Shown here one piece after another: positions 1 to 61,378 of a DNA stretch of 61,378 bases (positions are counted from its first letter, which is position 1; every line of letters begins with the position of its first letter). The DNA is from Catellatospora bangladeshensis. GTDB taxonomy: Bacteria > Actinomycetota > Actinomycetes > Mycobacteriales > Micromonosporaceae. The stretch spans positions 1-61,378 of the forward strand of contig NZ_BONF01000056.1 of NCBI RefSeq assembly GCF_016862575.1. The letters are read 5' to 3'. The notes beneath the pieces are model-generated. The model made no database searches. It worked only from the letters and a program-made list of their open reading frames with translations, and was not told the origin of the DNA. The position numbers and the translations under genes were made by a program.

Positions 1-22
1 AAAGCTAAGAAGGTGCCCTTCC

Positions 23-880
23 TTACTCCCGTACCAGGGCGAGGGCGTGGTCGACGGCGGCGGCGATGTCGGCGACCGGGTAGATGCTGTGCCGCACCAC
101 GCGGTCGGCGTCGACGACCAGGACGGCGCGTTTGTGGCGGAGCTGGTGGGCGCCGCGGAACGTGGGCAGGCGCAGGGCCGCGGTGAGTTCCAGGTCCACG
201 TCGGACAGCAGCGGGAACGGGAGGTCCTCGGCGGCCGCGAAGGCGGCCTGCTCCTCGGGCAGCTGGGTGCTGAGGCCGTACACGGTCGCGCCGGCCTCGG
301 CGAAGGCGGGCCAGGCGTCCCGGAACAAGCGGTTCTCCAGGGTGCAGCCCGCGGTGCCGGGGATGCGGCGCCACTGCTCACCCTTGCCGCCACCGGTCGC
401 CGGGTAGGTGAACAGCACCGTCCAGGCGGTGGGCCCGACCACGTCCAGCGGCTCGCCGCGGGTGCTGGGCAGGAACAGGCCGTCCGGCACCCGGCTGCCG
501 GGCAGGTCACGGGTGCGGGCCGGCTCGGCGCCGTCCGGGCTGAGGGCGGTGAGGGTGCCGTCGCCGAGCACCCAGCGGTCGGCCCAGTCCTGCATGGCGA
601 CCAGCACCGGCAGCAGGCCGTGCCCGGCCGGGGTCAGCACGTACTCGTGGCGCGGCGGCCGGTCGGAGTAGGGCCGCTTCGCCAGGACGCCGTGCTCGAC
701 GAGGTGGCCGAGGCGTTCGGTGAGCACCTTGCGGGAGATGTCCAGCTCTCCGGCCAGCTCGTCGAAGCGGCGGTGGCCGCGGGCGACCTCGCGCAGCACG
801 AGCAGGCTCCACCAGTCGCCCAGGACGGCGGCGGACTGGGCGATGCCGCAGTGCTCGTCCGCCTCCCGTGACTTGATCAT
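23..880 (-). CDS. HxlR-family regulator fused to a peroxiredoxin-like domain
   Basis: The 285-residue protein has an HxlR winged helix at about residues 8-105 (VLGDWWSLLVLREV, then DISRKVLTERL) and a thioredoxin-fold AhpC/TSA-like domain at about 120-285. Cys179 lies in GTAGCTLEN, at the place of the peroxidatic Cys of the PGCT motif in bacterioferritin-comigratory-type peroxiredoxins. No second Cys suggests a resolving partner within the protein. HxlR proteins are typically redox or electrophile sensors, so the fusion may couple a redox-active Cys to DNA binding; that is inference. The ATG at 880 follows GGGAGG. The gene is divergent from an ABC-2 exporter, with two inverted repeats between them, so the exporter is its likely target. 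Confidence 0.85.
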   Translation of the reverse strand: MIKSREADEHCGIAQSAAVLGDWWSLLVLREVARGHRRFDELAGELDISRKVLTERLGHLVEHGVLAKRPYSDRPPRHEYVLTPAGHGLLPVLVAMQDWADRWVLGDGTLTALSPDGAEPARTRDLPGSRVPDGLFLPSTRGEPLDVVGPTAWTVLFTYPATGGGKGEQWRRIPGTAGCTLENRLFRDAWPAFAEAGATVYGLSTQLPEEQAAFAAAEDLPFPLLSDVDLELTAALRLPTFRGAHQLRHKRAVLVVDADRVVRHSIYPVADIAAAVDHALALVRE

Positions 881-910
881 CTGCTTTCCCTCCCGACCGG
901 CCCATGGTAC

Positions 911-952
911 GTTCCCGAACGGAACTCAGTAAGTTCCCAAAGGAAACTCACT
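911..952. promoter_or_regulatory. Two inverted repeats between the HxlR gene and the exporter operon
   Basis: Positions 911-925 read GTTCC-N5-GGAAC, a perfect inverted repeat. Positions 928-952 form an imperfect 25-bp palindrome with outer AGT/ACT and inner GTTCC/GGAAAC. Both lie in the short divergent intergenic region, as expected for an HxlR-type operator controlling both directions. Binding is inferred. Confidence 0.6.
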
Positions 953-969
953 AGGTCGGGGGTGGGCGG

Positions 970-1779
970 ATGCCCGTGGCATGGGCGACGCTGAAACGGA
1001 ACTGGCTGGTCATGCAGCGGGCGTATCCGTGGACGTACTTCATCGGCACGCTCGCGCCCGGCGTGTTCACGGTCGTGCTGGCGCTGCTCTCGTACGAGGC
1101 GATCGGGGGCGGGCGGGTCTCGGACTGGTTCCGCGGCGCGTCCGGCACGCCGGACTACCTGGGCTACGTCACCGTCGGCGCGGCGGCGCTGATGTTCACC
1201 ACCCGCATGGTGCTCTGGGTCGCCAAGGCGCAGATCACCGAGCAGCGCGAGGGCACGCTGGAGAGCCAGCTGCTCACCCCGGCCCGCCGGCTGCCGTACC
1301 TGCTCGGCGTCTCGCTCCAGGCGTTCCTCACCTCGCTGCTGGAGCTGACCTGCCTGTTCGGCACCGCGCTGCTGCTCGGCGTACGGCTGCCCGCCCCGGA
1401 CCCGGTGACCCTGGCCGCCGGGGTGCTGGCGGCGCTCGTGGCGGTGGTCGGCCTGTCCATCCCGGTCAGCGCGATCATGATCGCCGCGGGCGAGGCGCAC
1501 ATCACCCAGAACACGCTGTTCTGCCTGATCGGGCTCGTCTGCGGGTTCACCTTCCCGCCCGCGCTGCTGCCCGCCCCGCTGACCTGGCTCGGCGAGCTGC
1601 TGCCCGCCACCTCCGCGCTGCGCGTGCTGCGGGCGGCCAGCCTGCACGCCGCGCCCCTCGGCGAGGTCGCCGCCGACCTGCTGCTGTGCCTGGGCCTGGG
1701 GGTCGCGTACGCGGCCGTCGGCCTGCTGTTCCTGCCCCACGCCGAGCGGCGTGCCGTCATCCGAGGAGCCAGCGCATGA
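970..1779 (+). CDS. ABC-2 type transporter permease, first subunit
   Basis: A 269-residue integral membrane protein with about six hydrophobic segments (around residues 25-45, 70-90, 110-135, 145-170, 178-200 and 235-255). The segment with [15 protein letters not shown] is typical of ABC-2 permeases of the daunorubicin/polysaccharide-exporter class, where a QREGTLE-like motif precedes a transmembrane hairpin. The ATG at 970 follows a purine-rich GGGGTGGGCGG. The stop overlaps the ATPase start as ATGA, so the genes are translationally coupled. With the ATPase and the second permease it forms an export ABC transporter. The substrate cannot be read from the sequence; drug or lipid export is plausible given the HxlR regulator next door. 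Confidence 0.85.
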
Positions 1780-2792
1780 CCCGCGCGATCGTCACCCACG
1801 ACCTGGTCAAGGTGTACCCCCGGCGCGACCGCCCCTGGTGGCGCCCGGCCGGCAAGCGCCCGCCCGCCGCACCCGCCGTCGACGGGCTCAGCCTGACCAT
1901 CCCCGCCGGGCAGGTCACCGGCCTGCTCGGGCTCAACGGCGCGGGCAAGACCACCACCATCCGCATGCTGTCCACGCTGCTGCGCCCCACCACCGGCAGC
2001 GCCACCGTGGACGGCCTCGACCTGGTCCGCGACGCCCGCGAGATCCGCCGCCGGATCAACATGATCGCGGGCGGCGAGCGCATGGTGTATGCCCGCCTGA
2101 CCGCGCGCGAGAACCTCTGGTACTTCGGGCAGCTCTACGACGTGCCGCGGGCGCGGCTCACGGCGCGTATCGACGAGCTGCTCGCCCTGGTGGGCCTGTC
2201 GCACGCCGCCGACCAGCGGGTCGAGCAGTTCTCCAAGGGCATGCGGCAGCGGCTGTCCATCGCCCGCGGCCTCATCAACGAGCCTTCCTACCTGCTGCTC
2301 GACGAGCCCACCCTCGGCCTGGACGCGCCGATCGCCCGGGACCTGCGCGCGGTCGTCGCCGAGCTGGCCCGCGGCGGCGTCGGCGTGCTGCTGACCTCGC
2401 ACTACCTGGCCGAGGTGGAGCAGCTGTGCGCCGAGGTGCACGTCATCGCGGCCGGGCGGCTGGTCGCCCGGGGCACCCCGGCCGAGCTGACCGCGCTCAC
2501 CGAACGCCAGCACACCGTCGAGATCACCCTCGCCGCCGCCGGGGCCTCCGCCGACCAGGCCGTGCAGGCGCTCGCGGCCCGCACCGGCGCGCAGGTCACC
2601 GCCGACACCGACGAGCAGCTGCGCCCCCGGTACGTGCTGCGCCACCGGCACGACCTCGCCGGGGACCTCGCCACCACCGTGGTCGCGGCGGGCGGCGCGA
2701 TCGTGCGGCTGGAGGTCACCCCGCCCACGCTGGAGGACGCGATCCTGGCGCTCGCCGACGGCGCCCGGCAGCCCGAGGCGGTGGCCGCATGA
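1776..2792 (+). CDS. ABC transporter ATP-binding protein (ABC-2 exporter)
   Basis: A 338-residue nucleotide-binding protein. Walker A is [12 protein letters not shown] at about residue 52, the signature is [10 protein letters not shown], Walker B is [12 protein letters not shown] and the H-loop His is in [11 protein letters not shown]. The C-terminal 80 residues form the extension usual in DrrA-type ATPases. The ATG at 1776 overlaps the stop of the upstream permease, and its own stop overlaps the ATG of the next permease at 2789. It energises the flanking two permeases at the membrane. Residues about 22-36 hold a basic [14 protein letters not shown] insertion before the first beta strand. Confidence 0.92.
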
Positions 2793-3610
2793 GGCACGCC
2801 CTGCGCGTCATCGCCGCCGAGGCGCTCAAGCAGCACCGGCGCAGCTTCGGCCGCCCGCTCGTGGTGGCCTCCATGCTGCTGTGGCCGGTGCTGCAGCTCG
2901 CCGCCACCTACTACACGATGCTGCCGGTGCTGGACACCCCCGGCATCGCGTCGCGGTGGCCGGACGCGGCCCAGCCGGCGCGGCTGCTGGCGTTCCTCGC
3001 GGCGGGCGCGTTCGCGTACCTCTTCTACTTCTCGCTGGTGCAGTCAGCCTGGCACTTCTCGTTCGAGCGCATCAGCGGCACGATCGAGCTGCTGTTCCTG
3101 TCCCCGGCGAGCCGGCTGGCGCTGGTGTTCGCCAACGGCACCGGAGCGCTGGTGCAGAACACCTGGCTGGCCGGGTGCTTCGCGGTCGCCGCCGCGAGCG
3201 CGGGCGGGGCGCTGCACGTCGCACACCCCGGCATGTACGCCGTCGCGGCGCTGGCGCTGGTCGTGCCCGCGATCGTCTGGGGCGCGTTCCTCAACAGCCT
3301 GCTGGTCTTCTCGCGGGACTCCGCGTTCCTGTACACGCTGCTCGACGACCCGCTGTGGTTCGTGTCCGGGGTGCGCCTGCCGCTGTTCGCGATGCCGCTG
3401 GCCATCAAGGCCGTCGGCCTGGCGTTCCCGCTGACCAGCAGCCTCATCGTGCTGCGCGGCGCGCTGCTCGACGCCCAGCCCCTTTCCGCCCTCCTCGAAC
3501 CGCTGGCCCTGCTCACCGGCCTGTGCGCGCTGCTGTTCGCGGCCACGGCCGCGCTGCTCCGCCTCGGCGAGGCCCGCGCCCAGCGCACCGGCTCGATGCA
3601 GCTCTACTGA
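2789..3610 (+). CDS. ABC-2 type transporter permease, second subunit
   Basis: A 273-residue membrane protein with about six hydrophobic segments. The N-terminal basic stretch HRRSFGRP precedes a first transmembrane helix (VVASMLLWPVLQLAATYY). The segment SFERISGTIELLFLSPAS is the ABC-2 motif matching the QREGTLE region of the first permease, so the two permeases are distant paralogues that probably heterodimerise. The start is coupled to the ATPase stop (ATGA). It is the last gene of the exporter operon; a 69-bp palindromic repeat begins 17 bases after the stop and may end transcription. Confidence 0.85.
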   Translation: MRHALRVIAAEALKQHRRSFGRPLVVASMLLWPVLQLAATYYTMLPVLDTPGIASRWPDAAQPARLLAFLAAGAFAYLFYFSLVQSAWHFSFERISGTIELLFLSPASRLALVFANGTGALVQNTWLAGCFAVAAASAGGALHVAHPGMYAVAALALVVPAIVWGAFLNSLLVFSRDSAFLYTLLDDPLWFVSGVRLPLFAMPLAIKAVGLAFPLTSSLIVLRGALLDAQPLSALLEPLALLTGLCALLFAATAALLRLGEARAQRTGSMQLY

Positions 3611-3627
3611 ACCGCCCTCTACCCCGC

Positions 3628-3696
3628 CGATCTTGCGCGGCTTGTGGGTGCGACACGCGCGTATCGGGCAAAAGGGCAACAGTTCGCGCAAGATCG
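3628..3696 (+). repeat. 69-bp intergenic palindromic repeat, family 1 copy A
   Basis: The unit starts CGATCTTGCG and ends CGCAAGATCG, with the shared interior CGACACGCGCGTA and GGGCAAAAGGGCAACAGTTC. Three further copies of the same 69-bp length lie at 6568, 7278 and 9912 (inverted). All are preceded by a pyrimidine run like CCCTCTnCCC. The repeat lies just after the exporter operon. Confidence 0.9.
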
Positions 3697-3723
3697 CCGA
3701 ACTTGTGGTGGGGGTGCGGTTCA

Positions 3724-3787
3724 TGATCCGTTTTTGTGGACACTTACCGTCGCTATGGCAGCGGCAGGCGTCCACAAAAACGGATCA
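3724..3787. repeat. Perfect 18-bp inverted repeat with 28-bp spacer
   Basis: TGATCCGTTTTTGTGGAC at 3724-3741 is exactly inverted at 3770-3787. The spacer is 28 bases. It lies between the convergent exporter operon and the SCO1664-type gene, and like the repeat families here it has GATC at its outer ends. It could be a bidirectional transcription end signal or a single-copy member of the same class of palindromic elements. Confidence 0.85.
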
Positions 3788-3834
3788 TCAGTGAGGCCGG
3801 GCGCCCGGCTGGGGCGCGTCGCCGCGAGGATCGC

Positions 3835-4626
3835 TCAGATGGGCGGCCACGGGATGGCGTGGCGGTCTTCGGGTGGCTTCGGCAGGCGGCCGTCGGTGAC
3901 CAGGTGCTTGATGCGGGTGCCCAGGGCGTCGACCTCGGCGGGAGCGAGCAGCGAGTCGAGCACGCCGGGGTCGAAGTTGCGCAGCGCGGTGGCGATCTCC
4001 GGAGCGACCGCGCGGCCCGCGAAACCCCACAGCACCGTACGCAGCTTGTCGTCGGTGTGGAAGCAGACCCCGTGATCGACGCCGTACACCCGCTCGTCGG
4101 GGGTGGCCAGCACGTGCCCGCCCTTGCGGTCCGCGTTGTTGATCACGGTGTCGAAGGCGGCCAGCCGGGCCAGCCGAGGATCGTCGGCGTGCGCCAGCAG
4201 GTACGGGCGGCCGTCCTCGTCCTCGGCGGCCGCGATCGGCAGCCAGCCCTGCGGCAGCTCGTCGGCGGGCACGAAGTCCACCGGCGGCTCGCTGACGTCG
4301 TCCAGCCACAGCTGGCAGGAGCCGGGGCCGAGCGGCCCGTCCCGCATCACCGTGTACGGCACCAGGTCCCAGCCCAGCGCGTCGCTCACGGCGTACGCGG
4401 CCACCTCACGGGCGGCCAGCGTCCCGTGTGGGAAGTCCCACAGCGGGCGCTCCCCGCGCACGGGTTTGTAAACAGCGCGCACGGTCCGGCCCCCGCTGGA
4501 CAGGATCACCCGCAGCGTGGTGTTCGAGGCCTCGATCAGCCGGCCCTCGATCTCCATCTCGGCGTCGCGGAGCAGCCGGCCGAGTTCGGCCCTGCCGCCG
4601 TCGCCGTCCAGAGGGGTGGTCGACAT
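3835..4626 (-). CDS. SCO1664-family protein (kinase-like fold)
   Basis: A 263-residue cytoplasmic protein. RAVYKPVRGERPLWDFP, DTVINNADRKGGHVL and VYGVDHGVCFH are the conserved blocks of the actinobacterial SCO1664 family, which resembles phosphatidylinositol-kinase or HipA-like folds: a Lys for ATP, NNADRKGGH as catalytic loop and VDHG as metal-binding loop. The biochemical substrate is not established to my knowledge. The gene follows DUF3090 by two bases (TAG then ATG), so the two are co-transcribed on the minus strand, divergent from mshC. This is the gene order seen in many actinobacteria. Confidence 0.9.
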   Translation of the reverse strand: MSTTPLDGDGGRAELGRLLRDAEMEIEGRLIEASNTTLRVILSSGGRTVRAVYKPVRGERPLWDFPHGTLAAREVAAYAVSDALGWDLVPYTVMRDGPLGPGSCQLWLDDVSEPPVDFVPADELPQGWLPIAAAEDEDGRPYLLAHADDPRLARLAAFDTVINNADRKGGHVLATPDERVYGVDHGVCFHTDDKLRTVLWGFAGRAVAPEIATALRNFDPGVLDSLLAPAEVDALGTRIKHLVTDGRLPKPPEDRHAIPWPPI

Positions 4627-4628
4627 CG

Positions 4629-5219
4629 CTACCTGCGGTGATAGCCGTTGTGCCGGGGGCAGAGATGCCCCGCCGGATCCAGCGGCTGCCCGCACAGCGG
4701 GCACGGCGGACGGCCCGCCGCCACCACCCGCTTCGCCCGGTCGATGAACTGCCGCACCTCGGCCGGGGTCAGCCGCACCCGCAGCCGGTCCAGGTCGTCG
4801 GAGATCTCCGGCGTCTCGTCGGCCTCCTCCTCCGGCTCGGCCGGGGGCACGTCGGTCTCCGCGTCGAACTCGGCCTCCTCGGCCGCGATCGCCTCGATGA
4901 TGACCGTGCTCGACTCCACGTCGAAGGCCAGGCCCAGGGTGCCGACGCGGAACTCCTCCTCGACCGGGTTCTCCAGCGGCTCGTTGTCCGCCGGGCCCTC
5001 GGCCGCGACGGGCAGCTCCGCCCCGAACCGCTGGTGCGCCTCGGCGAGCAGCTCCTCGAGCTTCTCCGCCAGCAACGCGACCTGCATCTTCTCCAGTGCC
5101 ACGCTGACCAGGCGGCCGCCGCCGCGAGCCTGCAGATAGAACGTGCGCTCGCCGGGCGGACCCACCGTGCCGGCGACGAACCGCTCGGGCGGTTCGAATG
5201 CGTACACCTGATGGGTCAT
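4629..5219 (-). CDS. DUF3090 family protein with C-terminal zinc-binding motif
   Basis: A 196-residue protein matching DUF3090: an N-terminal beta-rich domain (VYAFEPPERFVAGTVG, FYLQARGG), an acidic stretch at about 105-145, and a C-terminal CPLCGQPLDPAGHLCPRHNG block with Cys and His ligands that probably bind zinc. Function is not established for the family. It heads a two-gene operon with the SCO1664-type gene and is divergent from mshC. The start ATG at 5219 has no Shine-Dalgarno sequence but a TAGGGT box six bases upstream, so the mRNA is probably leaderless. Confidence 0.9.
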   Translation of the reverse strand: MTHQVYAFEPPERFVAGTVGPPGERTFYLQARGGGRLVSVALEKMQVALLAEKLEELLAEAHQRFGAELPVAAEGPADNEPLENPVEEEFRVGTLGLAFDVESSTVIIEAIAAEEAEFDAETDVPPAEPEEEADETPEISDDLDRLRVRLTPAEVRQFIDRAKRVVAAGRPPCPLCGQPLDPAGHLCPRHNGYHRR

Positions 5220-5225
5220 GCCTCG

Positions 5226-5231
5226 ACCCTA
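5226..5231 (-). promoter_or_regulatory. Minus-10 box TAGGGT of the DUF3090 operon
   Basis: On the minus strand TAGGGT ends six bases before the ATG of the DUF3090 gene, the spacing expected when transcription starts at the A of the start codon. Confidence 0.5.
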
Positions 5232-5294
5232 GCGTCACGCCCGCGCCATCGGGTAACCGCTCGAGGTGAGATCCGCTCTCGGCATAAAGCTGGT

Positions 5295-5300
5295 TAGGCT
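5295..5300 (+). promoter_or_regulatory. Minus-10 box TAGGCT of mshC
   Basis: TAGGCT is followed by GGCGCC and the ATG of mshC. No Shine-Dalgarno sequence is present, so a leaderless transcript starting at 5307 is the simplest reading. Confidence 0.5.
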
Positions 5301-5306
5301 GGCGCC

Positions 5307-6548
5307 ATGGAAACGTGGTCCGGACTTGACGTCCCGCGCCTGCCCGGCGCCGGTCAGCCCCTGGCGCTGTTCGACTCGGCCCGCCAGGGCGCCCACCCCA
5401 GCCGCCCGGTGGGCGGGCGCGCGACGATGTACGTCTGCGGCATCACCCCCTATGACGCGACGCACCTCGGACACGCCGCCACGATGATCACGTTCGACCT
5501 GGTCAACCGGCTCTGGCGCGACGCCGGGCACGAGGTCGCCTACGTCCAGAACGTCACCGACATCGACGACCCGCTGCTGGAGCGGGCCGAGCGCGACGGC
5601 GAGGACTGGAAGGTCCTGGCCATGCGCGAGACCGCACTGTTCCGCGAGGACATGGAGGCGCTGCGGATCATCCCGCCGAGCCACTACGTCGGCGCCGTCG
5701 AGTCGATCCCGGTCATCGCCCAGCGGGTCGCCGAGCTGCTCGACAAGGGCGCGGCGTACCGGCTGGAGGACGGCACCGGCGACGTCTACTTCGACATCAC
5801 CGCCGCGCCCCGGTTCGGGTACGAGTCGAACCTGTCCCGCGAGCAGATGCTCGCCTTCTTCGCCGAGCGCGGCGGCGACCCCGACCGGGCCGGCAAGCGC
5901 GACGCCCTCGACCCGCTCCTGTGGCGCGGCCAACGCGACGGCGAGCCGTCCTGGCCCGGCGGCGAGCTGGGCGCGGGCCGGCCCGGCTGGCACATCGAGT
6001 GCACCGTCATCGCCCAGGAGCTGCTCGGCGAGACCATCGACGTGCAGGGCGGCGGCAACGACCTGCTGTTCCCGCACCACGAGTGCTCCGCCGCACACGC
6101 CGAGGTGCTCAGCGGCAAGGCGCCGTTCGCCGCGCACTACGTGCACGCCGGCATGATCGGCCTGGATGGCGAGAAGATGAGCAAGTCCCGCGGCAACCTG
6201 GTCTTCGTGTCCCGGCTGCGCTCCGACAAGGTCGACCCGATGGTGGTACGGCTGGCCCTGCTCGCCGACCACTACCGCGCCGACCGGCAGTGGACCGAGG
6301 AGCTGTTCAAGGCCGCCGAGCACCGCCTCGGCCGCTGGCGCCGGGCCGCCCGCGCCGCCACCGGCCCGTCGGGCGCCGAGCTGCTCGCCGGGGTCCGGGC
6401 CAAGCTCGCCGAGGACCTCGACACCCCCGGCGCCGTGGCCCTCATCGACACCTGGGCCGACGACACCCTCGCCGGCGTCGGCACCGACCGCGACGCCCCC
6501 GCCTTGATGTCCACCACCCTCGACGCATTGCTGGGCCTCAAGCTGTAA
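5307..6548 (+). CDS. mshC: L-cysteine:1D-myo-inositol 2-amino-2-deoxy-alpha-D-glucopyranoside ligase
   Basis: A 413-residue class I tRNA-synthetase-like ligase that joins cysteine to GlcN-Ins using ATP, the penultimate step of mycothiol synthesis in the cytosol. Family marks are [17 protein letters not shown] (the HIGH motif as HLGH, with the zinc Cys in CGITPYD), [27 protein letters not shown] and KMSKS at residues 290-294. It differs from cysteinyl-tRNA synthetase by the short C-terminus and CGITPYD instead of CGPTVYD. The ATG at 5307 is likely leaderless. It is divergent from DUF3090. In relatives PAC2 and metH usually lie near; here accessory genes separate them. Confidence 0.96.
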
Positions 6549-6567
6549 CCCCACCCCTCTCCCGCGC

Positions 6568-6636
6568 CGATCTTGCGTGAACTGTGGGTACGACACGCGC
6601 GTACCGGGCAAAAGGGCAACAGTTCGCGCAAGATCG
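6568..6636 (+). repeat. 69-bp intergenic palindromic repeat, family 1 copy B
   Basis: CGATCTTGCGTGAACTGT at the left is matched by ACAGTTCGCGCAAGATCG at the right (17 of 18 pairs). The interior is nearly identical to copy C. The flank continues as ACGTGATCAAG, and the TGATC in this flank supplies the stop codon of the minus-strand gene that ends at 6643. The left flank starts directly after the mshC stop. Confidence 0.92.
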
Positions 6637-6642
6637 ACGTGA

Positions 6643-7128
6643 TCAAGCCGTGGCGGGCGCGGGTAGACGGCGGGTCAGGTCCGCGATGAGGGTGTCCATC
6701 TGGGCGCGGGTCAGGGAGAGGCCACGGGTGCCGACGTCGCCGAAGTAGGCGGGTGTGGGGTAGCGGCGACCGTCCTTCAGATCCACCCACAGCACCCGCG
6801 GCAACTGCTCGTCCGAGCGCAGCGTGAGCGCTTCGACCTGGTCCAGTTGCACCTGGACGCTGACACCGGCACGGCACAGGTAGAGCGCCGTCTCGTCGGC
6901 GAAGACGCCGAGGGTGAGGGTGCGGTGGAAGCCGCGTGCAAACAACAGCATCACCAACAGGACCGTGACATGGCCCGGCTTGGCGCCGCCCGGCTCGTCG
7001 TCGAGCGCGAACAGGCCGAACACGAACAGGGTGACAGCCGACCAGAAGACCATCAGGTTCACCATCCGCCCCGGCGCGTCGGGGGTGAGGCGGACGGTGC
7101 CTTTGGGGGTGAACAGCGCGACATGCAT
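6643..7128 (-). CDS. Tandem paralogue 1: membrane-anchored protein with a C-terminal domain of unknown function
   Basis: A 161-residue protein not recognised by name. Two hydrophobic segments (about residues 22-40 and 50-66) are followed by a soluble domain with ETALYLCRAG, LDQVEALTLRSDE, VLWVDLKDGRRYPTPAYFGD and TRAQMDTLIADLT. It is paralogous to the genes at 7377-7871 and 8043-8540. The layout, two helices then a beta-rich domain, resembles bacterial PH-like membrane proteins, but that is inference. An in-frame ATG lies upstream at 7155. I chose 7128 because all three copies then start in register, each with ACAATCGCGGCC directly before the ATG. Confidence 0.8.
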   Translation of the reverse strand: MHVALFTPKGTVRLTPDAPGRMVNLMVFWSAVTLFVFGLFALDDEPGGAKPGHVTVLLVMLLFARGFHRTLTLGVFADETALYLCRAGVSVQVQLDQVEALTLRSDEQLPRVLWVDLKDGRRYPTPAYFGDVGTRGLSLTRAQMDTLIADLTRRLPAPATA

Positions 7129-7277
7129 GGCCGCGATTGTGGACCACGGGCGCACGGCCGCGTGCGCCGCCGAAGCGGCGAGCGGCTGCCGTGAGCCGGG
7201 ACGCGGTGATCAGCCGCGGGGCGTCGAGCACGAAGCCACGGCCATGTGCCTCGGCAATCTCCACCCCTCTCCCATGT

Positions 7278-7346
7278 CGATCTTGCGGGAACGGTGGGTA
7301 CGACACGCGCGTACCGGGCAAAAGGGCAACAGTTCACGCAAGATCG
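7278..7346 (+). repeat. 69-bp intergenic palindromic repeat, family 1 copy C
   Basis: It matches copy B except for a few positions, mostly in the left arm (GGGAACGG for GTGAACTG). The flanks are also shared: CACCCCTCTCCC on the left and CGTGATCAAG on the right. It lies between paralogues 1 and 2. Confidence 0.92.
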
Positions 7347-7376
7347 TCGTGATCAAGGGGTGTTGGGCGGGGTCGG

Positions 7377-7871
7377 TCAGGCGGGGTTGGTGGTGGCCGG
7401 GTTGGGGAGGTGGCGTGTCAGGTCGGCGATGAGGGTGTCCATCTGGGTGCGGGTCAGTGCGAGGCCGGTCGCGGTGGCGTCGCCGAGGTAGGCGGGGGTG
7501 GGGTAGCGGCGGCCGTCGGCCAGGTCGACCCACAGCACGCGGGGATGCTTGTCGTCCGACCGCAGCGTGAAGGCCTGGACCTGATCGAGTTCGACCCGGG
7601 TGCAGGCACCTGCGCGGCGGAGGTGGAGCGCCGTCTCGCTGGCGAACACGCCGAGGGTGAGGTGGCGGCGGGAGGTGACCGCCATCCAGAGCATGAGCAA
7701 CAGCATCAGGACGTGGCCCGCCCTGAGTTCGCCTGGTTCGTCGGCGAACGACAGCCCGCCGAACACGAAAATGGTGACGGCCAGCCAGAAGCTCATCAGG
7801 TGCGCCATCCGCCCCGGCGAGTCGGGGGTGAGGCGGCGGGTGCCCTCGGGGGTGAAGAGCGCGAAACGCAT
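7377..7871 (-). CDS. Tandem paralogue 2: membrane-anchored protein of unknown function
   Basis: A 164-residue protein closely related to the gene at 6643. It shares ALFTPEGTRRLTPD at the N-terminus, two hydrophobic segments (about 25-43 and 53-70) and the C-terminal blocks ETALHLRRAG, LDQVQAFTLRSDD, VLWVDLADGRRYPTPAYLGD and TRTQMDTLIADLTRHLP. The ATG at 7871 is preceded on the minus strand by CACAAT and seven bases, a possible minus-10 box for a leaderless mRNA. The closeness to paralogue 1 points to recent tandem duplication. No function is known to me; a membrane-surface sensor or scaffold is conceivable. Confidence 0.82.
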   Translation of the reverse strand: MRFALFTPEGTRRLTPDSPGRMAHLMSFWLAVTIFVFGGLSFADEPGELRAGHVLMLLLMLWMAVTSRRHLTLGVFASETALHLRRAGACTRVELDQVQAFTLRSDDKHPRVLWVDLADGRRYPTPAYLGDATATGLALTRTQMDTLIADLTRHLPNPATTNPA

Positions 7872-8042
7872 GGCCGCGATTGTGGACCATGGCCGCTCGG
7901 CCGTGTGTCCCGCAGCGCGGCTGTCTGGGTTCGTGAGCTGAAGCCGTGCGTTCAGACGTGGTCAAGGCGGTGGGCACACCGTGGTGGCCGCTGCGGCGTG
8001 CACCGCCGGTCGGCTGGTGCGCCGGTCGGGCGGTGCGGGAGG

Positions 8043-8540
8043 TCAGGGCAGCGGGAGCGAGGGGACCCTGGTGTGCTGGGGCAGGCGGAGGGAGAGCATG
8101 GCGATGAGGGTGCTCATCTGGTCACGGGAGAGGGGGAGCGCGAGGGGATCGCCGGTGGTACCGCCCAGTCGGGCAGGGGAAAGGTAGCGGCTGCCGTCGA
8201 TCAGATCGACCCAGAGCGTCTGGTGGGGCCCGCCGACGGGCCGCAGTGTGAGGGCCGCGACCTGCTCGAACGCGATCGTCCTGAGCCGGCGGCCGTCGTG
8301 CATCAGCAGGGCCGTGTCCGTGACGAACACGCCGACCCAGAGCGTGCGGCGGAAGCCGCCCAGCAGTACGGGCAGCGAGAGCAGCGCGCAGGCCATCGCG
8401 AAAGACCCGTTCGCGGCTGCCGGGACGGCGTACACCGTCATGGCCGCGACCCCCCAGAAGGCGGCCAGCGTCCAAGCCCGCTCCGGCGGGTGCGGGGTGA
8501 GGCGGCGGCTGTTCCTGGAAGTGAAGAGCGCGAGACCCAT
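8043..8540 (-). CDS. Tandem paralogue 3: divergent membrane-anchored protein
   Basis: A 165-residue protein, the most divergent of the three. It keeps GLALFTSRNSRRLTP, two hydrophobic segments (about 27-45 and 50-66), TDTALLMHDGRR, EQVAALTLRPVG, TLWVDLIDGSRYLSPARLGG and SRDQMSTLIAML. The upstream ACAATCGCGGCC-ATG leader is also kept, so leader and gene were duplicated together. An older duplication than the paralogue 1/2 pair is the simplest reading. Function unknown. Confidence 0.8.
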   Translation of the reverse strand: MGLALFTSRNSRRLTPHPPERAWTLAAFWGVAAMTVYAVPAAANGSFAMACALLSLPVLLGGFRRTLWVGVFVTDTALLMHDGRRLRTIAFEQVAALTLRPVGGPHQTLWVDLIDGSRYLSPARLGGTTGDPLALPLSRDQMSTLIAMLSLRLPQHTRVPSLPLP

Positions 8541-8613
8541 GGCCGCGATTGTTGCGTACGGACGCTCGGCGGTGTGTCCGCCGAGGAGACAGCCAGCAGG
8601 TGGTATGCCGTCG

Positions 8614-8928
8614 TCAGGCGCGCGGGCGGGGCTGGGGGCGCGGGCGCACCGCGACGCGGGACGGCCGCTGCGGCGGGGTCTGCCGCACTCGCGCCGGCCG
8701 GGCTGGTGCCTCCGACTGGCGGCGCAGCGTCAGCGCCACGTGCCCGAGCCGGCCCGCCAGGGCGAACACGCCCAGCGTCAGCGCGCCGAGCAGCAGCACA
8801 CCGGTGCTCGGGACGCCGTCGGCGATGCCGACGACGAGCACGCCGAGCAGCGCGAGTCCGATCACGAGCACGACGAGTGCGCCGAGGAGGGCCACGAGCG
8901 CCTGTGGGGAGTGCGGGCGACGGGTCAT
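8614..8928 (-). CDS. Small two-helix membrane protein with basic tail
   Basis: A 104-residue protein with two long hydrophobic stretches (about residues 10-34 and 40-62, ALVALLGALVVLVIG and GVLLLGALTLGVF) and a Pro/Arg-rich C-terminus (PRPQPRPRA). An upstream in-frame start at 8982 exists, but the ATG at 8928 is preceded by AAGGA at a good distance and is preferred. It lies 73 bases downstream of paralogue 3 on the same strand in transcript order GntR, this gene, paralogues. No family recognised. Confidence 0.6.
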   Translation of the reverse strand: MTRRPHSPQALVALLGALVVLVIGLALLGVLVVGIADGVPSTGVLLLGALTLGVFALAGRLGHVALTLRRQSEAPARPARVRQTPPQRPSRVAVRPRPQPRPRA

Positions 8929-8997
8929 ACGACCATCCTTGCGGCGAAGGCGCGGGTGCGCAGGCGAAAAGGTGTCGGGCACCCGACAAACCGCACA

Positions 8998-9831
8998 TTA
9001 GCCCAGGACGAGCCCAGGATCGGGATCTCCGTCCAGGTCGGCGTCCGGGCGTGGCGTGGGCACCCGGTACTCCTCCGTCAGCGTCGTCATCGGTCCAGGC
9101 CAGGTCGCTTGCGCCACCTCGATCACCTTGTGGTCGGCGTCGTACGCGACGTGCAGCAGGTGCAGCACCGGGGTGTCCGGCCGGATCTGCAGCACCTCGG
9201 CCTCCTCGCGGGTGGGCAGCCGCGCGGTGATGGTGTCGGTGGCGGTCACGTAGCGGCGCCCGGTGACCTCCTCGACCTCCTGATACAGCGGCCGGCCGAA
9301 CGACTCGTAGCGCTCCAGCGAGGTGCCCGCGGTGTCCTGCGGCCGCAGCCACGAGGCGCCCACCTCGACCGCCGCGTCCTGGGTGCGTACCAGATGGCGG
9401 CGCACCACCAGCAGGGTCGAGTCGGGCACGCCGAACGCGTCGGCGACCTCGGCCGGGGGCGTGGCCCGGGTAACCTCGATGAGCTGCTGCCGGTATCGCG
9501 CCGCCAGGTCGGCGTGGTAGCCGCGCTGGGTGCCGTAACGCCCCCGGGCCAGCCGGTTGAGCCGCCGCCGGGTGCCGCGCACGTAGGTGCCCGACCCCGG
9601 TTTGGTGATCAGCAGTCCCTCGACCCGGAGCTGGTCGATGGTGCGCTGCACGGTCTGCTTGGCGACGCCGTACATCTGCGCCAGCGCGGGGATGGACGGC
9701 AGCTGCTCACCGGCAGCCCAGTCCCCCCGCCGGATCTTCGCGCGCAGCTGCGCGGCGATCTGCCGGTGCGGATGCTCGGCCGCGCCCGGATTCACCCCGC
9801 CGATGCCCATCTCGGTCATGAACCAGATCAT
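8998..9831 (-). CDS. GntR-family regulator with UTRA ligand-binding domain
   Basis: About 277 residues. The winged helix (QIAAQLRAKIRRGDWAAGEQLPSI, YGVAKQTVQRTIDQL, LITKPGSGTYV) spans about 20-85 and the UTRA domain about 110-265 (PLYQEVEEVTGRRYVTATD, LQIRPDTPVLHLLHVAYD). HutC/UTRA regulators sense small organic ligands. Starts at 9840 (TTG), 9831, 9819 and 9810 are possible and none has a clear Shine-Dalgarno; 9831 is a compromise. Three CTAG-containing half-sites lie 22-44 bases upstream and are the likely autoregulatory operator. It may also control the small membrane proteins downstream. Confidence 0.85.
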   Translation of the reverse strand: MIWFMTEMGIGGVNPGAAEHPHRQIAAQLRAKIRRGDWAAGEQLPSIPALAQMYGVAKQTVQRTIDQLRVEGLLITKPGSGTYVRGTRRRLNRLARGRYGTQRGYHADLAARYRQQLIEVTRATPPAEVADAFGVPDSTLLVVRRHLVRTQDAAVEVGASWLRPQDTAGTSLERYESFGRPLYQEVEEVTGRRYVTATDTITARLPTREEAEVLQIRPDTPVLHLLHVAYDADHKVIEVAQATWPGPMTTLTEEYRVPTPRPDADLDGDPDPGLVLG

Positions 9832-9850
9832 GCCGCACAAATGTCCGAAT

Positions 9851-9876
9851 ACCTAGCGACCTAGGAAGCCCTAGCC
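9851..9876. promoter_or_regulatory. CTAG-rich operator upstream of the GntR gene
   Basis: Three CTAG tetramers start at 9853, 9861 and 9871; ACCTAGCGACCTAGG includes a near-dyad. CTAG is rare in actinobacterial DNA, so three in 22 bases next to a GntR gene suggest a regulator site. Confidence 0.5.
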
Positions 9877-9911
9877 ACTGTGTCGCCCCGCGCAACGCGC
9901 AAAGATCACGT

Positions 9912-9980
9912 CGATCTTGCGCGAAGTGTTAGGGATTTGACCGGTTTACGCGTGTCGTACCCACAGTTCACGCAAGATCG
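9912..9980 (-). repeat. 69-bp intergenic palindromic repeat, family 1 copy D, inverted
   Basis: Read on the minus strand it has the same ends, arms and GGGTACGACACGCG block as the other copies. The inner right part differs (TAAACCGGTCAAATCCCTAAC in place of the GGGCAAAAGGGCAAC block), yet the length is again 69 bases. The flanks are the shared CTCTCTCCCGCG and ACGTGATC. Confidence 0.88.
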
Positions 9981-10020
9981 ACGCGGGAGAGAGGGCGGGG
10001 GCAGGGCTGGGCGGGGCGGG

Positions 10021-10887
10021 TTACCAGGTGCCGTGGGTGGGGCCGGGGGAGCCGCCGCGGCGGCGGAGGTACTTTTCGAACTCCACGGCGATTTCGTCGC
10101 CGGAGAGGGGTTTGGCGGCGTCGCCGGCTCGTTCCTCCAGGTCGCGGAGGTATTCGGCTAGTTCGGCGTCCTGGGCGGCGGCGGCGCGGACGCGGTCCTC
10201 CCACTCGGCGGATTCCTGGGCCAGGTCGAGCATGGGGACGGGGAGGTCGAGGACCTCCTCGATGCGGTGGAGTAGGGCCAGGGTGGCCTTGGGGCAGGGC
10301 GGGTTGTTGGCGTAGTGGGGGACGTGGACCCAGAAGGACATGGCGTCGAGTTCGGCGCGGGAGGCGGTGTCCTGGAGGACGCCGACGATGCCGGTGGGGC
10401 CCTCGTAGCGGGTGGGGGTGAGTTTGACCTTCTCCTGGCCGGTCTGCTTGCCGGTGATGGTGCCGCTGATGGGCAGGGGGCGGCTGTAGGGGACGTCGGC
10501 CAGGAGGGCGCCCAGGAGCACCAGGTTCTCGATGGCGAGGCTGTGGCAGATCTCCAGGATCTCGCCGCAGAAGGTGCGCCAGCGCAGGCTGGGCTCGATG
10601 CCGCGGATCAGGACGACGTCGTGCTTGGCGCCGGGTGGCGAGGCGACCATGAACTTGGTGCTCGGCCACTCGATGCGGCGGGTGTCGTCCACCAGCGTGA
10701 TCAGCGGGCGGTTGACCTGGAAGTCGTAGTAGTCCTCGGGGTCGATCGAGGCGACCTCGCGCGCGTTCCACACCTGCTCCAGGTGCTCCACGACGGCGGT
10801 CGACGCGTCAGCGGCGTCGTTCCACCCTTCGAAGGCGGCGATGGCGACAGGGGAACGCAGGACAGGAAGGCCGTCGAACTCGGTCAC
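10021..10887 (-). CDS. PAC2 family protein (proteasome-assembly-chaperone-like)
   Basis: A 288-residue cytoplasmic protein of the PAC2 family, with VAIAAFEGWNDAADAST near the N-terminus, LIRGIEPSLRW, LVLLGALLADVPYSRP, MSFWVHVPHYANNPPCPKATLALL and a charged C-terminal helix. PAC2 proteins resemble a eukaryotic 20S proteasome assembly chaperone; the actinobacterial role is uncertain. Longer starts at 10923 or 10974 are open, but the GTG at 10887 has TAGGCT seven bases upstream, a leaderless arrangement also seen for mshC and metH, and it matches the family N-terminus. Divergent from metH. Confidence 0.9.
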   Translation of the reverse strand: MTEFDGLPVLRSPVAIAAFEGWNDAADASTAVVEHLEQVWNAREVASIDPEDYYDFQVNRPLITLVDDTRRIEWPSTKFMVASPPGAKHDVVLIRGIEPSLRWRTFCGEILEICHSLAIENLVLLGALLADVPYSRPLPISGTITGKQTGQEKVKLTPTRYEGPTGIVGVLQDTASRAELDAMSFWVHVPHYANNPPCPKATLALLHRIEEVLDLPVPMLDLAQESAEWEDRVRAAAAQDAELAEYLRDLEERAGDAAKPLSGDEIAVEFEKYLRRRGGSPGPTHGTW

Positions 10888-10894
10888 GTCTGCC

Positions 10895-10900
10895 AGCCTA
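10895..10900 (-). promoter_or_regulatory. Minus-10 box TAGGCT of the PAC2 gene
   Basis: On the minus strand TAGGCT, GGCAGAC, then GTG. It decides the start at 10887 and implies a leaderless transcript. Confidence 0.5.
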
Positions 10901-11000
10901 CGGCGCGGCGCCGGATCGTCCATGCGGAGCGGGTGCGCAAGGCGTGTCGCAACAGGTGGTACGCAGATGATCATCGGGCGTTGTGGTGCATGACACGCAT

Positions 11001-11006
11001 TAGCCT
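11001..11006 (+). promoter_or_regulatory. Minus-10 box TAGCCT of metH
   Basis: TAGCCT is followed by GGTGGG and the GTG of metH, which fits leaderless transcription, although GGTGGG could also act as a weak ribosome site. No cobalamin riboswitch can be fitted in the 125 bases between PAC2 and metH. Confidence 0.5.
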
Positions 11007-11012
11007 GGTGGG

Positions 11013-14000
11013 GTGACTGAGAGCTTCCTCGACGCGCTGGCAGGCCGGGTGCTCATCGCCGACGGGGCGATGGGCACGATGCTGCAGGCGGCGGAGCCGT
11101 CGCTGGACGACTACGCCGGGCTCGAGGGCTGCTCCGAGATCCTCAACGTGACCAGGCCGGACATCGTGCGCGGTGTGCACGAGCGCTACCTGGCCGCGGG
11201 CAGCGACTGCGTGGAGACGAACACGTTCGGCGCGAACCTGTCGGCGGCGGGGGAGTACGACATCGCCGATCGGATCGGTGAGCTTTCGGAGGCCGGAGCG
11301 CGGCTGGCGCGGGAGGCGGCGGACCGGTTCGGCACCCCGGAGCAGCGGCGCTGGGTGCTGGGCAGCGTCGGGCCGGGCACGAAGCTGCCGACGCTGGGCC
11401 ACCTGGGCTTCGCCGACCTGCGCGACGCGTACGCCGACAATGTCGCGGGGCTGATCTCCGGCGGGTCCGACGCGATCATCATCGAGACCAGCCAGGACCT
11501 GCTCCAGACGAAGGCGGCGGTCATCGGCGCGAAGCGCGCGATGCGCCGGCTGGGCAGGGAGGTGCCGCTGATCTGCCAGGTGACCGTCGAGACGACCGGT
11601 ACGCTGCTGCTGGGCAGCGAGATCGGGGCGGCGCTGACCGCGCTGGAGCCGCTGGGCGTGGACCTGGTCGGCCTGAACTGCGCGACCGGCCCCGCGGAGA
11701 TGGCCGAGCACCTGCGATATCTGTCGCAGCACGCGCGGGTGCCGCTGTCGGTGATGCCGAACGCGGGCCTGCCCGAGCTGACCGCCAACGGCGCCGTCTA
11801 CCCGCTGACCCCGGACGAGCTGGCCGTCGACCTGGCGCGCTTCGTCCGGGAGTACGGCGTGAGCCTGGTCGGCGGGTGCTGCGGCACCACGCCGGAGCAC
11901 ATCGCCCGGGTGGTGCGCGAGCTGCGCGGCACCGCCCCCGTGGCCCGCACGCCGCAGGTGGAGCCGGGTGTGGCCAGCATCTACCACCACGTGCCGTTCG
12001 CGCAGGACGCGAGCGTGCTGATGATCGGCGAGCGGACCAACGCCAACGGCTCGAAGGCGTTCCGCGAGGCGATGCTCGCCGGGGACTGGACCAAGTGCAT
12101 CGAGATCGCGCGGGAGCAGGCGCGCGACGGCTCGCACCTGCTGGACCTGTGCGTGGACTACGTCGGCCGGGACGGGGTCGCGGACATGAAGGCCCTGGCG
12201 GGCCGGTTCGCGACCGCGTCGACGCTGCCGATCATGCTGGACTCGACCGAGCCGGAGGTGCTGCGGGCGGGCCTGGAGCTGCTCGGCGGCCGTTCGATCA
12301 TCAACTCGGTGAACTTCGAGGACGGCGACGGGCCGGAGTCGCGGTATGCGCGGATCATGCCGCTGGTGCGCGAGCACGGCGCGGCGGTGGTGGCGCTGAC
12401 GATCGACGAGCAGGGTCAGGCGCGTACCGCGGAATGGAAGGTGCGGGTCGCCTCCCGGCTGATCGACGACCTGACCGGGCGCTGGGGGATGCGGCGTGAG
12501 GACATCCTGATCGACGCGCTGACGTTCCCGGTGACGACCGGTCAGGAGGAGACGCGGCGGGACGGCATCGAGACGATCGCCGCGATCCGCGAGATCGCCG
12601 CGAAGTACCCGGGCGTCAACTTCACGCTGGGCATCTCGAACATCTCGTTCGGGGTGAACCCGGCGGCGCGGCAGGTGCTCAACTCGGTGTTCCTGCACGA
12701 GTGCCAGCAGGCGGGTCTGACCAGCGCGATCGTGCACGCCAGCAAGATCGTCCCGATGGCGCGGATCCCGGAGGAGCAGCGGCAGGTCGCGCTGGATCTG
12801 GTGTACGACCGGAGGACGTACCACGCGGACGGGAGCGTCGACTACGACCCGCTCGCCCGGTTCCTGAACCTGTTCGAGGGCGTGGACGTGGCCGGGGCGC
12901 GGGCCAGCCGGGCCGAGGAGCTGGCCGCGCTGCCGCTGGACGAGCGGTTGCAGCGGCGCATCGTCGACGGCGAGCGCACCGGCCTGGAGGCCGACCTCGA
13001 CGCGGCGCTCGCGGCGCGGCCCGCGCTGAGCATCATCAACGACGTGCTGCTGGAGGGCATGAAGACGGTCGGCGACCTGTTCGGCTCCGGGCAGATGCAG
13101 CTGCCGTTCGTGCTCCAGTCGGCCGAGGTCATGAAGACCGCGGTGGCGTACCTCGAACCGCACATGGAGAAGGCCGACGCCGCCGGCAAGGGCACCATCG
13201 TGCTGGCGACGGTGCGCGGCGACGTGCACGACATCGGCAAGAACCTGGTGGACATCATCCTGTCCAACAACGGGTACACGGTCGTGAACATCGGCATCAA
13301 GCAGCCGATCAACGCGATCATCGACGCGGCGGAGCAGCACTCGGCCGACGTGATCGGGATGTCGGGGCTGCTGGTGAAGAGCACCGTGATCATGAAGGAG
13401 AACCTGGCCGAGCTGATGGCCCGCGGGCTGCACAGCCGGTGGCCGGTGCTGCTGGGTGGGGCGGCGCTGACGCGGGCGTACGTCGAGGACGATCTGCGGG
13501 ACCTGTTCGACGGCGGGGACGTGCACTACGCGCGGGACGCGTTCGAGGGCCTGTCGCTGATGGACCGGGTGATGACCGCGAAGCGGTCCGGCTCGTCCGT
13601 CGTGGACGCGGAGCGGGAGGCGGCGCTGGCCGCGCGGCGGGAGCGGCGGCAGAAGCACCGGGCGCAGGTCGCGGATGATCTGCCGGGGCTGGACGACGCG
13701 TCGGTGCGGTCGGATGTGGCCGCTGACGCGCCGGTGCCGGCGGCGCCGTTCTTCGGTACGCGGGTGGTGAAGGGCATTCCGCTCGGGGATTACGCGGGGA
13801 TGCTCGACGAGCGGGCGCTGTTCCTCGGGCAGTGGGGGCTGCGGGGGGCGCGTGGCGGGTCGGGGCCGTCGTATGACGAGCTGGTCGAGAGTGAGGGGCG
13901 GCCGCGGCTGCGGTACTGGCTGGAGCGGTTCGCCACCGAGCAGCTGCTTGAGGCGTCGGTGGTGTACGGGTACTTTCCGGCGTACGCGGAGGGCAACGAC

Positions 14001-14558
14001 CTGGTCGTGCTCGACGAGGACGGGGCGGGGGAGCTGACGCGGTTCACGTTCCCGCGGCAGCGGGCCGAGCGGCGGTTGTGCCTGGCGGACTTCTACCGTC
14101 CTAAGCCGTCGGCTGCCGGGGAGCCGCTGGACGTGGTGGCGTTGCAGCTGGTGACGGTCGGGCACGCGATCAGCGAGTATGCGGCGAAGTTGTTCGCGGC
14201 GAACAACTACCGGGACTATCTGGAGGTGCACGGGCTGTCGGTGCAGCTGACGGAGGCGCTGGCGGAGTACTGGCACCGGCGGGTGCGCAGTGAGCTGGTG
14301 CTGCCGGACGGGCGGCCGGTGAGCGCGGAGGATCCGGAGGATCTGGCGGGGATCCTGCGGACGGACTACCGGGGGTGCCGGTACTCGTTCGGGTATCCGG
14401 CGTGCCCGGACCTGGAGGACCGGGCGAAGATCGTACGGCTGCTGGACGCGGGGCGGATCGGGGTGGAGCTGAGCGAGGAGTTCCAGCTGCACCCGGAGCA
14501 GGCCACCGACGCCATCGTGGTCCACCACCCAGAAGCGAACTACTTTAACGCCAAGTGA
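11013..14558 (+). CDS. metH: Cobalamin-dependent methionine synthase
   Basis: 1,181 residues, full length for MetH. It transfers the methyl group of 5-methyltetrahydrofolate through cobalamin to homocysteine. Domains in order: homocysteine-binding barrel (about 1-310, zinc ligands in GLNCATGP and VGGCCGTTP), pterin-binding barrel (about 330-600), four-helix cap (about 640-730), B12-binding Rossmann domain with RGDVHDIGKNLV carrying the lower-ligand His (about 735-860), and the C-terminal AdoMet-binding reactivation domain (about 900-1181, RYSFGYPACPDLEDR). The start is GTG. Divergent from PAC2, with a hairpin just downstream of the stop. Confidence 0.97.
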   Translation: MTESFLDALAGRVLIADGAMGTMLQAAEPSLDDYAGLEGCSEILNVTRPDIVRGVHERYLAAGSDCVETNTFGANLSAAGEYDIADRIGELSEAGARLAREAADRFGTPEQRRWVLGSVGPGTKLPTLGHLGFADLRDAYADNVAGLISGGSDAIIIETSQDLLQTKAAVIGAKRAMRRLGREVPLICQVTVETTGTLLLGSEIGAALTALEPLGVDLVGLNCATGPAEMAEHLRYLSQHARVPLSVMPNAGLPELTANGAVYPLTPDELAVDLARFVREYGVSLVGGCCGTTPEHIARVVRELRGTAPVARTPQVEPGVASIYHHVPFAQDASVLMIGERTNANGSKAFREAMLAGDWTKCIEIAREQARDGSHLLDLCVDYVGRDGVADMKALAGRFATASTLPIMLDSTEPEVLRAGLELLGGRSIINSVNFEDGDGPESRYARIMPLVREHGAAVVALTIDEQGQARTAEWKVRVASRLIDDLTGRWGMRREDILIDALTFPVTTGQEETRRDGIETIAAIREIAAKYPGVNFTLGISNISFGVNPAARQVLNSVFLHECQQAGLTSAIVHASKIVPMARIPEEQRQVALDLVYDRRTYHADGSVDYDPLARFLNLFEGVDVAGARASRAEELAALPLDERLQRRIVDGERTGLEADLDAALAARPALSIINDVLLEGMKTVGDLFGSGQMQLPFVLQSAEVMKTAVAYLEPHMEKADAAGKGTIVLATVRGDVHDIGKNLVDIILSNNGYTVVNIGIKQPINAIIDAAEQHSADVIGMSGLLVKSTVIMKENLAELMARGLHSRWPVLLGGAALTRAYVEDDLRDLFDGGDVHYARDAFEGLSLMDRVMTAKRSGSSVVDAEREAALAARRERRQKHRAQVADDLPGLDDASVRSDVAADAPVPAAPFFGTRVVKGIPLGDYAGMLDERALFLGQWGLRGARGGSGPSYDELVESEGRPRLRYWLERFATEQLLEASVVYGYFPAYAEGNDLVVLDEDGAGELTRFTFPRQRAERRLCLADFYRPKPSAAGEPLDVVALQLVTVGHAISEYAAKLFAANNYRDYLEVHGLSVQLTEALAEYWHRRVRSELVLPDGRPVSAEDPEDLAGILRTDYRGCRYSFGYPACPDLEDRAKIVRLLDAGRIGVELSEEFQLHPEQATDAIVVHHPEANYFNAK

Positions 14559-14565
14559 GGAAACG

Positions 14566-14596
14566 CGGCCCTCACCGTTCTTACTGGTCAGGGCCG
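14566..14596 (+). terminator. Hairpin after metH
   Basis: CGGCCCTCACC pairs with GGTCAGGGCCG around a nine-base loop, starting eight bases after the metH stop. There is no long T run, which is common for terminators in high-GC actinobacteria. Confidence 0.6.
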
Positions 14597-14942
14597 TCCG
14601 GTTGCTGGTTGCTGGTTAGGGGCTGGGGACCTCAGCAGCTTTAGCGATGATCTACAGCCCTAGGCACTCAGCAATAGGTAAATGGGATGTATCCCGAGAA
14701 CTGAACGACCCATGCGCTGCTGAAGTCGCCTGTGTCAGCGCCTGAACGAGGCTTCTAAATGACGCCACTGGTAAGCACGGGCCGGGGCACTCACCACCTG
14801 CCACTCCAAGATTCTTTCTGAACGCCTGTCAGAAAGAATCTTGGAGGCTCGGCAGGCACTCCGGACCCGACCCTGCCGTAGGCAGAGCCCGCCAGTCCCA
14901 AGGATCAGGCTCACGATCTAAACGCCACAAGCACACGCACGC
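14597..14942. other. Non-coding stretch with a perfect 18-bp hairpin
   Basis: No convincing gene is seen. The base composition is less GC-rich than the surroundings. At 14804-14846 CTCCAAGATTCTTTCTGA is exactly inverted around the loop ACGCCTG, a very stable hairpin at the 3' side of metH and of the minus-strand gene at 14943. It could end transcripts from either side. Confidence 0.75.
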
Positions 14943-15371
14943 TTATAAGTCGATCACTCGCAGCCACCACGGCAGCCAAGCCTGAAACGGCAGTATCACG
15001 TGATTGACCTTCACGTGATCATCCGCGATGGTGACCAATCTCCGCAGCTCGGCCCGTTGACGGGGCTGGAGGGCGGAAAGTGCCCGCTCTATTGCGGATC
15101 TTGGGTGTTGCCAGTCGGTGAGCCAGTCATACGAGTCTTCGTAGTAAGGTGCCCCTGCGTGCGCTCGGTAACGACGCCGCGACAACGTCATCCATCGATT
15201 TATGCACTCGGTCAGGTAGCCGTCGGGCCACCGTTGCTCCCGTTCAAGCGCTCTGAGCTGACCAATAGCTTTGCCCGACAGGCCACGGGCGTTGATCGCT
15301 CGCGCTGGCGCACGGTGCCTGTGGTGCATGCGGAGTGTCGCCCGAACTCTTGCGGGCGGACGGCGGGGCAT
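14943..15371 (-). CDS. Hypothetical protein, 142 residues
   Basis: Not recognised. The protein is basic and Trp/Arg-rich, with GKAIGQLRALEREQRWPDGYLTE, YEDSYDWLTDW, ALSALQPRQRAELRRLV and a hydrophobic end WLPWWLRVIDL. No signal peptide or clear membrane span is seen apart from the aromatic C-terminal tail. The frame is open to 15464, but the ATG at 15371 has GGAAG at a suitable distance and is preferred. Codon use is less GC3-biased than that of its neighbours, and the flanks lack genes, so horizontal acquisition is possible. It is isolated, with no operon partner. Confidence 0.55.
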   Translation of the reverse strand: MPRRPPARVRATLRMHHRHRAPARAINARGLSGKAIGQLRALEREQRWPDGYLTECINRWMTLSRRRYRAHAGAPYYEDSYDWLTDWQHPRSAIERALSALQPRQRAELRRLVTIADDHVKVNHVILPFQAWLPWWLRVIDL

Positions 15372-15764
15372 GAGCCACTTCCAACATCGGTTCACTGCCG
15401 ATCCTGCCGCTTGCTCGATCGGCATGCAAGGTCCGCTCGGTTGTACAGCAGCGAAGTGCGGCAACGGCGTTGGCTAGACCTGATGACCGCGACGAAGGCC
15501 TCGATGCACGGAATGATCCATGGCCGAAAGGCGCCTCTTACGGAGCTTCCGAGGCTGCAGCGCGGCACGTCACAGAACCGCGGTCGCGTGCTGCCGACCT
15601 GTTCGCCGCCATCGAGTTGCTGCTGGTGCACCAGGTCGCCAGCAGCGATCCGGCGGCCGATTCGATACCGAGCAGCGGCAGTGATGGCGCGACTCGCGGC
15701 CGGTGGCGCATCCGGGCCACGAGTGGGCTCGGCTGCTCGCCTCCCGCTGACGCGGCTGCACAGC
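15372..15764. other. Non-coding stretch
   Basis: About 390 bases with no supported gene, repeat or clear regulatory site. Frames that stay open on the plus strand have no domain signal. Confidence 0.6.
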
Positions 15765-16211
15765 TCAGCTGCCGGTCGGCTCCAGTACGAAGACGGGGAT
15801 CTGCCGATCGGTCTTCTTCTGGTAGTCGGCGTACGGCGGGTACGCCGCGACCGCCCGGTCCCACCAGAGCGCCTTCTCCTCGCCCGTCACCTCGCGGGCG
15901 GTCATCTCCTGGCGGCGGGGCCCGTCCTGGAGTTCCACGGTCGGATGTCCTTTGACGTTGTGATACCAGACGGGGTGCGTGGGCGCCCCGCCCAGCGAGG
16001 CCACCGCCGCGTACCGGCCCTCATGCTCGACCCGCATCAGCGGCGTCTTACGGATCTTGCCGCTCTTGGCGCCCACGGTCGTCAGGATGATCACCGGCAG
16101 GCCGGTGTCCAGGAGCGTCGTGCCCTCGGTGCCGCCGGAGCTCTCGTACAGCTCGACCTGGTCCCGCACCCACTGTGCCGGGCTCGGCTCGTACTCGCCC
16201 TGAAGAGGCAT
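15765..16211 (-). CDS. Deazaflavin-dependent nitroreductase family protein
   Basis: A 148-residue split-barrel protein of the DDN (F420H2-dependent) family. [24 protein letters not shown] is the signature strand-turn-strand that binds the F420 phosphate region, followed by [24 protein letters not shown] and an aromatic block [11 protein letters not shown]. Such enzymes reduce nitro compounds or quinones with F420H2; the substrate is unknown. The start at 16211 ([10 protein letters not shown]) is supported by GGGACGG upstream and by family N-termini; the frame is open further to 16394. Single gene with no operon partner. Confidence 0.88.
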
Positions 16212-16449
16212 GGCATCCGTCCCATCATCGTGTCCGCGCACTGCCCGTCCCTCACCACAGTGCCTCGGATCCCACCGCCGGATCAGGCATTTCGCAGATT
16301 CGACCACGCGGCGCGCGGCCGCGGACGGAAACGCGCCCGCAGCCGGGGAGTTTTCTCCCTCCGGCAAGGTCGTTGATCCCCCGCAGATCCACAAGCGACG
16401 ATGACGACCACTGAACCTGGCGGTCGGCTAATCCCCCCAGCCCCGCCGC
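16212..16449. other. Intergenic stretch upstream of the DDN gene
   Basis: No gene is supported between the DDN start and the paired hairpins at 16450-16560. It presumably holds the DDN promoter. Confidence 0.5.
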
Positions 16450-16487
16450 GGACCGGCGCTCAGGCCGACGGGCCTGGGCGCCGGTCC
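16450..16487. terminator. Long GC hairpin downstream of the pectate lyase gene
   Basis: GGACCGGCGCTCAGGCC pairs with GGCCTGGGCGCCGGTCC around a GACG loop, with one mismatch. It is the second of two hairpins beyond the pectate lyase stop. Confidence 0.65.
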
Positions 16488-16524
16488 GTCTGCGCCGAGC
16501 GCCCGAGTGAGCCATGGGATCGAG

Positions 16525-16560
16525 CGGAGAGGCGCTCACCAGCCGGTGAACGCCTCTCCG
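16525..16560 (-). terminator. Terminator hairpin of the pectate lyase gene
   Basis: CGGAGAGGCGCTCACC and GGTGAACGCCTCTCCG form a 16-bp stem (one mismatch) with an AGCC loop, 21 bases beyond the minus-strand stop at 16582. Together with the next hairpin it makes a double terminator. Confidence 0.7.
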
Positions 16561-16581
16561 TGCCAGGGCCGACGCACCTGC

Positions 16582-17853
16582 CTACTGGTAGGTGATGTCG
16601 CTTTCCTTGACCTTGCAGTTGCTGTCGTTCCAGCCTTCGCCGATGTACGTCGGCTCGCTGCCCTTCGCCACGCCCTTGTACTTGCCGCAGACGACGGCGT
16701 CGCCGCTGTTCAGGAGCCTGACGCGGGTGATCGTGGCGGTGTCGCCCCAGTTGCTGTTGATGCCGGCGACCATGTCGATGTTGTCGAGGATGACGTTGTC
16801 GATCCGCACGTGCCGCGTGTACGAGCTGGAGCAGTTGCCGCAGGCGCGGTAGAGCTTGCCGGCGGACTTCAGGTAGAAGCCGCTGATGCTCACGGTGCCG
16901 TTGCCGTTGTGCTGGAACACCTTGTCGCTGCCGGAGCGGGCGCCGCCGCCGATGACGTACGACGTGCCGTTGCCGGTGCCCTTGAACGTGGCGGCGTCCT
17001 CGCCGATGTCGTTCCACCACACGTTGCGCAGGGTGCAGGTGCCCTCGCAGTGCACGCCGTCACCGGCGGGCGAGCCGAGGATGACGTTCTGCAGCGTGGC
17101 GCCGTTGGCGAGCTTGAACATCGGGTCCTGGCTCTCGCCCTGGCCGCCGTCGCCGATGCAGCAGTAGGTCTTCATGCCGCCGTCGAAGGTGCCGGAGACG
17201 CTGATCGTGCCGGAGACGCTGGCCGAGCCGGCCGACGTCGGCCACGTGGTGCTGGGGCCGCCGCTGCCGCCGGTCGGGGTGGGCGTCGGGTTGGTGCCGC
17301 CGCTGCCCGCCTTGACGAGGCGGAACTGCTGGTTGGTGCCGTTGAGGTCCTGGAACTGCGAGATGCGGGCGCCGTCGGCCGACGACCACTCCCACACGTC
17401 CAGGGTCTTGCCGCTGGTGCGGTTCTTGAACCGGATTACGTTGTTGCCGTTGTCGAGCAGCGAGAACTGCTGGTGGTACGCGCTGCTGCCGGCGCCGGAG
17501 TTCATCTGGACGGTGGCGCCGTCGGCGGTGCTGGCATCGGCGATCTCGATGACCTTGCCGCTGGCCTTCGACTTGAGGCGGTAGTAGCCGCTGCCCATGT
17601 CGAGGAACTGGAACTGCTGGTTGGAGGCGGAGCTGTCCGGGGTGCGCTGGACGACCGCGCCGCTGCTGCCTTCGATCGCCTTGCCGCTGAACACGTTGAC
17701 CAGCTGGTAGTAGGCGCTGGTGTCGATGGTGGCGGCCGACGCCGGCATCATCGCGGCGAGGGCGACGCCGCCGACGACGGTCGTGACCGTGGTGATCGCC
17801 AATGCCAGGCGCAGGCGGGGCCGACGCCTCCGGGCGGTGGGTGACGGTTGCAT
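16582..17853 (-). CDS. Secreted pectate lyase (PL3 type) with N-terminal ricin-type lectin domain
   Basis: 423 residues. A long signal peptide (about 1-40, basic RRRRPRLRL then hydrophobic, ASA at the end) is followed by an R-type lectin/CBM13 domain (about 45-180) with three QQF repeats, a Gly/Thr/Pro linker (TNPTPTPTGGSGG) and a PL3 pectate lyase domain with right-handed beta-helix features (GDGVHCEGTCTLRNVWW, EDAATFKGTG, VFQHNGNG, DNVILDNID). It should cleave polygalacturonate outside the cell with calcium. The ATG at 17853 has GGAGG. AGCGCT-centred operators upstream predict LacI-type control. Confidence 0.92.
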   Translation of the reverse strand: MQPSPTARRRRPRLRLALAITTVTTVVGGVALAAMMPASAATIDTSAYYQLVNVFSGKAIEGSSGAVVQRTPDSSASNQQFQFLDMGSGYYRLKSKASGKVIEIADASTADGATVQMNSGAGSSAYHQQFSLLDNGNNVIRFKNRTSGKTLDVWEWSSADGARISQFQDLNGTNQQFRLVKAGSGGTNPTPTPTGGSGGPSTTWPTSAGSASVSGTISVSGTFDGGMKTYCCIGDGGQGESQDPMFKLANGATLQNVILGSPAGDGVHCEGTCTLRNVWWNDIGEDAATFKGTGNGTSYVIGGGARSGSDKVFQHNGNGTVSISGFYLKSAGKLYRACGNCSSSYTRHVRIDNVILDNIDMVAGINSNWGDTATITRVRLLNSGDAVVCGKYKGVAKGSEPTYIGEGWNDSNCKVKESDITYQ

Positions 17854-17928
17854 GGGTTCCTCCGTAGGGCCCGCCGATGATCCAGTTCGGCGGTGAGGAT
17901 GGGAGTGGTGAAGGGACGGTGTGTAGTC

Positions 17929-17944
17929 TGGTAAGCGCTTACCA
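17929..17944. promoter_or_regulatory. LacI-type operator, perfect 16-bp palindrome
   Basis: TGGTAAGCGCTTACCA is a perfect palindrome with the central CG typical of LacI-family operators. It lies 76 bases upstream of the pectate lyase ATG, where it could overlap the promoter. Confidence 0.75.
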
Positions 17945-17997
17945 AGCCGAACCGTAGGGCATCGCAGAAGGGCGGTCAATAGGGAAGTTTCGATTGT

Positions 17998-18009
17998 GGG
18001 AGCGCTTCC
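17998..18009. promoter_or_regulatory. Second AGCGCT-centred operator
   Basis: GGGAGCGCTTCC, near-palindromic, lies about 60 bases upstream of the first operator. The same core appears before the LacI gene at 60161-60173. Confidence 0.55.
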
Positions 18010-18318
18010 GTCTCGCCGTGTCGTCCGGCCGATGCTGGCCAGGGCCGTCACGGGCGGGACCGTTGCCGCAGCTGAGGTAAGCGACGAGCCGACCGTCGCA
18101 GGGCAGGCGACGTACGGCGCGGTCACTCATAGTGACGTGGGGGAGTTCTCGGTCTCGGTTGGAGACCGGACCGGCTGACGCTGTCCCCGGCAGGCGGCTG
18201 CGGCTCGGCCTGCCGGCACGCTTCCTGGTGCTCGGTGGCTACCGGGCTCGGCAGCTCTTCGGCGGCTCTCTGCGGCGATCGTCTCCCCGCGCCGTGGCGG
18301 CGACGCCCCGGGACTCGA

Positions 18319-18501
18319 TCAGTGGATGTACGGCCGGCATTCGCGCAGCGCGGCCTGCTTCCAGGTCTCGCCCGGCTCGACACCGCCGCCGGGCAGGCCC
18401 CAGGTGCACTCGCCGCTGCGGCACATCAGCAGCACCCGGCCGGCCTCGTCGCGGACCACGACACCGCAGGTGGCGCGGATGCGGGTCTCCACTGTGGTCA
18501 C
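18319..18501 (-). pseudogene. Truncated Nudix hydrolase
   Basis: The 60-residue frame starts like a Nudix protein (TTVETRIRATCGVVVRDEAGRVLL, WGLPGGGVEPGE) and runs into the Nudix box GGVEPGETWKQAALRE, but stops seven residues later at CRPYIH. The second half of the box (REXXEEXG) and the whole C-terminal half are missing. Neither of the other two minus-strand frames continues the homology, so this is a 3' deletion or replacement rather than a single frameshift. An intact, unrelated Nudix gene lies at 21144. Confidence 0.8.
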
Positions 18502-18558
18502 GGCGCGATCGTGCCAGACACCCGCGCGGAGCGCTGCCCGGCCCGACCTGCCGCTATA

Positions 18559-18619
18559 GATCGCTGGTTCGTGTCAGAAGGTGTGGTCCAGCCTCACTTT
18601 CTGACACGAGTTGGCGATC
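18559..18619 (+). repeat. 61-bp intergenic palindromic repeat, family 2 copy 1
   Basis: It begins GATCGC and ends GCGATC. TCGTGTCAGAA in the left arm is inverted as TTCTGACACGA in the right, around GGTCCAGCC. The right end supplies the TGA stop of the MarR gene on the minus strand. The second copy, of the same length, is at 22855. Confidence 0.88.
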
Positions 18620-19067
18620 ATGGCTCCGGCGAGGCGGTGGGGGCGGCGAGGGCGGCGAGGTGGTGGAGGGTGCGTTTGAAGGACTGGTAGTCGGCCTGGC
18701 CGATGGCTTCGGCTAGGTGTTGTTCGATGCGGGCCATGGCCTCGTCGCTGTGGCGCATCTGGGCCAGGCCCTTGGCGGTGGGGACGACGAGTTTGGCGCG
18801 GCGGTCGGCGGGGTCGGGCTCGCGGCGGACCAGGCCGAGGGCCTCCAGCTCGTCGACGAGGGTGCCGATCACCTGTTTGTGCTGGCCGGACAGTTCGGCC
18901 AGCTCGGTGGCGCGGTTGCCCTGCTCGTCCAGATAGGCCAGCACCGCGCCATGGCGCGGTTTCGTGCGGGCGTGGCTCTCGGCGAGCTGCTGCTGTACGG
19001 CGAAGAGCAGGCGTGCGGTGAGCACGCCGAGGTCGGGGTCGTTCCGTTTCTGCTCACTGCGACGCAT
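18618..19067 (-). CDS. MarR-family transcriptional regulator
   Basis: A 149-residue winged-helix regulator: ATELAELSGQHKQVIGTLVDELEALGLVRREPDPADRRAKLVV is the MarR DNA-binding region with the conserved DxRxK wing. It is divergent from an NmrA-type oxidoreductase, with a 25-bp dyad operator between them, so it probably represses both itself and the enzyme. A GTG at 19079 is an alternative start. Its stop codon lies at the edge of the 61-bp repeat. Confidence 0.88.
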   Translation of the reverse strand: MRRSEQKRNDPDLGVLTARLLFAVQQQLAESHARTKPRHGAVLAYLDEQGNRATELAELSGQHKQVIGTLVDELEALGLVRREPDPADRRAKLVVPTAKGLAQMRHSDEAMARIEQHLAEAIGQADYQSFKRTLHHLAALAAPTASPEP

Positions 19068-19085
19068 GACATTAGTCACCAAACT

Positions 19086-19110
19086 TGATAGTCACTAACT
19101 TTGACTATCA
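19086..19110. promoter_or_regulatory. MarR operator, 25-bp dyad
   Basis: TGATAGTCA and TGACTATCA flank a seven-base centre. The site sits between the two divergent starts, and related TAGTCAC/GTGACTA half-sites lie immediately beside it. Confidence 0.75.
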
Positions 19111-19154
19111 CTAGTACTGTCTTCCCCATCAGCATCCCACGAAGGGAAACAGTC

Positions 19155-19976
19155 ATGACCATCCTGGTCACCGGTGCCACCGGCACCGTCTCCGGCGCCC
19201 TGCTCGGCGCGCTGGCCGCCCACCCGTCACTGAAGGTCCGTGCCCTGGTCCGGGATCCGGCCAAGGCCCCCGCAGGCGTCGAGGTCGCGGTCGGCGACCT
19301 GGAGCAGCCGCACACGCTCGCCGACGCGTTCGCCGGCGTCGAGACGCTCTGGCTGCTCACCGCGATGGGCCCGACCGCACCCCACGCCAGCTCCAACGCC
19401 CTCTGGGCGGCCCGGCAGGCCGGCGTCCGGCACGTCGTGCGGCTCTCGGCGATCGGCGCCGCGCACGACGCGCCCACCCGCAACGGCCGCCTGCACGCGC
19501 TGTCCGACGCCGAGCTGCGCGCGTCCGGCCCGGCCTGGACGGTGATCCGCCCCGCGTTCTTCCTGCAGAACCTGCTCGGCTCGATCAACGGCGGGGTGCT
19601 GTACGGGGCCACGGGGCAGGGGCGGCTGAGCCCGATCGACGTACGCGACATCGCCGCGTTCGGCGCTGCGGTGCTGGCCGACCCGTCGCCGCACGCCGGG
19701 CGCAGCTACACCATCACGGGGCCGGAGAGCCTGTCCATGCGGGACGCGGCGGCGCGCATCGGCGCCGCGTACCAGGACGTGCCGGCTGGCGACGTGGTGA
19801 GCGGGATGCGGTCGGCGGGGATGCCGGACTGGGTCGCCGACGTGACGGGGGAGTACCTGGCGGCGTACGCGGCGAACTGGGGTGACTTCGTCACGCCGGA
19901 CTTCGCTGCGGTGATGGGGCGGCCCGCCCGGGACTTCGCGGCCTTCGCCCGGGATCACGGCCTGATCGTGGGCTGA
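19155..19976 (+). CDS. NmrA-type NAD(P)-binding oxidoreductase
   Basis: A 273-residue Rossmann protein. TILVTGATGTVSGALLGAL is the glycine-rich dinucleotide-binding motif; VRALVRDP, VRHVVRLSAIGA and WTVIRPAFFLQNLLG follow the NmrA/QorB-like atypical short-chain dehydrogenase pattern. The catalytic YxxxK of classical SDRs is not evident. The likely role is NAD(P)H-dependent quinone or redox sensing under MarR control. The ATG at 19155 has GAAGGGA upstream; an in-frame TTG further up would overlap the operator. Confidence 0.87.
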   Translation: MTILVTGATGTVSGALLGALAAHPSLKVRALVRDPAKAPAGVEVAVGDLEQPHTLADAFAGVETLWLLTAMGPTAPHASSNALWAARQAGVRHVVRLSAIGAAHDAPTRNGRLHALSDAELRASGPAWTVIRPAFFLQNLLGSINGGVLYGATGQGRLSPIDVRDIAAFGAAVLADPSPHAGRSYTITGPESLSMRDAAARIGAAYQDVPAGDVVSGMRSAGMPDWVADVTGEYLAAYAANWGDFVTPDFAAVMGRPARDFAAFARDHGLIVG

Positions 19977-20008
19977 GCCCCGGCCGGGCTTGCGTGGGAG
20001 ACTGCGGC

Positions 20009-20422
20009 ATGGCGCGGACGCGCAAGTACCGGATCATCACGACGCTGGAGCGGGTCAACAACCGGCTCACCCGGTGGGCGCTGCGGCGCGGCCTGGCGCC
20101 CAGGGCGTTCGCGCTGCTGGAGACCACCGGGAGGCGCAGCGGCCTGCCGCGGCACACGCCGGTCGGCAACGGGCTCGACGGCGACACGTTCTGGCTCGTC
20201 GCGGCGCACGGCGAGCAGGCCGACCACGTGCGGAACCTGCTCGCCGAGCCGGCGGTCCGGGTGAAGGTCGCCGGGCGCTGGCGCACCGGACGGGCCACGC
20301 CGCTGCCGGAGGACGACACCGGTCGGCGGTCCCGCTCGCTGCCGTACCAATGGGATGCGGCCATCGGCCGGATGATGGCCACCCGCCCGCTGACGGTCCG
20401 CATCGATCTCGACGCCGGGTAG
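20009..20422 (+). CDS. Deazaflavin-dependent nitroreductase family protein
   Basis: A 137-residue DDN-family split barrel: FALLETTGRRSGLPRHTPVG is the F420-binding signature, followed by TFWLVAAHGEQADHVRNLLAEP and VRVKVAGRWRTGRATPLP. It is distinct from the DDN paralogue at 15765. It likely reduces quinone-like or nitro substrates with F420H2. Start ATG 20009, with GGGAG upstream. It follows the NmrA gene by 32 bases and may share its MarR-controlled transcript. Confidence 0.85.
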   Translation: MARTRKYRIITTLERVNNRLTRWALRRGLAPRAFALLETTGRRSGLPRHTPVGNGLDGDTFWLVAAHGEQADHVRNLLAEPAVRVKVAGRWRTGRATPLPEDDTGRRSRSLPYQWDAAIGRMMATRPLTVRIDLDAG

Positions 20423-20526
20423 GCGTCCGTCGCTCGCGCATTTCCGGCATTCTCGGCATGAGGGAACGGTAGGTTCGAGCGGGACGGCTGTCGCGGAGCG
20501 CGGCGGCCCGCGATCGGAGGCCGCAC

Positions 20527-21033
20527 GTGGACGTGGACGAGCTGCTCGGCGACCTGTACGACCGGCTGCCCGAGATGATCGGCGAGGCCGTCGACGGGCT
20601 GACCGCCGAGCAGCTGCACTGGGCGCCCGCGCCGGGCGCGAACAGCATCGGCTGGCTCGTCTGGCACCTCACCCGCGTCCAGGACCACCACGTCGCCGAG
20701 CTGCTCGGCGAGGACCAGGTGTGGGTCTCCGGTGACTGGGCGGCCCGGTGCGGACTGAAGCCGGACCCGGACAACACCGGCTACGGGCACAAGCCCAAGC
20801 AGGTCGCCGCCGTACGGCCGGAGGGGCCGGAGGTGCTGGTCGAGTACTACAAGGCGGTCGCGGCCCGGACTCGGAACCTGATCACCGGCCTGACCCCGGC
20901 CGAGCTGGACCGGGTCGTCGACGAGCGGTGGGACCCCCCGGTGACGCTGGGCGTACGGCTGGTCAGCATCGCCAACGACGACACGGCCCACGCGGCGCAA
21001 GCGGCGTACGTGCGGGGCATCCTGCCGTCCTGA
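20527..21033 (+). CDS. DinB/DUF664 family protein (putative mycothiol-dependent transferase)
   Basis: A 168-residue four-helix-bundle protein. The metal-binding His pattern is visible in WLVWHLTRVQDHHVAEL and NDDTAHAAQAAYVRGIL. DUF664/DinB proteins include mycothiol-dependent S-transferases and isomerases, which fits a mycothiol-producing organism (mshC is in this window). The substrate is unknown. The start is GTG with GGAGG upstream. It is not the DNA polymerase called DinB, which is encoded at 35088. Confidence 0.87.
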   Translation: MDVDELLGDLYDRLPEMIGEAVDGLTAEQLHWAPAPGANSIGWLVWHLTRVQDHHVAELLGEDQVWVSGDWAARCGLKPDPDNTGYGHKPKQVAAVRPEGPEVLVEYYKAVAARTRNLITGLTPAELDRVVDERWDPPVTLGVRLVSIANDDTAHAAQAAYVRGILPS

Positions 21034-21093
21034 ATAGGGCACGGAGCCTTAGACGTGCTCCGATTCGGGGCCGCCGTCGCGGAGAAACGCCGG

Positions 21094-21099
21094 TAGTCT
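21094..21099 (+). promoter_or_regulatory. Minus-10 box TAGTCT
   Basis: TAGTCT lies six bases before GTG 21106, the first codon of a 13-codon frame that overlaps the Nudix start. This spacing predicts a leaderless transcript. Confidence 0.5.
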
Positions 21100-21105
21100 G
21101 CGGCG

Positions 21106-21147
21106 GTGCCGACCATCCGCCTCGCCGCCGCGTCCGGCATGCCATGA
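21106..21147 (+). CDS. Possible leaderless 13-residue leader peptide coupled to the Nudix gene
   Basis: GTG at 21106 reads MPTIRLAAASGMP and stops at a TGA that overlaps the Nudix ATG as ATGA. The Nudix gene itself has no Shine-Dalgarno sequence, so ribosomes finishing this short frame could restart there. Seen: the minus-10 box, spacing and overlap. Inferred: translation and coupling. Confidence 0.4.
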   Translation: MPTIRLAAASGMP

Positions 21148-21650
21148 CGCTGAACCTGCGCCGCTCCGTCCGCGCGATCATCCTCGATGAGGACGACCGC
21201 ATCCTGCTGTGCCGGTTCGACTTTCCCCACCCGGTGGTGCCGGAGCAGGCGAGGGCCGTATGGGCGGCGCCCGGCGGCGGCATCGAACCCGGTGAGGACC
21301 GGCTGACGGCTCTGCGCCGTGAGCTGCGTGAGGAGACCGGGCTGGCGCTCACCGCCGATCCACCGCACGTCTGGCACCAGGAAGTCCTGGCCGCCGACCA
21401 TGCGCCGAGCTTCGACGGCATCGTCAACGACTACTTCCTCGTCCGCACGAACCACTTCCAGCCCCGCGGAGAGCTGACAGACGACCAGCTCGCCGCGGAA
21501 GAACACCTGGCCGCGTTCCGGTGGTGGCGGCTCGCGGAGATCGCGGATCATGCGGGACCTGAGCTGTTCTCGCCCCGCGACCTCACCACACCCTTGACCG
21601 CGCTGCTCACGGCGGGGGCACCGGACCAGCCGGTCCAACTCGGCCTCTAG
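21144..21650 (+). CDS. Nudix hydrolase
   Basis: A 168-residue protein with a perfect Nudix box, GGGIEPGEDRLTALRRELREETGL (GX5EX7REX2EEXG). The N-terminal strand RRSVRAIILDEDDRILLCRF and the Trp-rich end AEEHLAAFRWWRLAEIAD are usual for ADP-ribose or NTP-type Nudix enzymes. It hydrolyses a nucleoside-diphosphate-linked compound; the substrate cannot be assigned. Start ATG 21144, apparently coupled to a short upstream leader frame. It is convergent with the XRE gene, and the two stop codons overlap. Confidence 0.9.
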   Translation: MTLNLRRSVRAIILDEDDRILLCRFDFPHPVVPEQARAVWAAPGGGIEPGEDRLTALRRELREETGLALTADPPHVWHQEVLAADHAPSFDGIVNDYFLVRTNHFQPRGELTDDQLAAEEHLAAFRWWRLAEIADHAGPELFSPRDLTTPLTALLTAGAPDQPVQLGL

Positions 21651-22378
21651 CAAGTGCGGGCGGTCGTCCAGAGCTGCTCGAAGTGGTCGACGTAGCGGTC
21701 GAACGCGCCGCCGTCCTGGCGGCGTTGCAGGTGCAGCGTCACGGAGTCCTGCCCGAGTCCCGACCCGATGTGGGTCGACACGAGCATGTCGTCGTCGAAC
21801 ACCCACACCGACATGGCGATGTGCCGGTCGGACAGCCGGACGGACGCGTCGACCTTCGCCTTTGCCAGCTCGGCGCGCGTCATGGCGATGCGCGTCGACA
21901 CCGTGAGCGGCGTGTCCTCGATCTCCTCGCGCTGGCGGGTCACCGCGCTGTCGGGGTCACCGAGCAGCCATCGCAGATCGGCGCCCGACGACGCCTTCGC
22001 TGAGAGCGTGCCACCTGCACCTTCGACGTCGAGCCACACGAAGTACGACGTGTAGCCGCCGAACCAGAGCCGCTTGTGCGCGGCGTCGATCAGGTCGCCG
22101 AACAGCGACCGGGGCATGTCCAGACGGCGGGGGTACACCGCGACCAGTTCACGGTCAGCGCCGACCTTGACCGCGCGGCGGACCACATCGGGCCATAACA
22201 CACCTACATCCTGCCCCAAGAACTCGGCAGCCTTCACCCGGTGGCGGGGGTGGGGCAGGCGTCCGCGGCTCAGCCACCGCTCGACGGTCTTCGGATCAAC
22301 GGTAAGCGCCGTTGCCAGGTCGACCGTGGTCAGGCCGGCGGAGACAAGCGCGGAGCGCAGCGTGTCGTTACGAGGCAT
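21647..22378 (-). CDS. XRE-type HTH regulator with C-terminal sensor-like domain
   Basis: 243 residues. The N-terminal helix-turn-helix (LRSALVSAGLTTVDLATALTV, PKTVERWLSRG, HPRHRVKAAEFLG) is the type common in actinobacteria. The C-terminal domain (RSLFGDLIDAAHKRLWFGGYTSYFVWLD, LRWLLGDPDSAVTRQREEIED, VFDDDMLVSTHIGSGLGQDSV) resembles phospholipase-D-like or DUF5919-type sensor regions seen in similar proteins; the assignment is tentative. Start ATG 22378; the frame extends upstream to 22438. Divergent from the small Cys-rich protein at 22564. Confidence 0.82.
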   Translation of the reverse strand: MPRNDTLRSALVSAGLTTVDLATALTVDPKTVERWLSRGRLPHPRHRVKAAEFLGQDVGVLWPDVVRRAVKVGADRELVAVYPRRLDMPRSLFGDLIDAAHKRLWFGGYTSYFVWLDVEGAGGTLSAKASSGADLRWLLGDPDSAVTRQREEIEDTPLTVSTRIAMTRAELAKAKVDASVRLSDRHIAMSVWVFDDDMLVSTHIGSGLGQDSVTLHLQRRQDGGAFDRYVDHFEQLWTTARTC

Positions 22379-22494
22379 CGGTGGGACCTTTCCAGACGTC
22401 CCTGGATCGTCGCACACCGGAGGTACGGACGTCTTCATTGGACAGACAAGATTCTTCCTGGGCAGCGGTTGTTCTCCCGGCTCGCGCTGCCGGA

Positions 22495-22542
22495 GGTCCC
22501 ACGGCGGGTACGCATCGCACCGCGTACGCCCGCCGTGGGACC
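22495..22542. promoter_or_regulatory. Large stem-loop in the leader of the small Cys-rich gene
   Basis: GGTCCCACGGCGGGTACGC at 22495-22513 pairs with GCGTACGCCCGCCGTGGGACC-type sequence ending at 22542, with only a two-base bulge and a loop of about eight bases. It ends 10 bases before the AAGGAGGAAAC ribosome site. GTGGGACC also occurs next to the divergent XRE start, so the sequence may double as a regulator site. Confidence 0.65.
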
Positions 22543-22563
22543 TCGCCCGTCCAAGGAGGAAAC

Positions 22564-22863
22564 GTGCGTGTCCTGAACGCCGGCCAGTTCGCCGAGTACG
22601 CGCGCCGCCAGATCGCGGCAGCCGACGAGATCCTCACCCGGCACGGGCGCGTCGCCGGTGACCTGTGCCGATGCGAGAGGCCGTGGCCGTGCCCCGTCGC
22701 GGCATCCTGTGTGAGCATGCGCGAGCACTACCGGGCCAGGATGGCAGTGATCGAAGCGACCATGCGCCTGCCGGTCGTGGGCACGGCCCCGGTGTCGCGG
22801 CTGCCGGTGCTGCGCCGGCTGGTCGGAGGGCTGGTGCGTGCTGTGCGGTGGCAAGATCGCTGA
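22564..22863 (+). CDS. Small Cys-containing hypothetical protein
   Basis: 99 residues from a GTG with a perfect AAGGAGG. The central LCRCERPWPCPVAASC block is Cys-rich and resembles short motifs in actinobacterial proteins encoded beside XRE regulators. The flanks are helical (NAGQFAEYARRQIAAADEILTRHG; HYRARMAVIEATM). The Cys residues may bind a metal. The last codons and stop lie inside the 61-bp repeat, so the present C-terminus may have been set by that element. Divergent from the XRE gene at 22378, a likely functional pair. Specific role unknown. Confidence 0.75.
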   Translation: MRVLNAGQFAEYARRQIAAADEILTRHGRVAGDLCRCERPWPCPVAASCVSMREHYRARMAVIEATMRLPVVGTAPVSRLPVLRRLVGGLVRAVRWQDR

Positions 22864-22915
22864 CTCGTGTCAGAAAGTCAGGTCCAGCCCCATCTTTCGA
22901 CACGAAACCGCGATC
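22855..22915 (+). repeat. 61-bp intergenic palindromic repeat, family 2 copy 2
   Basis: It begins GATCGC and ends GCGATC with CTCGTGTCAGAAAG, GGTCCAGCC and CTTTCGACACGA, the same layout and length as the copy at 18559. It overlaps the last three codons of the small Cys-rich gene and contains its TGA. Confidence 0.88.
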
Positions 22916-22924
22916 TTGGCGCGC

Positions 22925-23013
22925 GCCGTGGCGGGCTTCCGCGCCGTGGCGCGCCTCCGCGGTGCGGCGCCCCCCGCGGTGCGGCGCGCCTCCGCGGTGC
23001 GGCGGGCCTCCGC
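22925..23013. repeat. Five imperfect 18-bp tandem repeats
   Basis: Units of the type GsyGyGGCGsGCYTCCGC start at 22925, 22943, 22961 (17 bases), 22978 and 22996. They lie between the convergent 22564 and 23057 genes and are not in a supported gene. Confidence 0.75.
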
Positions 23014-23056
23014 GCCGGGGCTGGCCCCCGTAGTGGGCCGCGGTGGCCGGTGGCGG

Positions 23057-23407
23057 TCACGCGGCAGGCGGGGTGGTCCCGGTGTGGTGCCAGGTGCCGC
23101 AGCGGTGGGCCGTGAAGACGTCGCCGATACGGAGGGTCACCGTGGCGCGGCCGCCGCGGACCAGATCACTGGCGACGACCTCGGTCCCGGCCGGCCCGGT
23201 CCGGGTGATCTCCCAGTGGCAGTGGCCGCCGACGTCGGCGGTGGTCTCGTAGCGGCCGGGGGGCAGGTCGGCGCCGACGGTCCAGGTCTGGCCGGCGGCC
23301 TCAGCCGGTGCGGGAACGCCCTGGTCGCCCGTGGCGGGGTGGAGCACGACGCCGATGGCGATCGCAGCCGGGCCGCAGAGCATCGCGACCGCCGTGCGGA
23401 CGTTCAT
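23057..23407 (-). CDS. Secreted or membrane-anchored small protein
   Basis: 116 residues. An N-terminal hydrophobic segment (AVAMLCGPAAIAIGVVL) suggests a signal peptide or anchor. The mature part has PPGRYETTADVGGHCHWEIT, GTEVVASDLVRGGRATVTL and FTAHRCGTWHHT, the pattern of a domain common in actinobacterial exported proteins, with a Cys in the CHWE block and one in CGTW that probably form a disulfide. Start ATG 23407, behind GAGG. Function unknown. Divergent from the methylase-like gene. Confidence 0.78.
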   Translation of the reverse strand: MNVRTAVAMLCGPAAIAIGVVLHPATGDQGVPAPAEAAGQTWTVGADLPPGRYETTADVGGHCHWEITRTGPAGTEVVASDLVRGGRATVTLRIGDVFTAHRCGTWHHTGTTPPAA

Positions 23408-23461
23408 CGGGGACCTCGATCTGCCGGTGGGACTGCTGAGCACGGCTACGCTAGAGCGCCC

Positions 23462-23480
23462 GTGTTGACCGCGTCAACAC
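23462..23480. promoter_or_regulatory. 19-bp palindrome upstream of the methylase-like gene
   Basis: GTGTTGA-CCGCG-TCAACAC, perfect seven-base arms, lies 57 bases before the methylase-like ATG and 54 bases from the divergent start. A further GTCAAC half-site follows at about 23503. The methylase-like protein carries its own N-terminal HTH, so autoregulation is possible. Confidence 0.5.
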
Positions 23481-23537
23481 GAGGATTCTTCGCACACTGC
23501 TGTCAACGGCGGTCACGGACTGTTACCCTCTCCGGTC

Positions 23538-25301
23538 ATGGAGAGCGGGGCGGAGGTCACCGCCGTCGAGATCGCCCGCCTGGCGGGTGTCGGCCGGGCG
23601 GCGGTCAGCAACTGGCGCAGGCGGTTCGCCGACTTCCCGCAGCCCACGGGCGGTACGGCGGCCAGCCCGGCGTTCCGGCTGTCCGACGTCGAGGCGTGGC
23701 TGATCGCCCACGACCGGCTGCCGGAGCCGACCGGCGCCGACCGGCTCTGGCGCGCGCTGCGCCACGGCTCGGCCGACCCCGACGGCGACCTGCCCGTGCT
23801 GGCCCGCGTACTGCTGTCGTCGTGGCGCACCCCGGCCGAGGCCAGGCGGCACGCGGCGGTGCTCGCCGTCGCCGACGAGATGGGGGTCGGCACCGCCCTG
23901 GCGGCGGTGGCCGACCGCTACGCCGAGGTGCGGGCGCGGCGGGGCGTGGTGGCCACCTCGGCCCAGGTCGCCGCGCTGATGTGTGAACTCGCTCAGGTCG
24001 CCGGGCAGACCGTGCTCGACCCGGCCTGCCGCAGCGGCGTGCTGCTCGCCGCCGCCGTGGCGCACGGCGCGGCGGTCGTGGCCGGGCAGGACCCCGACGC
24101 CGACCACGTCACGATCGCGCAGGCCAGGCTGCACGGCGCGGCGGTGCCGGCCGAGGTGCGGGCCGGTGGGCTGGGCGCGGACGCGTATCCGGAGCTGCGG
24201 GCCGACGTGGTGCTGTGCGACCCGCCCGGCGGCGGCAGGTGGGGCCACGACGAGCTGGGCGAGGATCCGCGCTGGGCGTACGGGGTGCCGCCGCGCGGGG
24301 AGGGCGAGCTGGCCTGGGTCCAGCACGCGCTGGCCCGGCTGCGGCCCGGCGGCACGGCGGTGCTGCTGCTGCCGCCCGGCGTCGCGCAGCGTCCGGCGGG
24401 CCGCCGCATCCGCCGTGAGCTGCTGCGCCAGGGGGCGCTGCGGGCGCTGATCACGCTGCCCGCGGGTGTGACGCCGCCGCACAACACGCGGCTGCAGCTG
24501 TGGCTGCTGCGCCGCCCGGACACCGCGCACCGGGCGCGGGAGGTGCTGCTGGTCGAGGCGGCGGGGCTGTGGGACGAGACGCGGGCGGCGGTGCTGGCGG
24601 CGGTGCGGGCGTACGAGGCGGGGCAGGCGCTGCCGGAGGAGCTGGCCGGGCGGGCCGTGGTGCGCGAGGCGGTCGAACTGAGCGACGAGGACGTCGACCT
24701 GACCCCGGCCCGGCACATCCCGGCCGAGCAGGCGCTGGTCACCGCGGACCTGATCGTGCGGCGGCGGGACGAGCTGGTGGACCTGCTGAGGCGGCTGCCC
24801 GTCACGGTCCCGCCCGTCACGCCCGGCGGCGGCGAGCCGCCCGCCGCGCAGATCACCGTCGGCGACCTGGTCAAGAAGGGGCTGGTGGCGCTGAACACCG
24901 ACCCGGCGACGGTGGTGCGGCCGGGTGACGTGCTGGTCCCGTCGATCGGGCCCCGCGTGAAGGTGCGGGTGGCCGGTCCGGCCGACGACGGCAGGCCGCT
25001 CGGTGCGCAGATGTTCCTGCTGCGTACCAGAGCGGGGTATGTCGACCCGTGGTGCTTCGCCGGGTTCCTGGTGGCGCAGGCCAACCTGCGGCGGATGACG
25101 TCGCCGGGGTCGGTGCCGCGGGTGGACGTGCGCAAGGCCCACCTGCCGCGGCTGCCGCTGACCACGCAGCTCGCGTACGCCGGGCATTTCCGCAGGCTGC
25201 GGGAGTTCGAGGACGCGCTGTGGCTGGCCGCGACGGCCGGTGAGGAGGTCGCCCGCATGGTGGGCGAAGGCCTGGTCGCGGGCACGCTGGGCAGCGGGTG
25301 A
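23538..25301 (+). CDS. N-6 DNA methylase-like protein with HTH and specificity-like C-terminus; altered catalytic motifs
   Basis: 587 residues. An N-terminal HTH (VTAVEIARLAGVGRAAVSNWRRRF) is followed by a HsdM-like methyltransferase region (about 130-400) and a C-terminal region resembling one half of a type I specificity subunit (VRPGDVLVPSIG, DPWCFAGFLVAQANL). Motif I reads DPACRSGVLLAAA, with Arg where the DPxCGSG motif has Gly. Motif IV reads CDPPGGG: the Asp-Pro-Pro is acceptable but the following aromatic residue is absent. Base-flipping and methyl transfer may therefore be weak or lost. There is no HsdR or separate HsdS nearby. It lies 87 bases upstream of an HSP90/TPR gene pair. Confidence 0.85.
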   Translation: MESGAEVTAVEIARLAGVGRAAVSNWRRRFADFPQPTGGTAASPAFRLSDVEAWLIAHDRLPEPTGADRLWRALRHGSADPDGDLPVLARVLLSSWRTPAEARRHAAVLAVADEMGVGTALAAVADRYAEVRARRGVVATSAQVAALMCELAQVAGQTVLDPACRSGVLLAAAVAHGAAVVAGQDPDADHVTIAQARLHGAAVPAEVRAGGLGADAYPELRADVVLCDPPGGGRWGHDELGEDPRWAYGVPPRGEGELAWVQHALARLRPGGTAVLLLPPGVAQRPAGRRIRRELLRQGALRALITLPAGVTPPHNTRLQLWLLRRPDTAHRAREVLLVEAAGLWDETRAAVLAAVRAYEAGQALPEELAGRAVVREAVELSDEDVDLTPARHIPAEQALVTADLIVRRRDELVDLLRRLPVTVPPVTPGGGEPPAAQITVGDLVKKGLVALNTDPATVVRPGDVLVPSIGPRVKVRVAGPADDGRPLGAQMFLLRTRAGYVDPWCFAGFLVAQANLRRMTSPGSVPRVDVRKAHLPRLPLTTQLAYAGHFRRLREFEDALWLAATAGEEVARMVGEGLVAGTLGSG

Positions 25302-25375
25302 GGGTGACCGTACCGGGTGCTTTCCACGGGGCGGATCCGCCGAAAACCCGGTCCCCGCACGTCACAGCGTCCCTG

Positions 25376-25381
25376 TAGCCT
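25376..25381 (+). promoter_or_regulatory. Minus-10 box TAGCCT of the HSP90 gene
   Basis: TAGCCT, CTGCCGC, then the GTG start at 25389: a leaderless arrangement and a promoter separate from that of the methylase-like gene. Confidence 0.5.
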
Positions 25382-25388
25382 CTGCCGC

Positions 25389-27152
25389 GTGAATCAGTCC
25401 TTCCAGGTGGATCTGCGCGGCATCGTCGACCTGCTGAGCCACCACCTGTACAGCAGCCCCCGGGTGTACGTGCGCGAGCTGATGCAGAACGCGGTGGACG
25501 CGATCACGGCCCGCCGCGCGGTGGCGCCGTCCGCGCCCGCGTCGGTGTGGCTGGAGACGCCGAAGACGACCGGCGACGGCACGCTGCGGGTGCACGACAC
25601 CGGGCTGGGGCTGACCGAGCAGCAGGTGCACGAGCTGCTGGCCACCATCGGCCGCAGCGGCAAGCGCGACGAGCTGGGCTTCTCCCGGCACGAGTTCCTG
25701 GGCCAGTTCGGCATCGGGCTGCTGTCGTGCTTCCTGGTCGCCGACGAGATCCGGGTGCAGACCCGGCACGAGGGCCACCCGACGGTGTACTGGACCGGCT
25801 ACTCCGACGGCCGCTACGAGACCAAGGCGGGCCCGGACCGGCAGGAGGTCGGCACCACGGTCACCCTGGTGCCGCGCCGCGACGCCGCGTCCTGGCTGGA
25901 CACCGATCGGGTACGCGATCTCGCCGTGCTCTTCGGCGAGCTGCTGCCGTATCCGGTGCGGGTGGACGGTGACCTGATCACCGCCGGGGAGCTGCCGTGG
26001 CGGGGCGGCCGGGCGGCGCTGACGGAGCTGGCGCAGCAGACGTTCGGGTTCACGCCGTTCGACGTGATCGAGCTGAACGTGCCCGAGGCGGGGCTGACCG
26101 GGGTGGCGCTGGTGCTGCCGACGCCCGCGAACCCGGCGGCCAAGGCCGGGCACCGGGTGTATCTCAAGCGCATGCTGCTCGCCGAGGGCGCCGAGGACGT
26201 GCTGCCCGAGTGGGCGTTCTTCGCCCGGTGCGTGCTCGACGCGAGCGAGCTGCGCCCCACCGCCAGCCGCGAGGCGCTGTACGAGGACGGCCTGCTGGAG
26301 TCGGTGCGCGAGCAGCTCGGCGCGCAGCTGCGCGGCTGGCTGGTGAACCTGGCCCGGCACGACCCCGACCGGATGAACCGCTTCCTGGCCGTGCACCACC
26401 TGGGCGTGAAGGCGCTGGCCATGCACGACGACGAGATGCTGCGGCTGGTCGACCGGTGGTGGCCGATGGAGACCAACATGGGCCGGATGCCGCTGGAGGA
26501 GTTCCGCCGCCGCCACGGCGTGGTCCGCTACAGCGCCAATGTGGACGAGTTCCGGCAGCTCGCGGCGGTGGCCGCGGCGCAGGGGCTGGCCGTGGTCAAC
26601 GGCGGCTACACCTACGACACGGAGCTGATCGAGCGGCTGCCGGTGCTGGACGGGTCGATCCTGGTGGACCGGCTCGACCCGAGCGACCTGTCGACCCGGT
26701 TCGACACCCTGGAGCCGGGCACGGAGCTGGCCCTGCGGCCGTTCCTCGCCGCGGCGCAGCGCTGCCTTGACCCGCTGGGCTGCGAGGTCGTGCTGCGCGC
26801 GTTCGACCCGCCGAGCATGCCCGCGCTGTACCTGACCGATCGCAACGCCACGTTCCAGCGGCGGCTGCGGGAGACCACGCAGGTCGTGGACGAGCTGTGG
26901 GCGGGGGTGCTGTCGGCGTTCGAGAAGGCCGAGGCGCAGGCCCGCCCGCAGCTGGTGCTCAACCACCGCAACCCGCTGGTGCGGCGGATCGCCGCGCTGC
27001 CCTCGCCGGAGGTCGTCGGCCTGACCGTGCAGGCGCTGTACGGGCAGGCGCTGCTGCTCGGCCACCACCCGCTGCGCCCCGCCGACACGGCGCTGCTCAA
27101 CCGCTCGTTCCTCGACCTGATCGATCTGGCCGTGCCCCGGGAGGACGCATGA
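25389..27152 (+). CDS. HSP90-family ATPase
   Basis: 587 residues, shorter than HtpG (about 630). The GHKL ATPase domain is intact: RELMQNAVDA (catalytic Glu and magnesium Asn), VHDTGLGLT, IGRSGKRDE and EFLGQFGIGLLSCFLVAD. The middle domain keeps VYLKRMLLAEGAEDVLPEWAFF and LRPTASREALYED, the segment with the phosphate-contacting Arg. The C-terminal third is divergent and gives no clear HtpG dimerisation signature. It overlaps the TPR gene as ATGA, so the two are translationally coupled. A dedicated chaperone for the TPR protein or its clients is likely, but no function is established. Confidence 0.9.
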   Translation: MNQSFQVDLRGIVDLLSHHLYSSPRVYVRELMQNAVDAITARRAVAPSAPASVWLETPKTTGDGTLRVHDTGLGLTEQQVHELLATIGRSGKRDELGFSRHEFLGQFGIGLLSCFLVADEIRVQTRHEGHPTVYWTGYSDGRYETKAGPDRQEVGTTVTLVPRRDAASWLDTDRVRDLAVLFGELLPYPVRVDGDLITAGELPWRGGRAALTELAQQTFGFTPFDVIELNVPEAGLTGVALVLPTPANPAAKAGHRVYLKRMLLAEGAEDVLPEWAFFARCVLDASELRPTASREALYEDGLLESVREQLGAQLRGWLVNLARHDPDRMNRFLAVHHLGVKALAMHDDEMLRLVDRWWPMETNMGRMPLEEFRRRHGVVRYSANVDEFRQLAAVAAAQGLAVVNGGYTYDTELIERLPVLDGSILVDRLDPSDLSTRFDTLEPGTELALRPFLAAAQRCLDPLGCEVVLRAFDPPSMPALYLTDRNATFQRRLRETTQVVDELWAGVLSAFEKAEAQARPQLVLNHRNPLVRRIAALPSPEVVGLTVQALYGQALLLGHHPLRPADTALLNRSFLDLIDLAVPREDA

Positions 27153-30028
27153 GCAACCACCACGACGTCCACGAGCTGATCCACCGCTGCTGGAACACCC
27201 CGGACGGCCCGGCCCGCATCGTGCTCGCCGAGCAGGCGCTGGCGCAGGCCGAGGCGCTGGGCGACGAGGACCTGCTGTACTCGGCGAACTGCGCCGCGAC
27301 CAGCGCGTACCACCAGAGCGGCGAGCCGATGAAGGCGATGATGACGTTCGCCCGGTGCCTGTCGGCCTACGACGCCGACCCGGGCCGGCGCAGCGAGGAC
27401 GACGAGCGGCTGCTGCTGTGGCAGTTCAAGCACGTGGTGTCGGCGATGTCGCGGTTCCCGCAGCTGCCGCTGGAGCGGACCATGGCGGTGCTGGACGACA
27501 TGCAGCGCCGCTACCAGGCCGGGGGGCACAGCCTGCAGGCGGTGTACGCGTACCGGCACGACGTCGCCGCCCACGTCGGGGACACGGTGCTGGCCGACCA
27601 CTGGTACCGGATGTGGGACGCGGCGCCGCGCGACCGGCACTCCGACTGCGCGGGCTGCGACCCGTCGTCGAAGGCGTACCACCTGGCGTGGCGCGGCCGG
27701 GACGAAGACGCGATCGCGGTCGCCGAGCCGGCGCTGTCCGGGCGGCTGACCTGCTCGGAGCAGCCGCACGGCATCCTCACCGCGCTGCTGCTGCCGTATC
27801 TGCGCACCGGGCGGCTGGACGAGGCCCGCGACGCGCACCGGCGCGCCTACCGGGCGCTGTGCGACAACAAGGCCGAGCTGGGCCGGGTGGCCCGGCACGT
27901 GGAGTTCTGCGGGCTGACCGGCAACGAGCCGCGCGGCCTGGAGCTGATCGAGCGGCACCTGTCCTGGCTGGACGAGGCGCCGACGCCGAAGACGGAGATG
28001 GAGTTCGCCGCGGCTGCGGCGCTGGTGCTGCGGCGGCTGGCCGAGGCGGGCCGGGGCGAGCTGGAGGTCCGCCGGGCCGGGGGAGCGGTCACGGTCGCCG
28101 AGCTTGGGCCGGTGCTGCGGGAGCGGGCCGAGGCGATCGCGCGCCGGTTCGACGCCCGCAACGGCAACACGTTCCAGAGCGAGCGGGTCGCCGAGGTGGC
28201 CGACGCGCAGCCGCTGACGGCGTACCTGCCGCTGTCGCTGACCTCGGCGTACGCCGCCGCGCCGGAGCCGGTCGCGGCCGCGCCGCAGGAGGCCGACATC
28301 TCGGCGGTGTCGCCGAACCTGCCGCTGGACGCCCAGCTCGACCTGGCCGAGCAGTGGTTCGGCGAGGACGACGGCGTACGCGGCAAGGCGCTGGCCCGGA
28401 GGCTGCTGGCGGCGACGGCCGAGACGCCGCTGACCGACCTGCAGCAGGGCCGCCTGGCCCGGCTGCGGGCCAACTGCTTCGGCGACGACGAGGCCGAGCA
28501 GACCGCGCAGGCCCACGGGGAGGCCGTGGCCGCGTTCGAGCGGGCCGGGCACCGGGAGCTGGAGCTGGCGACCCGCGTGCAGTGGGAGATCAGCCTGCTG
28601 CGGGCCACCGGCGACGAGTCGCACCTGGAGAACGTGTTCGCGCTGACCGAGCAGGCGCTGGAGGTGAGCACCGACCCGGTGCTGCGGCGCAACACGCTGC
28701 TGCGCGCCGCGTGGCTGGCCGCCATGGCAGGCGACCCGGACCGGGCGCTGAGCCTGGCGGTGCGCGCCGAGGCCGAGCCGGGGCCGGTGCCGCCGTCGCG
28801 GCGGGCCCGGCTGCTGCACCTGCGCGCGGGGGCGTACCACGCGCACGGGCGGCTCGACGACGCCGAGGCGGCGCTGCACGAGGCGATCGGCGAGCTGCGC
28901 GGCACCATCCACCGGGACATGCTGGGCTCACTGCTGACGACGCTGGCGCGGCTCGTGGGCGAGCGGCGCGACCCGGAGTCCAACCAGGCCGCCATCGCCG
29001 CGTTCGAGGAGGCGGCGGCCGTGGCCGAAAACCCGGAGCTGCGCCGCAGCGCCCGCGCCAACGCGGCGTTCATGCTGGTCACCACGCCCCGGGCGGGGGA
29101 GTTCATCGACGACATCGTCGAGCACGTGTGCCTGATGGAGGCGGAGGGCTCGGCGCAGGCGGCCTGCTACACCCGGCACCGGCTGGCCTTGGCCCTGTAC
29201 ACGGTGGACCGGGACCGGGAGGCGGCCGAGGTCGCCGAGGAGGCGCTGGCCTGGTTCCTGGCCCAGCGCGACGACGAGCAGTACGCCGAGATCATCGGCG
29301 ACCTGCGGGAGCTGCTGTCGCGGATCTACACCACGCTCGGCGAGCCCCACGTGGCGCTCGGGCAGCTCGACGCGCTGCTGGAGACCGTGACCGGGGTGGA
29401 GCGGCTGCCGCAGCGGGCCGAGCTGCTGGAGCGCGCCGGGGAGCTGCTGTGGCAGGTCGACCGGGACGCCGACGCGGCCGCGCGCTTCGACGCCGCCGCG
29501 CAGGCGTACGGGCAGGCCGACCTGCCGCTGGAGACGGTCCACGCGCGCCGCCGCGAGGTGATGGCCCTTTACCATTGCGGGCGTCACGACGACGCCCGGG
29601 CGGCCGCGGCGCGGCTGGTCGAGCTGATGGACGTCACCGAGGTCCCGGCCGCGCAGGAGCCCGGTCTGACCTGGGAGAAGGCCACCGCCGGGTACGAGGC
29701 GGCGCTGATCCTGACCAACACCGACCAGCCCGACTACGAGGCGGCGCTGCACCGGATCACGCCCGTGCCGGTGTGGTACCAGATGATCGGCGCGGTCCAG
29801 GAGGCGCTGTTCGCGAAGCTGCGCCACGGCCAGGTGCTGGTGGTGGCGGGTCGGCCGGAGCCGGCCGAGCCGCTGCTGTGGCAGGTCCTCGAAGGGCTGC
29901 CCGAGGAGCAGGGCGCCCGCCGGGACGCCGCGTTCTGGCTGGCCCGCGCGCTGGACGAGCAGGGCGGGCACGACCGGGCCGCGAAGCTGCGGGCGGAGTT
30001 CGACCTGCCGCAGCCCGAGCAGGGTTAG
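27149..30028 (+). CDS. Large TPR-like helical repeat protein coupled to HSP90
   Basis: 959 residues, almost entirely alpha-helical. Many 34-residue-like units are visible (for example LAEQALAQAEALGDEDLLYSAN, ALHRITPVPVWYQ, YEAALILTNTDQPDYEAAL), with three Cys in HSDCAGCD and TCSEQ around residues 167-206. There are no catalytic or membrane segments. The start ATG overlaps the HSP90 stop. TPR proteins act as HSP90 co-chaperones or as sensors that bind peptides, so a dedicated HSP90-TPR complex is the simplest inference. Its 3' end overlaps the stop of the convergent AtzH-like gene by four bases. Confidence 0.85.
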   Translation: MSNHHDVHELIHRCWNTPDGPARIVLAEQALAQAEALGDEDLLYSANCAATSAYHQSGEPMKAMMTFARCLSAYDADPGRRSEDDERLLLWQFKHVVSAMSRFPQLPLERTMAVLDDMQRRYQAGGHSLQAVYAYRHDVAAHVGDTVLADHWYRMWDAAPRDRHSDCAGCDPSSKAYHLAWRGRDEDAIAVAEPALSGRLTCSEQPHGILTALLLPYLRTGRLDEARDAHRRAYRALCDNKAELGRVARHVEFCGLTGNEPRGLELIERHLSWLDEAPTPKTEMEFAAAAALVLRRLAEAGRGELEVRRAGGAVTVAELGPVLRERAEAIARRFDARNGNTFQSERVAEVADAQPLTAYLPLSLTSAYAAAPEPVAAAPQEADISAVSPNLPLDAQLDLAEQWFGEDDGVRGKALARRLLAATAETPLTDLQQGRLARLRANCFGDDEAEQTAQAHGEAVAAFERAGHRELELATRVQWEISLLRATGDESHLENVFALTEQALEVSTDPVLRRNTLLRAAWLAAMAGDPDRALSLAVRAEAEPGPVPPSRRARLLHLRAGAYHAHGRLDDAEAALHEAIGELRGTIHRDMLGSLLTTLARLVGERRDPESNQAAIAAFEEAAAVAENPELRRSARANAAFMLVTTPRAGEFIDDIVEHVCLMEAEGSAQAACYTRHRLALALYTVDRDREAAEVAEEALAWFLAQRDDEQYAEIIGDLRELLSRIYTTLGEPHVALGQLDALLETVTGVERLPQRAELLERAGELLWQVDRDADAAARFDAAAQAYGQADLPLETVHARRREVMALYHCGRHDDARAAAARLVELMDVTEVPAAQEPGLTWEKATAGYEAALILTNTDQPDYEAALHRITPVPVWYQMIGAVQEALFAKLRHGQVLVVAGRPEPAEPLLWQVLEGLPEEQGARRDAAFWLARALDEQGGHDRAAKLRAEFDLPQPEQG

Positions 30029-30414
30029 TGCGGCGCCCCGGCCGCGGGGTGGGACACGTGCGCGCTGACGATGCGCCAGCCCTCGGGCAGGCGCACCCAG
30101 GTCTGCGACTGCCTGCCCACGGCCGGGTCGTCCGGGTAGCGGAAGCACGTCGTGACCACCGCGAAGTCGGCGCCGAACGTGGTGATCAGGGTCTCGCTCA
30201 GGGTGCGGCCGGGCGGCAGCGGCGGCTGCGCCCGGCGCCAGGCGAGCTGGTGCGCCCAGCCGCGCTGGCGGTCGGCGATGCCGAAGCGCACCGTCTCGGC
30301 GCCGTGGCGGAAGAACGACATGATCTCGTCGGGGTCGTTGACGACCAGGGCCTTCTCGTACGCGGCGAACACCGCGGCGACCTCGGCGACGATCTCGGGG
30401 CGGTCGATGTCCAT
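30025..30414 (-). CDS. AtzH/HpxZ-like protein (NTF2-like fold, DUF3225)
   Basis: 129 residues. FAAYEKALVVNDPDEIMSFFRHGAETVRFGIADRQRGW and RTLSETLITTFGADFAVVTTCFRYPD, plus QSQTWVRLPEGWRIVSAHVSHP, match the HpxZ/AtzH family. HpxZ accompanies oxalurate catabolism; AtzH acts as a decarboxylating amidohydrolase-type enzyme in cyanuric acid breakdown. Here it ends an operon with BiuH-like hydrolases, which favours the ureide/cyanurate side, but no AtzD or AtzE is in the window. Start ATG 30414, behind GAGG. Confidence 0.85.
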   Translation of the reverse strand: MDIDRPEIVAEVAAVFAAYEKALVVNDPDEIMSFFRHGAETVRFGIADRQRGWAHQLAWRRAQPPLPPGRTLSETLITTFGADFAVVTTCFRYPDDPAVGRQSQTWVRLPEGWRIVSAHVSHPAAGAPH

Positions 30415-30435
30415 GGGGCCTCGTCTCAGGTGGGT

Positions 30436-30475
30436 GCCGCCTCCCGGCGCGGGCGCGAGCGCGCCGGGAGGCGGC
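30436..30475. promoter_or_regulatory. Intra-operon 15-bp hairpin between the permease and AtzH-like genes
   Basis: GCCGCCTCCCGGCGC is exactly inverted at 30461-30475 around a 10-base loop. There is no T run. It may lower expression of the last gene or protect the upstream mRNA. Confidence 0.65.
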
Positions 30476-30483
30476 GGTGCCGG

Positions 30484-32118
30484 TCAGGCCACTGCGGCGG
30501 CCCGGTCCGGCGGGGCGGCCGCGGCGGGCGCGGGAACCGACGCCGAGGCGTCCGCGCCGCCGTGCAGCCGGTCCAGGGCGAGCTCGTCGGGTTCGGGCTC
30601 GCGCGGGGCATGCTTGCCGAAGTGGAAGACCCCGCACACGATCGCGACGAACAGGTAGCCCAGCGCGACCGGCCCGTTGGCGTTCCACTCCACCCTCTCC
30701 CCGTGGATCAGGCCGATGAACGCGAGCGCCGCGCCGGCCAGCGCGAAGACGCCCGCGTGCAGGAAGCGCCGGTCGATGATGAACACCACGATCGCGCCGA
30801 GCACCAAGCCGGCGAGGATGGCGCCCTGCCCGAGCACCAGCAGCCCGTGGTAGACCACCCCGGCCCCGGCCAGCGCCTGGTCGCCGACCTGGGCCGCGGA
30901 GGTGCCGGCCGCGGCGAGCGAGTTGTCGATCTGGGTGGTGGCCCAGGAGGCCAGGTTCGGGATGAGCGCCGCCACCACGGCCGCGGCGTGGGCGCGCGGC
31001 GTGGCCTGGAACGCCTGCGCGCCGATCAGCAGGCCGATGTAGAGCAGGATCGGCACGATCGCCGCCGTCGGGAAGATCGCGGCCAGCAGGCCGAACATGC
31101 CGAGGAAGCAGAGCACCGCGATGACCACGCCGGTCGCCATCGAGTAGCCGGTGCGCCCACCGGCGGCCTTCCAGCCGGGGTGGCCGACGTAGACCGCGGG
31201 CGGGAACGGCGAGCCGAGCATCGCGCCGATGACCGCGCCGGTCCCGTCGGCGAGCAGCACGCTGCGCAGGTTGTAGTTGTCCCCGGCGGTGGCTGCGCTC
31301 TCCACGTTGGTCATCGCCTCGGTGAAGTTGTAGACGCCCAGCGGGATGGCCGTGGCCAGCAGCGGCGCCATCTCGGTGAGCCCGTCGACGAGCATGCCGA
31401 TCCGCAGGTCCGGCACGGCGAAGGCGATGGTCTGCGCGGCGGCGGTGACGTCGGGCACCGACATGACCCCGCCGATCCAGCCGATGGCGGTGCCCAGCAG
31501 CAGCGCGGCCAGGCCGATCGGGAAGTTGAACGGCAGCCGCACGTCGGTCATCAGGCCGATGAGCAGCAGCGCGAACACCGGCAGCGCGACCCAGGCCAGA
31601 TCCCACATGCGCCCGGCCGGGTTCATCGAGATGAAGGTGACGGAGATGCCGGCCAGCGTGCCCAGCAGCGCCGCGCGCGGGGTGAACCGGCGGATGTAGG
31701 GGCCGACGAACGCGCCGATGAGCACGATGACGCCGATGATGAACGCCCAGGCCACCCCCGCCTGCCAGGCGGCCAGCGGATCCTTGGTGCGCAGGTAGAT
31801 CGGCAGCATGATCACGAAGATGACGATGAACATGTGCGGGACGCTCGGGCCGTAGGGCAGCGCGGTGACGTCGGCGCGGTTCTCCCGCGCGGCCAGGCGG
31901 CGGGCCAGGAACGTGTAGTAGACGTTGCCGAACACCAGCGCGATGCCCAGCGCCGGCAGGATGGTGCCGAAGACGTCGCCCTCGGACAGGTTCACGACGA
32001 ACAGGCACAGGGTGGTCAGGGTCAGCACGTTGACCAGCACGTTCACGCCGAAACCGAAGAAGGCGTTGGTGTCGCCGCGGACCCAGTGCGGCAGCTTCAC
32101 GGGGGTGGGTGTGCTCAT
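30484..32118 (-). CDS. Nucleobase permease of the NCS2/AzgA-like family
   Basis: A 544-residue membrane protein with about 12 hydrophobic segments, starting HWVRGDTNAFFGFGVNVLVNVLTL. ENRADVTALPYGPSVPHMF and GLVDGLTEMAPLL/IPLGVYNFTEAMTNVESA-type segments correspond to the family's substrate-site regions (discontinuous helices with conserved polar residues). It should import a purine, pyrimidine or related heterocycle with a cation. The Ala/Pro-rich C-terminal tail is hydrophilic. Start ATG 32118, with AGGAG. It lies between two BiuH-like genes and the AtzH-like gene, which suggests a triazine- or ureide-related substrate. Confidence 0.85.
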   Translation of the reverse strand: MSTPTPVKLPHWVRGDTNAFFGFGVNVLVNVLTLTTLCLFVVNLSEGDVFGTILPALGIALVFGNVYYTFLARRLAARENRADVTALPYGPSVPHMFIVIFVIMLPIYLRTKDPLAAWQAGVAWAFIIGVIVLIGAFVGPYIRRFTPRAALLGTLAGISVTFISMNPAGRMWDLAWVALPVFALLLIGLMTDVRLPFNFPIGLAALLLGTAIGWIGGVMSVPDVTAAAQTIAFAVPDLRIGMLVDGLTEMAPLLATAIPLGVYNFTEAMTNVESAATAGDNYNLRSVLLADGTGAVIGAMLGSPFPPAVYVGHPGWKAAGGRTGYSMATGVVIAVLCFLGMFGLLAAIFPTAAIVPILLYIGLLIGAQAFQATPRAHAAAVVAALIPNLASWATTQIDNSLAAAGTSAAQVGDQALAGAGVVYHGLLVLGQGAILAGLVLGAIVVFIIDRRFLHAGVFALAGAALAFIGLIHGERVEWNANGPVALGYLFVAIVCGVFHFGKHAPREPEPDELALDRLHGGADASASVPAPAAAAPPDRAAAVA

Positions 32119-32141
32119 GGGCTCCTGCTTTCAGGCGGAGG

Positions 32142-32840
32142 TCAGGCGGCCTGCGGCAGCGCGGCGGTGCGCTGCAGCACGGCGATGAAGGCCGGTGACG
32201 TGGCCACCCAGCCGAAGATGCCGCCCTGTGCGGCGATCATCTGGAGCCCGACCCGCTGGAACTCGGGGAAGTAGGACCCCACGCAGTCGGACAGCACGAG
32301 GCACTCGTAGCCGCGGTCGTTGGCCTCCCGGACGGTGGTGTGCACGCACACCTCGGTGGTGACCCCGGTGACGATCAGGCTGCGTACGCCCAGCGAGGTG
32401 AGCAGGTCGCCGAGCCCGGTGGCGTAGAACGCGCCCTTGCCCGGCTTGTCGATCACCGGTTCGCCGGGCGCCGGGGCGAGTTCGTCGACGATGTCGTGGC
32501 CGTACTCGCCGCGCACCAGGATGCGGCCGTTGGGGCCGGGATCGCCGATGCGCCGCGACGGCGCGCCGCGGGTCAGCTTCGCGGGCGGGCAGTCGGACAG
32601 GTCGGGCAGGTGGCCCTCCCGGGTGTGGATGACCGGCAGCCGGGCGGCGCGGCACGCGGCCAGCAGCGCCGCGGTCGGGGCGATGGCCGAGCGCAGCTGG
32701 GACACGTCGTTGCCCAGCGTCTCGCCGAAGCCGCCCGGCTCCAGGAAGTCGCGCTGCATGTCGATGACCAGCAGCGCGGTCGTCGAGGGGTCGAAGGTGT
32801 ACGGCGCCGGCAGGGCGTCGACGGTGGCGGTTGCGCTCAT
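32142..32840 (-). CDS. Isochorismatase-family amidohydrolase, BiuH paralogue
   Basis: 232 residues. The catalytic triad is visible as Asp in [15 protein letters not shown], Lys in [13 protein letters not shown] and Cys in [29 protein letters not shown] is shared with biuret/ureidoacrylate-type hydrolases. It hydrolyses a carbamoyl or ureide C-N bond by a Cys-enzyme mechanism in the cytosol. It is related to the adjacent gene at 32872 but more divergent from BiuH itself, so it may act on a second substrate of the same pathway. Start ATG 32840. Same operon as the permease, 23 bases upstream of it. Confidence 0.88.
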
Positions 32841-32871
32841 GGGTGCTCGCCTTCCGCGGTGCGACGGGAAG

Positions 32872-33597
32872 CTAGTGGACGGTGGCGGCGATGACGTCGT
32901 CGGACGTGGCGACGCAGCCGAAGACGCCGCCCTGCATGGTGACCATGTGCAGGGCGGCGGCGTGGTTGGCGGGATCGGTGGCGCCGGTGCAGTCGGCCAG
33001 GATCAGGCACTCGTAACCGCGGTCGTTGGCCTCGCGCATCGTGGTGTGCACGCACACGTCGGTGGTGATGCCGGTGAGGATCAGATGCGTGATGCCGCGG
33101 CTGCGCAGCACCAGGTCCAGGTTGGTGGCGTAGAACGCGCCCTTGCCGGGCTTGTCGACGATCGGCTCGCCGGGGGCGGGGGCCACCTCCGGGACGATCT
33201 CCCAGCCGGGCTCGCCCTTGACCAGGATCCGGCCGCACGGTCCGGGCGAGCCGATCTCGGCGCCGATCTGCGCCGAGCGCCAGCGCTTGTTGGGGGGCAG
33301 GTCGGACAGGTCCGGGTCGTGGCCCTCACGGGTGTGCACGACCAGCATGCCCAGCCCGCGTACGTGGTCGAGGAGTTTGGCGGTGGCGGGCAGCCCGGCC
33401 CGGGTCAGCGCGATGTCGTAGCCCATCGCGTCGACGTAGCCGCCCGGCCCGCAGAAGTCCGTCTGCCAGTCGATGCACAGCAGCGCCGTCCGGGCCGCCG
33501 GCACGGAGCCGTCGTACGGCCACCGGTACGGCTCGGCCCGCACCGGCCCGATGCGGGGGCCGTCACCGGTCGTGGGATGGGGCACCAGGTTCTGCAT
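32872..33597 (-). CDS. biuH: Biuret amidohydrolase-like cysteine hydrolase
   Basis: 241 residues. [21 protein letters not shown] (Asp), [53 protein letters not shown] (Lys), [24 protein letters not shown] (Cys) and MQGGVFG follow the BiuH pattern closely, as recalled from rhizobial biuret hydrolase. BiuH converts biuret to allophanate and ammonia. Confidence in the symbol is moderate because related ureide hydrolases share the motifs. The ATG at 33597 has GACAAT seven bases upstream within a palindrome; the frame is open to 33654. Confidence 0.85.
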
Positions 33598-33600
33598 ACT

Positions 33601-33613
33601 GTCGATTGTCGAC
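33601..33613. promoter_or_regulatory. Palindrome GTCGA-TTG-TCGAC over the biuH minus-10 box
   Basis: The minus-strand GACAAT (33605-33610) is inside the palindrome, with seven bases to the ATG. A repressor binding here, for example the adjacent GntR protein, would block a leaderless promoter. Confidence 0.5.
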
Positions 33614-33684
33614 CGAACTGTTTCACGGTCTGGTCCAGGCGGTAACGTTGCCATGACCCCCGGTGCTCCTACCGGGGCGGATCG

Positions 33685-34347
33685 CTACAGATAGGACCGT
33701 GCTCCGTGGCCGGCCAGCACGGCCAGCACGGTGTCCCGGTCGCCGCTCGTCACGGCCTCCAGCAGCCGCTCGTGGCGGTGCACCCCGTCGTCGGCGTGGG
33801 TGTGCTCGGCCTCGCGGCGCAGATTGATCGCCATGTAGAGCTGCAGCTTCACCAGGATCGACTCGTAGATCGCGGTGAGCTGCCCGTTGTCGGCGAGGCC
33901 GACCAGTCCCACGTGGAACGACCGGTGCGCGTTGGCGACCTCCAGCCGGTCGTCCGCCGCGGCAGCCACGCGCATCCGGGCCAGCGCCGCCCGCAGCCGG
34001 TCCAGGCCCGCGGGCGAGCGCAGCGGCAGCGCCTGCTCGACCGCGTGGCGTTCCAGCATGTCGCGCACCGCGTACAGCTCCGTCACGTCGCGGTCGGACA
34101 GCGTCGCGACCCGCGCCCCGCGCCTGGGCACGTGCTCGACCAGCCCCTGCTGCCCGAGCAGCCGCAGCGCCTCCCGCAGCGGGGCCCGGCTGATGCCCAG
34201 CCGCCGGGTGAGCTGCTCCTCGACCAGGCGTTCGCCGGGCTCGGAGCGTCCACTGAGGATCTCCCGGCGCAGCCGGGTCACCGCCAGCTCGACCAGGCTG
34301 TAGCTTTCGAGCTCGCCGTTCGCCGGGGCCTCGGCCATGTCCGTCAC
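33685..34347 (-). CDS. GntR-family regulator, FCD (FadR) type
   Basis: 220 residues. The winged helix SLVELAVTRLRREILSGRSEPGERLVEEQLTRRLGISRAPLREALRLL is followed by PRRGARVATLSDRDVTELYAVRDMLE and an all-helical FCD domain (about 90-215) with the metal-site pattern of the family, including HRSFHVGLVGLADN and HRHERLLEAVTSGD. The start is taken as GTG 34347 because CAGACT lies seven bases upstream; ATG 34338 is the alternative. It is directly upstream of biuH on the same strand, so it is the likely regulator of the ureide operon. Confidence 0.88.
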   Translation of the reverse strand: MTDMAEAPANGELESYSLVELAVTRLRREILSGRSEPGERLVEEQLTRRLGISRAPLREALRLLGQQGLVEHVPRRGARVATLSDRDVTELYAVRDMLERHAVEQALPLRSPAGLDRLRAALARMRVAAAADDRLEVANAHRSFHVGLVGLADNGQLTAIYESILVKLQLYMAINLRREAEHTHADDGVHRHERLLEAVTSGDRDTVLAVLAGHGARSYL

Positions 34348-34498
34348 GCCACCGAGTCTGCCAGTAGCGTGCCGCGAACCGGTCACGCGGCCGCGCCCAG
34401 ACCCTGCCGCACCGGGCGTCGAGCAGCGCTCACGGCCAGGCCGGGTGGTAGACAGTGGTGTCACGTCGTGGCGGGGGCCGGGCAGAAGGCGTACCAAG

Positions 34499-35059
34499 AT
34501 GATGATCGTGCTGGTGACCGGGGTGTCCGCCGCGGGCAAGAGCACCCTGGCGCGCCACCTGGCCGCCCACGGGCAGCCCGCGGTGAGCCTGGACGGGCAC
34601 CCCGGCCTGTGCGACTGGGTCGGCGAACACGGTGCGCCGGTGCCCTGGCCGACGGATCCGGACCGGGCCTGGCTGGCCCGGCACCGCTGGGTGTGGCACG
34701 CGGATGTGCTGGACCGGCTGATCGCCGCGGCGGTCGCCGAGGCGGGCGAGGCCGCCGCGCTGTTCCTGTGCGGGCGCGCGGACAACGCGTACGAGCTGCG
34801 GGACCGCTTCGGCGCCGTGGTGGTGCTGACGATCGACCGCGCGGTCGCGGCGCGGCGGCTCGGCGCGCCCGAGCGCGGCAACCCGTTCGGGCGGACGGGC
34901 GACAGCCGGGCGGCCATCCTCGACGGGCTCGACGCCGACCAGCGTGCCCTCACCGGCTGGGCCGACACCGTGGTCGACGGCCGCCTGCCCGTGGCGGAGG
35001 CGGCCGACGAGCTGCTGACCGCCGTGGCGATGCTGGCCCTCCGCCGCGCCTTCCCCTGA
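34499..35059 (+). CDS. P-loop kinase-like protein
   Basis: A 186-residue protein with Walker A VLVTGVSAAGKSTLARHL near the N-terminus and a fold resembling shikimate/adenylate-type kinases. ALFLCGRADNAYELRDRFGAVVVLTIDRAVAARRL corresponds to the second nucleotide-binding segment, and the Arg-rich FGRTGDSRAAILDGL may be a lid region. It probably phosphorylates a small molecule; the substrate is unknown. ATG at 34499 or 34502, with GAAGG upstream. It ends 28 bases before dinB and is divergent from the GntR gene. Confidence 0.8.
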   Translation: MMIVLVTGVSAAGKSTLARHLAAHGQPAVSLDGHPGLCDWVGEHGAPVPWPTDPDRAWLARHRWVWHADVLDRLIAAAVAEAGEAAALFLCGRADNAYELRDRFGAVVVLTIDRAVAARRLGAPERGNPFGRTGDSRAAILDGLDADQRALTGWADTVVDGRLPVAEAADELLTAVAMLALRRAFP

Positions 35060-35060
35060 T

Positions 35061-35080
35061 TCGAACAGATGTACTAAGCT
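35061..35080 (+). promoter_or_regulatory. SOS (LexA) box and minus-10 box of dinB
   Basis: TCGAACAGATGTACTA at 35061-35076 matches 10 of 12 fixed positions of the actinobacterial SOS box TCGAAC-N4-GTTCGA. TAAGCT at 35075-35080 ends seven bases before the GTG start, a leaderless arrangement. LexA binding would cover the promoter. Confidence 0.65.
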
Positions 35081-35087
35081 GCTGGTC

Positions 35088-36278
35088 GTGCGGAGTGACG
35101 CGGCGATCCTGCACGCGGACCTCGACTCGTTCTACGCATCGGTCGAGCAGCGTGACGATCCCCGGCTGCGCGGGCGTCCCGTCATCGTCGGCGCGGGCGT
35201 CGTGCTCGCGGCCAGCTACGAGGCGAAGGCCTTCGGCGTGCGCACCGCGATGGGGGTCCGCGCCGCGCGTGCCCTGTGCCCGCGCGCGCTGGTGGTCGAG
35301 CCGCGCATGGCCGCGTACACCGCCGCCAGCCGGGCCGTGTTCGCGGTGTTCGGCGACACCACGCCGCTGGTCGAGCCGCTCTCCATCGACGAGGCCTTCC
35401 TCGATGTCGGCGGGCTGCACCGGATCGCCGGCACGCCGGTGGAGATCGGCCGCAGGCTGCGCCGCGACGTGCTCGACCGGGTCGGCCTGCCGATCACCGT
35501 CGGCGTGGCCCGCACCAAGTTCCTGGCGAAGGTGGCCAGCCGGGTCGCCAAGCCGGACGGGCTGCTGGCCGTCGCCCCGGACGAGGAGCTGGCGTTCCTG
35601 CACGGGCTGCCGGTGGAGGTGCTCTGGGGCGTCGGCCAGGTGACCGCGGCCAAGCTGCACCAGCGCGGCATCCGCAAGGTCGGCCAGGTCGCCCGGCTCG
35701 GCGAGGCCGCGCTGGTCTCGCTGCTCGGCCAGGGCGCCGGGCGGCACCTGCACGCGCTGGCGCACAACCGGGACCCGCGCCCGGTGGTCGTCGGCCGCCG
35801 CCGCGCGTCGATGGGCGCGCAGCGGGCGCTCGGGCGCGGCCCGCACCACGCCGAGTTCCTCGACGCGACCCTGGCCGGGCTGGTGGAGCGGGTCACCCGC
35901 CGGATGCGCAAGGCCGAGCGGCCGGGGCGCACCGTCGTGCTGCGGCTGCGCTTCGCCGACTACACCCGGGCCACCCGATCGCTCACCCTGGCGAAGGCCA
36001 CGGCGCAGACGGAGGCCGTGCTAGACGCCGCCCGCGGGCTGCTGGCCACGGCGCTGCCGCTGGTCGCCGAGCGCGGCCTGACCCTGCTGGGCGTGTCCGT
36101 GGGCCATCTGGACTCCGACGGGCACGTGCAGCCGGAGCTGCCGTTCGGCGAGGTGCACCGCGACGCGCTCGACACCGTCGTCGACGCCGTACGCGAGCGC
36201 TTCGGCACCGGCTCGCTGCAGCGCGGCACGCTGCTCGGCCGCGACACCGGCCTGATGATGCCGATGCTGCCGGACTGA
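35088..36278 (+). CDS. dinB: DNA polymerase IV (Y family)
   Basis: 396 residues. The catalytic Asp/Glu residues are visible in ILHADLDSFYASVEQ and LSIDEAFLDVGG, and VGVARTKFLAKVASRVAKPDG is the Y-family palm/thumb signature. VEVLWGVGQVTAAKL is the helix-hairpin-helix, and a little-finger domain follows (RRASMGAQRALG; VVLRLRFADYTRATRS). It carries out error-prone lesion bypass in the cytosol. The C-terminus GEVHRDALDTVVDAVRERFGTGSLQRG matches actinobacterial DinB and lacks an evident clamp-binding QxxLF end. The start is GTG. An SOS-like box predicts DNA-damage induction. Confidence 0.95.
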   Translation: MRSDAAILHADLDSFYASVEQRDDPRLRGRPVIVGAGVVLAASYEAKAFGVRTAMGVRAARALCPRALVVEPRMAAYTAASRAVFAVFGDTTPLVEPLSIDEAFLDVGGLHRIAGTPVEIGRRLRRDVLDRVGLPITVGVARTKFLAKVASRVAKPDGLLAVAPDEELAFLHGLPVEVLWGVGQVTAAKLHQRGIRKVGQVARLGEAALVSLLGQGAGRHLHALAHNRDPRPVVVGRRRASMGAQRALGRGPHHAEFLDATLAGLVERVTRRMRKAERPGRTVVLRLRFADYTRATRSLTLAKATAQTEAVLDAARGLLATALPLVAERGLTLLGVSVGHLDSDGHVQPELPFGEVHRDALDTVVDAVRERFGTGSLQRGTLLGRDTGLMMPMLPD

Positions 36279-36296
36279 GTGGACCTCTCCCGCCGT

Positions 36297-36334
36297 CACA
36301 ACTTCTGGGTTGTGGGTACAACCCAGAAGTTGTG
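36297..36334. terminator. Bidirectional terminator between dinB and the HxlR gene
   Basis: CACAACTTCTGGGTTGT is exactly inverted around the loop GGGT, a perfect 17-bp stem between two convergent genes. Confidence 0.75.
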
Positions 36335-36348
36335 GGCCGCAGCGGTGG

Positions 36349-37053
36349 TCATGACACGAGCGCCGCCGCGTGAGCCGGGCGCTCGCGGGGCACCGTGGCG
36401 AAGACCGACGCACGGAACCAGGTGGGCATCGCGCGGCGCAGCTCCTCCGGGCCGTGCACCTGGACGTCGCGACTGCGCAGGGCGTCGTTCCAGGACACGT
36501 CGCCGATCCAGAAGCGGGTGAGCACCCGCAGGCTGGCCGTGACCTCCACATCGACGTCGTGACCCGGGTCCGTGTCGCACACGTCGACCTCGCCGGGTGT
36601 GCTCACCAGCCACCAGTCGCGCAGCTGGCGGGCCACGTCGTGGAACGAGAACCGCACGACGGTGCGCCGCTCCGGCACCGCGCCGGGGTCGACGTGCCGG
36701 TGCATGTCCCACAGCAGCAGCTTCGGGTCCAGATCCTGGTCGCCCAGCTCGCCGATCCACCGTACGCCCCAGGCGCCCAGCGCCACGACGATCGGCTCCA
36801 GCTCCCGCCCGGCGGGGGTCAGCAGGTACTGCACCTCGGCACCGGCCGGGCGGCGCTCGACCACCCCGGCCGCGACCAGCTGCTGCAGCCGCTTGGACAG
36901 CAGCGTCGGCGACATGCGAGGCAGCCCGCGCCGCAACTCGTTGAAGTGTCGGCTACCCGCCACGAGTTCCCGGACGACCAGCATCGTCCAGCGCTCGTCG
37001 AGCAGCTCCATGGCCTTGGCGACCGGGCAGAACTGGCGATATGAGGCTCCCAT
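36349..37053 (-). CDS. HxlR-family regulator with C-terminal SCP2-like domain
   Basis: 234 residues. The HxlR winged helix occupies about 5-100 (QFCPVAKAMELLDERWTMLVVREL, CPVAK carrying the conserved Cys near the N-terminus; PTLLSKRLQQL). The C-terminal half (about 120-225, VVRFSFHDVARQLRDWWLV, VDVEVTASLRVLTRFWIGDVSW, VHGPEELRRAMPTWFR) resembles a sterol-carrier or lipid-binding SCP2-like module. Divergent from a methyltransferase gene, with an operator-like dyad between them. It probably represses the methyltransferase; the effector is unknown. Confidence 0.88.
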   Translation of the reverse strand: MGASYRQFCPVAKAMELLDERWTMLVVRELVAGSRHFNELRRGLPRMSPTLLSKRLQQLVAAGVVERRPAGAEVQYLLTPAGRELEPIVVALGAWGVRWIGELGDQDLDPKLLLWDMHRHVDPGAVPERRTVVRFSFHDVARQLRDWWLVSTPGEVDVCDTDPGHDVDVEVTASLRVLTRFWIGDVSWNDALRSRDVQVHGPEELRRAMPTWFRASVFATVPRERPAHAAALVS

Positions 37054-37090
37054 GGTGCGCACGGTAGGCCCGGCCGGGCGGCCGGTACAG

Positions 37091-37105
37091 GTACAGATCG
37101 TGTAC
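37091..37105. promoter_or_regulatory. HxlR-type operator GTACA-N5-TGTAC
   Basis: GTACAGATCGTGTAC is a perfect dyad with a five-base centre, with an additional GGTACAG half-site directly upstream. It lies midway between the divergent HxlR and methyltransferase genes. Confidence 0.65.
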
Positions 37106-37167
37106 TGGATAGCGGCGCCCGGCGGTTCGTAGCGTGACCCCGTCACGAAACGATGGGAGCAATCACC

Positions 37168-37998
37168 ATGACCGCACCGAACGACCCGGACGCCGACCGC
37201 ACGCTCAAGGCGCGCCACCGGGCGATGTGGGCCCTCGGGGACTACCCGGCGGTCGCCGCCGAGGTCATCCCCGCGCTGGGCCCCGTCCTGGTGGACGCCT
37301 GCGGGGTCAAGCCGGGCGCGCAGGTCCTCGACGTCGCCGCCGGCTCCGGCAACGCGGCGATCCCCGCCGCGCTGGCCGGCGCCGACGTCATCGCCGGCGA
37401 CCTGACCCCCGAGCTGTTCGACGCGGGCCGCCGGACCGCCGCGGAGCAGGGCGCGCAGCTGCGCTGGGAGCAGGCCGACGCCGAGGCGCTGCCATACGCC
37501 GACGGCGCCTTCGACGTCGTCATGTCCTGCGTCGGCGTCATGTTCGCCCCGCACCACCAGGCCGCCGCGGACGAGCTGGTCCGGGTGTGCCGGCCGGGCG
37601 GCACGATCGGCCTGATCAGCTGGACCCCGGAGGGTTTCATCGGGCGCATGTTCGCCGTGATGAAGCCGTACGCCGCACCGCCGCCGCCCGGGGCCTCCCC
37701 GCCGCCACTGTGGGGCGACCCGGCGCACGTCGCGCGGCTGCTCGGCGACCGGGTCACCGACGTCGAGGTCCGCCGCGCCACCGTCCGGGTGGACCACTTC
37801 AACACGGCCGAGGAGTTCCGCGACTACTTCAAGGCCAACTACGGCCCGACCATCGCCGTCTACCGCAACCTCGCCGACCAGCCCGAACGCGCCGCGGAGC
37901 TGGACGAGGCGCTGGCCGAGCTGGCCCGCCGGGACGACCTCGGCTGGGGCGCCATGGACTGGGAGTACCTGCTGGTCACGGCGCGCCGGGCGGAATGA
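37168..37998 (+). CDS. Class I SAM-dependent methyltransferase
   Basis: 276 residues. Motif I is VLDVAAGSGNAAIPAAL, motif II VIAGDLTPELFDAG, followed by WEQADAEALPYADGAFDVVMSCVGVMFAPH and ELVRVCRPGGTIGLISWTPEG, the UbiE/Methyltransf_11 pattern. The C-terminal region (FRDYFKANYGPTIAVYRNL) is family-specific. It methylates an unidentified small molecule. Start ATG 37168, with GGGAG. Divergent from the HxlR regulator, its likely controller. Confidence 0.9.
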   Translation: MTAPNDPDADRTLKARHRAMWALGDYPAVAAEVIPALGPVLVDACGVKPGAQVLDVAAGSGNAAIPAALAGADVIAGDLTPELFDAGRRTAAEQGAQLRWEQADAEALPYADGAFDVVMSCVGVMFAPHHQAAADELVRVCRPGGTIGLISWTPEGFIGRMFAVMKPYAAPPPPGASPPPLWGDPAHVARLLGDRVTDVEVRRATVRVDHFNTAEEFRDYFKANYGPTIAVYRNLADQPERAAELDEALAELARRDDLGWGAMDWEYLLVTARRAE

Positions 37999-38061
37999 GC
38001 GGGATGCGAGCAGGCCGCCGGACGCGGTGACCTGCTCGCCGTGGCGGACGTCCCCGCGGGC

Positions 38062-38370
38062 CTAGCGGGGGCAGGACACGCAGGTCCGGGCGTGGGGGAG
38101 CAGGTCCAGCCGCGCGGCGGGGATGGGACCGGCGCACACCTCGCAGGCGCCGTAGCGGCCCTGTTCGATGCGGCGGAGCGCGGCGACGGTGTCGGCGAGG
38201 CCCTGGCGGGCCGCGCTCAGCAGCGCGTTGTGCGCGGCGGCCTCGGCGGCGTCGGGGGCGGTGGCCGTGAGTTCGGCCAGCTGGGCGGTCTGGTCCTGGC
38301 AGGTGCGGGTCAGCCGGTGGTGGACCCGGACGAGCCAGTCGTCGTGATCGGTGGTGTCGAGCGTGGTCAT
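38062..38370 (-). CDS. DksA/TraR-type C4 zinc-finger protein
   Basis: 102 residues. An N-terminal coiled-coil-like helix (DDWLVRVHHRLTRTCQDQTAQL) is followed by YGACEVCAGPIPAARLDLLPHARTCVSCPR, the C4 zinc finger of DksA/TraR-family proteins, which enter the RNA polymerase secondary channel. It lacks the canonical DxxDxA tip of E. coli DksA: the coiled-coil loop is ATAPDAAEAAAHN. Start ATG 38370, with GGAGG. A terminator-like hairpin lies just upstream, so it is transcribed on its own. Confidence 0.85.
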   Translation of the reverse strand: MTTLDTTDHDDWLVRVHHRLTRTCQDQTAQLAELTATAPDAAEAAAHNALLSAARQGLADTVAALRRIEQGRYGACEVCAGPIPAARLDLLPHARTCVSCPR

Positions 38371-38393
38371 GGAAACCTCCACTGTCGGGTGGG

Positions 38394-38432
38394 TAAAAAG
38401 AAATCGGGCCGGAGCCGGTGTGCTCCGCCCGA
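38394..38432 (-). terminator. Intrinsic terminator on the minus strand
   Basis: On the minus strand GGGCGGAGC pairs with GCTCCGGCCC (one bulge) and is followed by GATTTCTTTTTAC. This is one of the few clear T-run terminators in the window. It lies 25 bases beyond the stop of the short frame at 38458 and 23 bases upstream of the DksA-like ATG. Confidence 0.75.
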
Positions 38433-38457
38433 AACGCCGTGCTGCTGCCGGCGGTGA

Positions 38458-38586
38458 CTAGTGCGGAGCCGTGATCGGGCCGAGGTCCGGCCGGCGCAGC
38501 GCGACACGGGTGCGCGGGCAGCGGGCGTCGGCCCGGCCGCGGTCGGTCCGCGGGCGGGCGGTCGCCTGGAGCGCTGCCGTCGCCAT
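38458..38586 (-). CDS. Possible small protein of 42 residues
   Basis: A short frame reads MATAALQATARPRTDRGRAD, then ends PDLGPITAPH. It is basic and contains one Cys. The support is indirect: GGTGGG upstream of the ATG and the intrinsic terminator just downstream show that something on this strand is transcribed between the FAD oxidase operon and the DksA-like gene. It could equally be an untranslated RNA. No homologue is recalled. Confidence 0.35.
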   Translation of the reverse strand: MATAALQATARPRTDRGRADARCPRTRVALRRPDLGPITAPH

Positions 38587-38637
38587 GGGCCCACCATAGG
38601 CCGCCCCTGCGACACCGGCAACCGGGCTGCGGCGGCC

Positions 38638-40014
38638 CTACGCCGCGGGGAGTTTGCCGGGGTTGAGCAGGCCGAGCGGGTCGTTGGCGGCGGCGGCGTC
38701 GCGGATGCCGGGCAGCGCCGGGCCGCCCAGCTCCCAGGTGTGCGGGTCGATCACGTGTACGCCCAGGTCGCGTAGCCGGTCGATGCCGTCGTAGAGGGTC
38801 GCGGCGTCGCGGAACTCCGACAGCAGCAGGCCCCCGAAGCCGCGCCCGCGCCGCGGGTCCGCGGCGTCCAGATGGGTGCGCAGGCCGTCCAGGTGCAGCA
38901 TCGCCCCGGGCAGGCAGGCGCGCACCGCGTCCGGATCGCTCACCAGCGGCTCGCCGCCCACCTGGAGGTGGCACAGGTCGGGCCGGGCCTTGCGGGCGCG
39001 CAGCGTGACGTGGTTGAAAGCCAGTGTGGACACGTAGCCGACCGCTTCGGCGGACACGGACTCGACCTGCCCGCCGTGCGCGGTGATCGCCTTCGTCACG
39101 GTGGGCACGGCGTCGGCGTCCACGACGGCGCGCAGGCTGATCCGGCCCGAGGGCAGCGCCGGGTCGGCCGGATAGGTCTCGATCAGCGTGGCGTCGTCCA
39201 CCGACACCAGCCGGGGCGGCGGGTCCAGCCGCAGCAGCCCCTGCCCGGCGCTGGTGGCCCCGGCCCACTCCGCGGCGGGGAACGACGCTAGCACCGCCGT
39301 GCGCTGCCGGGCGGGCGCGAGCCGCACCGTCGCGGTGGCGATGATCCCGGTGACGCCGTACGCGTGCAGGTACGGCAGGCAGCCGCGCCCGTGCACCCGC
39401 AGCGGCGCGTCGCCCGGTGGGCAGGTGACCACGTCCAGGGCCAGCACGAAGCCGTCCCACAGCCAGCCGTGCTCGATCGAGCCGAGGCCGCCCGCGCCGC
39501 CGCCGAGGAAACCGCCGATGGTGCTGCCGACGGTGGTCGGCAGCATCGCGATCTCCTGGCCGTGCCGCCGGGCGGCCGCCTCCAGTGCCACGAACGTGGC
39601 CCCGGCCTCGGCGTGGATCCAGCCGTTGCCCACCTCCAGCACCCGGTCGGCGCCGGTGAGGTCGATCACCAGGCCGCCGGCCAGCGGCACCGCCTGGGCG
39701 TAGTTGCCGGTGCCCCGGCCCCGGGGGACCACGGGCACCCGGTGCGCGTGCGCCAGCCGTACGGCGGTCAGCAGCTCGGCGGTGTCCGCCGGGCGCACCA
39801 CCACGTCGGCGAAACGCTCCGGGAGCACCGCCGACAGCAGCGGGGACAGGTACGCGCCGTCCCTGGAGGCGGCCAGCCGGGCCGCCTCCAGGGTGCTGAC
39901 GCGATCGGGGTGCAGGGCGGCCGTGAGGTCGCCGAGGAACGCGGCGAGCGCCGCCGGGCCGGGTGCCCGGCGGCTCGCCGTCGCGGCGATCGCGGCCAGC
40001 TCAGGTGCGGGCAC
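38638..40014 (-). CDS. FAD-binding oxidoreductase (FAD-linked oxidase, PCMH type)
   Basis: 458 residues. The PCMH FAD-binding fold is seen in ADVVVRPADTAELLTAVRLA, VPVVPRGRGTGNYAQAVPL, GGLVIDLTG, MLPTTVGSTIGGFLGGGAGGLGSIEHG and YGVTGIIATATVRLAP; the C-terminus DPLGLLNPGKLP is typical of GlcD/vanillyl-alcohol-oxidase-like enzymes. The His or Cys for covalent flavin attachment is not evident. It oxidises an organic substrate, presumably one handled by the adjacent transporter. Start GTG 40014, three bases after the stop of the binding protein gene, so co-translated as the last gene of the operon. Confidence 0.85.
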   Translation of the reverse strand: MPAPELAAIAATASRRAPGPAALAAFLGDLTAALHPDRVSTLEAARLAASRDGAYLSPLLSAVLPERFADVVVRPADTAELLTAVRLAHAHRVPVVPRGRGTGNYAQAVPLAGGLVIDLTGADRVLEVGNGWIHAEAGATFVALEAAARRHGQEIAMLPTTVGSTIGGFLGGGAGGLGSIEHGWLWDGFVLALDVVTCPPGDAPLRVHGRGCLPYLHAYGVTGIIATATVRLAPARQRTAVLASFPAAEWAGATSAGQGLLRLDPPPRLVSVDDATLIETYPADPALPSGRISLRAVVDADAVPTVTKAITAHGGQVESVSAEAVGYVSTLAFNHVTLRARKARPDLCHLQVGGEPLVSDPDAVRACLPGAMLHLDGLRTHLDAADPRRGRGFGGLLLSEFRDAATLYDGIDRLRDLGVHVIDPHTWELGGPALPGIRDAAAANDPLGLLNPGKLPAA

Positions 40015-40017
40015 GGG

Positions 40018-41190
40018 TCAGCTCAGCCCGATCGACGGGTCGATGAACTCGTTGGTGATCAGGTCCTGCGGGGTGAGCCCGGCCTTGATCTCCTTGCGCT
40101 GGCCGTCGTAGATCGGCGACACGATGGTGATGACCTGCTTGATCCGGTCCACGTCGAAGTCGCCCAGGGTGCCGTTGCTGCCGTTGCCGACGATGTTCAG
40201 CTTGAGCTGCTGGTCGACGCTGAACTTGGCCTGCTCCGCGCTGTACGGGAAGCCCTTGTACGCGTCGTTGAGCTTGATGATCAGCTCGTTGGTGGCGGCC
40301 GGGCTCTTCACGTAGTCGACCTGCGAGCGCTGGATGATCGGCACGAGCTTCTTCAGGCACGCCGAGTGCTCGGCCTTCTTGTCCGCGCGCACCACGATCG
40401 CCTCGGGGTAGATCGGGTAGCCGGTGTCGTGGATGAGCTGGAACTTCACCGGCTTCTTCCACTGCGGCAAGGCGCTCTGGTAGATGAACGGCTCGTTGGT
40501 CGCGAAGCCCTGCTGCGCGATCTTCCCCTTGTCGGCGAGGAAGCGGGTGGGGCTGCCGTCGTACGCGCCGTCGACCTGGCTGCGCCGCAGGATGCCCGAG
40601 CCGACCAGGTACTCCATGTAGGTCGCGCCGTTGAAGTAGAGCACCTTGGTGTCGGTCTTGCCGATGTCCACGATGGAGTTGAACGTCGGGTTCGACGCCG
40701 GGTCCCACATGATCATGTAGGGCGCGATGTCGAACGGCGCGACCACGCCGACCACGGGCTGCTTGGCAGAGAGCCCGATGGCGTCGTCCGTGGCGACCTG
40801 GCCCAGCATGATCGTCGGGTCGGCGTACATCTGCGCGCCCGCGTTCTGGAAGCCGATGGCCGGGCCGCCGGCCCGGATCTCGATGTTCACCCCGGTGCTC
40901 TGCCCGCCGGACAGCAGCGGGCCGGACACCTTCTTCGCCGCCGCGTCGATCTTGTAGCCCGCGCCGACCAGCTGGTAGAGCGAGCCGTGCTCGGCCTCCG
41001 GGGTCCACGCGGCCTGCACGACGATCGTCGTCGGGCACACCGCCGCCAGGTCCAGCGCGCCCGCGCCGGGCGCGGGCTCGGCGACGGGGTCGGGTTCGGA
41101 CCCGCAGCCCGCGGCCAGCAGGACCGCTGCCAGCACGGCGGCGGCCCCGACCCGGCGCAGCGGCCGGGCCTCGGGGGAAATGGTGCTCAT
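40018..41190 (-). CDS. ABC transporter substrate-binding lipoprotein, NMT1/SsuA-like
   Basis: 390 residues with a lipobox ending LAAGC (Cys29). The mature part is a periplasmic-binding-type fold: TTIVVQAAWTPEAEHGSLYQLVGAGYKID, GQVATDDAIGLSAKQPVVGV, NGATYMEYLVGSGIL and EAIVVRADKKAEHSACLKKL resemble nitrate/taurine/pyrimidine-precursor binding proteins. It should deliver substrate to the SsuC-like permease at 42750 and ATPase at 43574. A TnpB gene now separates it from them. It has its own AAGGAG ribosome site and possibly its own promoter in 41191-41315. Confidence 0.85.
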   Translation of the reverse strand: MSTISPEARPLRRVGAAAVLAAVLLAAGCGSEPDPVAEPAPGAGALDLAAVCPTTIVVQAAWTPEAEHGSLYQLVGAGYKIDAAAKKVSGPLLSGGQSTGVNIEIRAGGPAIGFQNAGAQMYADPTIMLGQVATDDAIGLSAKQPVVGVVAPFDIAPYMIMWDPASNPTFNSIVDIGKTDTKVLYFNGATYMEYLVGSGILRRSQVDGAYDGSPTRFLADKGKIAQQGFATNEPFIYQSALPQWKKPVKFQLIHDTGYPIYPEAIVVRADKKAEHSACLKKLVPIIQRSQVDYVKSPAATNELIIKLNDAYKGFPYSAEQAKFSVDQQLKLNIVGNGSNGTLGDFDVDRIKQVITIVSPIYDGQRKEIKAGLTPQDLITNEFIDPSIGLS

Positions 41191-41327
41191 CGTTCTCCTT
41201 CGGATGGGTATTCGACGGTTGGTGATTGAGCGAGCTTTGGTGCGCTTAAGTACGCATCGGGATGCCGGCCTGCTGCTGGCTGCGAGTGATGGCAGGGGTT
41301 GTCGTACCTGGTGTGTAGCCTGCTGAT

Positions 41328-42659
41328 GTGTCTGATGTGGTTGGTGGCGTGGTGGTGCAGGCGTATCGGTTCGCCCTCGACCCGACCCCGGCCCAGAACC
41401 GTGACCTGCATCGTCACGCCGGAGCCGGGCGGTTCGCGTTCAACTGGGCTCTGGCCGCGGTGCGTGCCAACCTCGACCAGCGTGCCGCCGAACGCACCTA
41501 CGGCCTGGACGGTGAGCAGCTGACGCCCGCGCTGGGCTGGACCCTGCCCTCGCTGCGCCGCGCCTGGAACACGGCCAAGCCGCAGGTCGCACCGTGGTGG
41601 GGGCAGTGCTCGAAGGAAGCCTTCAACACCGGCCTCGACGGTTTGGCGCGGGCACTGGGCAACTGGTCGGCGTCCCGGTCTGGCCGCCGTGCTGGTCCCA
41701 GAGTGGGGTTCCCGCGGTTCCGGTCCCGGCGGCGGGTGACGCCGTCGGTGCGGTTTACCACCGGCACCATCCGCGTCGAGGACACCCGCCACCATGTGAC
41801 CCTGCCCAGGCTGGGCCGCATCCGCACCCACGAGTCGACCCGGAAACTGGCCCGCCGTCTGCACGCGGGCACCGCCCGGATCATGTCGGCGACCGTCCGC
41901 CACACCGCTGGGCGATGGCACGTGTCGTTCACCGTGCAGGTCACTCGTACCGTGCGCACTCCCGCCCGCCCACACGCCACCGTCGGTGTGGATGTGGGCA
42001 TCGCGAACCTGGCAGTGCTGTCGACCGGGCAGCTCGTGCCCAACCCCAGCCACCTGACCCGGGCACAGGGGCGGCTGCGCACAGCTGCCCGGACCCTGTC
42101 CCGACGCCAGGGCCCCGACCGGCGCACCGGCCAACAGCCCTCCCGGCGCTGGCAGCAGGCCAAGACCCGCCTGGCCCGCGCGCACGCCCGTGTGGCGAAC
42201 CTGCGCGCCGACGGCCTGCACAAACTCAGCACCACCCTCGCCGTGACCTACGGCACGATCGTGGTCGAGGACCTCAATGTCGCCGGGATGATCCGCAACC
42301 GACGCTTGGCCCGGTACATCGCCGACGTAGGGTGGGCCACCCTGCGCCGCCAACTGGAATACAAGACCACCTGGAACGGCAGCCGCCTCGTCGTGGCCGA
42401 CCGGTGGTTTGCCTCCTCGAAAACCTGTTCTTCCTGCGGCGTCGTGAGACCCAAACTGCGCCTGCGGGTACGGATCTACACCTGCGAGCAATGCGGCCTC
42501 AGCTTGGACCGTGATTTGAACGCGGCGATCAACCTGCAGCAGTACGTCGCCCGGAGCGGCCGGGAGACGCAAAACGGCCGTGGAGCCGACCGTGAGACCA
42601 CCCTCGTGGTGGCAGGTGGCAGTGAAGCGACCACCCTGCGCCACCATCGCGGTGGTTAA
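41328..42659 (+). CDS. tnpB: RNA-guided endonuclease TnpB (IS605/IS607 OrfB)
   Basis: 443 residues. The N-terminal part has YRFALDPTPAQNRDLHRHAGAGRFAFNWAL. RuvC I is VGVDVGIANLAVL (Asp222), RuvC II is TIVVEDLNVAGM (Glu314), the zinc ribbon is CSSCG...CEQCG and RuvC III is LDRDLNAAINLQ (Asp394/Asp396). All catalytic positions are present, so the nuclease is probably active. The C-terminal tail after 400 is hydrophilic. Start GTG 41328, six bases after TAGCCT, hence leaderless. The guide RNA of TnpB elements normally spans the 3' end of the gene and the right end, here about 42500-42750. Confidence 0.93.
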   Translation: MSDVVGGVVVQAYRFALDPTPAQNRDLHRHAGAGRFAFNWALAAVRANLDQRAAERTYGLDGEQLTPALGWTLPSLRRAWNTAKPQVAPWWGQCSKEAFNTGLDGLARALGNWSASRSGRRAGPRVGFPRFRSRRRVTPSVRFTTGTIRVEDTRHHVTLPRLGRIRTHESTRKLARRLHAGTARIMSATVRHTAGRWHVSFTVQVTRTVRTPARPHATVGVDVGIANLAVLSTGQLVPNPSHLTRAQGRLRTAARTLSRRQGPDRRTGQQPSRRWQQAKTRLARAHARVANLRADGLHKLSTTLAVTYGTIVVEDLNVAGMIRNRRLARYIADVGWATLRRQLEYKTTWNGSRLVVADRWFASSKTCSSCGVVRPKLRLRVRIYTCEQCGLSLDRDLNAAINLQQYVARSGRETQNGRGADRETTLVVAGGSEATTLRHHRGG

Positions 42660-42669
42660 GACGGGGACC

Positions 42670-42689
42670 GTCGGCCGGCAACGGCCGAC
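42670..42689 (+). other. Hairpin at the right end of the TnpB element
   Basis: GTCGGCCG-GCAA-CGGCCGAC, a perfect 8-bp stem 10 bases after tnpB. This is where the omega-RNA scaffold and right end would lie; the first bases beyond the element would act as guide. Confidence 0.55.
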
Positions 42690-42749
42690 TGCAAAACGAG
42701 TGCTCACAAACGACCACTCATCTGCAGCGGTGATTCGCGAAAGGGACGG

Positions 42750-43574
42750 TCATCGGCGCACCGCCGGGGCGGGCTCATGCTGTTGCGAGTCGTGCCAGGC
42801 GGTGGCGGCACGCGCCACGACGCCGAAGAACCAGAAGACGAGCAGGCCGAAGGCGGAGGCCAGGATGACGGCGGCGAACAGCATCTCGGACTGCAGCCGG
42901 CGCGGGTAGACGTAGATCAGCTGGCCCAGCCCGGCCGGGCCCTGCTGGAAGAAGAAGTCGCCCACGATCGCGCCGATCACCGCGGCCCCGGCGGAGATGC
43001 GCAGACCGGTCAGGATCGCCGGCAGCGCCGACGGCAACTGCAGCTTCCACAGCCGCGTCCAGCGGTCCGCCTGGTGCAGCGTGAACAGGTCGTGCAGCGC
43101 CGGGTCCACCGAGCGCAGGCCGAACAGCGCGTTCGCCGTGATCGGGAACAGCGCGATGAGCACGCAGGTCAGCACCCGGCTGGGGAAGCCGAAGCCGAAC
43201 CAGAACCCGAACAGCGGCACCAGCGCCAGGATCGGCACGGTCTGCAGCAGCACCGCGTACGGGTAGATCGACCGCTCCAGCCACCGGGCCCGGCTCATCA
43301 GCACCGCCAGCACCAGGCCGGTCACCGCGGCGATGCCCAGCCCGGTCACCGCGACCTCGGCCGTCAGCCGCAGCCCGGCCAGCAGCTCGGCCAGGTTCAC
43401 CGGATCGAGGAAGCCGATCCGGACCACCTCGTGCGGCGGCGGGAGCAGGAAGCGCCGGTCCGCATCGATGAGCACGTAGCTGCCCAGATACCAGGCGGCC
43501 AGCACGGCGAGCGCGACGGCGGCGGGCGGCAGCGCGACCCGCAGCCAGTGCGGCAGGGACACCTTGCGGGCCAT
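42750..43574 (-). CDS. ABC transporter permease, SsuC/TauC type
   Basis: 274 residues with about six transmembrane helices. The cytoplasmic EAA-like loop is DLFTLHQADRWTRLWKLQLPSALPAILTGLRIS, which docks on the ATPase. PYAVLLQTVPILALVPLFGFWFG is characteristic of nitrate/sulfonate/pyrimidine-precursor permeases. The ATG shares a base with the ATPase stop (TGATG). It would normally be followed by the binding-protein gene, but the TnpB element intervenes. The Gln/Glu/Pro-rich C-terminus is short. Confidence 0.9.
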   Translation of the reverse strand: MARKVSLPHWLRVALPPAAVALAVLAAWYLGSYVLIDADRRFLLPPPHEVVRIGFLDPVNLAELLAGLRLTAEVAVTGLGIAAVTGLVLAVLMSRARWLERSIYPYAVLLQTVPILALVPLFGFWFGFGFPSRVLTCVLIALFPITANALFGLRSVDPALHDLFTLHQADRWTRLWKLQLPSALPAILTGLRISAGAAVIGAIVGDFFFQQGPAGLGQLIYVYPRRLQSEMLFAAVILASAFGLLVFWFFGVVARAATAWHDSQQHEPAPAVRR

Positions 43575-44566
43575 CAGGCCACCTCCTTGCCGGCGGCGAC
43601 GGTCCCGGCAGCGGTCTCGGCCGCCGGTTCGGCCGCGGGCTTGCCCTTAGGTCTGGGGGTCGCTTCAGCCCCGGGCTCCGGTTTGGCCGCAGGCTCGGCC
43701 TTGGCCACTGGCTCTGCCTTGGCCGCAGGCTCGGCTTTGGTCGCGGGCTCCGCCTTGGCTGGGGGCTTCACCTTGGCCGCAGGCTTCGCAGCTGGTTCGG
43801 CGACGGGCCGGGCGGCCGGGGCGGGTGGCTGCTCGCCCCGCAGCAGCGCCGACACGCGCGCGGTCAGCTCGGTGAACGCGGGGGAGAAGCGCACCCGTGG
43901 CTCGCGTGGATAGGGCAGCGGCACCGCCACCTCGCCCACCACCCGGCCGGGCCGGTCGGACAGCACCACCACCCGCTGCGACAGGAACACCGCCTCGGCC
44001 ACGGAGTGGGTGACCAGCAGCCCGGCGAAGCCGTCGGCGACGAACAGCTCCTGGAGCTGCTCGCCCAGCCGCTCCCGGGTGATCTCGTCGACCGACCCGA
44101 ACGGCTCGTCGAACAGCATCAGCTCCGGGCGGCCGGTGAGGGTGCGGGCCAGCGACACGCGCATCCGCATACCGCCGGACAGGGTGCGCGGCAGCTGCCC
44201 GGCCACCTCGGCCAGCCCGACCCGGGCCAGCGACTCGGCGGCCAGCCGCCGCCGCTCCGCCCGGCGCACCCCGCGCAGCTCCCCGGCCAGCTCGACGTTG
44301 CCCCGCACGCTGCGCCAGGGCAGCAGCGTCGGGTCCTGGAACACGAAGCCCAGCCGGTCGCAGCTGCGCTCGACCGTGCCGCCGCTCGGCGCGAGCAGCC
44401 CCGCGGCCAGGCGCAGCAGCGTGCTCTTGCCGCCCCCGGAGGGGCCCACCACGGCGACGAACTCGCCCGCCGCGACCTGGAGCGACACCCCGTCCAGGGC
44501 CAGGGTGCCGTTGCCGTAGCGCACGCCGGCCTCGTGCAGGGTCACCGCCGGTTCGTCAGTGCTCAC
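43574..44566 (-). CDS. ABC transporter ATP-binding protein with repetitive Lys/Ala/Pro tail
   Basis: 330 residues, against about 250-260 for the family. Walker A is VVGPSGGGKSTLL, Q-loop FVFQDPTLLPW, signature LSGGMRMRVSLAR, Walker B LMLFDEPFGSVD and H-loop LLVTHSVAEA. After about residue 250 a tail follows made of AKAEPA-like pentamers and hexamers (PPAKAEPATKAEPAAKAEPV), about 75 residues long, which is not part of the family domain. Start GTG 44566, overlapping the amidohydrolase stop as GTGA. It energises the adjacent permease. Confidence 0.9.
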   Translation of the reverse strand: MSTDEPAVTLHEAGVRYGNGTLALDGVSLQVAAGEFVAVVGPSGGGKSTLLRLAAGLLAPSGGTVERSCDRLGFVFQDPTLLPWRSVRGNVELAGELRGVRRAERRRLAAESLARVGLAEVAGQLPRTLSGGMRMRVSLARTLTGRPELMLFDEPFGSVDEITRERLGEQLQELFVADGFAGLLVTHSVAEAVFLSQRVVVLSDRPGRVVGEVAVPLPYPREPRVRFSPAFTELTARVSALLRGEQPPAPAARPVAEPAAKPAAKVKPPAKAEPATKAEPAAKAEPVAKAEPAAKPEPGAEATPRPKGKPAAEPAAETAAGTVAAGKEVA

Positions 44567-45876
44567 GCGGTCCGTCCCATCTGTGGTTCGTCGGGGAAGT
44601 GCCGGTGCACGGCGGTGCGGGCGACGACGCGGCCCGCATGGACGACCACCCGGTCGGCGGTCGCGGTCGCCAGGGCCTCGCGCACCGATCCGGCGCGAAT
44701 CGCCAGCAGCTCGGCCGGGGCGCCGGGGGCCACCGCGACCGCCGGCAGGCCCATCGCCTGCCGGGCCTGAGAGCTGACCGCGCCGTACGCCGTGGCGGGG
44801 TCGTCGTGCCCGGCGAGCACGAGCAGCGCGGCGGTCTCGAGCGGGTCGCCGCGGCCGAGGATGTTGAAGGGATCCTGCAGGTTGTCGCCGCCCGCGGCCA
44901 CGGTGACCCCGGCGGCGCGCAGGATGCGCAGCGCGGTCAGCCCCCGCGGCACCGCGTGCTCGTGGTCGCGTCCCTGCAGGTAGAGGTTGGTCTGAGGGAG
45001 GCAGGCCACGGTGATGCCGGCCCGCGCCACCCGCTCGGCGAGCTGCGCCGCCCGGTCCGGGGCCATCATGCCGAGGCTGACGCAGTGCCCGGCGAGCACC
45101 GGGTGCTCGAAGCCGGTCGCCAGGACCGCGTCGGCCAGCAGCTCCAGCGAGCAGGGCGCGGGGTGCAGCCACTCGTCGACGTGCAGGTCCACGCCGACGC
45201 CGTGGGCCTCGGCCAGCTCCAGGCACAGCCGCACGCAGGCGGCCGGGTCGGGGTCGAGCCCGGGGCAGGCGCCGACCGCGTCCGCGCCCGCGGCCAGCGC
45301 CTGTTCCAGCAGGTCCCGGTTGCGGGCGCCGGCCGGGCCGGTCAGCGGGGTCGCGGCGAACGCGACGAGCTGCACGTCGCACCGGGCGGCTTCGGCGTCG
45401 CGTACCGCCAGCAGGGCTTCCAGGCCGCGCAGGCCGATGTCGTCGCCGAGGTCGGCGTGGGTGCGCAGCGCGGTGGCGCCGTGCGCGAGACAGGCTAGCA
45501 GCGCGGCTCGCGCCGCGGCGGTGATGTCGTCCCGGCTCCGGGTGGGCCGGTGGCGCAGCCAGGCGGTTACCGCGCCCATCAGGTCGCCGTCCGGATTGGG
45601 CACGTCGGCGGCGGTCAGCGCCTTGTCCAGGTGCGCGTGCACCTCGGCCGGGGCGGGCAGCAGCAACCGCCCGTCCAGGTCCACGACGTGCCCGGCGGCG
45701 GGAGACCCTGCGCCGCCGAACGAGCGGTCCGCCGTCCGGGCGGTGCCCGTCGGCCGCGCGGCGGCCGGGGTCACCGCGTCGACCAGGCCGTCGCGCAGCA
45801 GCACGTCCACCCGGCGGCCGTCGGCCAGCAGGGCGTCACGCAGCAGGGTCGTCGTGCCGGAGGGCTGCGCCGTCAT
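44563..45876 (-). CDS. Cytosine-deaminase-like amidohydrolase (CodA family)
   Basis: 437 residues. Metal and catalytic sites are AEVHAHLDKALT (HxH), VGVDLHVDEW (His, Glu), LAGHCVSLGMM (His) and VAAGGDNLQDPF (Asp), the pattern of CodA-type TIM-barrel amidohydrolases. It deaminates a cytosine-like heterocycle or hydrolyses a related cyclic amide. Encoded with a transporter, it probably processes the imported compound. Start ATG 45876, overlapping the stop of the upstream binding-protein gene (ATGA) and, at its 3' end, the ATPase start (GTGA). Confidence 0.9.
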   Translation of the reverse strand: MTAQPSGTTTLLRDALLADGRRVDVLLRDGLVDAVTPAAARPTGTARTADRSFGGAGSPAAGHVVDLDGRLLLPAPAEVHAHLDKALTAADVPNPDGDLMGAVTAWLRHRPTRSRDDITAAARAALLACLAHGATALRTHADLGDDIGLRGLEALLAVRDAEAARCDVQLVAFAATPLTGPAGARNRDLLEQALAAGADAVGACPGLDPDPAACVRLCLELAEAHGVGVDLHVDEWLHPAPCSLELLADAVLATGFEHPVLAGHCVSLGMMAPDRAAQLAERVARAGITVACLPQTNLYLQGRDHEHAVPRGLTALRILRAAGVTVAAGGDNLQDPFNILGRGDPLETAALLVLAGHDDPATAYGAVSSQARQAMGLPAVAVAPGAPAELLAIRAGSVREALATATADRVVVHAGRVVARTAVHRHFPDEPQMGRTA

Positions 45877-47117
45877 GGCGCGCGGTCCCGGCGGTGCCAC
45901 CGGGCCGGGCCGGTGGCCAGTTCCACCGGGTAGACCAGGCGGTAGGACCGGTCCTGCCACTGCTCGACCACGGCGGCGGCCAGCACGTTCTGGCCGTCCG
46001 GGCCGAACCGGACGCCGTTCCACGGCACGATCAGCCCCGCCGCGGGCTGCGTGGTCTGCCGCAGCGCGGTCCGGATCGCGGCGGTGTCGTCGCTGGCCGC
46101 GACGTCGATCGCGGCGGCCAGCGTGAGCACGGCGGTGAACGCGTCCACCGCGGCCCCGGTCATCGGCCGGCCGAAGCGCTGCCGGTACAGCTCGGCGATC
46201 TGCTGGGCGACCGGGCTGCGCCCGGCGAACTCCGCCGACCACGGCACCGCCCGCAGCAGGCCCGGGTCCTGCGCCCCCGGCTGCTTCAGCGCGCGGAAGC
46301 CCTCACCCAGGCCGAACAGCGTCACGCCGGCCTCGCCGCGCGCGACCGCGGCGGCGACGGCGGTCGCGGCCGGGACGGTGCGCGCCCAGGCGAACACCAC
46401 CCGTGCCGGGCCGCCGCCCAGGCTCGCGGCCAGCGCCTCCGCGTCGGGTTTGTCGGAGGGCACCTCCAGCTGACCGGACACGGTCGCCCCGGAGCGCTCG
46501 GCAAGCTCGCGCAGCTGCCTGGTGGCCACCGCGCCGTCCTCGCCGGACTCGGTGACCAGCGTCACGGCGTCCTCGCGGGTGTCCGGCGCGCGGCCCAGCA
46601 GCGCGAACGCGCTCTCGGCGAGCTGGCTGTCGCTGGGGCCGGTGCGGAAGTACCAGTCGGCGCCGAGTTCGGTGAGGTAGTCGGCGGTGCTGCCCGCGTC
46701 GATGAGCGGCACCCGCAGGCGCTGGGCCTGGCTGCTCAGCGCCCCGGTGACCGCCGCGGACTCGGCCGAGACCAGGCCCACCGGGTGGCGGCTGTCGGCG
46801 ATGCTGGTGATCGCCCCGATCGCGGGCTCCGGCCGGCCGCCCGTGTCCGCGGTGACCAGCGTCAGCGTGGCGCCGCGCAGCCCGGGCAGGCCGGTCCCCG
46901 GGCCCAGCGGCACCGGCAGCTCCGGATACGTGTCGTTGACCACCGCCGCGGCCAGCTCGGCGCCGCGCACCGCGTCCGCGCCGGTGTCCGACGACGGCCC
47001 GCTGAGCGGCGCGAGCATGCCGACCACCACCGGGCCGGGTGGCGGTTCGGGGGCCGTGCAACCGGTGGCCAGCAGGGCCACCGCGGCCACGGAGCACGCC
47101 AGGCGCAGCGGGGTCAT
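45873..47117 (-). CDS. ABC-type branched-chain-amino-acid-like substrate-binding lipoprotein
   Basis: 414 residues. The signal peptide ends LLATGC (Cys20). The mature part is a type I periplasmic-binding fold (VVVGMLAPLSGPSSDTGADAVRGAELA, VGLVSAESAAVTGALSSQAQ, DAFTAVLTLAAAID), as in LivJ-like proteins. It heads the operon and is translationally coupled to the amidohydrolase. A second, unrelated binding protein closes the operon at 40018, so either two substrates are handled or this one has a sensing role: no LivHM-type permease is present. Confidence 0.87.
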   Translation of the reverse strand: MTPLRLACSVAAVALLATGCTAPEPPPGPVVVGMLAPLSGPSSDTGADAVRGAELAAAVVNDTYPELPVPLGPGTGLPGLRGATLTLVTADTGGRPEPAIGAITSIADSRHPVGLVSAESAAVTGALSSQAQRLRVPLIDAGSTADYLTELGADWYFRTGPSDSQLAESAFALLGRAPDTREDAVTLVTESGEDGAVATRQLRELAERSGATVSGQLEVPSDKPDAEALAASLGGGPARVVFAWARTVPAATAVAAAVARGEAGVTLFGLGEGFRALKQPGAQDPGLLRAVPWSAEFAGRSPVAQQIAELYRQRFGRPMTGAAVDAFTAVLTLAAAIDVAASDDTAAIRTALRQTTQPAAGLIVPWNGVRFGPDGQNVLAAAVVEQWQDRSYRLVYPVELATGPARWHRRDRAP

Positions 47118-47344
47118 GAGTACGCGCTCCGAATCGATGCTGTTGCAAGTCTCGTGGTCCGTGATCGCGGACCCGGGGTATCTTTTCGTGCCGGACTGAG
47201 ACTTTCAAGCCCTAGCGTCGTATGTATTCGATTCGACGACTTGATACCGCCAGGGCACTTGCTGCAACATTCGTACTACCGGTTAGATGTCCTCGTTAGC
47301 GACGACGACGATCCATTATGGACTGTCGCTCCCGGACGGAAGAC

Positions 47345-50233
47345 ATGGGTGACCCGGTGACGGCCGTAGACCCTCGTTCCCGGCGTGCCCCCGGTTCCCA
47401 TCGGCGGCCGTCGGTGCTGCACACCCGGCACTGGCGGGTGCCGACCAAGCTCGTCGCGGTGCTCGCCGTCCCGCTGCTGGGCTTCCTGGCCGTCACCGGC
47501 CTCCAGATCAACGAGTCGGTGCGCACCGCGTCGGCCCTGGGCGACTTCTCCGACCAGGTGGCGATGGGCGTCGAGGTCACCGACCTGGTCCACGAGCTGC
47601 AGCGGGAACGCGACCACACGGTCGGCATGCTGGCCTCGCTCGCCGCGCCCGGCGCGTCCCCGGGCCGCCGCGACGTCGGCGCGCTGGCACCCGACCGCAC
47701 CGCCGTCGACCGGGCCGCCGAGCGGCTGCGCGCCGCGGCCCGGCCGCTGCTCGGCGATCCCGCGCTCGCCACGGCGTTCCAGCGGGTGGAGACGCGACTG
47801 GCCCAGCTGGCGCAGGTGCGGGCCGGTGTCGCGCAGGGCTGGCTGCGCACCCAGGCCGTCTTCGACATGTACACCGGCACCGTCGCCGACCTGCACGAAC
47901 TGCTGCCGCGCCCGGTCGACGTCGAGGGCGACACCGAGCTCGGCCGGTTCCTGCGCGGCGTCAGCGACCTGGCCCGTGCCAAAGAGCTGGCCTCCCAGGT
48001 GCGCGGCCAGCTCTACCTGATGACGTACGGGGCGCCGTTCGAGCCCGGGACCTTCGGGCAGGTCGCCGACCTGCGCGCGCAGCGGCAGACCGCCGTGCAG
48101 CGCTTCCGCACCGAGGCCGCTCCGGAGCAGGTCGCCGAGCTGGACGACACCGTCGCCGGCCAGGCCGTACGCAACGCCGACCGGCTCGAACGCGCCATCG
48201 TCGGCGAGAGCACCGAGGAGCACGGCGTCGAGCCCCAGCAGTGGTGGGCGGCCAGCACCACCGAGCTGCAGCTGATGCGCCACCTGGAGCAGCAGCTGCT
48301 GCGCACCGCCGTCGAGGCGGTCGACGACGCCAGCGGCGCCCAGTGGCGCACCACCGCGCTGCGCTCGCTCACCACCGCCGGGCTGCTGCTCGCCGCGCTG
48401 CTCACCTCCGTGGCCATCGGCCGCAACATGGCCGGCACGCTGCGCTCGCTGCGCGAGCAGGCGCTCATCGTGGCCGACATCCGGCTGCCCCGGGTGATCG
48501 CGCAGCTGCGCCGCTCGCCCACCACCGCGCCGCCGCTGCGGGTCGAGCCGATCCGGGTCGACTCCCGCGACGAGGTCGCCGAGGTCGCCGACGCGTTCAC
48601 CGCCGTGCACCGCAGCGCCGTACGGCTGGCCGCCGAGCAGGCCGTGATGCGGCGCAATGTCAACGAGATCTTCATCAAGCTCGCCCTGCGCAGCCAGAGC
48701 CTGGTGGAGCGGCAGCTCAGCCTGCTCGACTCGATGGAGTCGTCCGAGGTGGACCCGGACAAGCTGGCCAGCCTGTTCCGGCTCGACCACCTCGCCGCCC
48801 GCCTGCGCCGCAACGACGAGAACCTGCTCGTGCTCGCCGGCGGCGACACCAGCCGGCGCTGGAACGAGCCCAAGGACCTGAACACGATCGTGCTCGCGGC
48901 CGCCGCCGAGGTCGAGCACTACGAGCGGGTCCGCCACCAGCTCGACGGCAACGTGTACGTGGTGGGCCACGCGGTCGCCGACGTGGTGAACCTGCTCGCC
49001 GAGCTGCTGGAGAACGGCCTGTCCTTCTCGTCGCCGAAGACGCTGGTCCGCCTGCGCGGGCACGCCATGGCCGACGGCTCGGCCGAGCTGACGATCACCG
49101 ACGAGGGCATCGGCATGTCCGCCCAGACGCTGGCCGAGGCCAACGACCAGGTGTCCGTGCCGGTCAGCATCGACATCTCGGCCGCCGAGCGGATGGGCCT
49201 GGTCGTGGTCGGGCACCTGGCGCACCGGCACCGGATCAGCGTCCACCTCGACTCCGGCACCCGGGGCGTCACCGTCAGCGTGAACATCCCCGCCGACCTG
49301 ATCGTGCCCGCGCCGGCCGAGGCGCCCACCCCGCAGCGCGACGGCGGCGAGGCCGGCACGGTCCCGCCGACGATGCGCCGCATGGTGCCGACGCGTGCTG
49401 AGGACGTCCTCACCGCCGACCGGCCCGCGCCGAGCATCTGGTGGTCGCCCGACGCCGTGACTCCGGCTGCCGCGCCGTCGGCTGCCGCAACGCCGGCCCC
49501 GGCTGAGCCGTCCCGGACCGGGCTGTCCGTGGCCGGGCTGATCGCCGCCCGGCTCGCCGCGGCAGAGGAGTCCGAGGAGACGGAGGCGGCATCGGACACG
49601 GGGGTGCCGGCTGCGGTCGGCTCCGCCGCGGACAAGACTGCCGACCGCTCGGCCGCGGAAAAGGCGACAACGGCCAGATCGACCTCAGAAAAGGCCGCGA
49701 CGGGCGAGGCCGCGACGGGCGAGGCCGCCACGGACATGGCTGCCAAGGACATGGCTGCCAAGGACAAGGCCGCCACGGACAAGGCCGCCACGGAGAATGC
49801 GGCCGCGGGCAAGGCAGCCGCGGACGAGACGGCCGTGGACCAGACGGCCGCGGACAACAAGACGACCGCGGCCCGGCTGGTCGCGGATGAGATAGACACG
49901 GATCTGGACACGGACGCGCCCGGCGGGGCGGGGCGGAATGTGTCCGAGGCGGGGACGGTCGCAACGGAGCGGCCGGAGCCGACGGTCACCGCGGCGGGGC
50001 TGCCGATCCGCAGGCGGTCGGCGAACCTGCCGGGCCCGGCCGCGACCCGGCCGGCGGCCGAGGCCGACCCGGAGTCGGTGAGCAGCACCCTGACCAAGCT
50101 TTACCAGGGGCTGCGGCGGGCCGAGGCCGAGGAGGCCCCGGAAGGGGCGGCACCGGATCCGGCTGGGGAGGGCGACGAGGCCCTTCCCGGGTCCGGCGGC
50201 GGGAACGACAAGGTAAGCAAGGTAGGGAGTTAG
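47345..50233 (+). CDS. cvnA: Conservon sensor histidine-kinase-like protein with NIT-type domain (CvnA-like)
   Basis: 962 residues. Two membrane spans (about 32-52 and 345-365) enclose an extracellular helical domain resembling the nitrate/nitrite-sensing NIT domain (TDLVHELQRERDHTVGMLASL). HAMP-like and dimerisation helices and a GHKL ATPase domain follow (LLAELLENGLSFSSP, ITDEGIGMS, VVGHLAHRHRI). A phosphoacceptor His is not evident, as in other CvnA proteins. After about 700 comes a disordered Ala-rich tail with 15-bp-encoded pentapeptide repeats. Start ATG 47345, with GGAAG. Three bases separate it from cvnB. Confidence 0.9.
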   Translation: MGDPVTAVDPRSRRAPGSHRRPSVLHTRHWRVPTKLVAVLAVPLLGFLAVTGLQINESVRTASALGDFSDQVAMGVEVTDLVHELQRERDHTVGMLASLAAPGASPGRRDVGALAPDRTAVDRAAERLRAAARPLLGDPALATAFQRVETRLAQLAQVRAGVAQGWLRTQAVFDMYTGTVADLHELLPRPVDVEGDTELGRFLRGVSDLARAKELASQVRGQLYLMTYGAPFEPGTFGQVADLRAQRQTAVQRFRTEAAPEQVAELDDTVAGQAVRNADRLERAIVGESTEEHGVEPQQWWAASTTELQLMRHLEQQLLRTAVEAVDDASGAQWRTTALRSLTTAGLLLAALLTSVAIGRNMAGTLRSLREQALIVADIRLPRVIAQLRRSPTTAPPLRVEPIRVDSRDEVAEVADAFTAVHRSAVRLAAEQAVMRRNVNEIFIKLALRSQSLVERQLSLLDSMESSEVDPDKLASLFRLDHLAARLRRNDENLLVLAGGDTSRRWNEPKDLNTIVLAAAAEVEHYERVRHQLDGNVYVVGHAVADVVNLLAELLENGLSFSSPKTLVRLRGHAMADGSAELTITDEGIGMSAQTLAEANDQVSVPVSIDISAAERMGLVVVGHLAHRHRISVHLDSGTRGVTVSVNIPADLIVPAPAEAPTPQRDGGEAGTVPPTMRRMVPTRAEDVLTADRPAPSIWWSPDAVTPAAAPSAAATPAPAEPSRTGLSVAGLIAARLAAAEESEETEAASDTGVPAAVGSAADKTADRSAAEKATTARSTSEKAATGEAATGEAATDMAAKDMAAKDKAATDKAATENAAAGKAAADETAVDQTAADNKTTAARLVADEIDTDLDTDAPGGAGRNVSEAGTVATERPEPTVTAAGLPIRRRSANLPGPAATRPAAEADPESVSSTLTKLYQGLRRAEAEEAPEGAAPDPAGEGDEALPGSGGGNDKVSKVGS
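49693..49857 (+). repeat. Eleven 15-bp tandem repeats in cvnA
   Basis: Units like GGCCGCCACGGACAA start every 15 bases from 49693 to 49843 and encode AATDK/AAKDM-type pentapeptides rich in Ala, Thr, Asp and Lys. The first two units are identical and others differ at a few positions. Copy number is likely to vary between strains. Confidence 0.8.
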
Positions 50234-50236
50234 GAC

Positions 50237-50671
50237 ATGGCGATCAGTGCCGCGGCGCGCGACTTCAACTGGCTCATCAGCGGTTTCACCGAGCGGGTGG
50301 CGGGCGTGGTGCACTCCGTCGTCGTCTCCTCCGACGGCCTGCTCGTGGCCGTGTCGGACCGGCTGCCCCGCGACAGCGCCGACCAGTTCGCTGCGCTGAC
50401 GGCGAGCCTGGTCAGCGTGACGAAGACGGCGGCGCACATGTTCGACGGCGACGAGGTGCGCCAGACCGTCGTGGAGCTGGGCCGGGGCTTCCTGCTGGTG
50501 ATGCCGATCCGCGACGGCTCCAGCATGGCGACGCTGGTGGCCAGCGGCTCGGACGTCGGTGTGGCGGGCTACGAGATGGCCAAGCTGTGCAAGCAGGCGG
50601 GCGAGGTGCTCACCCCCGCCGTCCGGGCGGAGCTGCAGCTGTCCCTGCCGCTGGCGGCAGCGGTCGGCTGA
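50237..50671 (+). CDS. cvnB: Roadblock/LC7 domain protein (CvnB-like)
   Basis: 144 residues. FNWLISGFTERVAGVVHSVVVSSDGLLVAVSDRLPR, DQFAALTASLVSVTKTAA, VRQTVVELGRGFLLVMPI and LATLVASGSDVG-type segments match the roadblock fold of conservon protein B. In Streptomyces, CvnA-D form a membrane-associated complex resembling a G-protein coupled system. Here CvnC (DUF742) and CvnD (small GTPase) do not follow; a palindrome and a minus-strand permease come next. The conservon is incomplete at this locus. Confidence 0.9.
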   Translation: MAISAAARDFNWLISGFTERVAGVVHSVVVSSDGLLVAVSDRLPRDSADQFAALTASLVSVTKTAAHMFDGDEVRQTVVELGRGFLLVMPIRDGSSMATLVASGSDVGVAGYEMAKLCKQAGEVLTPAVRAELQLSLPLAAAVG

Positions 50672-50678
50672 CCGCCGT

Positions 50679-50728
50679 AGATCTAGTGCACTTCGTGCTG
50701 CTCCGGCGACATGAAGTGCACAAGATCT
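50679..50728. repeat. Imperfect 19-bp inverted repeat with GATC ends after cvnB
   Basis: AGATCTAGTGCACTTCGTG and CATGAAGTGCACAAGATCT pair at 17 of 19 positions around a 12-base loop, starting eight bases after the cvnB stop. It resembles the other GATC-ended palindromes at gene ends in this window and may terminate the cvnAB transcript. Confidence 0.75.
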
Positions 50729-50817
50729 GGTGATGGCCTGCGCGGGCGAGTCGACGCTGCTGCGTCTGCTCGCCCGCGGTAAGCAGGCGACCGGTGGCGG
50801 GTGTCGCCGCCGCTCGG

Positions 50818-51783
50818 TCAGCGCTGCGGCTCGGGACCGGCGATCTTGTCCAGGGCCAGGCCGATCAGGATCCCGAAGAGGATCGCCAAGGCCGGCACCA
50901 GCGAGAACACCAGCCAGAGCGGCAGCTCCGCGAGGCGCAGCGCGTTCTCGGCCAGGACCAGGAAAGCGGTCGCGAACAGCGTCCCGGCGACACCGCCGCG
51001 GAAGGTGAACACGCTGATCCCGCCGAGCACCGCGGCCGCCACGGCGATGACGAGCCGATCGCTGTTGGGGAAGGCCCCGCCGAGGCGTCCCACCAGGACG
51101 ATGCCGCTGAGCGCGGCGAGCACGCTGGAGCCGCCGAACCCGGCCAGCGCGCCGAGCAGCCGGGACGGCCGGAACCCCGGCGCGGCGTCGCCGACGCCGA
51201 GCGCGCGCCGCACGCCGGGCACGAGGAACAGGGCACCGCCGGCGAGCGAGCCGAGCACGAACACCGCCAGCCACAGCCAGCCGGCCGCGGCGCCGTCGGG
51301 GCCGTCGGGCAGGATCACGCCGCGGGATTCGGCCAGGCCGATGGCGATCGACTGGGCCAGGGCGAGGCCGCCGAGCGAGACGGCCCACGCGGGCGCCGAG
51401 GTGAGCCCGGTCAGCGTGCCGAGGAGCAGCCCGAGCACGAGCATGAGCAGGACCGCCGTCGTCCCGGCGAGCACCGGGGGCCAGTCCGACTGGGCCAGCT
51501 TGGCGTAGACGACGCCGGCCAGGGCCGCCTGTGCGCCGACGGCGAGGTTCGGCGTGCCGGTGCGCAGGGACAGCGCGAACCCGGCGGCGAGCAGGCCCGT
51601 AGCGGCCATGCTCGTCCACAGGCCGGGGCCCAGCGCGCCGGTGTCGGCCTGGACGAGGATGCTGACCAGCGCGACGACGGCGAGCAGGAGCAGCAGCGCC
51701 TCCCAGCCGAGATGGGCGAGCAGGCCCGCGGTGCGCCGCCGGGGCGGGGCGGCGTAGGGCGGCGCCGGATCCGTCGTGGTCAT
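50818..51783 (-). CDS. Orphan ABC transporter permease, RbsC/branched-chain type
   Basis: 321 residues with about nine hydrophobic segments. LSLRTGTPNLAVGAQAALAGVVYAKL, VLVGRLGGAFPNSDRLVIAVAAAVLGGISVFTFRGGVAGTLFATAFLVLAENALRL correspond to the conserved core of monosaccharide/nucleoside-type permeases (BPD_transp_2). No ATPase or binding protein is encoded beside it, so it is either a remnant of a larger transporter operon or works with partners elsewhere. Start ATG 51783. Role uncertain. Confidence 0.82.
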   Translation of the reverse strand: MTTTDPAPPYAAPPRRRTAGLLAHLGWEALLLLLAVVALVSILVQADTGALGPGLWTSMAATGLLAAGFALSLRTGTPNLAVGAQAALAGVVYAKLAQSDWPPVLAGTTAVLLMLVLGLLLGTLTGLTSAPAWAVSLGGLALAQSIAIGLAESRGVILPDGPDGAAAGWLWLAVFVLGSLAGGALFLVPGVRRALGVGDAAPGFRPSRLLGALAGFGGSSVLAALSGIVLVGRLGGAFPNSDRLVIAVAAAVLGGISVFTFRGGVAGTLFATAFLVLAENALRLAELPLWLVFSLVPALAILFGILIGLALDKIAGPEPQR

Positions 51784-51890
51784 GTCTCGCCCTTCGTCGG
51801 CAGGGGCACGGGAGCCAGTCCACTATAGACAGCGGCGCTGGCGGCGCACGATGCCCGGAATCGGGACGCCGCAGGCGATCGCGGCTCGTT

Positions 51891-52373
51891 TCAGCCGCGT
51901 GCGGACCCGGCGGGCCAGACGACGGTGACGGGCAGGCCCCGGGCGCGGGCCGCCGTGACGACCGCGCCGGTGCCGCCCCGGTCGGCGGCGGGCCGCCCGT
52001 CCCAGACGGCGACGAGCAGCTCGCACGACCCGAGCATGGTCTCGTTCGCGGCCTCGTACGCCGCCGCCCCCGACGATGCGAACGGCAGCACCCGTACGTC
52101 GGCGGCCTGCCCGAGCAGCCGGTCGAAGGCGGGGGCGTGCTCGGGCCGCACCTTGCGGGCGCGGTAGTCGGCCGCGGGCAGCACCACCTCCAGCCGCCCG
52201 CCGTGGTCGAGCACGGCCTCGGCGAAGAGGGTGTCGGCACCCGCGGCCAGGCAGGACACTCCCACCAGGGAGCCCGCCGGGTGCGCGGCGAGCAGCTCGC
52301 GCAGGGCGCGGGCCACCGCCGCCGTGGTCGGGCCGGTCAGGTTGGTATGGCCGGTGACGCCGATCCGGGGCAC
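51891..52373 (-). CDS. SLOG-like Rossmann-fold protein
   Basis: 160 residues. VPRIGVTGHTNLTGPTT opens a Rossmann-like strand-loop-helix. SLVGVSCLAAGADTLFAEAVLDHGGRLEVVLPAADYR and CELLVAVWDGRPAADRGGTGAVVTAARARGLPVTVVWP follow the SLOG (DprA/LOG-like) nucleotide-binding pattern. SLOG domains bind nucleotides or their derivatives, and some serve as sensors or effectors in bacterial conflict systems, but this is a single-domain protein with no effector partner. The GTG start is one base after the aminotransferase stop, so the genes form an operon. Confidence 0.75.
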   Translation of the reverse strand: MPRIGVTGHTNLTGPTTAAVARALRELLAAHPAGSLVGVSCLAAGADTLFAEAVLDHGGRLEVVLPAADYRARKVRPEHAPAFDRLLGQAADVRVLPFASSGAAAYEAANETMLGSCELLVAVWDGRPAADRGGTGAVVTAARARGLPVTVVWPAGSARG

Positions 52374-52374
52374 G

Positions 52375-53544
52375 TCACACCGCCGACAGGGCTTCGGCGA
52401 GCCGGTCCAGCGCGTTCCCGAACGCGGGCAGCGGCAGATGGCCGAACCCGAGCCGGAACACCCGGTCGTCCTCGCCGAACCAGGAACCGGGCGCGACCCG
52501 GGTGTCCCGCTCGGCGAGCGCGGCGTAGAAGCGGCGTACCGCCCGGTCGTCGTAGCGGTCGTCGCGCAGCCGCAGGCAGCAGAGCGCGCCGCCGTCGGGG
52601 CGGACGAACCCGACGCTGTCGCGGTGCGCATCCGCCCACGCGGTCAGCGTCTCCAGCGCGGCCGCGAGCATGGTCCGGCGGGGCTCCAGGATCTCCTCCT
52701 GCCGCCGCAGCACCTCGATCGCGAGCAGCTCGTCCACCCCGGACCCGGCGATCTGCGTGTTGAACCTGGCCCGCCGCAGCGCCTCGTACAGCTGCGGATC
52801 GGTGGCGGTGAGCCAGCCCACGCGGATGCCGGGCGCACCGTGCGACTTCGACAGCGAGGAGCAGGTCACCACCCGCGGGGACAGGCGGCCCAGGGACGGC
52901 GGCGGCGCGATGTCGCCGTAGGCGGTCTGCCGGTACGTCTCGTCAAGCAGCAGCACCGCGCGGGGCGCCGTCGCGGCCATCCGGTCCAGCAGGCGGCGCA
53001 GGTCCGGCTCGGCGAAGGCCACCCCGGACGGGTTCTGCGGCGAGGCCAGCGACACCAGCCGGGTGGCCGGGGTGAGCGCGGCGGCCACCGCGTCGACGTC
53101 GAGCCGGTATCCCGCGCCGAAGCGCAGCGGGACGGCGGTGACCCGGCAGTCCAAGGCGTCGAGCACGGAGCGCGCGGGCGGGAAGCAGGGCGTCGTGACG
53201 ACCGCCTCGTCCCCCGCCCGGCATACGGTCAGCGCGAGCAGGAACATGGCGGTGATGCCGCCCGCGGTGACCAGGACCTCGCCGGGCGCGACGCCGGTCT
53301 CGGCGGCGATGAGCGCGCGCAGCTCCGGGTCGCCCTGGCTGGTGCCGTAGCCGACCTCCAGGGTGTGCAGGCGGGTCAGCACGTCCGGGCCCAGCAGCTC
53401 ACCGAGGCGCAGCGGCGGGCAGGTGCTCTCCGCCAGGTCGTAGCGGACCGGCCGGTCCACCAGGTCCGACATCGACGCGGGCGGGAACCGCCCGGGCCGG
53501 TCGCCGTCGTGCAGGTCCTGGTATGCGGTCAGGGAGACGTCCAC
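52375..53544 (-). CDS. PLP-dependent aminotransferase, class I/II fold
   Basis: 389 residues. LVTAGGITAMFLLALTVCRAGDEAVVTTPCFPPAR, SLASPQNPSGVAF (Asn for the cofactor), LLLDETYRQTAYGD (Asp pairing with the pyridine nitrogen) and CSSLSKSHGAPGIRVGWL (Schiff-base Lys) are the fold-type I signatures. RLGFGHLP carries the substrate-carboxylate Arg. It transfers an amino group between an amino acid and a keto acid; the substrate is not identifiable. Start GTG 53544. It is followed by the SLOG-like gene in the same operon. Confidence 0.9.
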   Translation of the reverse strand: MDVSLTAYQDLHDGDRPGRFPPASMSDLVDRPVRYDLAESTCPPLRLGELLGPDVLTRLHTLEVGYGTSQGDPELRALIAAETGVAPGEVLVTAGGITAMFLLALTVCRAGDEAVVTTPCFPPARSVLDALDCRVTAVPLRFGAGYRLDVDAVAAALTPATRLVSLASPQNPSGVAFAEPDLRRLLDRMAATAPRAVLLLDETYRQTAYGDIAPPPSLGRLSPRVVTCSSLSKSHGAPGIRVGWLTATDPQLYEALRRARFNTQIAGSGVDELLAIEVLRRQEEILEPRRTMLAAALETLTAWADAHRDSVGFVRPDGGALCCLRLRDDRYDDRAVRRFYAALAERDTRVAPGSWFGEDDRVFRLGFGHLPLPAFGNALDRLAEALSAV

Positions 53545-53676
53545 CCCTCGATCCTGCCCTTCGCGCCTCCGGCCCGCACAGCGCCAAAACACATCGGGTG
53601 GCCCTTTTCTCCCACCCGTCCGGAGCCCCTACGGCGGGGACAGCGCGCCGCCGTACGGGATGGGATGGTGTCTTTC

Positions 53677-53765
53677 ATGGACCTCGCCGCCTGGTACGCC
53701 GACTTCGCCGAGCGGGAGGCGCGGAACTCGTCGCCCGTGTACGAACGCCTCGGGCTGAGCGCGCC
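53677..53765 (+). pseudogene. 5' stump of a DUF2332-family gene
   Basis: The frame starting at ATG 53677 reads MDLAAWYADFAEREARNSSP, then VYERLGLSAPQP, the N-terminus expected for actinobacterial DUF2332 proteins (about 330-350 residues in full). The resemblance stops near 53765, exactly where the stop codon of the minus-strand kinase/GGDEF gene begins; beyond that the frame is only antisense of that gene. The gene was therefore cut off at about 30 codons when the adjacent DNA arrived or was rearranged. Confidence 0.7.
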
Positions 53766-58646
<4,881 letters not shown>

Positions 58647-58755
58647 CGTCCGCCCCGGAATCCGTCAAGGCCGCCGCCCGTCGATACGAAGATGAAAAGT
58701 GTTCGGCACCCAGAATAACCCTTTTGTCGGTATCCCGAAGGCGCAGCGCGGCGGG

Positions 58756-59358
58756 TCAGCGGACGGCGCTGGCGGCGGGCTCGCCCGCGGCGGCGGCCAG
58801 CGTGGTGCGCAGGTGCCAGAGCACCTCGGCGGCGACGTCCTGGTAGGCCGTGAGATCCCGCTCGGCGCGGGCGAGCAGCAGCGCGCCCTCCGCGGCGGCG
58901 ATCACCAGCGCACCCAGCGCCCGCGCCGTGCCGGGCGCGCAGCCCTCGGCCTGGAACGCGTGCTCCAGCACGCCGCGCCAGTCGGCGAAGGCCGCGGCGA
59001 CCACCGCGTGCAGCGGCTCGTCCGGACCCACGTCCAGGGCCACCCCGGCGATCGGGCAGCCGCCCTTGAAGTCCGTCTTGCGCAGCCAGCTCGCCATCGC
59101 GGCGAAGTAGCCGGCGACGGCGTCCAGCGCCCGGCCGCCCGGCGCGTCGCCGCCGACCTGGACCCGGTTGCGCCCGGCGTACCAGCGCAGCGCCTCGGCC
59201 GCGAGCTGCTCCTTGCCGCCGGGGAAGTGATGGTAGATGGAGCCGCGCGGCGCCCCGGACCGGGCGATGACGTCCTGGAAGGACGTCGCGGCGTAGCCGC
59301 GCTCGGCCAGCAGCAGCGCGGCGGTGCGCACCATCTTGTCCCGCGTATCGGTCGTCAT
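58756..59358 (-). CDS. TetR-family transcriptional regulator
   Basis: 200 residues. The HTH is MVRTAALLLAERGYAATSFQDVIARSGAPRGSIYHHFPGGKEQL. The C-terminal domain (about 75-200, GCPIAGVALDVG, LEHAFQAEGCAPGTARALGALVIAAAEGALLL) matches the LmrA/YxaF-like subfamily. Start ATG 59358, with AAGGGGACGGGC upstream; starts at 59385 and 59388 would place codons inside the operator. Divergent from a GNAT acetyltransferase, with an 18-bp palindrome covering its own TATGAT box, so autorepression is likely. Confidence 0.9.
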   Translation of the reverse strand: MTTDTRDKMVRTAALLLAERGYAATSFQDVIARSGAPRGSIYHHFPGGKEQLAAEALRWYAGRNRVQVGGDAPGGRALDAVAGYFAAMASWLRKTDFKGGCPIAGVALDVGPDEPLHAVVAAAFADWRGVLEHAFQAEGCAPGTARALGALVIAAAEGALLLARAERDLTAYQDVAAEVLWHLRTTLAAAAGEPAASAVR

Positions 59359-59372
59359 GCCCGTCCCCTTGA

Positions 59373-59390
59373 CTATGACGGCCATCATAG
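59373..59390. promoter_or_regulatory. TetR operator CTATGA-N6-TCATAG
   Basis: A perfect six-base dyad around CGGCCA. It overlaps the minus-strand TATGAT box and lies 15 bases before the GNAT start. Direct repeats CATAnTCAAnGGG also lie in the interval. Confidence 0.7.
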
Positions 59391-59404
59391 CGCACCCTTT
59401 GATT

Positions 59405-59944
59405 ATGATGCTCGACATAGAACGGCAGCTCAGCTCGGGAGCCACTGCGGTCGAGATCGTCTTTCGCGGGGCGGACGAGACCGACCTGGCCCAGGTGCTG
59501 GACCTGCACGCGCGCTGCTCGCCGGAGAGCCTGCGCCGCCGCTACACCTCCGGCGCCGGTGCGCCGTCCCCGGCCCGGATCGCCCGCACGCTGGCGCCGG
59601 AGGCCGGGCACACGCTGCTCGCCACCGTGGTGGGCGGCGCCGACGACGGCCGGGCGGTGGCCATGGGTCAGCTGTTCCACACCGGCGACGGCTGCGGGGA
59701 GATCGCGTTCCTGGTGGCCGACGCCTGGCAGCGGTGCGGCCTCGGCACCGAGCTCGCCCGCCGGCTGACCGTGCTGGCTCCCGCGCTCGGGCACGGCGGG
59801 GTGGTCGCGCACGTGCTGTCGCTCAACCAGCCCGCCCTGCGCATGCTGCGCCGCCTCGCCGCCGACGGCGCCCTCGACCCGTCGTGGGAGTACGACGGCC
59901 CCCTGGTCACCATGCGTTCCGCGGTCGGCGCGCCACGCGGGTGA
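59405..59944 (+). CDS. GNAT-family N-acetyltransferase
   Basis: 179 residues. VFRGADETDLAQVLDLHARCSPESLRRRY is the N-terminal part of a family whose members often occur as domains of larger acyl-CoA synthetase-like proteins. VAMGQLFHTGDGCGEIAFLVADAWQRCGLGTELARRL contains the acetyl-CoA-binding Q/RxxGxG/A loop as QRCGLG. The acceptor is unknown. Start ATG 59405 or 59408; no clear Shine-Dalgarno. Divergent from TetR and probably controlled by it. A strong terminator follows. Confidence 0.87.
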   Translation: MMLDIERQLSSGATAVEIVFRGADETDLAQVLDLHARCSPESLRRRYTSGAGAPSPARIARTLAPEAGHTLLATVVGGADDGRAVAMGQLFHTGDGCGEIAFLVADAWQRCGLGTELARRLTVLAPALGHGGVVAHVLSLNQPALRMLRRLAADGALDPSWEYDGPLVTMRSAVGAPRG

Positions 59945-59955
59945 CCTCCTGAGCG

Positions 59956-59992
59956 AAGGGGCGGTGTCCGGTCCGGCCGGACACCGCCCCTT
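59956..59992 (+). terminator. Terminator of the GNAT gene
   Basis: AAGGGGCGGTGTCCGG is exactly inverted around TCCGG, giving a 16-bp stem followed by CATCATTC, 12 bases after the stop. Confidence 0.8.
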
Positions 59993-60072
59993 CATCATTC
60001 GGCGACCGTCCCGGCAAGGGCCTTCGATGATCGGAAACGCATTTCCCGAATGGCGGATCGCCGGCGGATTTC

Positions 60073-60090
60073 GGTTGATCTAGGTCAACC
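60073..60090. promoter_or_regulatory. Palindrome GGTTGA-N6-TCAACC upstream of the LacI gene
   Basis: Perfect six-base arms around TCTAGG, about 110 bases before the LacI start. It may be a further regulator site; nothing identifies the protein. Confidence 0.4.
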
Positions 60091-60160
60091 GGTTCAGTCC
60101 AGCCCAATGCGTGTGCCTTGATTTCCGTCCTGACCTGCGTGGAAAATAAAGACGACCTTG

Positions 60161-60173
60161 GAGAGAGCGCTCC
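60161..60173. promoter_or_regulatory. LacI-type box before the LacI gene
   Basis: GAGAGAGCGCTCC contains the perfect dyad GAGCGCTC (60165-60172), 27 bases upstream of the ATG. It shares the AGCGCT core with both sites before the pectate lyase gene, consistent with autoregulation. Confidence 0.65.
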
Positions 60174-60199
60174 CCGGAATACCTGCTATAAAGGATGTC

Positions 60200-61255
60200 A
60201 TGACGAGCACTCGACCCCATGACGGCCAGCGGTCCCCGACGCTGGAACAGGTCGCGGAATGGGCAGGGGTGTCCCGGTCGACCGTCTCGCGCGTCATCAA
60301 CGGGGTCTCCACCGTCGATCCCGAGCTGCGTGAACTGGTTCAGCGCGCCATCGACGCCACGGGCTACGTGCCCAACCTCGCCGCGCGTTCCCTGGTCACC
60401 CGGCGCACCGACTCCGTGGCGCTGGTCGTGTCCGAGCCGGACGACCGCAACGAGTCCGACGAGCCCTTCCTGAACCGGATCTTCACCGACCCGTTCCTCG
60501 GCCGCATCACCGCCGGGGCGCTGGAGGTGCTGCGCCCCGAGGGCATCCACCTGGTGATCATGCCCGCCGAGTCCCCGGCCCACCACCACGTGCTGCGCTA
60601 CCTGCGGCAGGGCCACGTCGACGGGGTCCTGCTCATCTCCAGCAGCGCCGCCGACCCGCTCCCGCAGATGCTCTGCGACCTGGGCATCCCGGCTGTGCTG
60701 TCGGCCCGCCCCGCCAAACCCCTGCCGATGAGCTACGTCGACGTCGAGCAGCAGGTCGGCGCCAAGCTCGCCGCCGAGCACCTGCTCGCCGTCGGCCGCC
60801 ACCACCTGGCCACCATCTCGGGCCCGCTGGACATGCCGTCCAGCCAGGACCGGCTGGCCGGTTTCCGGGCGGCGCTCGCCGTGCACGGGCACGCGTACGT
60901 GCCGTCGGCCGCGGGCAACTTCACCCGCGCCAGCGGCGAGAACGCCGCCCGTGAGCTGTTCGCCGCACACCCCGAGATCGACGCCCTGTTCGTCGCGAAC
61001 GACCTGATGGCCGAGGGCGCCCTCCAGGCCCTGCGCGACCTCGGCAAGAAGGTGCCCGACGACGTCGCGGTGGTCGGCTTCGACGACAGCATCGCCGCCC
61101 TCCAGTGCCGCCCCCAGCTCACCACGATCCACCAGCCCCTGGAGGAGATGGCCGCCGAAATGGCCCGCCTCCTGCTGGCCCGCATCGGCAAATCCGACGC
61201 CAAGCCCCGCTCCGTGATCTTCCACCCCCGCCTGATCCGCCGCCAATCCACCTAA
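60200..61255 (+). CDS. LacI-family transcriptional regulator
   Basis: 351 residues. The LacI HTH is LEQVAEWAGVSRSTVSRVINGVSTVDPELRELVQRAIDATGYVPNLAARSLVTRRT. A sugar-binding-type effector domain follows (ALVVSEPDDRNES, LVIMPAESPAHHHVLRYLRQGHVDGVLLI, HPEIDALFVANDLMAEGALQAL, VAVVGFDDSIAA). The ATG at 60200 follows AAGGA; the longer TTG start would run through the operator. An AGCGCT box lies upstream. Regulation of carbohydrate genes is expected; the matching boxes before the pectate lyase at 17853 make it one possible target, although other LacI proteins of the genome could bind the same core. Confidence 0.93.
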   Translation: MTSTRPHDGQRSPTLEQVAEWAGVSRSTVSRVINGVSTVDPELRELVQRAIDATGYVPNLAARSLVTRRTDSVALVVSEPDDRNESDEPFLNRIFTDPFLGRITAGALEVLRPEGIHLVIMPAESPAHHHVLRYLRQGHVDGVLLISSSAADPLPQMLCDLGIPAVLSARPAKPLPMSYVDVEQQVGAKLAAEHLLAVGRHHLATISGPLDMPSSQDRLAGFRAALAVHGHAYVPSAAGNFTRASGENAARELFAAHPEIDALFVANDLMAEGALQALRDLGKKVPDDVAVVGFDDSIAALQCRPQLTTIHQPLEEMAAEMARLLLARIGKSDAKPRSVIFHPRLIRRQST

Positions 61256-61290
61256 CCCACCCCACCCCACCCCCTCCCCGCCACCCTCTC

Positions 61291-61378
61291 CCGCGGTCTG
61301 CCGCGCCACCCTCTGCCGCGCCCGCGGTCTGCCGCGCCACCCTCTGCCGCGCCCGCGGTCTGCCGCGCCACCCTCTGC
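61291..61378. repeat. 31-bp tandem repeat running off the window
   Basis: GCGGTCTGCCGCGCCACCCT starts at 61291, 61322 and 61353, an exact 31-base period, and the third unit is cut by the window end. It lies 35 bases after the LacI stop. It is too short and too pure to be a CRISPR array, since there are no variable spacers. Confidence 0.85.

What the first reader, a model, noticed from the sequence alone, without database searches (positions are those of the whole stretch)
3628..9980. A 69-bp palindromic intergenic repeat in four equal-length copies
Copies at 3628, 6568, 7278 and (inverted) 9912 are each exactly 69 bases, with ends CGATCTTGCG and CGCAAGATCG and a shared interior. Flanks are also conserved (a CCCTCTCCC run on one side, CGTGATC on the other). 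Copy D has replaced part of its interior yet kept the length, and the arms pair in every copy. Constant length with arm pairing suggests selection on RNA or DNA structure or a non-autonomous mobile palindrome of the REP/MITE type.
Basis: seen in the sequence. Interest (0 to 1): 0.75.

Follow-up and report, generated by a model that had tools for sequence, protein, structure and literature searches.

The report
Repeated 69-base hairpins at gene ends
A soil bacterium carries over a hundred near-identical-length 69-base hairpins, mostly placed just after genes, where they probably form the folded tail of the messenger RNA; close relatives often carry a different repeated hairpin at the same gene end, as if such tails were interchangeable parts.

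Summary
The four copies belong to a genome-wide family: 79 places with both exact ends, 116 by an oriented half-pattern. In a scan of one genome per species (84,980) the exact 29-base half-pattern was found only in Catellatospora. The outer stem pairs in 93.8% of cells, with a covariation score above all 500 shuffles. G·U pairs outnumber A·C mismatches 109 to 19 on one strand (120 to 39 with pair 0/70), and that strand is the sense strand of the gene just upstream (24 against 3 tandem cases). At orthologous gene ends 7 of 14 sites hold the element in 4-6 of 11 genomes. Genomes without it often have another hairpin there (23 of 43 gaps), several from families that are themselves repeated. No REP transposase was found in the genome and no interrupted copy. 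Best reading: a non-autonomous repeat kept as an mRNA 3'-end hairpin (U-less terminator or exonuclease block). The role in transcription is inferred and the spreading mechanism is unknown. It is a new variant of the palindromic-repeat kind.

The parts
3628..3696 (+). copy A of the 69-nt hairpin, 17 nt after the stop of the + gene 2789-3610; convergent gene pair
6568..6636 (+). copy B, 19 nt after the stop of the + gene 5307-6548; present at the orthologous place in 6 of 11 Catellatospora genomes, own included
7278..7346 (+). copy C, between - strand genes 6643-7155 and 7377-7871, opposite to the usual orientation; linked to copy B by a local duplication that includes the neighbour gene
9912..9980 (-). 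copy D, on the sense strand of the - gene 10021-10887, 40 nt after its stop; shared with G051 only; the nine other genomes have other hairpins here (scores 11 to 29)
6568..6585 (+). 5' arm (18 nt) of the outer stem in copy B; its first 9-10 nt hardly vary between copies
6619..6636 (+). 3' arm (18 nt) of the outer stem in copy B
3723..3788 (.). a second, unrelated GATC-ended hairpin (66 nt) in the same intergenic gap as copy A; G051 lacks it there, and G109 has a similar one at another gene end (site 11) where other genomes have the 69-nt element

Best explanation
A genus-level family of 69-nt elements that are transcribed as the last hairpin of an mRNA. SHOWN by sequence: high copy number, fixed length, a covarying outer stem, one-strand wobble bias, position just after stop codons on the sense strand, presence at orthologous gene ends in several species, and other (in part repeated) hairpin families at those ends in species that lack it. 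INFERRED: the RNA hairpin stops RNA polymerase and/or shields the 3' end from exonucleases, in the manner of U-less stem-loop 3' ends of GC-rich actinobacteria. It spreads as a non-autonomous repeat, and copies that land after a gene are kept because they serve as its 3' end. Lineage-specific bases at many sites at once suggest that copies are overwritten by one another (conversion or re-insertion). The enzyme is unknown.
For: Stem: 93.8% of 1725 cells paired; cells with double changes 21 against 9.9 +- 2.6 shuffled; covariation score 0.136 against 0.109 +- 0.004 shuffled (0 of 500 reach it) and at most 0.060 when slid. Compensatory changes within single orthologous sites: pair 11/59 at sites 1, 4, 7 and 8 and 14/56 at site 7. 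G·U 109 against A·C 19 outside pair 0/70. Own-genome contexts of 50 copies: convergent 18, sense tandem 24, antisense tandem 3 (p 5e-5), divergent 3, in ORF 2; 39 of the 42 with a sense gene upstream start within 60 nt of its stop. G000 against G051 at 12 shared sites: outermost ten positions of each arm 3 of 240 changed; among 50 syntenic copies one change in positions 2-9 and 61-68; other intergenic DNA 7.0%. Seven of 14 sites hold the element in 4-6 of 11 genomes. 23 of 43 orthologous gaps without it hold another hairpin of score 13 or more, 13 of these 23, by my reading, from families counted as repeated.
Against: No transcript data. No U-tract follows the stem, so it is not a textbook intrinsic terminator. 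The outermost arm hardly varies and recurs in other genera with other interiors, which a mere terminator would not need. The inner half of the arms is not conserved in sequence: 15 of 192 positions (7.8%) changed between G000 and G051, as much as other intergenic DNA. The number of pairs with double changes (7) is reached by 35 of 500 shuffles, and the number of further pair types by 12 of 500. Pair 0/70 runs against the wobble bias (11 G·U, 20 A·C), and the bias could in part be inherited from a founder copy. Oriented RNA folds are only slightly more stable than the reverse strand (-43.8 against -42.1 kcal/mol on average, lower in 69 of 111). The interior keeps motifs without a consistent inner fold. 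20 of 43 gaps without the element show no hairpin of score 13. Outside the own genome the orientation bias is weaker (31 against 13) and orthologous copies are not independent; the related palindromes of G061 show less 3'-end preference (tandem 7, convergent 5, divergent 2, in ORF 1) and often lie over 100 nt from genes.
Confidence: 0.6

Rival explanations
1. A non-autonomous mobile palindrome (MITE/REP-like) with no host role: a transposase acting in trans moves it, and its 3'-end bias only reflects where insertions do no harm.
For: High copy number; patchy distribution in the genus, 0 in 3 of 11 genomes; two of 16 own-genome copies in four syntenic regions absent from the nearest relative, one of them with an alignable shorter site that contains GATC; lineage-specific bases.
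Against: No Y1 transposase in the own genome; among 154 distinct copies above threshold none is interrupted and one is cut, by a locus end, with two lone arms beside full copies; outer arms change less than other intergenic DNA; presence at orthologous sites in up to 6 genomes; sense-strand bias. No target duplication could be defined.
Confidence: 0.2
2. A DNA-level binding site: a dimeric protein (nucleoid, condensin or recombinase type) reads the conserved CGATCTTGCG arms set 49 bp apart.
For: Outer arms nearly invariant; the same ends with other interiors and 68-70 nt total length in two other genera, g39 and g4; fixed length.
Against: One-strand G·U bias, compensatory change in the inner half of the stem and orientation with the upstream gene are not expected of a symmetric DNA site. 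No bound protein could be tested.
Confidence: 0.12
3. Fixed-length functional small RNAs or processed 3'-UTR RNAs, with the conserved interior motifs (GACACG, CGGGCA) binding an RNA-binding protein.
For: Conserved interior motifs inside a fixed-length stem; sense-strand placement.
Against: No Rfam match in 3500-10100; interior positions 32-37 differ at 20% between two close relatives. Many of the aligned loci were fetched by a pattern that contains GACACG, which inflates that motif's conservation.
Confidence: 0.08

Closest known systems
REP / BIME palindromic repeats with RAYT transposases (GTAG and CGTC classes; PMC3733652, abstract and passages seen)
   Same: many dispersed extragenic palindromes with lineage-specific families
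   Different: 69 nt instead of 20-40; no end tag shown; no Y1 transposase in the own genome; present at orthologous sites in several species
U-less stem-loop 3' ends of GC-rich actinobacteria (I-shaped terminators or stem-loop-protected Rho ends), as mapped in Streptomyces clavuligerus (PMC8269248, passages seen)
   Same: strong stem at the transcript end without a U-run; longer stems at ends used from both strands
   Different: that paper describes a class of ends, not one repeated sequence family, in the passages I saw; here one family recurs at about a hundred gene ends, without transcript data
ERIC, RIME and similar large palindromic intergenic repeats (recalled)
   Same: palindromes of the order of 100 nt in transcribed intergenic DNA, proposed to affect mRNA stability
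   Different: no sequence relation tested; those lineages are proteobacterial (recalled)
DNA-uptake-sequence terminators (mentioned in a passage of PMC2267715; the organisms Neisseria and Haemophilus are recalled)
   Same: a repeated motif in inverted pairs forms gene-end hairpins
   Different: single unpaired arms are rare here: 2 lone against 227 inside full copies in the loci held

Membership tests
REP with RAYT | high-copy extragenic palindrome | tested here: met
   79 strict, 116 oriented matches; 4 of 151 placed copies inside ORFs
REP with RAYT | unit of about 20-40 bp with a GTAG or CGTC tag at one end | tested here: not met
   69-nt units; the base next to the core is variable and lies in a partly paired GCGN/NCGY extension; CGTC arises at the left end only where that base is T
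REP with RAYT | Y1 (PF01797) transposase gene in the genome | tested here: not met
   0 in the own genome; 6 of 15 genomes searched have one, without agreement with element content
MITE | terminal inverted repeats and high copy number | tested here: met
   18-nt arms; copy number as above
MITE | target-site duplication | tested here: inconclusive
   one alignable polymorphic site; about 100 nt present in G000 and absent in G051, which keeps GATC there; no clean duplication
MITE | autonomous element sharing the ends | tested here: inconclusive
   no interrupted or longer copy among 154 distinct copies in the fetched loci; the whole genome was searched only by fixed-span patterns and one 69-nt query
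intrinsic (Rho-independent) terminator | stable stem-loop shortly after a stop codon on the sense strand | tested here: met
   42 of 48 intergenic own-genome copies have a sense gene upstream, 39 of them within 60 nt
intrinsic (Rho-independent) terminator | U-tract directly after the stem | tested here: not met
   consensus after the core is NCGYGATCWTGG
intrinsic (Rho-independent) terminator | transcripts end there | not testable with these tools
   no RNA data available
known Rfam RNA family | covariance model match | tested here: not met
   no match at E up to 10 in 3500-10100

The most novel reading that the evidence does not exclude
Gene 3' ends in Micromonosporaceae are sockets for interchangeable hairpin cassettes. 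Several unrelated families of roughly 57-90-nt palindromes (four counted as repeats within this genus, some with GATC near both ends) compete for the same gene-end positions and replace one another between species, while copies of one family are homogenised within a lineage by an undescribed conversion or homing process.
Probability: 0.35. Interest if true: 0.8.

Novelty: new variant of a known kind. Interest (0 to 1): 0.6.

Why it matters
If right, one repeat family supplies the 3' ends of about a hundred genes, and unrelated families take over the same positions in sister species. That gives a natural series of replacements in which the long-standing question whether REP-like repeats are parasites or working parts of mRNAs can be tested gene by gene, and it points to an unknown mechanism that spreads or converts short palindromes without a REP transposase.

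Tried and rejected
REP/RAYT: rejected. Rfam: no match. Phage or plasmid carriage: no match. Copy-specific extension of the stem into the C-rich and G-rich flanks: rejected, observed pairing score 4.96 against 4.87 +- 0.12 when flanks are dealt between copies. A conserved inner hairpin GCCC/GGGC: present in part of the copies only. A clean GATC target duplication: suggested by GATC in the shorter site of G051, but the difference between the genomes is about 100 nt, larger than the core, so not shown. GATC near both ends as a rule for all families: rejected. Leaving out this family and its look-alikes it holds for 9 of 20 long hairpins in own+G051 and 17 of 22 in G061, but 2 of 23 in congeners without the family; with look-alikes kept, 3 of 6 in g4 and 2 of 5 in G100. 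Word enrichment (7-mers over whole stretches, not intergenic only): dominated by codon patterns, not used.

Limits: the gene calls are from my own codon-score caller. Many copies were fetched by their ends or by GACACG, so conservation is best read from the syntenic copies. Four syntenic regions of the own genome were compared, one chosen as the window and three for holding several copies. Absence at a site was not checked where the flanking anchors did not map (marked). No species tree was computed. That flanks are unalignable at site B is by eye.

Literature searches: (listings). None of the titles listed is about these repeats; one search listed two Micromonospora taxonomy papers, which I did not open. 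Four papers were seen as passages only (PMC2267715, PMC12306157, PMC8269248, PMC3733652).
Full report
OBSERVATION. The four copies are present as described: 3628-3696, 6568-6636, 7278-7346 on + and 9912-9980 on -, each 69 nt with the stated ends. The oriented half-pattern is found 7 times in the window against 0.59 expected. B and C share more than the repeat: 112-nt stretches around it are 89% alike and the genes next to them are 77% alike over 300 nt, so this pair is linked by a local duplication of repeat plus gene. A and D are not part of it.

FAMILY SIZE AND RANGE. In the own genome (G000, 8.83 Mb, 115 contigs) the pattern with both exact 10-base ends and a free spacer of 40-60 gives 79 places, 0 for the reversed control; of the 50 places listed 49 are 69 nt and one is 70. 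An oriented 29-base half-pattern with up to two mismatches gives 116. Among 300 genomes of the family, drawn evenly from a larger group, 32 have a match: seven of the eleven in the genus are rich (29 to 79 places), G100 has 2 (one of them a 68-nt member, the other 60 nt and unlike), three have none. One genome of another genus (G061, g39) has 166 places with the same ends and a different interior; the 13 listed are 68 nt. Genomes of genus g4 have 0 to 4 places with the same ends and another stem, 69-70 nt in those listed; two genomes of g44 have one each (66 and 70 nt). A scan of one genome for each of 84,980 species with the exact half-pattern returned 46 stretches, all Catellatospora. Contig lengths identify G109 as C. 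coxensis, G125 as C. sichuanensis, G087 as C. vulcania and G071 as C. paridis. No match in phages or plasmids and none in Rfam.

STRUCTURE. From the loci then held, 114 distinct copies were collected; 111 are 69 nt. On an alignment of 75 of the copies (131 full-length ones were available) a 23-pair structure is formed in 93.8% of 1725 cells; 7 pairs show changes on both sides (shuffles 4.7, reached by 35 of 500), 21 cells do (shuffles 9.9, none of 500), and the covariation score is 0.136 against 0.109 +- 0.004 in shuffles and at most 0.060 in slid versions. Nine outer pairs do not vary in that set, which was partly chosen by its ends; among 50 syntenic copies there is one change in positions 2-9 and 61-68. 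The inner half of the stem varies, partly with compensation. G·U pairs exceed A·C mismatches 109 to 19 outside pair 0/70, 120 to 39 with it, so the strand written GTGGGT..CGACACG is the one that folds best; the mean fold energies differ little. The interior keeps GTGGG, GACACG and CGGGCA but no single inner fold.

PLACE. With a simple codon-score gene caller, 50 own-genome copies fall as follows, read on the folding strand: convergent gap 18, gap after a sense gene and before a sense gene 24, the reverse 3, divergent 3, inside an ORF 2; the tandem asymmetry has p 5e-5. Gaps of 75 nt or more in the same loci: tandem 66, convergent 31, divergent 27. 39 of the 42 copies with a sense gene upstream start within 60 nt of its stop codon, median 26.5 to 30 nt by class. 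Other Catellatospora genomes: 48, 31, 13, 7 and 2 of 101, tandem asymmetry p 0.0096, with orthologous copies not independent. In 13 stretches of G061 the related palindromes are less clearly at 3' ends (tandem 7, convergent 5, divergent 2, in ORF 1). The left flank is C-rich, the right flank G-rich, and no U-tract follows.

EVOLUTION. In three syntenic regions compared over 11 genomes of the genus, 14 sites were found. Seven are occupied in 4 to 6 genomes, five in G000 and G051 only, one in two other genomes, and one (copy C) in G000 only. A fourth region adds two sites shared by G000 and G051 and one present only in G000, where G051 has an alignable shorter site. So 14 of 16 G000 copies are shared with G051. 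Between these two genomes, leaving out gaps and badly aligned stretches, divergence is 3.8% in the arms, 5.3% in the interior, 20.2% in loop positions 32-37, 17.2% in the 30-nt flanks, 7.0% in other intergenic DNA and 4.1% in coding DNA. Within the arms the outermost ten positions of each side differ at 3 of 240, the inner eight at 15 of 192. Compensatory changes occur within single orthologous sites. Bases that mark a lineage recur at many sites: position 70 is A in 38 of 51 copies in G000 but T in 50 of 52 in the named species, and position 55 is C in 21 of 51 in G000 but G in 50 of 52 there. This is concerted evolution or repeated re-insertion; I cannot tell which.

INTERCHANGE. At site D, G000 and G051 carry this family, while the nine other genomes carry hairpins of score 11 to 29 instead; four recognisable unrelated families account for most of them. 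Over 43 orthologous gaps without the element, 23 hold a hairpin of score 13 or more; no gap's mean over 20 single-base shuffles reached 13, though single shuffles did in three gaps. By my reading 13 of the 23 belong to three families that were counted genome-wide: CAAGTTGCCGGGCA 147 forward matches in G118, 104 in G133, 43 in G016, 6 or fewer in each other genome searched; TGCAGTTTCGGGGAAA 293 in G016, about 200 in G118 and G133, 95 in G000; CGCAACTCTTNAAGAGTYGCG 229 in G100, 174 in G087, 145 in G129, 5 in G000, 0 in G016, G118 and G133. The counts allow two mismatches and count arms; the third pattern is itself nearly palindromic, so its elements number about half. The families of the other 10 hairpins were not counted. 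Strong hairpins in the three congeners lacking the 69-nt family also sit after genes: 19 convergent, 9 tandem, 1 divergent, 1 in an ORF, against 18, 27 and 23 gaps.

READING. The best-supported account is an mRNA 3'-end hairpin that has multiplied as a non-autonomous repeat. Termination or exonuclease protection is inferred from place, strand and structure, and from published 3'-end maps of a Streptomyces, in which most highly structured ends lack a U-tract (353 of 535; PMC8269248, passages). Against a plain terminator stands the near-invariant outer arm, shared across genera with different interiors, which suggests that something reads the sequence itself. The spreading agent is unknown: no Y1 transposase in the own genome, no longer copy, one match among 154 cut by a locus end, and two lone arms beside full copies.

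NOVELTY. The kind (dispersed intergenic palindromes) is known. The new features are fixed length with a variable interior, presence at orthologous gene ends, sense-strand bias without a U-tract, and unrelated hairpins, some repeated, at the same gene ends in sister species. The searches named in Tried and rejected listed no paper about these repeats.

Noticed in passing
window, about 41350-42693: A stretch that reads like a TnpB-type gene (by eye, not translated or searched) directly followed by an Rfam RF03015 Transposase-2 RNA at 42624-42693, 55.5 bits; possibly its guide RNA.
   Followed up: partly
window 3723-3788: A second 66-nt GATC-ended hairpin (ATGATCCGTTTTTGTGGAC) next to copy A; G051 lacks it there, and G109 has a similar hairpin at another gene end in place of the 69-nt element.
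   Followed up: partly
window 6643-7155, 7377-7871, 8043-8540: Three tandem paralogous small genes on the - strand; two of them lie next to copies of the repeat that share the duplication.
   Followed up: partly
L080-L086, L167-L172 (G061): Another genus carries at least four palindrome families in 260 kb (CGATCTTGCGCGAATG; CCAAGATCCCGTTTGGATCAGG; CCTTGATCATGTAACG; TGCATGATCGTTTACG); 32 of 38 long hairpins have GATC near both ends.
   Followed up: partly
L183 11588-11656 (G109:C1:110728-110796, C. coxensis): A 69-nt copy with the family's ends and a GACACGCCCG motif but a replaced inner stem (GAATGACCCC/GGGGCCATTC), like a hybrid with the G061 type.
   Followed up: no
L021 around 1475 and L028 around 1586: Two lone arms of the repeat stand beside full copies, the only ones outside full copies in the Catellatospora loci held.
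   Followed up: partly
window 1-30: Half of a further intergenic hairpin repeat (AAGAAGGTGCCCTTCCTT) at the window edge; the same motif recurs in gaps of other genomes.
   Followed up: no
30-nt flanks of shared copies, G000 against G051: The DNA just outside the hairpins diverges at 17%, more than twice other intergenic DNA (7%), as if the sites were mutation or exchange hot spots or simply unconstrained.
   Followed up: partly
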